A DNA stretch of 38,386 nt, from positions 1-38,386 of the forward strand of contig JAIYAU010000062.1 in the NCBI GenBank assembly GCA_027488865.1, in the 5' to 3' direction. Positions 1 through 38,386 of this stretch are shown one piece after another. This DNA comes from Cytophagaceae bacterium. GTDB lineage: Bacteria > Bacteroidota > Bacteroidia > Cytophagales > UBA9547. The position numbers and the translations under genes were made by a program. How positions within the stretch are numbered: the first letter of the stretch is position 1; every line of letters begins with the position of its first letter. The notes below the pieces were generated by a model, which searched no databases, was not told the origin of the DNA, and was given only the letters and a program-made list of their open reading frames with translations.

Positions 1-595
1 GGCCGTCCATAAGATAACATCCATCTTTTATAACAATACCTTTGTAAGAGGGAATGCCAAAGTTAATAAATGTATAAACGATGGCTATGATTAATAATAG
101 AAAATATAATCTAGTTTTAGGATACTTTTTATTAATGAATAATCGAATAATATTGTACAGAAAAAACAGAATAGTAACTCCAATTAGCACATAAAATATT
201 TGATAATAAAACTCATGATATAAAGCAATAAAATACTCTAAGTCGTTGTATTCATATCCTTTAAGTTGGTTTTTTTCTGCCAAGGTGCTCATTTTTTTAA
301 GAACCTTAAGATCGGGAAAATGCAATTGATAGAGGTTTAGAAAGTAAAGAGCCTGTGTGTTATCTCCGAGCCCTTCTTTAATATATGCCATCTTTAATAA
401 CATGGCAGGAGAGAACTTGCCACCTATATTAAATACGCTATCATACTTGACATAGGCTTGAACATACTTTTGACTCTTAAAGAGGGTATCTGCATTATCT
501 CTGAGTAAAAAGTAGTCCATTTTTTGCGCTGATAATGAGTATATTGTAAAAAATATAATAAAAATATAGAATAATTTTGAATATCCGCTTTGCAT
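1..595 (-). CDS. TPR-containing, SH3-type membrane protein (3' end outside window)
   Basis: The minus-strand frame opens with ATG at 595 and runs off the left edge after 198 codons. Residues 1-24 form a signal peptide ending L-S-A-Q. Residues 28-110 look like two or three helical TPR-type repeats (paired helices with D-T-L-F, Y-V-Q-A and A-L-Y-F-L-N-L-Y). Two membrane segments follow at about 131-153 and 162-181. The last visible residues (G-I-V-I-K-D-G-C-Y-L-M) resemble the start of a bacterial SH3 domain as found at the end of Bacteroidota TPR-SH3 membrane proteins. The function is unknown; an envelope scaffolding role is the usual guess for the family. Its start codon directly abuts the -33 box of the divergent tRNA promoter. 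Confidence 0.75.
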   Translation of the reverse strand, partial: MQSGYSKLFYIFIIFFTIYSLSAQKMDYFLLRDNADTLFKSQKYVQAYVKYDSVFNIGGKFSPAMLLKMAYIKEGLGDNTQALYFLNLYQLHFPDLKVLKKMSTLAEKNQLKGYEYNDLEYFIALYHEFYYQIFYVLIGVTILFFLYNIIRLFINKKYPKTRLYFLLLIIAIVYTFINFGIPSYKGIVIKDGCYLMDG

Positions 596-619
596 TTTAA
601 ATCTTAACCGTTACCTTTG
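589..619 (+). promoter_or_regulatory. Promoter of tRNA-Lys, TTTG-N19-TACCTTTG
   Basis: TTTG at 589-592 and TACCTTTG at 612-619 are separated by exactly 19 nt, a full match to the Bacteroidota primary-sigma consensus (-33 TTTG, -7 TAnnTTTG). Transcription should start a few bases past 619, about 45 nt before the mature tRNA. Confidence 0.8.
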
Positions 620-665
620 CATCCGCAATTACGGAAAAGGATTTGTGATTGTCAAGAAAAATTAG

Positions 666-738
666 GATTTCGTAGCTCAGTTGGTAGAGCAATACACTTT
701 TAATGTATGGGTCCTGGGTTCGAGTCCCAGCGGGATCA
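666..738 (+). tRNA. tRNA-Lys (anticodon TTT)
   Basis: The cloverleaf folds by eye. The 7-bp acceptor stem pairs GATTTCG (666-672) with CGGGATC (731-737), with two T-G wobbles. The D arm is GCTC/GAGC, the anticodon stem ATACA/TGTAT encloses loop CTTTTAA (anticodon TTT), the variable loop has 5 nt, and the T arm CTGGG/CCCAG encloses TTCGAGT. The discriminator base is A738. CCA is not encoded (CT follows), as is common in this phylum. It stands alone, with its own promoter upstream and a terminator 8 nt downstream. Confidence 0.97.
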
Positions 739-745
739 CTTGAGT

Positions 746-787
746 AAAAGGCCAATAGTTTTGAAAACTATTGGCCTTTTGTTTTTT
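746..787 (+). terminator. Rho-independent terminator of the tRNA-Lys unit
   Basis: A perfect 17-nt inverted repeat (746-762 with 764-780) around a single central base includes AAGGCCAATAG and its complement. It is followed by a T-rich tract (781-787). It lies 8 nt after the tRNA. Confidence 0.9.
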
Positions 788-1103
788 AAAATAGTACAAT
801 TTTTTCGTATTGCTGTTAATCACGTTTGTACCTATTATTCTCCCACTGTAGCAATTATAATCTTGATGGTACAAAATTTAATTCTGGGAGATTGACCGAT
901 CAAAGTTTACCTTTTCTTCTTAACTATAAGACCAGTTAAAAATCCTTTTAGATATATTTCTAATTACAGAATTTAACGTAGTTACAAGTTATAATTAAAC
1001 TGATACAGAACAGAATATTATCAATTTGTTGTATCATTTGATTGTTTTTAATCAAAAATGTAATAGTTTCGTGTGTATTTAATTTATTAATGGTTTAGAG
1101 TTA

Positions 1104-3110
1104 ATGAGATATTATAGGTTTTTATTACTAAAGCTATTTTGGTTGGCCGCCTGTACAATATTAGATGCTCAATCAATCGTGTGGGCATCAAAAGTTACAT
1201 CATTTTCTTCTCAAAAGTCAATAAAAGTGAATGCGGCCAATCAAGTACTTGGAAAATATAATGCAATGCCTCAAGGAGGAGATTTGCCTACTGCTTGGCA
1301 GCCATTAAATAAAACAAACAACGAATTTATTGTAGTAGAATTTGAAAAACCGTTTCTCGCCAAACAGTTGGCCATAGTTCAAAATTACAATGCTGGTGCT
1401 ATAGTAAAGGTGATCGTATACAATGAATCGCAGCAGGAACATGTTATTTATTTTGGACAAGTTTCTGATAGTGTACAAAAACCAAAAGCCATGTACGTGG
1501 CTATTGGCGAAAATATTGGCATTATTAAATCCGTAAAGGTGGTGCTAGATTTAAAAAGTTTTGGCAAATTTTCACAAATTGACGCTATTGCTTTAACCAA
1601 TTCTATTGAACCTATTGCCTTTAAAATTAATCAACTGGCAGAACATGTTTTTCTAGATAAGCCAATAGATTTAGGCCAAAATATTAATAGCGGTGCGGAT
1701 GAACTAAATCCAGTAATATCTTCAGATGGGAAATTACTGTATTTTGTAAGATACAATCACCCGGAAAATTTTGGTAAAGGCAAATTGGAAGATATTTGGC
1801 TTGCTGAAGCTGATGAGGTTGGACTTTTTAAAAAAGCCGTTCGACTTGAAGCACCTTTAAATAATGAATCAATTAATTCAGTTGCTTCTGTAACTCCTGA
1901 CGGAAATAAATTATTACTATTTAATGTGTATTTGCCTCATGGTAAAATGAACAAAGGTGTTTCTATTTCGAAAAAATCAGTCTCAGGGTGGGATGTGCCC
2001 ACGCCAGTATTGATACCAAACATGGATGACCTAGGAAGCGTTAATGAGTATAATTTAGCATCCAATGGAAAAATTCTTTTAATTACAATTAACAGAAAAG
2101 ATGCATTAGGTGAACGTGACATTTATAAATGTACTTTAAAAGATGATGGCACTTGGACGTCACCAGTAAATCTTGGTACAAAGATCAATAGTGCTGGGGA
2201 TGAAGCATCTCCGTTTTTGGCATCTGATAATGTTACCTTGTATTTTTCTTCCAATGGCTATCCAGGTTATGGGGATAATGATATTTATATTACTAAAAGA
2301 TTGGATAGTACTTGGACCAATTGGTCGGAGCCTATTAATTTAAGTGATGACGTAAACACAGCCAATTTTGATGCATACTATACGGTATCGGCGGCAGGAG
2401 ATTATGCTTATTATGTTTCAATATCACCCACCACAGGTAATGATATATTTAAAATAGCGTTACCAAAACTTATTAAACCTAAACCCGTGCTTTTGTTAAA
2501 AGGGAAAATTGTTAATGCTAATACACAGCAGCCAGTTGAGGCTGATATTGTATATCAAACATTACCAGATGGTAAAGAAGCAGGAGTGGCACATTCTAGC
2601 CCAGAAACGGGTGATTATCAAATTGCATTACCTTATGGTAAAAACTATGCATATTATGCAAAAGGTAATGGATTCATTTCGCAAGAGGGAAATGTAGACT
2701 TAAAAGATACTACAAAAATAATTAATCAAATGGAAAGCCAAATATCGGTTGTGCCAGTAGAAATTGGGCAACATGTTACTTTGAATAATTTGTTTTTTGA
2801 TTTGGGTAAGTCAGAGATGAAGGAAGCCTCTTTTCCTGAACTTGATCGCGTAGTGAAATTTTTAAAGGAAAATTTAAGTATTGAAATAGAGGTGGGAGGC
2901 CACACCGATAACTTGGGTACACATGATGACAACGTAAAACTATCAGAAGCTCGCGCTAAATCTGTTGATATTTATTTTATTCAACACGGAATTGATCTTA
3001 AAAGAATTAAATATAAGGGCTACGGTGAAACACAACCCATCGTAAATAATGATACGGAAGAAAATAGACAAAAAAACAGAAGAGTGGAATTTACAATTTT
3101 AAAAAAATAA
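1104..3110 (+). CDS. OmpA-family envelope protein with PD40 propeller repeats
   Basis: The 668-residue protein has a signal peptide (1-23, ending D-A-Q). Residues about 24-170 (V-W-A-S-K-V-T-S-F-S-S) resemble the galactose-binding-like domain often found in Bacteroidota OmpA proteins. Residues about 185-460 carry PD40/WD40-like repeats with S-S-D-G-K-L-L-Y-F-V, S-P-F-L-A-S-D-N and L-Y-F-S-S-N-G-Y motifs. A carboxypeptidase-regulatory-like beta domain spans about 465-550. The C-terminal OmpA peptidoglycan-binding domain spans about 560-668, with G-H-T-D-N and the L-S-E-A-R-A signature. The protein is probably anchored to peptidoglycan from the outer membrane. The family includes PorE of T9SS, but this protein lacks the N-terminal TPRs of PorE, so I do not call it PorE. 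Only 3 nt separate it from the following T9SS cargo gene, so the two are co-transcribed and probably linked in function. Confidence 0.88.
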   Translation: MRYYRFLLLKLFWLAACTILDAQSIVWASKVTSFSSQKSIKVNAANQVLGKYNAMPQGGDLPTAWQPLNKTNNEFIVVEFEKPFLAKQLAIVQNYNAGAIVKVIVYNESQQEHVIYFGQVSDSVQKPKAMYVAIGENIGIIKSVKVVLDLKSFGKFSQIDAIALTNSIEPIAFKINQLAEHVFLDKPIDLGQNINSGADELNPVISSDGKLLYFVRYNHPENFGKGKLEDIWLAEADEVGLFKKAVRLEAPLNNESINSVASVTPDGNKLLLFNVYLPHGKMNKGVSISKKSVSGWDVPTPVLIPNMDDLGSVNEYNLASNGKILLITINRKDALGERDIYKCTLKDDGTWTSPVNLGTKINSAGDEASPFLASDNVTLYFSSNGYPGYGDNDIYITKRLDSTWTNWSEPINLSDDVNTANFDAYYTVSAAGDYAYYVSISPTTGNDIFKIALPKLIKPKPVLLLKGKIVNANTQQPVEADIVYQTLPDGKEAGVAHSSPETGDYQIALPYGKNYAYYAKGNGFISQEGNVDLKDTTKIINQMESQISVVPVEIGQHVTLNNLFFDLGKSEMKEASFPELDRVVKFLKENLSIEIEVGGHTDNLGTHDDNVKLSEARAKSVDIYFIQHGIDLKRIKYKGYGETQPIVNNDTEENRQKNRRVEFTILKK

Positions 3111-3113
3111 ATT

Positions 3114-4016
3114 ATGAAAAAAATATTTTTATTGTTCAGTTTAAGTTTTGGTATTCAAACACTATTTGGTCAAACTTTCGTAGATATTATTCCCGCCAAG
3201 GACAATACCATTTTTAGTGAATCCAATGCATTAAGTAATGGGTTAGGTTCTGATTTATTCGCTGGGACTATACGTAGTGGGGCGTTTAGAAGAATATTAT
3301 TAAGTTTTTCATTAAATACCATACCCGTAAATGCGAAAATTGATAGCGTTGTTTTGATCCTAAGAAGTGATAAATCTCGTGCTAATGCCACGTTTACGAT
3401 AAGAAGGCTAACATCAGACTGGGGAGAAGGAACTTCAAACTCAACCATTAGCGGAGGGGGACAAGGGGCTACTGCTACTGTTGGAGATGCCACTTGGGCA
3501 AATAACTTTTATAACACAACCACATGGTCAAGTGCAGGAGGTGATTTTGATAAAACAACCGTTTCAGCCACGTTTAATGCAATTTCAACTTCGGTTATAA
3601 ACGCAAAAAGTACGCAGCTTACAAAGGATGTAATAGATTGGTATACAGGTGATAAAAGTAATTTTGGCTGGATAATTATTGGTAACGAGTCTGCTTCTGG
3701 CACAGCTCATAGATTTGATTCTAAACATGCCACTGAATTAACTTCGCAAAAACCTACTCTAAGGGTATTTTATTCAATACAGACTTCAATTGATGATAAT
3801 ATATCTGAAAAGGAAAAATTTTATCCTAATCCTGCCAACGACGTTTTAACGTTTGACAAACAAAAAGGGAAGGTGGTAATTATTAATTCATTTGGTCAAA
3901 TAGTGATGCAAAGTGAAGCTACAGGGTCTATATCTTTAGAAGGGATTCCTCAAGGAATATATTTTGTGAAATTTGCTCAAGGTGATAATCAATTGCATAA
4001 GTTAATAATTGAATAA
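3114..4016 (+). CDS. DNRLRE-domain secreted protein with T9SS type A sorting domain
   Basis: The 300-residue protein has a signal peptide ending L-F-G-Q (about 1-19). Residues about 24-225 form a DNRLRE/CBM96-like beta domain, recognisable from D-N-T-I-F-S-E at the start, the R-R-I-L-L-S-F-S-L strand, T-S-D-W-G-E-G, and a final T-L-R-V-F-Y. The last about 70 residues are a T9SS type A C-terminal domain: F-Y-P-N-P-A-N-D, a G-Q-I-V motif, G-I-P-Q-G-I-Y-F-V-K and a closing K-L-I-I-E. The product is predicted to be exported and then released or anchored through the type IX system. The ligand of the DNRLRE domain is unknown; related domains bind carbohydrates. It is the second gene of a unit with the OmpA/PD40 protein. 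Confidence 0.88.
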   Translation: MKKIFLLFSLSFGIQTLFGQTFVDIIPAKDNTIFSESNALSNGLGSDLFAGTIRSGAFRRILLSFSLNTIPVNAKIDSVVLILRSDKSRANATFTIRRLTSDWGEGTSNSTISGGGQGATATVGDATWANNFYNTTTWSSAGGDFDKTTVSATFNAISTSVINAKSTQLTKDVIDWYTGDKSNFGWIIIGNESASGTAHRFDSKHATELTSQKPTLRVFYSIQTSIDDNISEKEKFYPNPANDVLTFDKQKGKVVIINSFGQIVMQSEATGSISLEGIPQGIYFVKFAQGDNQLHKLIIE

Positions 4017-4031
4017 ACAAAAAATCTTGAC

Positions 4032-4069
4032 AAACAAATTAGGTGTACTTAAACACCTAATTTGTTTTT
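4032..4069 (+). terminator. Hairpin terminator shared with the convergent gene
   Basis: A perfect 15-bp stem (4032-4046 with 4053-4067) with a 6-nt loop is followed by a T tract on the plus strand (4065-4069) and mirrored by A-rich sequence on the other side. It sits 15 nt after the DNRLRE gene. The last codons and stop of the minus-strand methyltransferase (ending at 4049) lie inside the structure, so it probably works in both directions. Confidence 0.85.
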
Positions 4070-4792
4070 AACTATAAATATCATTCTTTCACTTGAATGT
4101 TCTAAATAAGGGTCTAGGTTATAATTTCCAAAACAGGTAATATATTCTAAGTCTGCTTTTACAAACATTGAAAGGAATATTTGAAAGGTTAAAGCACTTA
4201 CTTTTTCTTGAAAGTGGAAATCTTTTTCTTGGGAGTTAAATTTTATATCCTTAATAATTTTTCCGTCAATAATTTTTCTTGATAATTCAAAGGAGATTCC
4301 CTCGATGTTTTTTGTTTCATTTGCGACAAGATTATTAATAACTTTAGTAGTATTCATAAAATCAATAACAAGGAGTCCGTCAGGATTCAACATGTTTTTT
4401 ATACTTTTTAAGCAGTCAAGGTTTTCATTTTCCGTTTCAAAATAACCAAAACTTGTAAATAGATTAAAAACATAATCAAACTTGTGATTTTGTAAAGGAA
4501 ATCGCATGTCGTGTACAAAAAAATGCAATGTGCTGCTTTCAAACTGTTTTGCAAACGCTATACTTTGAGGAGAAATGTCGATTCCTATTGTATTTAAACC
4601 TTTGGAATTTAGATAAATTGAATGGCGACCCTTGCCACAGGCTAGATCCAAAGCTGTTTTATTCGTTACTTCACCTAAATGTTCTAAAAGGTTATTGATA
4701 AAAAATTCTGCCTCTGCCACATTTCTGTTTTTATACAAAATATGGTAATAAGGGGAATCAAACCAAGTTTCGAACCATTTTTTAGATACCAT
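4049..4792 (-). CDS. Class I SAM-dependent methyltransferase
   Basis: The 247-residue protein has the Rossmann-type methyltransferase fold. Motif I is A-L-D-L-A-C-G-K-G-R-H-S at about 60-71, followed by G-L-N-T-I-G-I-D-I-S (acidic residue for the SAM ribose), then F-D-Y-V-F-N-L-F-T-S-F-G-Y (motif IV region) and L-L-V-I-D-F-M-N (motif V-VI). This pattern fits the Methyltransf_25/11-type small-molecule methyltransferases. No substrate-specific feature is visible, so the target is unknown. ATG at 4792. It is monocistronic, convergent with the DNRLRE gene and ends inside the shared terminator. Confidence 0.8.
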   Translation of the reverse strand: MVSKKWFETWFDSPYYHILYKNRNVAEAEFFINNLLEHLGEVTNKTALDLACGKGRHSIYLNSKGLNTIGIDISPQSIAFAKQFESSTLHFFVHDMRFPLQNHKFDYVFNLFTSFGYFETENENLDCLKSIKNMLNPDGLLVIDFMNTTKVINNLVANETKNIEGISFELSRKIIDGKIIKDIKFNSQEKDFHFQEKVSALTFQIFLSMFVKADLEYITCFGNYNLDPYLEHSSERMIFIVKNKLGV

Positions 4793-4851
4793 GTTAGTAT
4801 TTAATTAAATTGTACATTGTGTTGCAGGGGGTGTTTAAACTCTTTATATGA

Positions 4852-4882
4852 TTGGTAAATACAAGGATTAATACTAAATTTG
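4852..4882 (+). promoter_or_regulatory. Promoter TTGG-N19-TAAATTTG
   Basis: TTGG at 4852-4855 and TAAATTTG at 4875-4882 have the same 19-nt spacing as the tRNA and rpmH promoters here. The predicted transcript starts at about 4886, which rules out a TTG at 4880 as start of the next gene and favours the ATG at 4913. Confidence 0.7.
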
Positions 4883-4912
4883 TTCAACATACATTTGATT
4901 TATTTGTCAGAA

Positions 4913-5314
4913 ATGAAGTTTGACTTCAAAATTATACAATTTCTACTAATATTTGTTTTTTTAAATGTTTCATTACAGCTCAAGGCTCAAGAAAAACACA
5001 AAAAAACGAATGCAATTGATTTTGTAAATGTGGAAGGTTCAAAACAAATTTATAAAAGTCATAAAAAGCTTATTGAAGTTTTTAAACAAGATACTAAAGG
5101 GTTGATGTACGGCAATATATGTGTAGTGGAAGTAACCCATAAAATGGGATTTGAATATGTGGTAGAACATGATGGATCTGGAGCTTTGGGTAATTTTTTT
5201 CATAATAGAGTTTCTTACTTAAGAATAATGTTTAGAAACGGTTTGTTTTGGCGGCATAAGCTCAAGCTGCGTATAGAGGATTGTAAACAAGCTTCTGGAG
5301 ATTTTATAGGGTGA
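4913..5314 (+). CDS. Small secreted protein of unknown function
   Basis: I do not recognise a family. From ATG 4913 the protein has 133 residues. A signal peptide (M-K-F-D-F-K start, hydrophobic core, L-K-A-Q end at about 26) predicts export. The mature part is basic and lysine-rich, with a G-L-M-Y-G-N-I-C-V-V-E-V-T stretch and a C-terminal region rich in F, R and H (F-F-H-N-R, N-G-L-F-W-R-H-K). It contains two cysteines after the signal (one in N-I-C, one in E-D-C near the end) that could form a disulfide. The longer frame from TTG 4880 is rejected because that codon lies in the -7 promoter box. It is single-gene, with its own promoter. Confidence 0.65.
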   Translation: MKFDFKIIQFLLIFVFLNVSLQLKAQEKHKKTNAIDFVNVEGSKQIYKSHKKLIEVFKQDTKGLMYGNICVVEVTHKMGFEYVVEHDGSGALGNFFHNRVSYLRIMFRNGLFWRHKLKLRIEDCKQASGDFIG

Positions 5315-5395
5315 TGTTTGCTATGTTACAAATTGCTTTTTATTAAATGATTATTTATTTTTTGATATTTCATCTTTGCCAAATTAGATAAACTC

Positions 5396-6016
5396 TTGCA
5401 GCATACTAAAATTTTCTTAATTAGACACGGACAAACAGACTACAACTTGCAAGGAATTGTGCAAGGAAGTGGTGTAGATACTTCGATAAACGAAACAGGG
5501 CGAAAACAATCATTAGCTTTTTTTAATAAATATAAAGATGTTTCATTTGACAGAATTTATACCTCTGTACTTCAACGAAGTGCACAATCTGTTCAGCCAT
5601 TTATAGATTTGGGAATAACTTGGGAAAAGCACGAGGGATTAAACGAAATAAGTTGGGGAAATAATGATGGCACAAAAATATCAGTAGCAGAACATGCCGT
5701 ATATAATGATGTAATCAAGAGTTGGCAAGAGGGTGATCTTGAATTAAAAATGGCAGGTGGTGAGAGTCCTATGGATGTGTACAGAAGGCAAGTTCCTGTT
5801 TATGAATTGATTAAAAAAAGGGAAGATGATAAAATTATCCTAATATGTATGCACGGTCGCGCAATGCGAATTTTTTTGTGTTTACTGCTTAATGTTGATT
5901 TGATTCAAATGGAACGGTTTCTACATCATAATCTTTGTCTATACCAATTAGATTTGGTGGACGGCGTGTGTAGTCTAAAACTTGAAAATGATATTTCGCA
6001 TTTGGAGAATAATTAG
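5396..6016 (+). CDS. Histidine phosphatase family protein (phosphoglycerate mutase-like)
   Basis: The 206-residue protein shows the R-H-G-Q-T motif at about 9-13 (catalytic His), a Y-T-S-V-L-Q-R-S-A-Q motif (second Arg), G-L-N-E-I-S-W-G (Glu acid) and C-M-H-G-R-A-M-R (second His). These are the four active-site parts of the branch 1 histidine phosphatases. Members act on phosphoglycerate, alpha-ribazole phosphate and other phosphomonoesters, and the substrate cannot be read here. The start is TTG at 5396. An in-frame stop lies at 5363-5365 with no ATG between, and the catalytic R-H-G comes only 8 codons later, so no downstream ATG can serve. A weak CATCTTTG box at 5371-5378 would give a very short leader. 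Confidence 0.88.
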   Translation: MQHTKIFLIRHGQTDYNLQGIVQGSGVDTSINETGRKQSLAFFNKYKDVSFDRIYTSVLQRSAQSVQPFIDLGITWEKHEGLNEISWGNNDGTKISVAEHAVYNDVIKSWQEGDLELKMAGGESPMDVYRRQVPVYELIKKREDDKIILICMHGRAMRIFLCLLLNVDLIQMERFLHHNLCLYQLDLVDGVCSLKLENDISHLENN

Positions 6017-6080
6017 TCATTTTTTTAATTCTACCAATTACCTAAAATGAGTAATAATTGTAAAATCTTTGCTTCTTACA

Positions 6081-6100
6081 AACAACTGCTATCAGTTGTT
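6081..6100. terminator. Short hairpin between convergent genes (weak terminator candidate)
   Basis: An 8-bp stem AACAACTG/CAGTTGTT with loop CTAT lies between the phosphatase stop (6016) and the trmB stop (6118). No U-tract follows on either strand, so factor-independent termination is doubtful. Confidence 0.35.
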
Positions 6101-6117
6101 GCTATTTAAAACAGATC

Positions 6118-6777
6118 CTACTTATTAAAACTACACCTTAAATAGTTAATATTGTTGCCAAGTTTTTTAAAAATGCGTTCATAGGTAGTTTCTATTCCAA
6201 AATGATATTGTTGATATTCAGAGTTATATAGATCATGTGTGAATATTAGTTCTTGGGGAGAACTACTTTTTACAACATCCAAGCCATAATCAAACAAGGC
6301 GCGGTTGTCTGTTTTAAAATTAAAAATACCACCAGGTTTTAATAGTTTTTTATAGGCCTCGATATATCTTACGTTGCAAAGCCTTCTTTTTTCATCTCTA
6401 TCCCTTGGCCGAGGATCGGGAAAAGTAAGCCAAATTTCATCTAGTTCATTTTCGGCGAAATAGTTTTCTATAAAGTCTATTGGTGCGCGATAAAAGGCAA
6501 CGTTTTGTAGGTTATTTTCTATTGCAACTGAACTGCCTTTCCATATTCTGGCACCTTTTATATCAATTCCGATAAAGTTTTTATCTGGATATTCTTTGGC
6601 TAGTCCTGTTGTATATTCTCCTCTTCCACAGGCAAGTTCAACTACGATGGGCTGGTTATTTTTAAAAAAGACCTCATTCCAGTGTTGTTTTACTGTTTCA
6701 AATATTTCCTTTCCTGGTTCTATTACATTATGCACCGCAGCATTATGTTCAAACCTTGCTAATTTTTGTCTTGCCAA
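6118..6777 (-). CDS. trmB: tRNA (guanine-N7-)-methyltransferase TrmB
   Basis: This 219-residue enzyme makes m7G46 in tRNA using SAM. The family motifs are plain: V-E-L-A-C-G-R-G-E-Y (SAM motif I, about 46-55), F-I-G-I-D-I-K-G-A-R (motif II), E-I-W-L-T-F-P-D-P-R-P (the TrmB-specific P-D-P-W/R-P active-site loop), K-R-R-L-C, and F-K-T-D-N (C-terminal substrate loop). The start is TTG at 6777: a TAA lies two codons upstream, and the next residues K-L-A-R-F match the conserved TrmB N-terminus, so the TTG is credible. The gene is convergent with the phosphatase; ald follows the same strand upstream, separated by 78 nt. Confidence 0.95.
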   Translation of the reverse strand: MARQKLARFEHNAAVHNVIEPGKEIFETVKQHWNEVFFKNNQPIVVELACGRGEYTTGLAKEYPDKNFIGIDIKGARIWKGSSVAIENNLQNVAFYRAPIDFIENYFAENELDEIWLTFPDPRPRDRDEKRRLCNVRYIEAYKKLLKPGGIFNFKTDNRALFDYGLDVVKSSSPQELIFTHDLYNSEYQQYHFGIETTYERIFKKLGNNINYLRCSFNK

Positions 6778-6855
6778 TTTTTATAACATTATTAAAATAT
6801 AAATATATAAGCTATTTAAAATATTTCGATTAAAATTTAGTTTTCAACTTCAATT

Positions 6856-8097
6856 CTAACCTTTACCATATTTTAATCCAGCATACATTAATAGCTTTAA
6901 GTCTTTATGTTTCATGCCAAATTTTCTAGCAATGGGTTCATTGGTTATGCTTCCTTTGTAAGCATATACTCCTTTCATAAGCCAATCTTTGGCAAAAATC
7001 ATACCTTCTACGCCGCCGTAGTTACCCATAGCCAATAAGGTTGGGGTGAAAATATTACTAAAGGCATTGGAGGCAGTTCTTGCAACGCGTGAAGCGATAT
7101 TTGGCACACAATAATGAATCACATCATGTTTTTTAAACACTGGTTGGCTGTGTGTTGTAAGATGGGAAGTTTCAAAACAACCCCCTTGGTCGATACTTAC
7201 ATCTATTATTACCGAATTAGGTTGCATTTGTGCTACCATTTCTTCCGAAACTATACACAGGCTTTTTCCGTCTTCAGATCTTATCGCACCAATCACAAGA
7301 TCGGCATCATGAACTGCTTTTTTAAGCGCTGCAGCATTTATGGTGGAGGTATAAAGTTGGAAATTAAGATTTTGTTTTAATCTTCTAAGCTTATACAATC
7401 GATTGTCGAAAATTTTCACTTCTGCGCCTAGTCCAAGGGCAGTACGTGCAGCGTATTCAGCCACGGTGCCTGCACCAATAATAACCACTTTAGTAGGTGG
7501 TACGCCAGTAATTCCTCCAAGAATAATTCCTTTTCCATGATTTACGCTGCTTAGGTATTCAGCGGCAATGAGCATAACCGTGCTCCCAGCAATTTCACTC
7601 ATTGCCCTTACAACTGGTCGACTTCCTCCCTTGTCTTCTATAAATTCAAACGCAATAGCTGTGATTTTTTTCTTATTAAGAGCTTCGAGATAGGGTTGGC
7701 CCAGTTTGGCTACTTGCAAGGCAGACATGAGAGTTTTGCCATCTTTCATAGTTTTTAATTCGTCTAAAGTGGGCGGTTCCACTTTTAAAACAATATCTGC
7801 TTTAAATGCTTCTTCTGGCGAATATACTATCTTGGCACCAGCATCGCTATATTCTTTATCAGTATATTTGGCAGGTATACCTGCACCCGCTTCTAACCAA
7901 ACTTCATTACCATTATTCACCAACACAGATACCGATTCGGGAGTAAGGGCAATTCTATTTTCAAGAATTTCTGATTCTTTTGGAATACCAATAAAGAGCG
8001 AACTGCTGCTGCTCTTAACTTGCAATAGCTTCTCTTGTGGATACAAGGCAGCTTCTTGAGCCAACGCCTCTAGTTCAGACTTCATTTTTTCAGCCAT
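6856..8097 (-). CDS. ald: Alanine dehydrogenase / PntA-like family protein
   Basis: The 413-residue protein, NAD-dependent in its family, interconverts L-alanine and pyruvate plus ammonia. The N-terminal domain carries G-I-P-K-E and N-R-I-A-L-T-P (substrate Arg) and K-V-E-P-P (substrate Lys region). The NAD-binding domain has V-I-I-G-A-G-T-V-A-E-Y-A. The conserved D-V-S-I-D-Q-G-G segment, which carries the catalytic Asp, is present. The usual Y-L-H-L-A motif with the catalytic His reads S-A-L-Q-V-A-K instead. The N-terminus is about 35 residues longer than in classical enzymes. Such Bacteroidota proteins are normally annotated as alanine dehydrogenase, but the missing His leaves the reaction open. 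It overlaps tsaE by 8 nt (ATG at 8097), so it is translated from the same mRNA. Confidence 0.82.
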   Translation of the reverse strand: MAEKMKSELEALAQEAALYPQEKLLQVKSSSSSLFIGIPKESEILENRIALTPESVSVLVNNGNEVWLEAGAGIPAKYTDKEYSDAGAKIVYSPEEAFKADIVLKVEPPTLDELKTMKDGKTLMSALQVAKLGQPYLEALNKKKITAIAFEFIEDKGGSRPVVRAMSEIAGSTVMLIAAEYLSSVNHGKGIILGGITGVPPTKVVIIGAGTVAEYAARTALGLGAEVKIFDNRLYKLRRLKQNLNFQLYTSTINAAALKKAVHDADLVIGAIRSEDGKSLCIVSEEMVAQMQPNSVIIDVSIDQGGCFETSHLTTHSQPVFKKHDVIHYCVPNIASRVARTASNAFSNIFTPTLLAMGNYGGVEGMIFAKDWLMKGVYAYKGSITNEPIARKFGMKHKDLKLLMYAGLKYGKG

Positions 8098-8512
8098 GTT
8101 GGGAGAGTTGTATTACTCTTTGGTTAGTTTTATACAAATTTATTTCAATTTTGGCATATTTAGGAGGGATTAATGAAGGAATTTTACTCGACCATTCAAT
8201 AAAACAATAGTTTTGTGAATAAAAGTACTCTTCAACCCCAATATCAAGCGCTTCTTCCTCTTGTTTCAATCGAAAAAAGTCAAAGTGATAAATTATTTTG
8301 TTGTTTTTTGTAACATATTCATTAACAATAGAATAAGTTGGGCTACTTACATTGTCCATTACTGTTAATTGATTACATATTTCTTTAATAAGTGTAGTTT
8401 TACCGGCACCCATTTCTCCTTCAAAAAGCCAAATGGAATACTTTCTATTAAATTCTATAATGGATTGTGCCACTAAACGCAATTCTGAAATATGGGTACA
8501 AATTAATTCCAT
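8090..8512 (-). CDS. tsaE: tRNA threonylcarbamoyladenosine biosynthesis ATPase TsaE
   Basis: The 140-residue P-loop protein matches the YjeE/TsaE family. Walker A is G-E-M-G-A-G-K-T-T at 32-40, followed by S-S-P-T-Y-S-I-V-N-E-Y (the conserved S-P-T-(F/Y) loop), H-F-D-F-F-R-L (family H-x-D-x-Y/F-R motif) and F-I-E-W-S near the end. TsaE stimulates the TsaB-TsaD complex that makes t6A37 in ANN-decoding tRNAs. TsaB itself is encoded at 37011-37691. ATG at 8512. It is first in a unit with ald (8-nt overlap). A candidate promoter lies at 8552-8582, and a hairpin occupies the leader. Confidence 0.95.
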   Translation of the reverse strand: MELICTHISELRLVAQSIIEFNRKYSIWLFEGEMGAGKTTLIKEICNQLTVMDNVSSPTYSIVNEYVTKNNKIIYHFDFFRLKQEEEALDIGVEEYFYSQNYCFIEWSSKIPSLIPPKYAKIEINLYKTNQRVIQLSQHG

Positions 8513-8518
8513 TTATAA

Positions 8519-8547
8519 CAAAAAGGCATCGGAGTGTGCCGATGCCC
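8519..8547 (-). terminator. Hairpin terminator after the lipoprotein gene, in the tsaE leader
   Basis: On the minus strand GGCATCGG (8539-8546) pairs with CCGATGCC (8525-8532) across a 6-nt loop, followed by a run of five T (8520-8524). It fits a factor-independent terminator for the lipoprotein gene (stop at 8583). It also sits only 8-12 nt before the tsaE ATG, within the predicted tsaE transcript. Confidence 0.8.
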
Positions 8548-8551
8548 ATTA

Positions 8552-8582
8552 CAAAAATGACTATTTTTTAGAAGATTACCAA
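8552..8582 (-). promoter_or_regulatory. Candidate promoter of tsaE-ald, TTGG-N19-CATTTTTG
   Basis: Read on the minus strand, TTGG (8579-8582) follows the lipoprotein stop codon TAG without a gap. CATTTTTG (8552-8559) lies exactly 19 nt further, with one mismatch to TAnnTTTG. The transcript would start at about 8548, at the base of the hairpin. Confidence 0.55.
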
Positions 8583-9551
8583 CTAATAAGGTTGGTATTG
8601 AGTAAAATTGGTTTCCTCTTTACCTGTTTTTATTGTATATAAAAGTTTATAACCATTTGATTGGCAGTCTTCTATACGTGTAGGTACGGTGAGGGTTATA
8701 TCAAATCCAGCTGTTGCAAGCAAACTTCCCGAGAATAAAGGATTTGTTGGATTGGTTATTTCGTGTAAAAATTCCCCAGTTTTAAGTACATAAGGCCCTG
8801 TAAAATTGGTGCCACAGTTTTCATATTTAAATTCTTTGGTAATTTTTGTTGTAAAGTTGTTTCCTTCCTTGTTTACACCTACTTCAGAATAATTACTAGA
8901 ATCACCATTAAAAACTAAAGAAACCTTGTCCCAAAGGGTTGAATTGTTATAATTCCAAGTTCTGCTTTTGGTGGTGTACCATTTACGAGTTACAGCAGCA
9001 GAGTCAGTATACACTACTGATAGATTACCTCTTATGGTGTGTGTAATTGTTTTTTTACTGGGAAGTTCAGCTATAAAACCACCAGTAGTGTTCGTAAGGA
9101 TTTCGTAGCCATTGAATTTCAAAGTTTGTTTGCTCGCATTGAAGGTGATGGTATAATCTATAAAGGTAACTTTTAGTTGAGCGTCTTTTTCGCCCCAATT
9201 TGCTCCTTTAATAAGTTCTACTTCAATACTACCACTTTTAAATTTAGTACCACAAGGAGATTCTTTGCCATATTTGATTGAATATACACCATTCGTGGAA
9301 TCTATTTTGATGACCCCACAAGGTAAGTCTTGGGCTTCTGTTCTTCCTGTACGCAGGCTTGATGTTTTTAATACCTTATCTACATCTTCTCTTGCATTAT
9401 CAGATTCTGCTCGCACTGAGTTATCTGTGGCACCTTCTTCAGTAATTGGTAAGTTATCCTTATTTGGTGATTCATCTTTTTTAGTACAACTTTGAAAAAC
9501 GGCAAAGCCTAATACACTTAAAAGTAGCAGGGTAGTAAGATTTTTTTTCAT
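8583..9551 (-). CDS. Lipoprotein of unknown function
   Basis: The 322-residue protein has a signal peptide with a lipobox (V-F-Q-S-C, Cys about 22), so it should be lipidated. The K-K-D-E just after the cysteine resembles the Flavobacteria/Capnocytophaga lipoprotein export signal, suggesting transport to the cell surface; this is inference. The mature part begins with a low-complexity acidic stretch (residues about 25-60). It then forms a beta-rich region with many short T/S/N-rich strands and four conserved-looking cysteines (L-P-C-G, S-P-C-G, E-N-C-G, E-D-C-Q). I recognise no catalytic motif. A single gene with a terminator directly after it; ATG at 9551. Confidence 0.75.
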   Translation of the reverse strand: MKKNLTTLLLLSVLGFAVFQSCTKKDESPNKDNLPITEEGATDNSVRAESDNAREDVDKVLKTSSLRTGRTEAQDLPCGVIKIDSTNGVYSIKYGKESPCGTKFKSGSIEVELIKGANWGEKDAQLKVTFIDYTITFNASKQTLKFNGYEILTNTTGGFIAELPSKKTITHTIRGNLSVVYTDSAAVTRKWYTTKSRTWNYNNSTLWDKVSLVFNGDSSNYSEVGVNKEGNNFTTKITKEFKYENCGTNFTGPYVLKTGEFLHEITNPTNPLFSGSLLATAGFDITLTVPTRIEDCQSNGYKLLYTIKTGKEETNFTQYQPY

Positions 9552-9581
9552 GTGTTATGTTTTAGCTAGTTAAAGTTAATG

Positions 9582-9619
9582 ATAATATTAGTATAATCAA
9601 AAACTATACCAATATTATT
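9582..9619 (-). terminator. Imperfect hairpin at the end of the adhesin operon (candidate)
   Basis: ATAATATTAGTATA pairs with TATACCAATATTAT across a 9-nt loop. The single mismatch becomes a G-U pair in RNA from the minus strand, so the structure is better on that strand, just after the PorE-like stop (9625). No clear U-tract follows. Confidence 0.35.
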
Positions 9620-9624
9620 ATATT

Positions 9625-11667
9625 TTAATATTTCAAGGTTACTATGATATTATTCTTTGCAAATGCGAAGATGGAATGTAAAGTTTGAAAATAAAGATCT
9701 TTTTTGGATAATATAGCGTACTTGCCTAATTGCCAAACTTCTATTTTAAAATCACCGAAGGGGTCGGTATAAAAATTTTTAACTTCATTGGTAAGTTGGT
9801 TTTTTAAATAAAGTGGGTAATTTGGCATTTTTAAGCCAGTACTATCCACCAAACTGCCTGTTAAAAATTTGGTATCAACTTCTTCCATCTCTATAGTTAT
9901 GTAGGTCATTCCATAGGTTCCTGCTTTTTTATGATGGGGTTCAAATTTGTACAAACCAATCAAAGAATCACGTTCTGCTAAAAAAAGATTGGTAGTGTCG
10001 TCATTAATTTGGCATCTAAATTCACCTTTTGCGTTTGCTAAGAGCGATTCGATAGTGTCGGCATGGAAATCGAGGATTTTAATATTACAATTTGCAAATA
10101 TTTTTTTGCCCTTAGTAACCTTTCCTTTAATGTATGACTTATGAGATTTCTCTAGGAAAACAACCTCTCTTTGAAGCCCTTTAAGTAAATTATCCTCAAA
10201 CTCCACGCGTTCTATTTTGTAGTCTTTTTTAATAAAATCTGCTCTGTATTTTTTATTTGGTTTAGCTTTAAATGAAATAACATGGCCACTGCCGTTGGTT
10301 ACGATGATAGATTTATTGGTTTGCAAATCGGTGATTTTAACACGAATGTTTTTGATGTAGTTGCCTTTTAGCCTGTCTTTTACAGTAAATTCAATGGTAG
10401 ATCCATAAAACTTGACGCCATAAATGTCATCATCTAAGTTACCATTTTTACGGTTACTACAGAAAAATCCCGACTTGCCATCGGGAGCAATGATAAGACC
10501 AAAATCATCTTTCGCACTATTTATTGGGTAGCCAACATTTTCTGGTATGGAATCATTGGATGTAAACCTTAGTATATCAAGCCCGCCCATCCCAGGATGA
10601 CCATTGGAAGAAAAATAAAGTTCATTATCTTCATTTATAAACGGAAACATTTCATTGCCTGAGGTATTAATAGCAGTTAAATTTACGGGTGTCTTCCAAA
10701 TGCCGTTTTCATATTTACTAGTATAAATGTCGGTACCACCTTTGCCACCTGGCATGTCAGAAACAAAATACAAAATACTAGCTTTTTTATTAAAAAAAGG
10801 ATGACTAATGCTATATAAACCCGAGTTAAAAGTAAATTTATTTTTGGTGATCCATTTGTTTGTTAATCGATTTTTTTCAGCGTAAAATAAACCTAAATGT
10901 TGGGTGTTTTTTGGAGCTAAGGTATCTATATTATTTAATGAAAAATAAGCTTTATTGTCGTTTTCATAAAAATAAATTGGCCCTTCGTGCAAATAATGTT
11001 GTAGTACTTTAAATAGGGTAGGATTAGATAGACTGGTGTCTGAGATAAATTTACTATGGTACAAATTTAGAAAGGTGGAGCCATGATGACTGTTTTCATA
11101 TTTGATGGGTGTGTATCTTTTACGTGAAGAAGCAAATACGATACCTCCTTGATAAAATGCCGGAAAAAGTTCAGGCTCGTTGGTGTTAATACTTAGGTTA
11201 AATAATTTATAGGCTGCTGAATCACTGTAAAATAGAGCATAGTCTTTAATGGCATATTTTTTATTTATTACTCTATCTTGGTGTAGGGTATCAGTATATA
11301 AATCGAACCATTTACTTGCTTCCAATAATTTACCATTACTGAGCAATAATTCTGCATAATGCAAATGATGATGCCCAGCTAGTGATGAATCTAGATTGGC
11401 AGTACGATACCACTCTTCAGCCTCTTTGGTATGATTCAGTTGTCTGTAAGCTTCTGCTAGCCTTAACACTGCGTGGTCATGATGTTTTTGTTTATTTAAA
11501 GCTTGTTTATATAATTGGATGGCTTGCTGATAGGCTCTTCTTTCAAAAAATATGTCAGCTCTTTTTATACCACTTTTCATTTGAAAAAATATGTTCTTAT
11601 TTTGCGCATTTGCAAAAGTGCATGCAAAGCACAAAAGAACTAATATTATTTTGTTACGATGATGCAT
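9625..11667 (-). CDS. PorE-like TPR/PD40 protein lacking the OmpA domain
   Basis: The 680-residue protein has a signal peptide (1-21, F-A-N-A-Q). TPR-type helices follow (about 28-130: A-Y-Q-Q-A-I-Q-L-Y-K-Q-A-L, L-R-L-A-E-A-Y-R-Q-L, A-E-E-W-Y). A PD40 beta-propeller region spans about 160-420, with L-Y-F-V-S-D-M-P-G-G, G-G-T-D-I-Y, L-Y-F-S-S-N-G-H-P-G and G-G-L-D-I-L motifs. Two or three carboxypeptidase-regulatory-like beta domains run to the C-terminus. PorE, a T9SS component, has the same order but ends in a peptidoglycan-binding OmpA domain, which is absent here. The ATG overlaps the stop of the PorP-like gene by one base (TAATG), which implies translational coupling. A role in secreting or holding the adhesin encoded upstream is inferred from context. 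Confidence 0.85.
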   Translation of the reverse strand: MHHRNKIILVLLCFACTFANAQNKNIFFQMKSGIKRADIFFERRAYQQAIQLYKQALNKQKHHDHAVLRLAEAYRQLNHTKEAEEWYRTANLDSSLAGHHHLHYAELLLSNGKLLEASKWFDLYTDTLHQDRVINKKYAIKDYALFYSDSAAYKLFNLSINTNEPELFPAFYQGGIVFASSRKRYTPIKYENSHHGSTFLNLYHSKFISDTSLSNPTLFKVLQHYLHEGPIYFYENDNKAYFSLNNIDTLAPKNTQHLGLFYAEKNRLTNKWITKNKFTFNSGLYSISHPFFNKKASILYFVSDMPGGKGGTDIYTSKYENGIWKTPVNLTAINTSGNEMFPFINEDNELYFSSNGHPGMGGLDILRFTSNDSIPENVGYPINSAKDDFGLIIAPDGKSGFFCSNRKNGNLDDDIYGVKFYGSTIEFTVKDRLKGNYIKNIRVKITDLQTNKSIIVTNGSGHVISFKAKPNKKYRADFIKKDYKIERVEFEDNLLKGLQREVVFLEKSHKSYIKGKVTKGKKIFANCNIKILDFHADTIESLLANAKGEFRCQINDDTTNLFLAERDSLIGLYKFEPHHKKAGTYGMTYITIEMEEVDTKFLTGSLVDSTGLKMPNYPLYLKNQLTNEVKNFYTDPFGDFKIEVWQLGKYAILSKKDLYFQTLHSIFAFAKNNIIVTLKY

Positions 11668-12590
11668 TAATAAAAATAACGTGGTGTAACAATCTTGTCT
11701 TTTTCAAACACAAAAAGGTAATGTAGAACCAACTCATGAGAATTGAAAAAAACATTACTCAGTCCCTTTATGCCCCAATCAAATGAATAACCGATTTTTA
11801 ATTGGTTTGTAATGTTCAATTGGGTTAAGAATAAAACGGATTTAGAATTTCTATAAGACACCCCCAACCATAAGGCATCATGCCAAAGTACATTAAGGTT
11901 AATGTCGTAGTTAAGTCCAGAACTTTGGTTATAACCCAAAAGAAAATTGGGTTTTAACTTAAAATCAGGACGAAGATCTATCAGATAACCCCCATTAACA
12001 AAATAATGATTTTGTAGCTGTAGATTGTTTAGAATTTTTTTATTCATTAAGTACCTGCTGGTAATTTGCGGTACTGAGATACCTAAATAGTATGTAGGAC
12101 TGGAAAAATAAATTCCGGTTCCAACTTGTGGCGAAATTGAAACTATTTGGTTATTCTCAAATTTGGGGTCGTTCAGCTGATATTGGGTAAGTGAGGAATA
12201 GTCAACTCTATCGTTATTAATACCCAGTTGCAATGCCAATGACAAATTTTTTTTATTGGAGAATCGTAATCTATAGGCATAAATACCACTCACATGGGTA
12301 TGCTTAAAAACCGAAATCTCGTCTTTGCTAGCCATAAGGCCAAGCGATACTTTTTCACTATTAATTGGGGAATGTGCACCTAAGGTAAATGTTTGAGGAG
12401 CTCCCTCGTATCCAACCCATTGTCTACGGCCAACCATAGAAATACTTAAAGCCTCTAACGAACCGGCAAAAGCAGGATTAATAACCAAACCATTAAACAT
12501 ATACTGCGAATAGTTTGCAGGTTGTTGTCCCAATATTATTTTTGAAGATATTGTGAGTAATATTAGAAAAATAATTCTTTTTGTTATCAT
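11667..12590 (-). CDS. PorP/SprF family type IX secretion membrane protein
   Basis: The 307-residue protein has a signal peptide ending I-L-G-Q (about 22) and the hallmark family start: N-Y-S-Q-Y-M-F-N-G-L-V-I-N-P-A-F-A-G-S, then R-R-Q-W-V-G-Y-E-G-A-P-Q-T-F-T-L. Alternating amphipathic strands through the rest fit a beta-barrel in the outer membrane. In Flavobacterium, SprF is needed for secretion of SprB, the large type B adhesin encoded next to it, and PorP/SprF proteins are generally paired with type B cargo. Here the gene starts directly after the stop of a large type B protein (no intervening base) and is followed by a PorE-like gene, matching that pairing. Confidence 0.93.
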   Translation of the reverse strand: MITKRIIFLILLTISSKIILGQQPANYSQYMFNGLVINPAFAGSLEALSISMVGRRQWVGYEGAPQTFTLGAHSPINSEKVSLGLMASKDEISVFKHTHVSGIYAYRLRFSNKKNLSLALQLGINNDRVDYSSLTQYQLNDPKFENNQIVSISPQVGTGIYFSSPTYYLGISVPQITSRYLMNKKILNNLQLQNHYFVNGGYLIDLRPDFKLKPNFLLGYNQSSGLNYDINLNVLWHDALWLGVSYRNSKSVLFLTQLNITNQLKIGYSFDWGIKGLSNVFFNSHELVLHYLFVFEKDKIVTPRYFY

Positions 12591-15500
12591 CTACCTCTTA
12601 AGCACTACATAGCCCAAAATGGGGCTTTTGTTACCTATTTTTACATTGTAAAAGTACGTTCCTTCCTCTAATTCTCTGTTAGAGCCGTTAGTTTTACCAT
12701 CCCACACCTTATTTATACTATTATAGTTATTTTCTTCGTATATCAATTGTCCCTGTCTGTTAAAAATCAACACCTTGGCAGTAAAATTTTCGTTTAAACC
12801 TTCAATTACCCAAGTGTCATTTATTTGATCTCCATTTGGAGAAAAGGAGTTGAATATTTTTATGTTTTCAATTTTTATAGGCTCTGTAATGTTCTGGCCA
12901 CATGGTCCATTGTCCGTAACAGCTCGTAAATAAGAATTTATTAATAAATAATCAAATTCAAATATAGGTGAGGATTGTAAATACTCAGTTTTATTTACAA
13001 ACAAACTGTCTTTAGATAGTTCAAACTTAATTACCTTACCTGAATAATTGAATAGAGCCACTGTGCCACCATTATCAGAAAAGGTTTCAACTTTTAGTTC
13101 TCCTTTATTTCCAATTTTTTTAACGGTAATTTTTTGCGGAGAAGAGAATACAGAAGGACAAAATTCATTTTTGATTTCCACTTTATAATATTTGTTGTTT
13201 GTCAAATTATTAAAGGTGTAGTTTTCCTTTCCATCAGGTAACGGTTGGTAGTTTATATTATCATCACTTTGCAACCATTGTACAATTCCACCTTCTTTTG
13301 AAACGATTGAAATTGTACCGCTATTTGTATTTTCACAAACCAACGAATCGGTAGCTGTTAATTTACCTACCTTTGATAATGGTTTTATGGAAACTAGAAA
13401 TGCTTTTTTTGTACTTTCACAATGTTTATTTAATGCTGTGGCAAAAAATTGATTGGTGGTTGATAAAAGAGGTGTATTAAATTCAGAGCCAGTCATAATT
13501 AAAGTTTTGGTGGAGTCGTACCAATTATAACTAATTCTTTGTAAGGGTTTTATTACAAACGAAGCTGGTCCACAATTGCTGGTGTCGCTTACCAATGGAA
13601 TGGGTGGAGTAGAAGCAAAATTTACCTTAATGCGAGAAAATTTACTGGTACAATTATTTATTTTATTTTTGATATAAACGTTTGAGTCAGTATTAATAAA
13701 AATAGAATAACTGTTATTTTGAATAAAGCTTGTAGAGCTAGTGTCAGTAAACCATAAGGGTGGCTCCAAAGCATTTTTGGCTAGCAACGTTATGTTGCCT
13801 TCATTACAAATATTGGTATCATAAGCAAGTGGTGCATTCGGTATAGGTATTATATTGATATCAAAGCTTTTTTTATCACTTTGGCAAAACCTATTATATG
13901 CTGCTACTGCATAACGTTCATTTTTATTTAGAATAGGAGTTATATAGTTACTAGAGGTGCTTAATAACTGGTTTGAATCATTGTACCATCTAAGTTGGGT
14001 AGAATTGGATCTTGGCTTTAGTTCAAATGACGCTGACCCACATGAGGATGTATCGTTAATGATAGGGATTAAAGGAGTTGTATCAAAATTTAATTTGATT
14101 TTTGCCAAAGGACTTTCACAATTAGCTTGTTCTTTTGCTAAGTATATCGTAGTGTCTGAATATACCAGAAATTCAAATTTACTAGTATTTTTTTGCAACA
14201 ATTGGGTTTTTGACGAATCAAGATACCAATTACATAATTCGGCGTTTTTATTATTAAGGGTTATGTTGCCTATATCACAACGAATTGTATCATAAGATAT
14301 TGGCCTTAAAGGAATTGGTAAAATGTTCACATTTATCTTCTTTCGATTACTTTCGCAAAAAGGATTTTTGTTGGAAATATAAAAACTAAAGTTACTGTTG
14401 AGGGTAGTGTCTAACAAAGACTTTTTATTAAAGATTTGGTTGCTTAAAGAGTCCAAATACCAAATGCTGGATTCCTGGGGTACATTTGGATTATTATAAT
14501 ATACTCGCCCAGGTCCACATCTGGAGGTGTCTTTAATATTTGGTTGGGTTGGAATAGGATGTATTACTGCTGTAATTTTAGTGGGATTGCTGTAGCACCC
14601 TAATTTAGATCTAGCTTTTACAAAATACTTTGTGGTGGTTTTTAATGAAGGTAGGTAAAAGTTTGTGCCAATATTTATAGACTTTGTATCAATACTATCT
14701 TTGTACCACATAATTGAGTCTATTGAACTGGCAGTTAGGGTTATAGGTCCTTCACCACACCTTGCATTATCTGTTCCTTGAGGTAGATTAGGTATTGGTA
14801 GAATTGATATATTAACTCGCTTACGTGGAAAACCTTCACAACCATTTTTAAACCCAGTAACATAAAAACTTGTATCTTTTGATAAGAAAGAAGTTTTTAA
14901 AACAGAATCTGTTCCTATTACCGAATTGGAAGTGAGCGTATTATACCATTTATATTGACCATTTGAATATCCTTTAGCAATTAAATTTATTGAATCAGCC
15001 CCACAGTTGGAAACGTCATTTGCAATAACTAGTGGATTATTAACAGTAATTTTTGAGGTGTCGGAAAAAGTTATATTGTTGCAATTATCATTAACTACCA
15101 ATCTATAACAAACGTCTCCAACAAGGTCTGATGGCGGCTGATAAAAAACTTTACTATTAGCATTAGGGATATCATTAAAAGCTCCCATGCATCCGTTTTG
15201 GCTTTGCCATTGAAAAGTAAGTCCTTCACATGGCGATTCAATTTCGTTAATGAGTAAGGTTGGTGGGCTATTGATTACATTTTCTTTAGAAGCATAAGTG
15301 TAATTAAAATTTTGGAAATCTGTATTTTTTATTACCAAAGACATCTTTTTTCGTCCTAGAGCCCTAAGTTGGCTCACATGGTTCGTAATATCCCAATGGT
15401 AGATGGTATTTACATATTCATTAATCACTGTTCTTGCGATAAAAGGATTGCGTTCTATCGGCCTATTTGACCATCTTAGTGTACTTTCATTCCAAAGGGT

Positions 15501-16604
15501 ATCGTCAAGTGCGTGTACAAATGCAAACTGGTTAGGATTGATACCTAAGCTATTAAAACCCAATAAATTTAATTTTGCAATACTAATTCCTCCAGTTATA
15601 TTGGAAATATCGAAGTTTAAATAAATCAACTTGTTTTCGCCAGTCCCAAACGATTTTGTTGCTAAATTTTGTGGGTCTATTAATCCGTAAAATCTTGAAG
15701 CATTTGATCCGTCTTGTACGTATGCGTCATGAACAGCCACACTTTTATAGGAATTTACAATGAGTGTATTTGGTGTTTCAAGGGGGCAAATGGTTTGGCT
15801 GCCATTTATTTTGGGCAAAATAATTTTAGGTAATGGATTAGCCAATCCAATATTTAAAATAGCTAATGACTTATTTGACTTATTATCATATTCAAACTCT
15901 AATAGGGAATTCGAATCCAGAGGCCCAGTCCATATTATTCTATTACTCTTATTTCTATTATTTCTTTGGTAAATGGTTTTTCCATTTAACACTAGCTTAC
16001 AGGCGCCTTCATGTCTAGGAATTTGTATTTGATAATTACCATTTACAAAACCTCTTCGTTTTCCTTTTATTAAATGAGAAGGAATGGAAACATTACACCC
16101 TTCATATTTTGTACTAGTAAAAAAAGAGGTCTTTGGACTTGCCAGTGAATCATAAACTAATTCACTGTTGTATTCTAGAGAATTGACCTCAAATTTTCCC
16201 CTATTCATAAGAACAGGGCCAGATTTGTCGTAACAATGAAAAACCCACAAATTGTTACCAATAATGGAGGTGTCACCTACGTAGCTTTTAATTAACCCCA
16301 CTACCTTTTTTCGAGAGCTTTCACAGAACAATGGGGTATTTTTTGAAGATACAAATAGCACAATCGAATCTGTCACAAGTGGAGTATTATAAGTATTTCC
16401 AATAAAAATTGGGGTAGTAGCATTGATGTTATTGTACCAATTTATTTCTATTCCAGGTGCATTAAAGATAAAGTAAGACGGCTCGCAATTGGTTTGATTG
16501 TCAATAATTGGGGTAGGGGGTGGGCATTGGGCATGAAGTCCTAAGGATAAAATACCAAGTATCTTAAATATTAAAAAAATCTTGATAAACCCATGGGTAA
16601 ACAT
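12591..16604 (-). CDS. Large repeat adhesin with T9SS type B sorting domain (SprB-like)
   Basis: The 1337-residue protein has a signal peptide (1-26, L-H-A-Q). It contains an N-terminal Ig-like unit (27-106), an unrecognised beta domain (about 107-270), a DNRLRE/CBM96-like domain (about 285-455, with D-A-Y-V-Q-D and W-N-E-S-T-L-R-W-S-N-R-P), and seven tandem Ig-like repeats of 77-82 residues (523-1076). Another Ig-like unit spans about 1077-1165. The C-terminal gliding-motility-associated domain (CHU_C, type B T9SS signal) covers about 1250-1337, with N-S-F-S-P-N-G-D, V-L-I-F-N-R-Q-G and W-D-G-K-T-N-G. It should be displayed on the cell surface. Motility or adhesion is inferred from the SprB-SprF analogy; many such proteins occur in non-gliding species. 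It is first of three tightly packed genes. Confidence 0.92.
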   Translation of the reverse strand: MFTHGFIKIFLIFKILGILSLGLHAQCPPPTPIIDNQTNCEPSYFIFNAPGIEINWYNNINATTPIFIGNTYNTPLVTDSIVLFVSSKNTPLFCESSRKKVVGLIKSYVGDTSIIGNNLWVFHCYDKSGPVLMNRGKFEVNSLEYNSELVYDSLASPKTSFFTSTKYEGCNVSIPSHLIKGKRRGFVNGNYQIQIPRHEGACKLVLNGKTIYQRNNRNKSNRIIWTGPLDSNSLLEFEYDNKSNKSLAILNIGLANPLPKIILPKINGSQTICPLETPNTLIVNSYKSVAVHDAYVQDGSNASRFYGLIDPQNLATKSFGTGENKLIYLNFDISNITGGISIAKLNLLGFNSLGINPNQFAFVHALDDTLWNESTLRWSNRPIERNPFIARTVINEYVNTIYHWDITNHVSQLRALGRKKMSLVIKNTDFQNFNYTYASKENVINSPPTLLINEIESPCEGLTFQWQSQNGCMGAFNDIPNANSKVFYQPPSDLVGDVCYRLVVNDNCNNITFSDTSKITVNNPLVIANDVSNCGADSINLIAKGYSNGQYKWYNTLTSNSVIGTDSVLKTSFLSKDTSFYVTGFKNGCEGFPRKRVNISILPIPNLPQGTDNARCGEGPITLTASSIDSIMWYKDSIDTKSINIGTNFYLPSLKTTTKYFVKARSKLGCYSNPTKITAVIHPIPTQPNIKDTSRCGPGRVYYNNPNVPQESSIWYLDSLSNQIFNKKSLLDTTLNSNFSFYISNKNPFCESNRKKINVNILPIPLRPISYDTIRCDIGNITLNNKNAELCNWYLDSSKTQLLQKNTSKFEFLVYSDTTIYLAKEQANCESPLAKIKLNFDTTPLIPIINDTSSCGSASFELKPRSNSTQLRWYNDSNQLLSTSSNYITPILNKNERYAVAAYNRFCQSDKKSFDINIIPIPNAPLAYDTNICNEGNITLLAKNALEPPLWFTDTSSTSFIQNNSYSIFINTDSNVYIKNKINNCTSKFSRIKVNFASTPPIPLVSDTSNCGPASFVIKPLQRISYNWYDSTKTLIMTGSEFNTPLLSTTNQFFATALNKHCESTKKAFLVSIKPLSKVGKLTATDSLVCENTNSGTISIVSKEGGIVQWLQSDDNINYQPLPDGKENYTFNNLTNNKYYKVEIKNEFCPSVFSSPQKITVKKIGNKGELKVETFSDNGGTVALFNYSGKVIKFELSKDSLFVNKTEYLQSSPIFEFDYLLINSYLRAVTDNGPCGQNITEPIKIENIKIFNSFSPNGDQINDTWVIEGLNENFTAKVLIFNRQGQLIYEENNYNSINKVWDGKTNGSNRELEEGTYFYNVKIGNKSPILGYVVLKR
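13377..15038 (-). repeat. Seven tandem Ig-like protein repeats (77-82 residues each)
   Basis: Repeats lie at residues 523-604, 605-684, 685-764, 765-842, 843-921, 922-998 and 999-1076 of the adhesin. Each has a D-x-x-x-C-G near the start, a W-Y/W-F strand near residue 30 and a late cysteine before a K-rich strand, so each repeat probably holds one disulfide. Repeats 4, 6 and 8 (counting the N-terminal unit as 1) resemble each other (C-G-x-A/G-x-F), as do 5 and 7 (G-N-I-T-L, K-N-A), giving a two-domain period. Confidence 0.85.
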
Positions 16605-16649
16605 TGTTACATATTTTACATTTTATAATCAGGGTGCCTGTATTAATAA

Positions 16650-16657
16650 CAAATATA
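16650..16657 (-). promoter_or_regulatory. Candidate -7 box TATATTTG before the adhesin
   Basis: On the minus strand TATATTTG fits TAnnTTTG and lies 45 nt before the adhesin ATG, 1 nt past the kinase stop codon. No good -33 box is found at 19 nt, and the nearest TTTG is 24 nt upstream. The adhesin genes may thus have their own start or be read from the kinase promoter. Confidence 0.35.
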
Positions 16658-16658
16658 A

Positions 16659-18479
16659 CTATTGGTTTTTGAAAATTAATTCAAAGGTTGAACCTTCACC
16701 TTTTTTACTTCTAGAATTAACCCTGCCTCTCAATTTTTCAATCCCGTATTTGGCTATATGCAGTCCTAAACCTGAGCCTTCCGATTTTGGATTAATCTTA
16801 AAAAACATATCAAATATTTTTGGTAAATGTTCATCCTCAATGCCTAGGCCATTATCTTCAAATGTAATTAAGATTTCACCAGTTTGTTTTTCTGCATTTA
16901 TTCTTAAATAACTTACATTTTTGGAATCATCATAGTATTTTATGCCATTTTCAATAAAGTTTTGAAGAATGGAATAAGACAAATTATAATCTGATTTAAA
17001 AATGAGATTAGGGTCTATTTTGTTTTCTATGTTGATTTTTTGAAAACCGTCAAAATTCTTAAAGCTTTTTACTACCTCATCTATAAGTTCTTTTAATTTT
17101 ATTTCTTTTATAACCACCTCGCTATTAGTGGCTTTAGCCAATACCAACAGATCAGATACAAAGTTGTCTAGTTTAAGAACACTTTTATTAATATGTTCGA
17201 ACAGCTCCAAGGAGTTATTGTCCTTAACGGTTACCGTGGCAATGTTGCAAAGACCAGCAATCGACTTTAATGGGCCTTTCATATCATGTGATGCTTTGTA
17301 CACAAACATGTCCAATTGTTTGTTTTGCTCTTCAATTATTGATTTTTGCCAACTGAGCGATTCGAAGTTTTCAGAAAGCTGTTTTTGGGTATTTGTTAAC
17401 TCTTCATTCATTGTTGCGAGTTCATTTTTTTGTTTTTTTATTTTTCTCACAATAAATAAGAAAATAAGTGCTACAAGCAACAAAATCAACGCTATAAACG
17501 ATACAATTAAAATTGTTCTATGGTTGGCCTTTTCTGTTTCAATACGTTTTTTCTCTAGTAATTTTAGCTGGTTAATGGTAGCCAAATTGATAGAATCGCG
17601 TTGTACTACCACATCGCGCATTTTATTGATAAGTGCAAGTGCCTTGCGTTCAGAGCGTTTATATGCTTCTGAATTTTCAACCATCGATTGTTCCAAATTT
17701 CCAATAAAATTCCTTAATTCAGCACGTTGCTGCGTGGTAAGGTTTTTTTCATTTTGTAGTCTTTTAGTAATTAGCTCAATTTCAGATCTTATTTTATTAT
17801 TACTTTCTACTAACATTACTCGCTCCTTAATAATGTCGTTTGAAATTATTTCAAATTCAATTTGATATTTCTTGAAGCTAAGATCGTTTAATTGGGATTG
17901 GCTTAAATTGGCTAAAGCCAAATCAAAGTCTTTATCTTGTTCTACAGGTGATAGTGTAACGGTGTAAGTATTTTCGAAAGAAGTCACTTTATTAACTTCC
18001 ATACCTTGTATAATTAGACCATCAGGATTAAATTTAGAATATGGCAATATTATTTGACCTTTTGCGTTGGTCATATAGCTGTCTTTTAAATAATTAATGC
18101 TTAAACTTGTGTAAGGTTTGAAGTCTGGTTTTACAAAAGTTACAAATACTTCCTTATTGGCTAAAAGTATTTTTTTAACCGTAATCTCTATCAAACCAGT
18201 AAGGTCGTCGTAACTAAAATTATCAATTTCATAAAATTTTGACTCTATTTCTACATCAAAGGGCATCAAAAGCTTTTTGGGTGTATATAAGCTGGACACT
18301 CCATTTTGGTTGGTTTTTATTTTGTTAAAACCTTCTACCAGAACTTCTATGGCTGCCACAGGTTTGCTGTTTTCATCAATCACCAAAACCTTGGTTGAGT
18401 CACTAGGCAAAGCAAGTAATGCTGAACTTGAGAACGAGAGGATCCCTACAATTAAAGCAACTAATAGATTTTTATTCAT
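16659..18479 (-). CDS. Membrane sensor histidine kinase
   Basis: From ATG 18479 the protein has 606 residues: a signal peptide (M-N-K-N-L-L-V-A-L-I, ending about 24), a carboxypeptidase-regulatory-like domain (about 29-70), a second beta region, and a helical/coiled-coil stretch with many K/E/R (about 200-320). A membrane segment (about 322-344) and a linker coiled coil follow. The HisKA domain has H398 in A-S-H-D-M-K-G-P-L. The HATPase domain has the N box Q-N-F-I-E-N-G (Asn 511), E-D-N-G-L-G-I (542) and G-S-G-L-G-L (568). All catalytic boxes are intact. There is no receiver domain, and no response regulator in the window, so its partner is unknown. The longer frame from TTG 18515 is rejected because that codon falls near the predicted transcription start. 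It lies 54 nt before the adhesin gene, same strand. Confidence 0.92.
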   Translation of the reverse strand: MNKNLLVALIVGILSFSSSALLALPSDSTKVLVIDENSKPVAAIEVLVEGFNKIKTNQNGVSSLYTPKKLLMPFDVEIESKFYEIDNFSYDDLTGLIEITVKKILLANKEVFVTFVKPDFKPYTSLSINYLKDSYMTNAKGQIILPYSKFNPDGLIIQGMEVNKVTSFENTYTVTLSPVEQDKDFDLALANLSQSQLNDLSFKKYQIEFEIISNDIIKERVMLVESNNKIRSEIELITKRLQNEKNLTTQQRAELRNFIGNLEQSMVENSEAYKRSERKALALINKMRDVVVQRDSINLATINQLKLLEKKRIETEKANHRTILIVSFIALILLLVALIFLFIVRKIKKQKNELATMNEELTNTQKQLSENFESLSWQKSIIEEQNKQLDMFVYKASHDMKGPLKSIAGLCNIATVTVKDNNSLELFEHINKSVLKLDNFVSDLLVLAKATNSEVVIKEIKLKELIDEVVKSFKNFDGFQKINIENKIDPNLIFKSDYNLSYSILQNFIENGIKYYDDSKNVSYLRINAEKQTGEILITFEDNGLGIEDEHLPKIFDMFFKINPKSEGSGLGLHIAKYGIEKLRGRVNSRSKKGEGSTFELIFKNQ

Positions 18480-18521
18480 TAATGAATTAATAGTGTGTTT
18501 AATTATTTTGGTCAATATTTA

Positions 18522-18552
18522 GAAATATAGTTTATATCAGATAGCTAAAAAA
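18522..18552 (-). promoter_or_regulatory. Candidate promoter of the histidine kinase, TTTT-N19-TATATTTC
   Basis: On the minus strand TTTT (18549-18552) and TATATTTC (18522-18529) are 19 nt apart, one mismatch in each box. The predicted start near 18515 leaves a leader of about 36 nt to the ATG at 18479. A 9-bp inverted repeat TTGAAATCT/AGATTTCAA (18559-18567, 18585-18593) lies just upstream and could be a regulator site. Confidence 0.45.
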
Positions 18553-18645
18553 TTCATCTTGAAATCTCATGGTTTTATCATTAAAGATTTCAATCTGCTT
18601 TGATATTACGAAAAATGGGTTCAAAAAGTTGTAATTGGTAGTTTT

Positions 18646-18709
18646 GCATAAAATCAAAAGCGAGAACAATTGGCAACAATGCCATTTATTCCCGCTTTTG
18701 ATTTTATGC
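18646..18709 (-). terminator. Long inverted repeat directly after the YceI gene
   Basis: A perfect 17-bp stem pairs 18646-18662 with 18693-18709, the latter reaching into the YceI stop codon. The 30-nt interval holds a smaller 5-bp hairpin (TGGCA/TGCCA, 18671-18684). No U-tract follows, so it may terminate through Rho or protect the mRNA 3' end rather than act as a classical terminator. Confidence 0.55.
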
Positions 18710-19365
18710 TACTTTACTTCCGCCACTACGTTGAATTTTAAAGTTATTTTATCCTCTATAAGCTTATCTCCTAAATCCTTAAAAAAATTACCTGAGTTAT
18801 AGGTAATATTCCAGTTGGTTCTATCAATGGTTACTTCCGCCTTGGTAGTAACAGATTTTTTACTAAAAGCTACCAGCGCTGGAAACTCAATTGATTTCGT
18901 TATACCTTTTATTGTCAAATCTCCCACTATGGTATAGTTTAGTTGACCTTCAGGTACGTCTAACCTTGTAGCTTTTGTTATTTTAAAAGTACCTTGCGTA
19001 AATTTAGTAGCATGAAAAAAATCTTCACCTTTTAAGTGATCTACCAATTGTTTGTTAAAACCTTCGTCTTTAATATCACTATTTTTGATTGATTTCATGT
19101 CGAAATAGAAAAAACCAGTCTTAATCTGCTTGGTGTCTATTTGCATGTTACCCGATTTAAAATCTACCGTACCATTATGTTGTTTGGTGGCACCTTTTGC
19201 AAACCATTCTAGTTTACTTTTTTTTACATCGACCATAAACACCTCATTGGCCTGTATTTCTTTGGACTCTTTTACATCCAATTTATCATCATCCTTATTT
19301 TTAAAAGAAGTTAGACACGTAGCCAAAGACAAGGCCAATAAAACTAATAATTGTGAAGATTTCAT
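18709..19365 (-). CDS. YceI family periplasmic protein
   Basis: The 218-residue protein has a hydrophobic N-terminal export signal; a cysteine at about 17 (S-L-A-T-C) may be a weak lipobox. The YceI-like lipocalin fold spans about 42-215. It is recognisable from V-D-V-K-K-S-K-L-E-W-F-A-K-G, H-N-G-T-V-D-F-K-S-G, the L-V-D-H-L-K-G-E-D-F-F-H-A-T-K-F segment (family D-F-F-D-v-e-k-y-P-x-A-x-F), and L-T-I-K-G-I-T-K-S-I-E-F-P. YceI proteins bind polyisoprenoid or fatty ligands in the periplasm, and some respond to acid stress. The ligand here cannot be read. Single gene, followed by a long inverted repeat. Confidence 0.92.
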   Translation of the reverse strand: MKSSQLLVLLALSLATCLTSFKNKDDDKLDVKESKEIQANEVFMVDVKKSKLEWFAKGATKQHNGTVDFKSGNMQIDTKQIKTGFFYFDMKSIKNSDIKDEGFNKQLVDHLKGEDFFHATKFTQGTFKITKATRLDVPEGQLNYTIVGDLTIKGITKSIEFPALVAFSKKSVTTKAEVTIDRTNWNITYNSGNFFKDLGDKLIEDKITLKFNVVAEVK

Positions 19366-19494
19366 AAGCTATTTTTACGTCAAGTTTACAATTTTTTTGC
19401 CAATAAGTCAATCATTTAATTTATTCTTGTGAAGGCGCATTTATTTGTTATTGACGGTTGGAGGTATAAAAAGTTTATTTCTAATATCTTATGA

Positions 19495-20763
19495 TTATTT
19501 CAAATTATACTTTTCGTTATACTTTTTGTATAATGTTTTGTGCTTGTCAATAAGATTTATTTCTAATCCTTTTATAAATGCGTACTCAATATTATTGGTT
19601 TTTACATCTAAGATATCTCCTTTTGATATTACTATATTAGCTTCTTTTCCGACTTCTATGGAACCAGTGAATTGATCGATTCCTAAAATTTTAGCCGTAT
19701 TCAAAGTTATTGATTTTAAGGCCTCTTCTTTATTGAGTTCACTATTAACCGTGCTACCTGCGGTAAAAGGTAAATTTCTGGTTCCCATTACTTCCATATC
19801 TCCTATATAACTTAAACAATATAAAATACCTGCCTTGTTAAAAAGACTTGGTAAATTATATATTTGATCTACAGGACTGTAGGTATTGGCAGGGAGGGTA
19901 TGGGTTCTAGTAAATATTACAGGAATATGTTGTTCTGCCAAAAATGGAATGGCTTTTTCAGAATCATTGGCTCCTACAATTACTATATTTTTAACACCAT
20001 GTTTCTGGGCAAATAACACCGATTCTACAATATCTTTGCTATGTTCAGCATATATAAATAATTTTTTGGAGCCATCAAAAAAGCCTATCATCGACTCTAG
20101 TTTTAGATTGGTGATCTCATGGTTTTTGTCATTAAAATAAACTTTGGAGTCATAAAAAATTTTGTCAATTTCCTCCAATTGTTTATCTCTTAATTCATTC
20201 TTTTTTGGCTGTCCGGCATCTTCCCACCATCCAAAACCAATATATTTGATAGGCCAATTAAGGTGCACACCAATGTCGGTTTTGTATGCAGCATCTTCCC
20301 AGTTCCAACCTTGTAATTTCACTACAGACGATTGTCCACTTATTAATCCACCCATTGGTGTAGTTTGGGCAAATAAAATGCCGTTTGATCTTAAGGTACC
20401 TATTAATTCTGAATCGGTATTATACGCTACAATTGATCTTACATTTGGGTTTAAATCACCGGTCTCATTATAGTCAAGGGTTGCTCTTACTGCATCTAAT
20501 TCTCTAAGTCCAACTGTAGAATAGGGTACAATTAAGCCAGGATAAAGATGCTGATTGTGAGCGTCTATGACCTTTAAAGCTGTTGTGTCTAAAATGGTGC
20601 TATCCACTTTAACAATTATGCCTGCTTTCACTATAATGTAACCATTCGTAATAACTCTGCCCGTACCAGTGTGGATAGTGGCATTTTTAATTACAAAATC
20701 TTGTGAAAAAAGTGGAAATTGAAAGAATAGGTAGATTATTATTAGAATTTTATAAAACCTCAT
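19495..20763 (-). CDS. Amidohydrolase-superfamily protein with degenerate metal site
   Basis: The 422-residue exported protein (signal peptide ends L-F-S-Q, about 21) has the N-terminal composite domain of amidohydrolases (F-V-I-K-N-A-T-I-H-T-G, V-I-D-A-H-N-Q-H-L-Y-P-G-L). It ends with the typical A-L-K-S-I-T-L-N-T-A-K-I-L-G-I and G-S-I-E-V-G-K-E-A-N-I-V-I pattern. It is close to imidazolonepropionase-like enzymes in form. The key strand-1 motif, normally P-G-x-I-D-x-H-x-H, reads P-G-L-I-V-P-Y-S-T-V-G-L here, with no H-x-H; the late catalytic Asp is also not evident. Such proteins recur in Bacteroidota, often in pairs with an intact copy, and may be non-catalytic or use another site. No partner copy is in the window. 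Confidence 0.8.
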   Translation of the reverse strand: MRFYKILIIIYLFFQFPLFSQDFVIKNATIHTGTGRVITNGYIIVKAGIIVKVDSTILDTTALKVIDAHNQHLYPGLIVPYSTVGLRELDAVRATLDYNETGDLNPNVRSIVAYNTDSELIGTLRSNGILFAQTTPMGGLISGQSSVVKLQGWNWEDAAYKTDIGVHLNWPIKYIGFGWWEDAGQPKKNELRDKQLEEIDKIFYDSKVYFNDKNHEITNLKLESMIGFFDGSKKLFIYAEHSKDIVESVLFAQKHGVKNIVIVGANDSEKAIPFLAEQHIPVIFTRTHTLPANTYSPVDQIYNLPSLFNKAGILYCLSYIGDMEVMGTRNLPFTAGSTVNSELNKEEALKSITLNTAKILGIDQFTGSIEVGKEANIVISKGDILDVKTNNIEYAFIKGLEINLIDKHKTLYKKYNEKYNLK

Positions 20764-20848
20764 GATTAAAATTTATAAGTAGAAAATAATTAAGTTTAAA
20801 ATGAATTTTACTTTGTAACAACTAATGACAAAATAATTCTCAATTTAG

Positions 20849-20856
20849 TATTTTTG
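20849..20856 (+). promoter_or_regulatory. -7 box TATTTTTG before the M48 protease
   Basis: A full match to TAnnTTTG ends 20 nt before the ATG at 20877. No convincing -33 box lies at 19 nt. Confidence 0.4.
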
Positions 20857-20876
20857 TAACAATAATATTAAAACTA

Positions 20877-21677
20877 ATGAAACAAATAGCTATTCTAACA
20901 ATCTTGGTACTTGGTAGTTTATTATTTAGTACATGCAGTAAATCTCCTGGGGGAGGGGTTAATATTTTTAGTATTAACGATGATATCGAGCTTGGAGCTA
21001 AAGTAAAAGCCGAGATTGAGGCCGATCCAGTAACTTATCCGATTATTCCCGATGATGCCGCTCATAAATACGAATATGATTATATTAAGGCAATGAGAAA
21101 CAAAATTTTAGCATCAGGCCAAGTGACACTAAAAGATAAATTTTTATGGGAAATTAAAATAATAAAAGATGATAACACGCTAAACGCATTTTGCACTCCT
21201 GGCGGGTACATTTATATATATACTGGCTTAATCAAATATTTAAGTAATGGTGATGAGCTTGCGGGGGTACTTGGTCATGAAATCGCCCACGCCGATCTTA
21301 GACATAGCACAGATGCCATGACAACACAGTATGGTATTGGTATTTTGTTTGAAATTGTTTTGGGTAAGAATCAAGGAATGTTAACTGAAATTGCAAAAAA
21401 TTTACTAACTCTTCAATACTCTAAAACTAATGAAAGTCAGGCAGATGAATATTCTGTAAATTATTTATCTGGCACAACCTATAACTGTGCAGGAGCTGCT
21501 GGTTTTTTTGAGAAGTTGATAGCTGAAGGATCTGGTAGCAATACCCCAGATTTTTTAAGTACTCATCCAAATCCAGAAAATAGGGTTGAAAACATAAACA
21601 AAGATGCAACTGCACAAGGTTGTAAAAAGGGTGCTGTAGATTTATCGGATTATGCCACTTTTAAATCTAAATTCTAA
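20877..21677 (+). CDS. M48 family metalloprotease lipoprotein
   Basis: The 266-residue protein has a lipobox signal (L-F-S-T-C, Cys about 20). The M48 peptidase domain spans about 60-245. The zinc motif is H-E-I-A-H in L-G-H-E-I-A-H-A-D-L-R-H (about 133-137), and the third ligand is the Glu of N-E-S-Q-A-D-E-Y. The S-T-H-P-N-P-E-N-R-V motif after it is characteristic of BepA/LoiP-type periplasmic M48 proteases. The catalytic set is complete. It probably acts in the periplasm in outer-membrane protein quality control, as known members do; the specific substrates here are unknown. Unlike BepA there is no C-terminal TPR domain. Single gene, convergent with the rlmI-like gene. Confidence 0.93.
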   Translation: MKQIAILTILVLGSLLFSTCSKSPGGGVNIFSINDDIELGAKVKAEIEADPVTYPIIPDDAAHKYEYDYIKAMRNKILASGQVTLKDKFLWEIKIIKDDNTLNAFCTPGGYIYIYTGLIKYLSNGDELAGVLGHEIAHADLRHSTDAMTTQYGIGILFEIVLGKNQGMLTEIAKNLLTLQYSKTNESQADEYSVNYLSGTTYNCAGAAGFFEKLIAEGSGSNTPDFLSTHPNPENRVENINKDATAQGCKKGAVDLSDYATFKSKF

Positions 21678-21735
21678 TAAATAAAGGTTGGTGTAAAAAT
21701 TGGTAATATTATGGAATTGGCTTCTATTAATATTC

Positions 21736-22896
21736 CTATTCCACATATAATAACAGGCCTTTAAGATATTCTCCTTCAGGATGATAAATGTTTATAGGGT
21801 GATCAAACGGTTGTGAAAGAAATTGAATAATTCTTACATTTTTTCCGACATCTGCTGCCGCTCCAAATACTATTTTCTGAAATAGAAATTTATCAATATG
21901 CTGAGAGCATGAAAAAGTAAGTAATATACCCCCAGGATTAAGTTTTTTAATTCCTAGCATATTTAATTCTTTATATCCCCTCGTGGCATTCTGGATCTTG
22001 TCAGCACTTTTGGCAAATGCTGGTGGATCAAGAATAATAATATCGTATTTATTTGTGTCGGTTCTTAGATAATCAAAACAGTCTGCAATAACTGATTTGT
22101 GGTTTTTAAACTTATTAATCTCAACTTGTTTATCGCATGCGAGTATTGCATCTTCAGAAATATCTACAGAAATTACCTGTTTTGCGCCACCTAACAACGC
22201 ATAAAGACTAAAGCCACCTGTAAAACTAAAGGTATTAAGTACAGTTTTATCTTTGCAAATCGTTGATAAAAGTAGTCTGTTGTCTCGTTGATCAATAAAA
22301 AATCCAGTTTTTTGACCAGTTTCAACGTTTATTGCAAACAAAACACCATTTTCTTTAACTATAATTTCTTCCTCTGGTTGCGGCCCTATCCAACGCTCTT
22401 CGCTAACCTTCTTTTTATTGGCTATTTTATTACTTTTTAGATAGAAATATTTAAATTCCTTCTGTTTTAAAAAATCAATTAAAACAGTTTCTAGTGAGAG
22501 CGCACCTTGAGTAAGTAATTGAATAACTGCCACCTCACTATAAACATCAACAATAATCCCTGGCAAAAAGTCCCCTTCAGCATACAATAATCTGTAGACA
22601 TTGGTGTTTTTGGTTAATAACTTTTTTCGTAAATTATATGCAGATTCCAGTTTTTCAATCCAATAAGTATTATTTATTTCAACATTTTTCCATGAACCAA
22701 AGTGGAAAAGCCTACAACTAATTTGACTGTCTACATCCCAAAAACCTAACCCTAAGCTGTTTCCTACACTATCCTTTACAGCTACTATTGCGCCATTTTC
22801 GCAATTAGGCGCTTGGAGTATCGCACCGCTAAACACCCATGGATGCTTGTTCATGAGTGATTTTTCACGCCCTTTTTTTATAGTTAATATTTCCAT
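21736..22896 (-). CDS. rlmI: Class I rRNA cytosine-C5 methyltransferase, RlmI family
   Basis: The 386-residue protein has an N-terminal PUA-like domain (1-70: K-K-G-R-E-K-S-L-M-N-K-H-P-W-V-F-S-G-A-I). An EEHEE-type middle region follows, with L-Y-A-E-G-D-F-L-P-G-I-I-V-D-V-Y, T-G-Q-K-T-G-F-F-I-D-Q-R-D-N-R. The SAM domain has V-L-N-T-F-S-F-T-G-G-F-S, the D-P-P-A-F-A-K-S active-site motif and T-F-S-C-S (cysteine nucleophile loop). This architecture matches RlmI (YccW), which makes m5C1962 in 23S rRNA. The exact target base in this organism is inferred from the family. ATG at 22896; it is convergent with the M48 gene, with 58 nt between them that hold a mismatched hairpin (21713-21742). Confidence 0.9.
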   Translation of the reverse strand: MEILTIKKGREKSLMNKHPWVFSGAILQAPNCENGAIVAVKDSVGNSLGLGFWDVDSQISCRLFHFGSWKNVEINNTYWIEKLESAYNLRKKLLTKNTNVYRLLYAEGDFLPGIIVDVYSEVAVIQLLTQGALSLETVLIDFLKQKEFKYFYLKSNKIANKKKVSEERWIGPQPEEEIIVKENGVLFAINVETGQKTGFFIDQRDNRLLLSTICKDKTVLNTFSFTGGFSLYALLGGAKQVISVDISEDAILACDKQVEINKFKNHKSVIADCFDYLRTDTNKYDIIILDPPAFAKSADKIQNATRGYKELNMLGIKKLNPGGILLTFSCSQHIDKFLFQKIVFGAAADVGKNVRIIQFLSQPFDHPINIYHPEGEYLKGLLLYVE

Positions 22897-22949
22897 AAGT
22901 ACGCAAAATTACGTTTAATTTTTCAAAACTGGACAGAAGCGCAGGTAAG

Positions 22950-23399
22950 TTACAGTTCATCGGTGTCAATTATGATGGTCACTGGGCCATCATTTACCAA
23001 TGTTACTTGCATATCAGCACCGAATTGCCCAGTTTTTATAGGTTTATTCATGTCAATGGCCAACTGCGAAATCATTTTTTCATAAAGTGGAACGGCTATT
23101 TCGGGTTTTGCCGCATTTGTAAATGAGGGTCTGTTGCCTTTATGTGTATTCGCAAAAAGCGTAAACTGACTTACCAAAAGGATTTCACCTTCAATTTCTT
23201 TTACAGAATGATTCATTTTACCCTCTATATCTTCAAAAATTCTTAATTGTGTTATTTTTTTGCTTAGAGCGATTGCCTCCTTTTCTGAGTCAGTTGGCGC
23301 TATACCTAGCAAAACAAGTAAACCTTTATTTATTTCTGCAATGATTATTTTATTAACAACCACCTGCGCAACTGAAACTCTTTGAATTATAACCTTCAT
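22950..23399 (-). CDS. dtd: D-aminoacyl-tRNA deacylase Dtd
   Basis: This enzyme hydrolyses D-aminoacyl-tRNA (and glycyl-tRNA-Ala), protecting translation from D-amino acids. The 149-residue protein from ATG 23399 begins M-K-V-I-I-Q-R-V-S-V-A, the standard Dtd N-terminus, so the 19-codon extension to 23456 is rejected. Both active-site motifs are present: S-Q-F-T-L-F (about 78-83) and the N-x-G-P-V-T motif as N-D-G-P-V-T (about 136-141), which provides the cross-subunit Gly-cisPro. The length is normal. It is 53 nt upstream of the rlmI-like gene on the same strand, possibly co-transcribed. Confidence 0.96.
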   Translation of the reverse strand: MKVIIQRVSVAQVVVNKIIIAEINKGLLVLLGIAPTDSEKEAIALSKKITQLRIFEDIEGKMNHSVKEIEGEILLVSQFTLFANTHKGNRPSFTNAAKPEIAVPLYEKMISQLAIDMNKPIKTGQFGADMQVTLVNDGPVTIIIDTDEL

Positions 23400-23504
23400 G
23401 TATTGTTTAATCAAATTAGATATTTTGAGTAACTCAAAGTTATAGATCAATAACAACTATCCAAATAAGTCCATTTTTTTAAGTTTCCTTAATTTTCTTA
23501 TGGT

Positions 23505-23512
23505 TAACTTTG
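23505..23512 (+). promoter_or_regulatory. -7 box TAACTTTG before rqcH
   Basis: A full match to TAnnTTTG ends 21 nt before the TTG start at 23534, implying a leader of about 17 nt. The -33 region (around 23482-23487) is weak. Confidence 0.45.
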
Positions 23513-23533
23513 GTAGTTAATTCTAACTAAACA

Positions 23534-25087
23534 TTGCATAATAATTACTATTTTCTCCAAAAATTAAGCGCAGCACTTGCGAACCTTTTGCTAAATGCCA
23601 AAATATCATCTTGTTTTAGTCAGGAAAAGGATGAAGTTGTAATTGTTTTTAACAAAAACGAAGAAGATTTTTATTTAAAAGTGGCGCTTACAACTCATTT
23701 CACGTTGTTGAGCCTGCCCACTACTTTTCATCGAGCTAAAACCAATAGTGCCGACGTATTACAAGTGTTAATAGGCTGTGAGGTAATTGGTGCAAGACAG
23801 CATAAAAATGAACGTAGTTTTGAATTTTTGTTAACCAATTCTCTAACTATGGTTTTTAAATTATACGGGAGACAAGGCAATATTTTGATTTATAGAGGAG
23901 AACATTTTCTACAAGCTTTTAACCAAAAACTAAAACAAGATGAATTGATAGAACTACACGCACATGACCGACCTATAGATCAAACACTAGAAAATTTTAT
24001 CGACAACGAAGGTCAGCTGAATAAAATTTATCCCACTTTGGGTAAAATAGCCTTATCAACGTTACCTTCATCTACAGCAATTGATTTACAGACTCAATGG
24101 AACCACGTAATTGATTTAGTTTATAAACTTGAAACTACCTCCCATTATTATATAATTGAACTTGACGAAATTCCATATTTAAGTCTTCTACCGCTTGGTA
24201 CAGTTTTGTTTAAAACTCGTAATCCTATTGAAGCTACCAACCTGTATGCGCAGGCATATCTACGAGATTATCAGCTCTCTAAGGAAAAGAAGGAGGCAAT
24301 GGCACAGCTAAATAAGCAAATAATACGGATTGATTCCTACATTAAAAATGCCAATCCCAAATTAGAGATACTAAAACTTGGAAGAAAAAATGACGAAATA
24401 GCCAATATAATTATGGCAAATCTTCACCAAGTGCCTAAAGGTGTGAGTGAAGTAACATTATTTGACTTCTATCAGGAGCAAGAAATTACCATACGTCTTA
24501 ATAAAAATTTAACCCCGCAAGCCAACGCACACAACTATTATAAAAAGTCCAAGAATGAATGGAAGGAGGTAGAAAAGCTTCAGGAAACTATTTTATTAAA
24601 ACAAAAACAAAAAAGCGATTTGTTAGAAACTATATCGGCTATCAATAATTTGAATGATCTTAGAGAACTTAGGCAATTTGTTAAAGGAAGTACAATTACT
24701 AGTACAAGTGATAAGCCTAATGTGAATGATCTCTTTAAGGTATTCAATTATGAGGGCTTTGTGATATTAGTGGGAAAAAATTCTGAAAACAATAACATTC
24801 TTACTCAAAAATATGCCTTTAAAGACGATATTTGGCTGCATGCGAGGCACGTTAGCGGCTCTCATGTAGTTATTAAACACCAATCTGGCAAAACCATTTC
24901 TTTAAAAATTATTGAAAAGGCTGCGGAAATAGCCGCATATTATTCTAAATCTAAAAGTGAATCGTTGGCTTCGGTAATGTACACCTTTAAGAAATATGTA
25001 AGAAAACCTAAAGGAAGTGCCCCAGGCGCGGTGGTTGTTGATAAAGAGGAAGTTATTTTAGTAAAACCCCAATTGAACCTTGACTAA
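23534..25087 (+). CDS. rqcH: NFACT family ribosome quality-control protein RqcH
   Basis: The 517-residue protein has the NFACT-N domain (1-180; H-N-N-Y-Y-F-L start and G-R-Q-G-N-I-L-I-Y segment). A helical coiled-coil arm follows (about 255-390). The C-terminal NFACT-R domain (about 410-517) has D-I-W-L-H-A-R-H-V-S-G-S-H-V-V-I and K-P-K-G-S-A-P-G-A-V-V-V. In Bacillus, RqcH binds the stalled 50S subunit and recruits tRNA-Ala to add a C-terminal alanine degron. The start is TTG at 23534: an in-frame TAA lies two codons upstream, and the following residues match the usual family N-terminus. The D-R pair important for alanine tailing seems to be E-R here (N-E-R-S-F-E-F). Single gene. Confidence 0.9.
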   Translation: MHNNYYFLQKLSAALANLLLNAKISSCFSQEKDEVVIVFNKNEEDFYLKVALTTHFTLLSLPTTFHRAKTNSADVLQVLIGCEVIGARQHKNERSFEFLLTNSLTMVFKLYGRQGNILIYRGEHFLQAFNQKLKQDELIELHAHDRPIDQTLENFIDNEGQLNKIYPTLGKIALSTLPSSTAIDLQTQWNHVIDLVYKLETTSHYYIIELDEIPYLSLLPLGTVLFKTRNPIEATNLYAQAYLRDYQLSKEKKEAMAQLNKQIIRIDSYIKNANPKLEILKLGRKNDEIANIIMANLHQVPKGVSEVTLFDFYQEQEITIRLNKNLTPQANAHNYYKKSKNEWKEVEKLQETILLKQKQKSDLLETISAINNLNDLRELRQFVKGSTITSTSDKPNVNDLFKVFNYEGFVILVGKNSENNNILTQKYAFKDDIWLHARHVSGSHVVIKHQSGKTISLKIIEKAAEIAAYYSKSKSESLASVMYTFKKYVRKPKGSAPGAVVVDKEEVILVKPQLNLD

Positions 25088-25316
25088 GCTTGAGACAAGG
25101 AAGGAATAATTGATAATTAATGAGCGTATAAACTAGATGGTCTTATTGGTTTATATACAATTTACAATTCTCAGCTATTTTTTAAAAATAATCTACAAAG
25201 GTGTTTCAAACGCACTCAGTTAATTTGTCTGTATTCTCAATTTACCATTTACAATTCTCAATTCTTATCTCTTTTTTGTACTTTTCCATGATTTTCGGAC
25301 TAAAACCTCCGTTTTT

Positions 25317-25360
25317 ATCTTCCGAGCATCTTCCAAGCATCTTCCGAGAATCATCCAAGA
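25317..25360. repeat. Four tandem copies of an 11-nt unit
   Basis: Units ATCTTCCGAGC, ATCTTCCAAGC, ATCTTCCGAGA and ATCATCCAAGA follow each other without gaps, differing at one to three positions. Short GGAAGAT-type repeats of this kind recur in intergenic regions of some Bacteroidota, to my recollection; the function is unknown. Confidence 0.75.
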
Positions 25361-25431
25361 ACCTTATAATTGTACATTTCTAATATTAATCATTTCGAGG
25401 TTTACAAGTCTTGACCATCCTTTCCAACCAT

Positions 25432-25581
25432 TTATTGCTTATAATTTCCTAACCTTTCTTTCCGATTAGTTATTTTTTCTGCAATTTTCGTAGCAACCTT
25501 CTTGATATCTTGAATCAAAGCCTTAGGTCTACGACCCCTTGGGTATACCTTTGGACCTATTTCGGTATCTACAGTTAAGAA
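25432..25581 (-). pseudogene. Possible remnant of a protein C-terminus
   Basis: A minus-strand frame of 49 codons without a start codon ends in TAA at 25432-25434. It reads like real protein (V-D-T-E-I-G-P-K-V-Y-P-R-G-R-R-P-K, then a K/A/I-rich helix). Directly upstream in another frame lies L-K-I-R-Y-N-P-N-N-E-L-L-S-S before a stop, which looks like the preceding part with a frameshift. The parent family is not recognised; a mobile-element gene is possible. Confidence 0.3.
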
Positions 25582-25735
25582 CTAAGTAATTCATTATTAG
25601 GATTATACCTGATTTTAAGGATAATTATTTTTATACTTCCGTGCCAATAGTTTTTTAACTATTTTGCAAGAAGTTTGTAAGTGTTTTCACAGAAGTACAT
25701 TTCGGGCAAGTACTAACGGATTATAACATAAAATA

Positions 25736-26314
25736 ATGCAAGACTTACTATTTGAATTCATATCAAAATATATTTCTCTATCTAATGATGAAAAGAACGC
25801 TTTACTTTCTTTGGATCTGTTTCGTTCGGTAAAAAAAGGAACAGTTTTACTAAAAGAAGGACAAAATTCAAAGGAAAGTTACTTTGTACTAAAAGGCTGT
25901 ATTCGTACATATTATGTTATGGAGGGTGAAGAAAAAACAACTGCATTTTATACCGAAATGGAAGCATTCACTCCTCCATGTGTTATTAACAAAACTCCAT
26001 CCGAAAATTATATAAGTTGTTTAGAAGACTCCTTACTTTTAGTTTCCAATTCTGAAATGGAAGAAGAAGTAAACAGTAAATTTCCAAAATTTGATATCAT
26101 GTGCAGAATGTTTTCGGAAGAATTGTTGGCCAAACAGCGCATAGATTTTGACGAGTTTAAGACTTCTTCCCCCGAACAACGATACCTTAACTTACTTCAA
26201 AATAGACCAGACCTTATTCAACGTGTTCCCCAATACCAACTAGCGAGCTATTTAGGCATGAAACCTCAATCATTGAGCAGACTTAGAGCAAGAATACTTG
26301 AAAAAAAGAGCTAG
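25736..26314 (+). CDS. Crp/Fnr family transcriptional regulator
   Basis: The 192-residue protein has a cyclic-nucleotide-binding-type beta barrel (about 15-115; V-K-K-G-T-V-L-L-K-E-G-Q, Y-F-V-L-K-G-C-I-R-T-Y-Y) and a short C-terminal helix-turn-helix (about 158-190; V-P-Q-Y-Q-L-A-S-Y-L-G-M-K-P-Q-S-L-S-R-L-R). The P-Q-S-L-S-R-L-R-A-R recognition helix is typical of the Bacteroidota Crp subgroup. The usual phosphate-binding R-S/T pair for cAMP is not evident, and there is no cysteine set for an Fe-S cluster, so the signal is unknown. It lies 86 nt before the small barrel gene; regulation of that neighbour is likely but inferred. Confidence 0.9.
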   Translation: MQDLLFEFISKYISLSNDEKNALLSLDLFRSVKKGTVLLKEGQNSKESYFVLKGCIRTYYVMEGEEKTTAFYTEMEAFTPPCVINKTPSENYISCLEDSLLLVSNSEMEEEVNSKFPKFDIMCRMFSEELLAKQRIDFDEFKTSSPEQRYLNLLQNRPDLIQRVPQYQLASYLGMKPQSLSRLRARILEKKS

Positions 26315-26361
26315 AGTGTATTTCTTAACTTAAGTGAACGAGTTGAGCAATCTCGCCCATT

Positions 26362-26369
26362 TACTTTTG
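26362..26369 (+). promoter_or_regulatory. -7 box TACTTTTG before the small barrel gene
   Basis: A full match to TAnnTTTG lies 31 nt before the ATG at 26401, indicating that the barrel and DUF6326 genes have their own start. A TTG at 26343-26345 gives only a 16-nt spacer, consistent with a promoter needing an activator. Confidence 0.45.
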
Positions 26370-26400
26370 CATTATCGTTTAACATCAAAATAGAAATGAA

Positions 26401-27030
26401 ATGCAAAAGAAAATTTTATGGATCGAATTTACATTAGTATTGGTTTGCTCTCTACAAGTTAATGCACAATATGCAAAAACTGACAGCACCTATAAAAAGT
26501 GTTTTGTGGGTACATCTTTATTTGTCTTATTGGGAAATTTTGACACTGAGAACCCACCAAACTTTGTTCAACTCGACTTAGGTTATCGGATCACAGGAAA
26601 GGACGTAATCATAATCTCTCCAAAAACGTGGAGATATGCATGGCCTAATGGTATTCACCCCTTCCTAAACGATGCTTACAAAAAACCAGAAGAAAAATTT
26701 CCGGGTTATGTAAGAGAGATTGGTGTCACCGTTTCTTATCAACGTTTTTTTTGGAAAGGTTTGTATGCTCAACTAGATGTAATGCCTACTTGGCAACTTT
26801 TTACCAACGATAACGGCAAAAAAATTAACGATGGTTTTCAGATCTTCAATTCATACCGTATTGGTTATCATATTAAACTTTTTAAAGACAAATTCTACTT
26901 TCAACCTTCAATATGTGTTACGCATCGTGCTTATCATACAGAATTGCCTGTTGGTTTTAAACAGCTAGACGATAAATGGTCTAAGTTCATTTTCCCCGAA
27001 CCAGGTCTTAATATTGGATATAATTTTTAA
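26401..27030 (+). CDS. Small predicted outer-membrane or secreted beta-rich protein
   Basis: I do not recognise a named family. The 209-residue protein has a signal peptide (1-22, V-N-A-Q). Alternating amphipathic strands with aromatic edges follow (F-V-Q-L-D-L-G-Y-R-I-T, G-V-T-V-S-Y-Q-R-F-F-W, L-Y-A-Q-L-D-V, F-N-S-Y-R-I-G-Y-H-I). The protein ends in G-L-N-I-G-Y-N-F, with terminal Phe as is common for outer-membrane barrels. About eight strands can be traced, so an 8-stranded barrel is plausible. Gene order (Crp-like regulator, barrel, DUF6326 membrane protein) suggests a small regulated envelope unit. Only 26 nt separate it from the DUF6326 gene. Confidence 0.7.
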   Translation: MQKKILWIEFTLVLVCSLQVNAQYAKTDSTYKKCFVGTSLFVLLGNFDTENPPNFVQLDLGYRITGKDVIIISPKTWRYAWPNGIHPFLNDAYKKPEEKFPGYVREIGVTVSYQRFFWKGLYAQLDVMPTWQLFTNDNGKKINDGFQIFNSYRIGYHIKLFKDKFYFQPSICVTHRAYHTELPVGFKQLDDKWSKFIFPEPGLNIGYNF

Positions 27031-27056
27031 TTTATAAATCGTTTAATTTTCAAATT

Positions 27057-27476
27057 ATGAGCACTCACAATACATTGTCAGACATCAAGATTAACGTAAA
27101 ACTTAAGCTTGCCACGATATGGACAAGTTTTATGTTTCTCTATATTTATGTAGATTATTTTCATTTATATATGCCAGGTACTCTAAAGGATATTTTGGTT
27201 GGAAAAGTATTTGTATTTGACATTTCGTATGTCTTTTTACTGGTAGCAATGATATTTGTAGCCATTCCAACACTGATGATTTTCCTTTCAGTAGCCCTGC
27301 CAGCTAAAGTAAATCGTTGGACAAACCTCATTGTTGCCACAATATTTATTCCTTATATGCTGTTTAATTTGGTAGGAGAGGCTTGGGTGCATATGTATTT
27401 AGCAGCAGCTATAGAAGTTGCACTTCTTTGTCTAATTATCTACTATGCTTGGAAATGGCCACATGTTGAAATATGA
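27057..27476 (+). CDS. DUF6326 family four-helix membrane protein
   Basis: The 139-residue protein has four predicted membrane helices (about 18-37, 56-82, 89-108, 113-132). It shows the pattern I associate with DUF6326: L-A-T-I-W-T-S-F-M-F-L-Y-I-Y-V-D-Y-F-H-L-Y early on, V-N-R-W-T-N-L-I in the middle and Y-A-W-K-W-P at the end. There is no known function for the family. It has no signal peptide and should sit in the inner membrane. Second gene after the small barrel gene, probably the same transcript. Confidence 0.8.
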   Translation: MSTHNTLSDIKINVKLKLATIWTSFMFLYIYVDYFHLYMPGTLKDILVGKVFVFDISYVFLLVAMIFVAIPTLMIFLSVALPAKVNRWTNLIVATIFIPYMLFNLVGEAWVHMYLAAAIEVALLCLIIYYAWKWPHVEI

Positions 27477-27984
27477 AAAACGAATGAACAAAAAATTTTA
27501 GAAAAATACAGATAAACAATATTTCCCTTTACCGTAGACATCTGAAAAGCGTCTACGGAATATAGGGATGATAATTGAGCCAGCTATTAAACGTGCAATA
27601 GCTCCTCCAACCTCTTGCCATTACGCATGGCAACTTAAAATGCACTAGGCATGCAGCACTTTTTCTACAGGCAGTATCAACAATTATCCTACATAAAATC
27701 TGCATTCTTTCCTGATAAAATTATCTACCCAGCCCACCAAAGCAAAGGTGGTGAAATGATTTCATGGTGATTTAGGTGGCAAAAGCGAGTTTGTAAAATT
27801 GAAAGGCGTTTGTTACTTTGCCAAAAGTGTTTTTACCAATATCTTTTCATACTGATCACTTCGCAATTTGAAGGCTTCAGTTGCAAAGGCTTAAGTTTAC
27901 AAACGCTGTTGAACAATTAGCATATAATGATCACAAGGAAGCTCTATCATTATCTTGCTTTATTATTAATACCTATACTTAAAT
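27477..27984. other. 508-nt noncoding stretch before recQ with several inverted repeats
   Basis: No convincing gene is visible. It holds an 8-bp inverted repeat CCGTAGAC/GTCTACGG (27532-27539, 27551-27558), a 7-bp hairpin TTGCCAT/ATGGCAA (27615-27633), and a minus-strand open frame of about 40 codons without ATG (27498-27620). Two GTTTGTAAA/TTTACAAAC motifs lie about 110 nt apart in inverted order in the right half. No clear recQ promoter is seen. Confidence 0.55.
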
Positions 27985-30126
27985 ATGAATAAACTTCAAG
28001 TTTTAAAAAAATATTTTGGTTACGATCAATTTAGGCCTTTGCAAGCTGAAATTGTAGATACCATTTTGAACGGCGCTGACGCATTGGTACTAATGCCTAC
28101 AGGTGGTGGCAAGTCTTTGTGTTATCAATTGCCTGCACTTTTACTCCCAGGGCTTACCTTGGTAATCTCACCACTAATTTCGCTTATGAAAGATCAAGTG
28201 GAAAATCTTAAGGCTAACGGAATAGCAGCGGAATATATTAATAGTAGCCTTGATGCCAGCGATACAAGACGTATTGCTGATTTGTTATTGAACAATCAAT
28301 TGAAATTACTGTATGTTTCCCCTGAAAAAGTTCTTGCTCCGTCGTTTTTAAATTTTCTCAAGAAACTGGATTTAAGCCTAATCGCCGTTGACGAAGCACA
28401 CTGCGTTTCTTTTTGGGGGCACGATTTTCGGCCAGAATACACACAATTAAAAGAATTAAGGGCTTTGTTTCCTAATTTACCTCTAATTGCATTAACAGCC
28501 ACTGCAGACAAACTAACAAGAAAGGATATTCTTATTCAGTTAGAGATGCCTGATGCACAAATATTTATTTCCTCCTTTGATAGACCCAATCTTAGTCTCA
28601 ATGTTCGTATTGGTAGAAAGCGAATGGAGCAATTGATTGATTTTATGCAAAGGAAAAAGGGGCAACCAGGAATAATATATTGCTTAAGTAGGAAGTCAAC
28701 CGAACAGGTTGCAGCTGACTTAAGGGCCAAAGGTCATAAAGTTGAGTTTTACCATGCAGGTATGCCACCTGCAGAACGTGCTAAAGTGCAGGAGGCCTTT
28801 ATAAAAGATGAAACACTGGTGATTTGTGCCACTATCGCATTTGGCATGGGAATAGATAAGCCGAATGTTAGGTGGGTAGTACATTACAACTTGCCAAAAA
28901 ACATTGAGAGCTTTTATCAAGAAATTGGGCGAGCAGGTCGTGATGGGCTGCAAGCAGAAACCCTACTGTTTTATTCCTACAGGGATTTTGTTATGCAAAT
29001 GGATATGATCGATGCAACAGATCCAGAGCGTAAGCAATTACAAATTGCTAAAATTGAAAGATTAAAACAATATTGTGAAACAAGTATTTGCCGAAGAAGA
29101 ATTCTTCTTAGCTACTTTAACGAGGAAACCAATAAAGACTGTGGCAATTGTGATATTTGTAAATCTCCCAGAAACTATATTGATGGTACAACTTGGGCAC
29201 AAATGGCACTCTCGGCCATTGCCCGAACCAACGAAAGATTATCAATGTCTACCCTTATAGAGATCTTAAAAGGAAATTTTACACAAAACATTAAACAACA
29301 CCAATACAACTTATTAAAGACGTTTGGTGTCGGTAAAGAACTTAAATATGAGGAATGGGTAGATTATTTAACTCAAATGCTCAACATTGGCATTATGGAC
29401 ATAGCCTACGACGACCATCATACCTACAAACTTAACAAAGCCAGTTGGGAGGTTATAAAAGGTGAAAAGTCTGTTAATCTATCTAAATATTCCAGTCCAT
29501 TTGAAAAAAATAAGCAAATGGAGGAAGAAAGTCTCACAAACAGTTCTAAAAGTCTCAAAGTATCCTTTGAAGAAAAGTTGTTGGATAACCTCAAACAATT
29601 AAGATTACGGCTTGCAAATGAAATTAAGGTGCCGGCGTACGCAATTTTTAACGACGCTACTTTGCTTCAAATTGTTCAAAAAAAGCCTGTTACACCAAGT
29701 GCTTTTCGTGAGATAGATGGAGTGGGAGAGGTGAAACTAGCTAAATATGGCGAAGCATTCCTTCAAGAAGTTATTTCTGTTGTAAATCAACAGAGTAACG
29801 CGGGAGTGGTTATTGAAGGATCTACTTACTTGATTACCTACGACCATTACAAACAAGGTAAAACAGTCGAAGAAATCTCACAAATACGGCAGGTTAACGT
29901 GAATACAATTTATTCTCATCTGATTTTATTGTATTCAAAAGGTTACCAAATAGATATTAACCAATTTGTTACTGATATTGAGCAAACGGAAATCGCCAAA
30001 GCAATTAAAGAAGTAAATGCCCCTAACAATCAGTTAAAACCTGTTTTTGAGCACTTAAATCAACGTTATTCTTACGATAAAATTCGATTTGTAAGTACTA
30101 TGATTAAAAATCAAGAAACTATATAA
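27985..30126 (+). CDS. recQ: ATP-dependent DNA helicase RecQ
   Basis: This 3'-to-5' helicase acts in recombination repair and fork maintenance. The 713-residue protein has the Walker A motif M-P-T-G-G-G-K-S (37-44), D-E-A-H (136-139) and the aromatic-rich loop as H-C-V-S-F-W-G-H-D-F-R-P, with Phe where most RecQ have Gln. It also has motif VI E-I-G-R-A-G-R-D-G, four zinc-binding cysteines (Y-C...I-C...D-C-G-N-C-D-I-C), a winged-helix RQC domain and an HRDC domain (about 530-605). A C-terminal helix-turn-helix extension follows (T-V-E-E-I-S-Q-I-R-Q-V-N-V-N-T-I). Length and order are normal for the long bacterial form. It ends 2 nt from the convergent anti-sigma-like gene, leaving no room for a terminator. 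Confidence 0.97.
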   Translation: MNKLQVLKKYFGYDQFRPLQAEIVDTILNGADALVLMPTGGGKSLCYQLPALLLPGLTLVISPLISLMKDQVENLKANGIAAEYINSSLDASDTRRIADLLLNNQLKLLYVSPEKVLAPSFLNFLKKLDLSLIAVDEAHCVSFWGHDFRPEYTQLKELRALFPNLPLIALTATADKLTRKDILIQLEMPDAQIFISSFDRPNLSLNVRIGRKRMEQLIDFMQRKKGQPGIIYCLSRKSTEQVAADLRAKGHKVEFYHAGMPPAERAKVQEAFIKDETLVICATIAFGMGIDKPNVRWVVHYNLPKNIESFYQEIGRAGRDGLQAETLLFYSYRDFVMQMDMIDATDPERKQLQIAKIERLKQYCETSICRRRILLSYFNEETNKDCGNCDICKSPRNYIDGTTWAQMALSAIARTNERLSMSTLIEILKGNFTQNIKQHQYNLLKTFGVGKELKYEEWVDYLTQMLNIGIMDIAYDDHHTYKLNKASWEVIKGEKSVNLSKYSSPFEKNKQMEEESLTNSSKSLKVSFEEKLLDNLKQLRLRLANEIKVPAYAIFNDATLLQIVQKKPVTPSAFREIDGVGEVKLAKYGEAFLQEVISVVNQQSNAGVVIEGSTYLITYDHYKQGKTVEEISQIRQVNVNTIYSHLILLYSKGYQIDINQFVTDIEQTEIAKAIKEVNAPNNQLKPVFEHLNQRYSYDKIRFVSTMIKNQETI

Positions 30127-30128
30127 AC

Positions 30129-32585
30129 TTAAAACCCAAATCTTACTCTTATTTTCTTAAGGGTGTCGGAAACATCAAGTTTGGGTTGAACATTTTCTAG
30201 TTGTTCATCAGAAGTGGTGCACCCATCAATATAGTTTATGATTGATTCAATAGTGTGATCACGTTCAAAAGGCTCCAGATTTGAAAAGAATGCAGACATT
30301 ACACCAGCTGTTTTGTATTGTTCATAAAGTTTTACGGCGTCAGGGTCCTTTTTGGAAATCATGCCTTGAGGATTGCTAACCCACTCTACGATCCATTCCC
30401 TTGAATGTCGTGTAGAGACACCTCGTAGCGCAGGCCCGACCACCTGATGGTTAATGGCATGACATGATTTACAATTGTATTCAAAGAGTGCCTTGCCATC
30501 TATCTCAGATCTACGCATTACACATGGAAAAACATCTTTTTGCAATCGACAAAACACCTCTTGAGCCTGCTTCGCCTTTTTAAATTCTTTTGCTTTTGCT
30601 AAGACTTCGGCTTCTACTTCAAATGAATGAAACAAATTTGTAAGTTTTAAACTTTGACCATTTAATACCTTTTTAATTTCGTCAATACTTGTTTCCTTTA
30701 ATTTTACCTCATATATACCTGGTTTTTGCTTTTTGGTCTGGTTAAAATAACGCTTGCCATTTGATTCTCCAATTACCACCGTTTGGTATTGAATGTCAGC
30801 ATTCATCTGATCCGTATAGTAGGGCTTTTGTTCTTGCATTTTAATAAAACAATTGGCATTGGAAGGTATGAGGTAGGATGAAATCTTTTCGAAATTTTCT
30901 TTATGCTTAACAGTCAATTTTAAGTCATTATAAATGATCTTTGACGTTTTACCCCCTATCTGTATCTTAATATTGGTTTTGGACAGACTTGCATTTATTA
31001 CTACTTCAGATAGTGCACGGTCGATATTATTCCAGCCAAAACTGTACACTCTGGCTGTATAAGTTTGTATGCCTTCTTCTTGGTTTGTGAGCATTACTTG
31101 TATATTAAGGTTGCTATTGACTCCCAGTTGTTTGGCTACATTTTTACGGTTTACTTCAATATCATGAAGGGTTGCTTTTTGAGCGTTTTCTGCAATTATA
31201 TCTCTCGATAGGGTCTTTGAGACATTGAAGTCGTGCAATTGTTTGTTGTAGTTGACCAAGTAAGAGTTACGTGCCTCTTGAATAATCTTTTCGTTCATAA
31301 GCCGACGTTTAGCAAAATAAACTCCTAATTCTGCTGCCAAACCTTTAGATACTTCCAGTTTTCCTTTTTTCAATCTTGCTAGTGATTCAAACTGACGCTT
31401 TAACGGGCCTCTCAATACTTTCGCAGCCATCAAATCAATTTCATAAAGATTCTTGTCCAAATTATTAATATACAAGTTGAGAACGTCGTTGGTAAAGTCA
31501 TAGCTTGCCTCATCGTTACAGGAGTTGTGAAGAAGTTTTAAGCGATATTCAAAATCGTTCGTTGCGAGCAAGGTGTTGTTAAATTTATTATCCCAAATTG
31601 TTTTTATTGTAGCACCTGCAATACCTACAATTTTAAAGTCATTATAAGAATCACCTTCTGAGATAGGTTTCTGGCCCAGTTCTGTTGAAAGAGCATAATA
31701 GATACTATCTGTGTATGTCTTATCTGTTTTGTAAAGACCATGTTGCTTCATAGCAGGGATGAGTCTTGGTGGATAAAAGTCTAATGAAAGAATATCAACA
31801 GGGATTAGTGATTGATCCAATGGTTTAGGATCTACCCAATTTACTCCTCCCTCTTTTGTGATTTCACCTTTATACAATTGCATACCTTCTTTTTCTTCTG
31901 AAGTTGGCACTTTGACAATAATTGGTTTTGTAGAATCCAGTTGCAACTCAACTCCATTTTGGTATGCTGATAAATGAAACATCCCTCCTGTTTCCAAAAT
32001 GTTATTCCCATTTTTAGTCTCCAAACCCGCTAGGACGATTTGAGCGGGTGTTATGGCTTCTCGTAGTCCAATAAAAACTTGTCCATTCACTGGCTTACCT
32101 AGATTATCTAATAAGCAAGACTTAGGTATACCAACAATAATTCCGCTTTCTGATTCGATCACCGCATTAGCTTCTGTGTCAATTTTAAATAATTGAGTCT
32201 TGATTGAAATGGAATCTTTAGTAACTATCTCCTGATAAACTACTTCTGGTTCTGTTCCATTCTGCTCATTTTTTTGACCGATTGTACTAGGAACCAAGTA
32301 GATATGAATCGCCCAATAGATACTAGCTATTGCAACCAGTCCAGCCAAAGCAATCCCTACATACTTCAGTGTTATCAAGTTTTTGTAGTATTGCTTCGCT
32401 TTTTTAATGTGTACTTTGAAGGCGATTCTGTTAAGACCCATCAATAAGTCTTGCATTTGGTTTAATTGTGATTTTAGATTCCCATCTTTTTCTAATTCTT
32501 CCTCAAAGGTCGATCTTTCATCTTCTGACATGTTTTTCATCAAATATCGCTCGATCCTTTCCAACATTGCTTGATTATCATGCAT
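30129..32585 (-). CDS. Anti-sigma-like membrane protein fused to a cytochrome c domain
   Basis: The 818-residue protein starts with a cytoplasmic helical segment (1-70) of the type found in anti-sigma factors (I-E-R-Y-L-M-K-N-M-S-E-D-E-R-S-T-F-E). One membrane helix (about 75-97) follows. A periplasmic beta domain spans about 120-270 (G-I-P-K-S-C-L-L-D-N-L-G-K-P-V-N-G-Q-V-F). Then comes a long, largely helical region of unknown fold (about 290-680), and a mono-heme cytochrome c domain (about 690-795). The latter has C-K-S-C-H at 705-709, V-V-G-P-A-L after it and Met763 (G-V-M-S-A-F) as likely sixth ligand. It follows the ECF sigma gene after 12 nt. The simplest reading is that it holds the sigma factor and that heme redox state or electron flow affects release; this is inference. 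No homologous named family is known to me. Confidence 0.8.
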   Translation of the reverse strand: MHDNQAMLERIERYLMKNMSEDERSTFEEELEKDGNLKSQLNQMQDLLMGLNRIAFKVHIKKAKQYYKNLITLKYVGIALAGLVAIASIYWAIHIYLVPSTIGQKNEQNGTEPEVVYQEIVTKDSISIKTQLFKIDTEANAVIESESGIIVGIPKSCLLDNLGKPVNGQVFIGLREAITPAQIVLAGLETKNGNNILETGGMFHLSAYQNGVELQLDSTKPIIVKVPTSEEKEGMQLYKGEITKEGGVNWVDPKPLDQSLIPVDILSLDFYPPRLIPAMKQHGLYKTDKTYTDSIYYALSTELGQKPISEGDSYNDFKIVGIAGATIKTIWDNKFNNTLLATNDFEYRLKLLHNSCNDEASYDFTNDVLNLYINNLDKNLYEIDLMAAKVLRGPLKRQFESLARLKKGKLEVSKGLAAELGVYFAKRRLMNEKIIQEARNSYLVNYNKQLHDFNVSKTLSRDIIAENAQKATLHDIEVNRKNVAKQLGVNSNLNIQVMLTNQEEGIQTYTARVYSFGWNNIDRALSEVVINASLSKTNIKIQIGGKTSKIIYNDLKLTVKHKENFEKISSYLIPSNANCFIKMQEQKPYYTDQMNADIQYQTVVIGESNGKRYFNQTKKQKPGIYEVKLKETSIDEIKKVLNGQSLKLTNLFHSFEVEAEVLAKAKEFKKAKQAQEVFCRLQKDVFPCVMRRSEIDGKALFEYNCKSCHAINHQVVGPALRGVSTRHSREWIVEWVSNPQGMISKKDPDAVKLYEQYKTAGVMSAFFSNLEPFERDHTIESIINYIDGCTTSDEQLENVQPKLDVSDTLKKIRVRFGF

Positions 32586-32597
32586 GGTCTTGGTATT

Positions 32598-33128
32598 CTA
32601 GTTAGTTGAAATAGTAAGTTTTAAGTAGTTTTGGCGGGCTTTTTCCAAACAGCGGTATTTTTGGTTTTTTGCCACTTCTTCTGTCTTAAGCTGCATTTTT
32701 GATGCAATCTCCTGCATGCTTAGGTGTAATACATAAAAGCTTTTTAAGATTTCTAAACAGCGTTCACCGACATTGGATAATGCCTGTTCTGCCAAATGGT
32801 AGCGTTTCTCATCTGAGGTATCTCCTAAGTCAACAAGTTCATAATCAAAGTTTACGTATCTGTTGAGCTTAATGAGTTCAGCTTTCCATTTGTATTTACA
32901 AATGCTAAATAAGTAAGTATCCAGCGAGGCAGTAAGTATAAAGTCAGGCTGATTCGTCTTTTCAAGTAATACCAACAAGCTCTCTTGAAAAATATCATTT
33001 GCTTGTTCTGAAGTACCGCCATTTCGCTTCACAAACTGGCGCACCTTAGGGAAATAACGATAGAGTTGTGCAAGCCCTTGTTGTACCTTTCCTGTTTTGA
33101 GGCGATTGATTAAATCTTCGTCTTTCAT
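32598..33128 (-). CDS. ECF-type RNA polymerase sigma factor
   Basis: The 176-residue protein matches the ECF sigma-70 family in form. Region 2 (about 20-90) has Y-F-P-K-V-R-Q-F-V, A-N-D-I-F-Q-E-S-L-L-V-L-L-E-K and T-Y-L-F-S-I-C-K-Y-K-W. Region 4 (about 115-170) has L-S-M-Q-E-I-A-S-K-M-Q-L-K-T-E-E-V-A-K-N-Q-K-Y-R-C with the recognition helix. There is no region 3. It is transcribed with the membrane anti-sigma-like gene (12-nt gap) and divergently from the PhoD-like gene (175 nt between starts), a likely place for a target promoter. I could not identify an ECF promoter by eye. Confidence 0.92.
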   Translation of the reverse strand: MKDEDLINRLKTGKVQQGLAQLYRYFPKVRQFVKRNGGTSEQANDIFQESLLVLLEKTNQPDFILTASLDTYLFSICKYKWKAELIKLNRYVNFDYELVDLGDTSDEKRYHLAEQALSNVGERCLEILKSFYVLHLSMQEIASKMQLKTEEVAKNQKYRCLEKARQNYLKLTISTN

Positions 33129-33303
33129 TCTATAAAAGTTTTTTCACTTCCTTAATGTAATAATTGCACCAAGGTCATCACTAGTTTTGAAATTTTTTTA
33201 ATCGAACTCCTAAGAAAGATTTTTATTAATCCCCAAATCTTAACAATTCATTAATATTATCCTCAAAAATAAAGACTACTTTTATTTTTTATTATTTTAA
33301 AAC

Positions 33304-34620
33304 ATGAAAAACTTATTATTTTTAATCCTCATTTCTTTCAATTTTGTATTCGCACAATCCAGTCTGTTGCAATCGGGACCAATGGTGGGGTATGCCGAAA
33401 TGAAAGAGGTTTGTCTTTGGGTTCAAACGAAGGAGGCTGCTGATGTCAAAATTATTTATTTTGATAAGTCCAATCCAACAAAAAAGATGGAAACAGAAAC
33501 AATTAAAACTGATAAAAAGTATGCTTTTGCTACCAAGCTTATCGCCGATAAAGTAGAGCCCGGTACCAAATATTCTTATGAATTATATATCAACAATAAA
33601 AAGGTTGTGCGACCTTATCCTTTAGAATTTCAAACACTTAAACTTTGGTTGTTTAGAACTGATGCACCAGATTTTAAACTAGCCTTGGGAAGCTGTTCAT
33701 ATATTAATCAAACAGAGTATGATCGTCCTGGCAAAGGATATGGTGCTGATTATAAAATATTTACAAGTATATATGAAAAAAAACCCGACGCCATGTTTTG
33801 GTTAGGGGACAATGTATACTTACGAGAATCAGACTGGAATTCTCGGACAGGCGTTTTTGCGCGGTATACTCACACTCGTTCGACGCCTGAAATGCAATCA
33901 TTATTTGGAAGCGTACACAACTATGCTATTTGGGATGACCATGATTATGGACCTAACGACTCTGACCGTAGCTTTTGGAATAAAAATACAACCCTTGATG
34001 CTTTCAAAACTTTTTGGTGCAATCCAAGCTTTGGAGTTCACAATCTTGGTGGCATTACCTCACAATTTGAATGGGGTGATGCTCAGTTTTTTATCCTTGA
34101 TAACCGATGGTTTAGAAGCCCTCAAAAAAGAACCGGAATTGATAGCACCATGTTGGGCAAGGAGCAACTTAACTGGCTAATCGACGCATTAACCTCAAGT
34201 AAAGCTACTTTTAAATTTATTGCCATAGGTGGACAAACCTTAAATCCGTTAAAGAAATATGAAAACTTTAGCAATTATGAAAAAGAAAGAAAACAATTAC
34301 TTGATGCGATTGAATTGAACAATATTAAAGGTGTAATTTTTCTATCTGGAGATAGGCATCATACCGAACTTTCAAAATTGGAACGACCAAATAATTATCC
34401 TATCTATGATTTAACAGTGTCAGCATTAACTGCTGGAGGACCGGAAGAACTCAAAGAAGAAAATGCGCTTCGTGTGTCAGGAACGGGCACAGTTGGGCAA
34501 AATTTCGCCACCTTAGACTTTGTTGGACCAAAGGCAACCCGCACTATTAAAATAACTGTTTTTGACAAAGACGGTAAACAACTTTGGACAAAGGATATTT
34601 TAGCTTCTGAGTTGAAATAG
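33304..34620 (+). CDS. PhoD-like alkaline phosphatase / phosphodiesterase
   Basis: The 438-residue exported protein (signal ending F-A-Q, about 18) has an N-terminal fibronectin-like PhoD domain (19-120; V-C-L-W-V-Q-T-K, G-T-K-Y-S-Y-E-L). The PhoD metallophosphatase core has A-L-G-S-C-S-Y (metal Cys region), F-W-L-G-D-N-V-Y, I-W-D-D-H-D-Y-G-P-N-D, L-D-N-R-W-F and L-S-G-D-R-H-H-T-E-L. All metal-binding motifs of the family are present. It hydrolyses phosphate monoesters or diesters outside the inner membrane; the natural substrate is unknown. No sorting domain of T9SS or Tat signal is seen, in contrast to Bacillus PhoD, so a Sec route is likely. It is divergent from the sigma factor gene. Confidence 0.93.
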   Translation: MKNLLFLILISFNFVFAQSSLLQSGPMVGYAEMKEVCLWVQTKEAADVKIIYFDKSNPTKKMETETIKTDKKYAFATKLIADKVEPGTKYSYELYINNKKVVRPYPLEFQTLKLWLFRTDAPDFKLALGSCSYINQTEYDRPGKGYGADYKIFTSIYEKKPDAMFWLGDNVYLRESDWNSRTGVFARYTHTRSTPEMQSLFGSVHNYAIWDDHDYGPNDSDRSFWNKNTTLDAFKTFWCNPSFGVHNLGGITSQFEWGDAQFFILDNRWFRSPQKRTGIDSTMLGKEQLNWLIDALTSSKATFKFIAIGGQTLNPLKKYENFSNYEKERKQLLDAIELNNIKGVIFLSGDRHHTELSKLERPNNYPIYDLTVSALTAGGPEELKEENALRVSGTGTVGQNFATLDFVGPKATRTIKITVFDKDGKQLWTKDILASELK

Positions 34621-34669
34621 ATGTTAAAAGTTGTTTAAAGCGAATAGCATAAACTAATTAAAATTTAAT

Positions 34670-34700
34670 TTGGCTTTTATAATTCGTTATTCTATCTTTG
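34670..34700 (+). promoter_or_regulatory. rpmH promoter, TTGG-N19-TATCTTTG
   Basis: TTGG (34670-34673) and TATCTTTG (34693-34700) are spaced by 19 nt, an excellent match to the Bacteroidota consensus. The predicted leader to the rpmH ATG (34722) is about 17 nt. Confidence 0.85.
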
Positions 34701-34721
34701 CAGGCTCAAAATTAAACAATA

Positions 34722-34880
34722 ATGAAACGCACTTTCCAACCTTCTCAAAGAAAAAGAAGAAATAAACACGGGTTCAGAGAAAGAATGGCTACTGCTAACG
34801 GTCGTAGGATTCTTGCAGCTAGAAGAAAAAAAGGTAGAAAAAAACTCTCTGTTTCTTCTGAGAAGCAACATAAAAGATAA
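34722..34880 (+). CDS. rpmH: Large ribosomal subunit protein bL34
   Basis: The 52-residue basic protein begins M-K-R-T-F-Q-P-S and continues [13 protein letters not shown], the near-invariant bL34 signature, followed by [21 protein letters not shown]. It is complete and of normal length (slightly extended C-terminus, V-S-S-E-K-Q-H-K-R). The order rpmH-rnpA is widely conserved in bacteria. Its own strong promoter lies just upstream, and rnpA follows after 35 nt. Confidence 0.98.
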
Positions 34881-34915
34881 ATTTATTAGCCCTTAAGCTG
34901 GTAAATGTTTATGTA

Positions 34916-35335
34916 ATGCACAATCTTATGGAAAAAATTAGTGATTTTTCTTTAGGTAAAAAACATAAACTAAAAAGCGACAAGACAATTAAGCTTCTTT
35001 TTTCGAAAGGAAGCTCTATTTTTTTACATCCTATTAAAATAGTTTACCTCATCGATGGTACTAATAAAGATGTTCCTAAGGTGCTATTTTCAGTTTCAAA
35101 AAGAAATTTCAAAAAATCAGTTGATAGGCACAAAATAATTCGGCATTTGAGAGAAGCCTATCGTCTTGAGAAGGAAATGCTTCTAACAACACCACAAATT
35201 AGTAACCTAGCGCTGGTATTTGTTTCTAAAGAACAACTTGATTTTTTTTCTCTTCAAAAAAAACTAAAACTCGCATTAAAACGTTTAACAGATACCTTTG
35301 ATACTTGCTTGGTCTCTATCAACAAAGATTCTTAA
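34916..35335 (+). CDS. rnpA: Ribonuclease P protein component
   Basis: The protein subunit of RNase P helps the catalytic RNA cleave pre-tRNA 5' leaders. The 139-residue protein has F-S-L-G-K-K-H-K-L-K-S-D-K-T-I near the start and the RNR-type signature F-S-V-S-K-R-N-F-K-K-S-V-D-R-H-K-I-I-R, followed by R-E-A-Y-R. These are diagnostic of RnpA. In place of the usual R-N-R the core reads D-R-H-K, a mild change. Start: ATG 34916, or the Met four codons later (34928). It is co-transcribed with rpmH and overlaps nothing; the S41 protease ATG follows the stop by 14 nt. Confidence 0.93.
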   Translation: MHNLMEKISDFSLGKKHKLKSDKTIKLLFSKGSSIFLHPIKIVYLIDGTNKDVPKVLFSVSKRNFKKSVDRHKIIRHLREAYRLEKEMLLTTPQISNLALVFVSKEQLDFFSLQKKLKLALKRLTDTFDTCLVSINKDS

Positions 35336-35349
35336 ATTCCTCAATTCTA

Positions 35350-37011
35350 ATGGTTAGAAAAATATCAACCTCATTAATAGTACTTTTTGTAGCTTTTGGT
35401 CTATTTTCTTTTTCTACAGGTAAAACAGAAAAATACTTCGAAATAGCCAAGAATCTAGACATATTCGCAACATTATTTAAAGAGGTAAATAACTTTTATG
35501 TCGATGATATTAATCCTAACAAATTAATGAAAACTGGCATAGATGCCATGTTGGAATCGTTAGATCCATACACAAACTATATACCTGAAGATGAGGTAGA
35601 AGATTATAGAACTATGACTACTGGTCAATATGGAGGCATAGGGGCCATAATTGGCAAACGAAATAGCAAAACCACCATTTTAATGCCCTATGAAGGTTTC
35701 CCTGCACATACATCAGGTTTAAAAATTGGAGATGAAATACTTAGTGTCGATGGTGTAGAAGTGGTTGAGAAAAATACCAATGACGTAAGTAAACTTCTTA
35801 AAGGACAGGCTAATACGAAGGTAAAGCTCAAAATTAAACGTTATGGTGTTAACGAACCCATTGAGCTAGAATTAACACGTCAAAAAATAAAAATTGACAA
35901 TATTCCTTATTATGGCATGGTCAATGACGAGGTTGGATATATTCACCTTACAGATTTTACCTCCAATGCATCCAAAGAAGTCAAAGATGCAATTCTAGCA
36001 CTTAAGGAAAAGGGAATGAAAAGTCTTATTTTTGATTTGAGAGATAATCCTGGTGGTTTGTTAAATGAAGCCATTAACATTTCTAACTTATTTATTCCAA
36101 AAGACAAAGAGGTTGTGAGTACTAAAGGAAAGGCAGTAGAATGGAATAAGGTCTATGCCACACTTAACCAACCTGTGGATATTGACATGCCGTTGGTTGT
36201 TTTAGTATCTAGCAGAAGTGCCTCTGCCTCAGAAATTGTAGGTGGTACTATTCAAGATTATGACAGAGGAGTTTTGATAGGTCAAAAATCTTATGGTAAA
36301 GGGCTTGTGCAAGCTACTAGGCCGCTTACGTATAACTCTCAATTAAAAGTAACTACCGCAAAATATTATATCCCAAGCGGAAGATGTATACAGGCTTTAG
36401 ATTATACTCATCGTAATGAAGACGGTAGTGTTGGTAAAATTCCAGATTCACTCAAAACTGAATTTAAAACAAAGAATGGAAGATCTGTATTCGATGGGGG
36501 AGGAGTAGATCCAGATATCGTTGTTACTAGAAAAGAGACACCTGCAATATTGATAAGTTTGGCTAACAAAGGATACCTATTTGATTTTGCAACAATTTAT
36601 GCAAGCAAGCATAAAACCATTGGTGCTGCCAAACAATTTAAACTTTCTGATGAAGAATATAAAGAATTCATAAAGAGTATTGAAGGTAAAGACTATGACT
36701 ATTCTACCAAAGTAGAAAAAAATATGAATGAACTTATTGAATCTGCAAAGAAGGAAAAGTACTATGAAGATATTAAAGAACAAATAGAATCCTTAAAAAC
36801 TAAAGTTTCTCATAATAAGCAATCAGATCTTAATAAGTTTAGTGCTGAAATTAAAGATGCTTTAGAACAGGAAATCGTATCGAGATACTATCTGCAAAAA
36901 GGAATTGTGGAAGCATCATTTGATAATGACGAGGATGTAAAGGAGGCAATCAATATTTTTAAAGATCCTGCCAAATACCAAAAATTACTCACGAAGACCT
37001 CAGTAAAATAG
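35350..37011 (+). CDS. S41 family C-terminal processing protease
   Basis: From ATG 35350 the protein has 553 residues. An N-terminal membrane or signal segment (V-R-K-I-S-T-S-L-I-V-L-F-V-A-F) leads to a PDZ domain (about 85-165; G-Q-Y-G-G-I-G-A-I-I-G, L-K-I-G-D-E-I-L-S-V-D-G). The S41 peptidase core contains D-L-R-D-N-P-G-G-L-L, the nucleophile in S-R-S-A-S-A-S-E-I-V and the lysine in Q-K-S-Y-G-K-G-L-V-Q. This is the CtpA type, with a Ser-Lys dyad. A C-terminal helical extension (about 430-553) is usual for Bacteroidota members. The longer frame from TTG 35305, overlapping rnpA, is rejected for the signal. It overlaps tsaB by one base. Confidence 0.94.
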   Translation: MVRKISTSLIVLFVAFGLFSFSTGKTEKYFEIAKNLDIFATLFKEVNNFYVDDINPNKLMKTGIDAMLESLDPYTNYIPEDEVEDYRTMTTGQYGGIGAIIGKRNSKTTILMPYEGFPAHTSGLKIGDEILSVDGVEVVEKNTNDVSKLLKGQANTKVKLKIKRYGVNEPIELELTRQKIKIDNIPYYGMVNDEVGYIHLTDFTSNASKEVKDAILALKEKGMKSLIFDLRDNPGGLLNEAINISNLFIPKDKEVVSTKGKAVEWNKVYATLNQPVDIDMPLVVLVSSRSASASEIVGGTIQDYDRGVLIGQKSYGKGLVQATRPLTYNSQLKVTTAKYYIPSGRCIQALDYTHRNEDGSVGKIPDSLKTEFKTKNGRSVFDGGGVDPDIVVTRKETPAILISLANKGYLFDFATIYASKHKTIGAAKQFKLSDEEYKEFIKSIEGKDYDYSTKVEKNMNELIESAKKEKYYEDIKEQIESLKTKVSHNKQSDLNKFSAEIKDALEQEIVSRYYLQKGIVEASFDNDEDVKEAINIFKDPAKYQKLLTKTSVK

Positions 37012-37691
37012 TGATAATTAGCATAGATGCATCCGCAGATGTTTGTTCTGTAGCCTTGCATAATAAAGGAGTATTAATATTTGCAAACGAAATAGTAGCT
37101 CAAAAGTCCGCAGCGGATTTAATTACGGTCTTTATTAATAGAATTGTTAAAGACACAGGAATCTCTCTAAATGAGTTGGATGCAATTGCTGTGGCTAAGG
37201 GTCCTGGTTCCTACACAGGTTTGAGGATAGCGACCTCAACAGCTAAAGGCCTTTGTGTAGCTTTAAATAAACCATTGATTTCGGTTAACACACTTTTGGC
37301 CATGTGCAATGGGGTGTCCAAAGGAGTCATCAATAGTTCATATTTATTTTGCCCAATGTTGGACGCAAGAAGAATGGAAGTGTATTGTGCCATATATAAC
37401 AGTCAACTTCAGGAAGTACTGCCAACCCAAGCATTAGTTTTGGAGAGTAATTCATTTGAAAAATTTAAATCAAATAACTTACTATTATTTGGCTCAGGAT
37501 CAGCTAAGTGTAAGAGTTTATTTGGACAAGACGAAAACCACAACATTCATTTTTTGGACAATATTTATCCCAGTGCCCGAGCAATGGGCGAAGTAGCCTA
37601 CGACAAATTTCTTGATCATCAGTTTGAGGATGTTGCATATTTTGAACCTTTTTATTTAAAGGAATTTGTAAGCACAAGTAAACTTCCGTAG
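37011..37691 (+). CDS. tsaB: t6A tRNA-modification protein TsaB
   Basis: The 226-residue ASKHA-fold protein works with TsaD and TsaE to make t6A37 in tRNAs. It begins I-I-S-I-D-A-S-A-D-V-C-S-V-A-L and carries A-K-G-P-G-S-Y-T-G-L-R-I-A (about 61-73), then T-A-K-G-L and D-A-R-R-M-E-V-Y, all typical of TsaB. The start is GTG at 37011, overlapping the TAG of the protease gene by one base (TAGTG), so the two are translationally coupled. TsaE is encoded at 8090-8512; TsaD is not in the window. Confidence 0.95.
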   Translation: MIISIDASADVCSVALHNKGVLIFANEIVAQKSAADLITVFINRIVKDTGISLNELDAIAVAKGPGSYTGLRIATSTAKGLCVALNKPLISVNTLLAMCNGVSKGVINSSYLFCPMLDARRMEVYCAIYNSQLQEVLPTQALVLESNSFEKFKSNNLLLFGSGSAKCKSLFGQDENHNIHFLDNIYPSARAMGEVAYDKFLDHQFEDVAYFEPFYLKEFVSTSKLP

Positions 37692-37729
37692 CAGCTCATT
37701 TGTTCTATCTACAACTAATAAGTTAATTC

Positions 37730-38248
37730 ATGGATAAAATTACAAATCGTGTAGCCCAAAGTACACTTATTTCTTTGGATTTAGAAGAATACTATCACAA
37801 AGGACATAGAGTTATATATGATTTAAAACAAAATCTATGGCAAGAACTTATATTAAAGGAAAAGGATTTCAGAGCATTTATAAAAGAATATGATTGGAGT
37901 CAATTTCAAGACTGTAACGTAGCATTAATTTGTAGTGCAGATGCTATTATACCTACTTGGGCCTACATGCTACTGGTTTCCAAAATTGCACCTTATGCTA
38001 ATTTAGTTATTGTGGGAAATGAACTGGCCTTAGAACAGGCACTTTTTCAACAAGCCTTGTCAAAAATTGATTTCACGCAATATAATCAATCAAAAGTAGT
38101 CGTTAAAGGGTGCGGAAAATTTCCAGTCCCATCCTTTGCATATGGAGAAATTACCCGACTATTACTACCTTATGCAGCCTCCATTATGTATGGAGAGCCT
38201 TGCAGCACAGTTCCAGTATATAAAATCCCAGTTGCCTCCTCTATATAA
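37730..38248 (+). CDS. DUF2480 family protein
   Basis: The 172-residue protein has the conserved pattern of DUF2480 as I know it: N-R-V-A-Q-S-T-L-I-S-L-D-L-E-E-Y-Y, L-I-L-K-E-K-D-F-R, the C-S-A-D-A-I-I-P-T-W-A-Y-M-L-L segment, V-V-V-K-G-C-G, and G-E-P-C-S-T-V-P-V-Y-K at the end. It appears cytoplasmic, with no signal or membrane segment. Function is unknown. The invariant-looking cysteines (C-S-A-D, K-G-C-G, E-P-C-S) could bind metal or an Fe-S cluster; members are sometimes found near suf genes, which would fit, but no such gene is visible here. It follows tsaB by 38 nt and may share its transcript. Confidence 0.9.
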   Translation: MDKITNRVAQSTLISLDLEEYYHKGHRVIYDLKQNLWQELILKEKDFRAFIKEYDWSQFQDCNVALICSADAIIPTWAYMLLVSKIAPYANLVIVGNELALEQALFQQALSKIDFTQYNQSKVVVKGCGKFPVPSFAYGEITRLLLPYAASIMYGEPCSTVPVYKIPVASSI

Positions 38249-38282
38249 TCATTTGATTTACATAGAATTGCTAAATTTCATT

Positions 38283-38302
38283 AAAAATATTTAATATTTT
38301 TT
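38283..38302 (+). terminator. A/T-only hairpin after the DUF2480 gene
   Basis: AAAAATATT (38283-38291) and AATATTTTT (38293-38301) are complementary around a single base. It is only A/T and therefore weak, but lies where the rpmH-to-DUF2480 run should end, before the next promoter. Confidence 0.3.
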
Positions 38303-38312
38303 AGTTTATGGA

Positions 38313-38343
38313 GTTGGAAAGGTTTAAAAAACAGTTACCTTTG
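38313..38343 (+). promoter_or_regulatory. Promoter reading out of the right edge, GTTG-N19-TACCTTTG
   Basis: GTTG (38313-38316) and TACCTTTG (38336-38343) are 19 nt apart. The -7 box is identical to that of the tRNA-Lys promoter, and the bases around it (GTTACCTTTGCA) are too. No start codon follows before the edge, so the transcript may be a stable RNA (tRNA or rRNA operon) or a gene with a long leader. Confidence 0.65.
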
Positions 38344-38386
38344 CAATCCCAAAACGCAGCAGGTGTAAGGGAAGAAGGGAAAAGAA

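Follow-up and report, generated by a model that had tools for sequence, protein, structure and literature searches.

Membrane-Bound Anti-Sigma Factors and Redox Sensing

The anti-sigma factors RseA, MucA, RsiW, and CnrY share a common layout, in which a gene adjacent to that of the sigma factor encodes a protein that begins with cytoplasmic helices, crosses the membrane with one helix and has a domain in the periplasm. To our knowledge, none of the four carries a covalent heme domain, and no anti-sigma factor with a cytochrome domain was found among open PubMed Central papers, as judged by their titles and the beginnings of their abstracts. Redox control is described for RslA, in which the redox state sets how tightly the sigma factor is held, by means of zinc and a CXXC motif in the cytosolic anti-sigma domain (PMC2877774), and c-type heme sensor domains are described in the bacterial receptors GSU0582 and GSU0935 (PMC12889525). 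Dma is described as an anti-sigma factor of Bacteroidota with an ECF sigma partner and an unusual envelope-side part, in which a disordered tether leads to a beta-barrel at the C-terminus.

The locus presented here stems from a Cytophagaceae bacterium (Bacteroidota; GCA_027488865.1, contig JAIYAU010000062.1), and the whole stretch analyzed, 38,386 nt in length, is referred to as the window. It encodes a protein that shares gene adjacency, helices, one membrane helix and a periplasmic domain with RseA, MucA, RsiW, and CnrY, but the N-terminus of which stays far below the cut-off on anti-sigma family models. Like RslA (PMC2877774), the protein would be a redox-responsive anti-sigma factor, but it would sense in the periplasm with a heme and has no cysteine in residues 1–60. 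With GSU0582 and GSU0935 it would share a covalent heme c, here predicted, in the sensor domain of a signaling protein, whereas fold and output differ, and the text on these receptors makes no mention of sigma factors (PMC12889525). Like Dma, it is a putative Bacteroidota anti-sigma factor with an ECF sigma partner and an unusual envelope-side part; this part, however, combines a ZU5-like module with a helical cytochrome domain at the C-terminus, where the Dma family has a beta-barrel.

A Divergent ECF Sigma Factor and Its Membrane-Bound Partner

The sigma gene encodes an ECF-type sigma factor of 176 aa (positions 32598–33128) and is followed, after a gap of 12 nt, by an ORF of 818 aa (30129–32585) for a putative anti-sigma factor with a periplasmic cytochrome c; both genes, like all features below, lie on the minus strand. 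An earlier note on this DNA had described a sigma gene beside an anti-sigma-like protein with a cytochrome c, and this observation is confirmed, both ORFs being found where it had placed them, 12 nt apart. The sigma factor passes the superfamily model TIGR02937 (sigma70-ECF) with 43.4 bits (cut-off, 42.9), but falls below the cut-offs of the Pfam models for region 2 (Sigma70_r2, 20.1 against 24 bits) and region 4 (r4_2, 12.3 against 25.7 bits), hence it is considered a divergent ECF sigma factor. The sigma factors of three related loci (L193, L194, and L196) pass the region 2 model (27.7, 32.1, and 33.8 bits), and region 4 fails in all three. When aligned with VIA, which re-aligns Foldseek candidates only, the sigma model matches region 2 of sigmaE (4lup; Z 10.2, 3.3 Å, 89 residues) and region 4 of sigL (3hug; Z 8.4, 2.0 Å, 70 residues). 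Structurally, it is matched best by sigma factors, many of which come from sigma/anti-sigma complexes, including chains from sigmaE/RseA, AlgU/MucA, SigW/RsiW, and CnrH/CnrY.

In the 818-aa protein, residues 1–60 (32406–32585) are predicted to form cytoplasmic anti-sigma-like helices, and residues 71–89 (32319–32375; hydropathy 1.97) the membrane helix, which a hydropathy script identified as the sole hydrophobic helix of the protein. The basic residues ahead of this helix (KKAKQYYKNLITLK) suggest that the part N-terminal of it lies on the cytoplasmic side. A homologous N-terminus adjoins the sigma gene, in the same direction, in 59 of 65 loci with a sigma factor of the window's type, or in 44 of 50 without the 15 loci from which the profile was seeded; judged by gene order, pairing of sigma and anti-sigma is a trait of the family. 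The sigma factor and the first 95 residues of its partner, modeled with AlphaFold2 as one read-through chain, gave a pLDDT of 92.0 and a pTM of 0.84. The pairing and the single membrane helix named in the earlier note thus hold, and the structure prediction that it had proposed for the sigma factor with the partner's N-terminus came out confident.

None of the named anti-sigma families scores above its cut-off on the window protein (NF052375, 11.9 against 100 bits), hence the protein is assigned as an anti-sigma factor by way of its relatives and the model. Two relatives of the N-terminus resemble anti-sigma models, both below cut-off (L135 with NF052375, E 4.4e-7; L132 with RseA, E 0.0014). 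A search of PDB sequences with the N-terminus profile returned three weak unrelated matches and no solved anti-sigma factor, and the zinc-associated type zf-HC2 (HxxxCxxC) is not matched by the window protein and is matched weakly by L193 (16.5 against 22.2 bits). The N-terminus is predicted to hold and inhibit the sigma factor.

A ZU5-Like Module and a c-Type Cytochrome in the Periplasmic Part

The periplasmic part contains a ZU5/GAIN-like beta domain (residues 127–255; 31821–32207), the last strand of which (about residues 507–525; 31011–31067) follows a mostly helical insert that is modeled partly at low confidence (residues 256–506; 31068–31820). Residues 127–255 align with the ZU5 domain of ankyrin (4d8o; VIA Z 9.4, 3.7 Å, 129 residues) and the GAIN domain of CD97 (9mqr; VIA Z 9.4, 3.5 Å, 139 residues); this likeness to ankyrin, CD97, and BAI3 lies at Z 9.3–9.4, where unrelated models often reach Z 7–8. 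The Pfam model ZU5 has no match in the window protein. The full-length model, computed for the polypeptide without heme, is of moderate quality (pLDDT 72.8, pTM 0.48), and Foldseek returned no match for either model at E 0.001 or better. As modeled, the periplasmic part resembles ZU5/GAIN folds. A near-invariant Gly-Trp at residues 517–518 sits, as we assume, near the Ser/Thr position of self-cleaving ZU5/GAIN relatives, hence self-cleavage is not expected. The model continues with a second beta-sandwich (residues 533–633; 30687–30989), which has many beta-sandwich matches and is UPA-like by position only. Just ahead of the cytochrome stands FPC (residues 686–688; 30522–30530), a [FY]PC motif conserved among relatives, in which P687 and C688 are invariant across a four-row alignment (A6).

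The c-type cytochrome domain comprises residues 689–793 (30207–30521) and passes PF00034 (Cytochrom_C) at residues 696–743 with 28.8 bits against a cut-off of 21.3. The match is not by chance, since the model of residues 689–793 superposes on cytochrome c of Rhodothermus marinus (3cp5; Z 9.9, 2.0 Å, 91 residues). The heme attachment motif CKSCH occupies residues 705–709 (30459–30473), and the candidate axial ligand Met763 (30297–30299), within VMSAF, aligns at the sequence level with the Met of VMTSF in ActA; the cytochrome announced by the earlier note is a genuine c-type domain. No other window ORF of at least 80 aa contains CxxCH, and a covalent heme on the 818-aa protein is predicted from the motif. 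Downstream of CxxCH, each of the seven cytochrome domains found in sigma-linked proteins has M-x-[AV]-F, including that of L038, which was read separately as its segment is incomplete in the seven-domain comparison.

By sequence, the nearest solved relative is found in subunit A of Alternative Complex III, namely its cytochrome domain (6btm_A, E 1.8e-17). BLAST identity to this genome's own ActA is 54%, and by pairwise identity the mono-heme domain of ActA is the most similar; the ActA-like protein itself has six CxxCH motifs and is regarded as a subunit of a respiratory complex rather than as a regulator. Descent from this ActA would agree with the best pairwise identity, yet both cytochrome trees fail to resolve the placement of the window domain, hence such descent is not established.

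Exchangeable Heads and Probable Repeated Recruitment of Cytochromes

The heads behind the conserved N-terminus vary and include protease, VHL-like and ZU5-like ones, and CxxCH occurs in none of the 37 partners that carry heads other than the ZU5-like one. Where the periplasmic part is that of the window protein, a cytochrome is found in five of 24 sigma-linked relatives, in four of them mid-protein. CxxCH is absent from the remaining 19 (for L095 and L195, both of them split ORFs, the absence refers to their listed pieces), hence most sigma-linked relatives do without heme. The mid-protein cytochromes are those of L191, L193, L194, and L196 (matched by Pfam in the last three), all of which have the window's sigma type; two further loci from one genus, L038 and L103, have a mid-protein cytochrome and a different sigma type. 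Inserts, either cytochrome c or PPIase, lie early in region 256–506 in L190, L191, L193, L194, and L196, the PPIase occupying the mid-protein position in one other sigma-linked relative. Since six loci carry the cytochrome elsewhere in the protein, repeated recruitment is indicated, and in the cytochrome tree, domains at different protein positions fall into separate groups. Cytochromes have joined this protein family more than once, and the heme is one among several heads that can be exchanged, with probably two or three recruitments.

The interpretation in the earlier note is thus supported in part, for the pairing, the single helix and the cytochrome domain; the cytochrome, however, is not conserved across the anti-sigma family, being confined to five of the 24. 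Homologs without the cytochrome end, which that note had named as evidence against its interpretation, are indeed the majority (19 of 24), partly offset by the six loci with a cytochrome elsewhere.

In a first tree, the window protein grouped with L093, L094, and L151 (100/98), and in a tree built from 29 selected proteins, with more sigma-linked rows, it joined L188 with modest support (91/86), hence its exact place is unsure. The 29-protein tree comprised 18 of the 24 sigma-linked proteins (without L086, L087, L095, L195, L197, and L198), which one branch separated from the 11 others (100/99). In the first tree, L087, on a long branch and with the window's sigma type, and L107, L038, and L103, with another sigma type, lay outside the window's group. 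The best tree separates the window protein from the four proteins with middle inserts, and a single origin of the five cytochromes linked to the window's sigma type is, from these sequences, neither supported nor rejected (AU p 0.09).

Stand-alone relatives outside sigma operons, mostly with lipoprotein-like signals, have a cytochrome at the same C-terminal position. L035, L036, L037, and L039 were ruled out as conservation of the finding, as they start with a lipoprotein-like signal and lack the anti-sigma N-terminus; the 13–16 kb examined around each contained no match to a sigma factor. The genomes searched for relatives all belong to genera other than that of the source. A search of genome contigs with the full-length window protein confirmed no relative (14 pattern matches), while the four-row alignment of the sigma-linked clade as query found 26 loci by two short patterns, hence counts from this search are not frequencies. 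A plasmid search gave six records, and only the cytochrome part matched among the matches listed.

A Possible Heme-Dependent Sigma Switch

The reading favored here, at a probability of roughly one half, is a modular sigma/anti-sigma switch with a C-terminal cytochrome sensor that reads the respiratory chain and with proteolytic release of the sigma factor. The N-terminal helices of the 818-aa protein would hold the ECF sigma factor at the inner membrane, and the periplasmic ZU5-like module would serve as a common input body, with the c-type cytochrome as the sensor in this lineage. The heme is proposed to read the periplasmic end of the respiratory chain because the domain is most like the genome's own ActA mono-heme domain by pairwise identity. 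An altered oxidation state of the heme, or failed heme loading, would alter the ZU5-like module and thereby expose the protein to stepwise proteolysis, so that the sigma factor is freed and, starting from TGACCTT-N13-CATTAA, drives transcription of at least its own operon; two M50 membrane proteases are encoded in the genome. Control of the sigma factor by heme is plausible, and a heme on the anti-sigma factor may put transcription under the direct control of respiration or redox state. If so, electron transfer in the periplasm would act on transcription by a direct route, Bacteroidota would offer a testable redox switch, and the periplasmic half of the anti-sigma factor would be a socket for sensors such as a protease, a prolyl isomerase, a VHL-like domain or a cytochrome; natural relatives with and without the cytochrome permit head swaps.

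More tentative is the wider proposal of a family of switches with exchangeable heads, in which cytochromes were recruited independently and periplasmic respiratory electrons set transcription across the membrane. Such a family would need no kinase, diffusible signal or cytoplasmic redox sensor, and the recruited cytochrome resembles the mono-heme domain of Alternative Complex III.

A competing explanation, rather unlikely in our judgment, is that the cytochrome came along with the periplasmic part as a passenger or structural cap and has no sensing role, while the ZU5-like module reads an envelope or secretion cue. The 19 of 24 sigma-linked relatives without a cytochrome are in line with this, as are L093, L094, and L151, which end soon after the [FY]PC motif that precedes the window cytochrome, and the stand-alone relatives, whose identically placed cytochrome may have accompanied the fold for a long time. 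However, the pattern of CxxCH and Met is kept in all seven sigma-linked cases found, and a passenger does not easily explain the differing domain positions, in groups that are separate in the cytochrome tree.

Improbable is a heme-loading checkpoint, in which the apo-domain left by failed cytochrome c assembly releases the sigma factor and the redox state of loaded heme is irrelevant. It is compatible with the same architecture, and a covalently loaded anti-sigma domain would gauge maturation directly. Assembly genes are present in the genome (Cytochrom_C_asm, 103.5 bits), in frames of 851 and 222 aa that we take, from their sizes, to be CcmF and CcmC, and ResB was not found in this genome. 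The assembly genes, however, sit on another contig (C7) than the window, and of eight exact promoter-like elements only two are placed no more than 150 bp ahead of an ORF, in both cases a sigma gene.

Very doubtful is a sensor for gases or small ligands, with NO, CO or oxygen binding the heme once Met763 is displaced: an NO-binding c-type heme sensor domain is described for bacterial receptors (PMC12889525), but the likeness of the window domain is to respiratory cytochromes c, with a Met that is conserved, and none of the analyses made here links it to that receptor domain. Hardly credible, finally, is that the 818-aa protein is a membrane cytochrome that merely shares the operon. The failure of named anti-sigma families to reach their cut-offs on it, and the lack of a solved anti-sigma factor among the PDB sequence matches of its N-terminus, would speak for this, but related sigma genes keep the N-terminus (59/65) while the periplasmic heads change, and the pair model is of high confidence.

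Promoter-Like Element Upstream of the Sigma Gene

For the favored switch, the candidate for the sigma factor's own promoter is TGACCTT-N13-CATTAA, 23 bp ahead of its start codon (33152–33177). The core ACCT-N14-CATT is common to related sigma genes and occurs upstream of them in 13 of 23 regions, the best such dyad in 15 shuffled sets reaching six. A scan of the region for sigma-70 type promoters and terminators gave no more than shuffled sequences. Genome-wide, there are eight exact copies against 20 for the reversed pattern, and 100 against 96 when up to two mismatches are allowed; since the element shows no excess, no redox regulon is named. Tracing 13 sites (eight exact, five with one mismatch) placed three of them no farther than 150 bp ahead of an ORF of at least 80 aa, namely the window sigma factor, its paralogue on contig C36, and, with one mismatch, a 488-aa ORF (L219). 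None of 39 further sigma loci showed the strict element; they include L151, a member of the clade, in which a variant copy is present.

The sigma gene and its membrane partner

The sigma/anti-sigma pair is of a known kind, and the cytochrome would be a new sensor head on it. The 176-aa sigma factor (32598-33128, minus strand) is of the ECF type according to TIGR02937 (43.4 bits, cut-off 42.9), its scores against the Pfam sigma region models lying under their cut-offs, and 12 nt later on the same strand an ORF of 818 aa begins (30129-32585, minus strand). This partner has only one membrane helix (residues 71-89) and carries a Cytochrom_C domain at residues 696-743 (28.8 bits, cut-off 21.3), inside which CKSCH is found at residues 705-709. 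By sequence, the nearest solved relative comes from Alternative Complex III: the cytochrome domain of its subunit A (ActA), a Met of which aligns with Met763. An earlier note, made from the sequence alone, had described an ECF sigma gene and a partner 12 nt apart, a single membrane helix and a c-type heme domain with Met763 as candidate ligand, all of which is borne out. Divergent from the sigma gene, with a common 175-bp upstream region, lies a gene for a PhoD-like phosphatase (33304-34620). Elsewhere in the window (9625-16604) lie genes for a TPR/PD40 protein and for one of 1337 aa that combines Ig-like repeats with CBM96 and a CHU_C type IX secretion signal; they are probably related to gliding or type IX secretion.

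Pairing of sigma and partner among relatives

The N-terminal domain of the partner adjoins the sigma gene in 59 of 65 distinct loci with a related sigma (phmmer, E of 1e-15 or better; 67 rows minus two duplicate records, L180 and L182), a non-random sample in which many loci were chosen for the best-matching sigma or periplasmic part; without the 15 loci that seeded the profile, the count is 44/50. No partner ORF of at least 150 aa is present in four loci (one of them, L165, at a contig end), and in two (L149, L166) the partner does not match the N-terminal domain. The pairing of both genes is hence conserved, as the earlier note had proposed to survey. After the same N-terminus and membrane helix the heads vary, and include a ZU5-like part, a VHL beta domain (L084) and a trypsin-like protease (L132, L135); against known anti-sigma models, the N-termini of the latter two score below cut-off (L135, NCBIfam anti-sigma model, E 4.4e-7; L132, RseA model, E 0.0014). 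The protease heads are HtrA/DegS-like and belong to partners (L132:2581-3777, L135:2746-3852) encoded directly after the sigma gene. L084:3060-4879, on contig C36 of the same genome as the window, holds a paralogous sigma, 42% identical to the window's, with the VHL-type partner and the same promoter-like element.

The sigma and partner genes are in frame with one TAG between them, which was read as a residue to model a single chain of the sigma, a five-residue link and the first 95 residues of the partner (AlphaFold2; the alignment had 21 rows, of which 14 were such pairs). The model is confident (pLDDT 92.0, pTM 0.84), and its best structural matches are sigma factors, including chains from the sigmaE/RseA, AlgU/MucA, SigW/RsiW and CnrH/CnrY complexes; matches covering both sigma domains have an rmsd of at least 8.5 A, so the domain arrangement differs from those complexes. 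The structure prediction suggested in the earlier note thus gave a confident model, and it supports predicted sigma binding by the partner N-terminus, short of proof, because the link is short and artificial and the single-chain model comes with no decoy and no interface error estimate.

The periplasmic part

In the full-length model of the 818-aa protein, which is of moderate quality (pLDDT 72.8, pTM 0.48), residues 689-793 superpose on a cytochrome c from Rhodothermus marinus (3cp5; Z 9.9, 2.0 A, 91 residues). ZU5 and GAIN domains are matched by residues 127-255 plus a strand around 507-525 (4d8o, Z 9.4, 3.7 A, 129 residues; 9mqr, Z 9.4, 3.5 A, 139 residues; 4dlo, Z 9.3, 3.9 A, 140 residues), and this fold is likely, not certain, since unrelated models often score Z 7 to 8. 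The helical stretch between these segments sits within the ZU5-like domain, and a second modelled beta-sandwich follows at residues 533-633. Self-cleaving relatives have Ser or Thr at a place near the last strand where a near-invariant Gly-Trp (517-518) is found here, so self-cleavage would be unlikely. A cytochrome-free profile of the periplasmic part matches, mainly by the first domain only, in 114 of 390 genomes from the order (E 1e-10) and 6 of 395 from the phylum (E 1e-25).

Distribution and recruitment of the cytochrome

Conservation of C-x-x-C-H among homologs, also raised in the earlier note, did not hold up. CxxCH occurs in 5 of 24 sigma-linked loci with the window's kind of periplasmic part (two of the 19 without it, L095 and L195, are split ORFs, and one carrier, L191, runs off its contig) but is absent from all 37 partners that have a different head. 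The motif is C-terminal in the window and in the middle of the protein in L191, L193, L194 and L196. The middle slot holds a PPIC-type prolyl isomerase in the sigma-linked relative L190:5989-8433 (PF13616, 48.0 bits, cut-off 22.5) and other inserts with no Pfam match over cut-off in L189 and L192. An [FY]PC motif closely precedes the window's cytochrome; the proteins of L093, L094 and L151 end soon after this motif, and no cytochrome remnant was seen there in the three forward frames over ~700 bases downstream. The sigma-linked relative at L095:3122-5233 (genome G153) is divided between two ORFs, which probably reflects gene breakage or an assembly error.

A mid-protein cytochrome is also found in sigma-linked proteins of two genomes of one genus (L038, L103), beside a second type of sigma that is a distant relative of the window's (23% BLASTP identity); a search with both proteins gave no further match among the 390 genomes of the order. 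Close to the C-terminus, these membrane partners have a Cys-rich CxCxC stretch (L038:6028-7902, L103:2464-4323).

When 29 chosen periplasmic parts are placed on a tree, one branch (support 100/99) separates 18 sigma-linked proteins from 11 without a sigma neighbor, mostly with lipoprotein-like signals. Sigma linkage is not necessarily of single origin, since in an earlier tree of 31 both L087 (window-type sigma, long branch) and L107, L038 and L103 (other sigma type) stood apart from the window's group. Cytochrome presence requires six changes on the 29-protein tree, from which six of the 24 sigma-linked loci are absent. A clade excluding the window (98/98) unites the four middle-insert proteins, and the AU test does not reject a single origin of the five sigma-linked cytochrome proteins (p 0.09). 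In a tree of 41 cytochrome domains, those of L191, L193, L194 and L196 group together (100/98) and join an ActA-like domain of another genome (97/92) without the window, L038 or L103; the latter two pair (99/86), and the window's domain has no resolved place. Its highest identity is to the ActA of its own genome (46% over 105 columns; 54% by BLAST). At least two recruitments are supported, and three are the best reading. For the C-terminal form, ancestral presence followed by loss is an alternative, because in stand-alone relatives, too, the cytochrome is C-terminal. One such relative belongs to a cluster (L036:421-9655, genome G044) that also encodes an MbnP protein (PF20243) and a di-heme CCP_MauG protein, suggestive of a copper-related setting; by eye, the ORFs of L037 are arranged in a similar way.

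A promoter-like element upstream of the sigma genes

TGACCTT and CATT, separated by a spacer of ~13 and with variants, lie upstream of sigma genes of the clade and near relatives. ACCT-N14-CATT is present in 13 of 23 such regions, which include close relatives (L093 and L182 are of one genus), and the commonest such dyad in 15 shuffled sets reaches 6. The strict element precedes none of 39 other sigma loci, among them L151, which has a variant; by eye, several of the 39 carry GGTTACC and GTAT in its place. In the window the element (33152-33177) is 23 bp ahead of the sigma start codon, which fits putative autoregulation. No wider regulon emerges from exact genome-wide matches (8, against 20 for the reversed control), and of the eight only the sites ahead of the window sigma and of its C36 paralog are followed by an ORF at a distance of 150 bp or less; autoregulation is possibly shared between both.

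Proposed working

The N-terminal helices of the 818-aa protein would hold the sigma, and the heme might report redox poise or heme loading. Among the listed titles and abstract starts of open papers, none described a cytochrome-bearing anti-sigma, and the words cytochrome and heme are absent from the available main texts of two ECF reviews. The likeness to the ActA domain suggests that the window's cytochrome may have the same electron partners. At L180, where the pair is without a cytochrome, an ActA-like gene with six CxxCH (L180:1628-2956) is located upstream of the sigma gene at a distance of 2.4 kb; such a neighbor occurs in 1 of 19 sigma-linked loci of one relatives search, within the flanking DNA examined, and may be there by chance.
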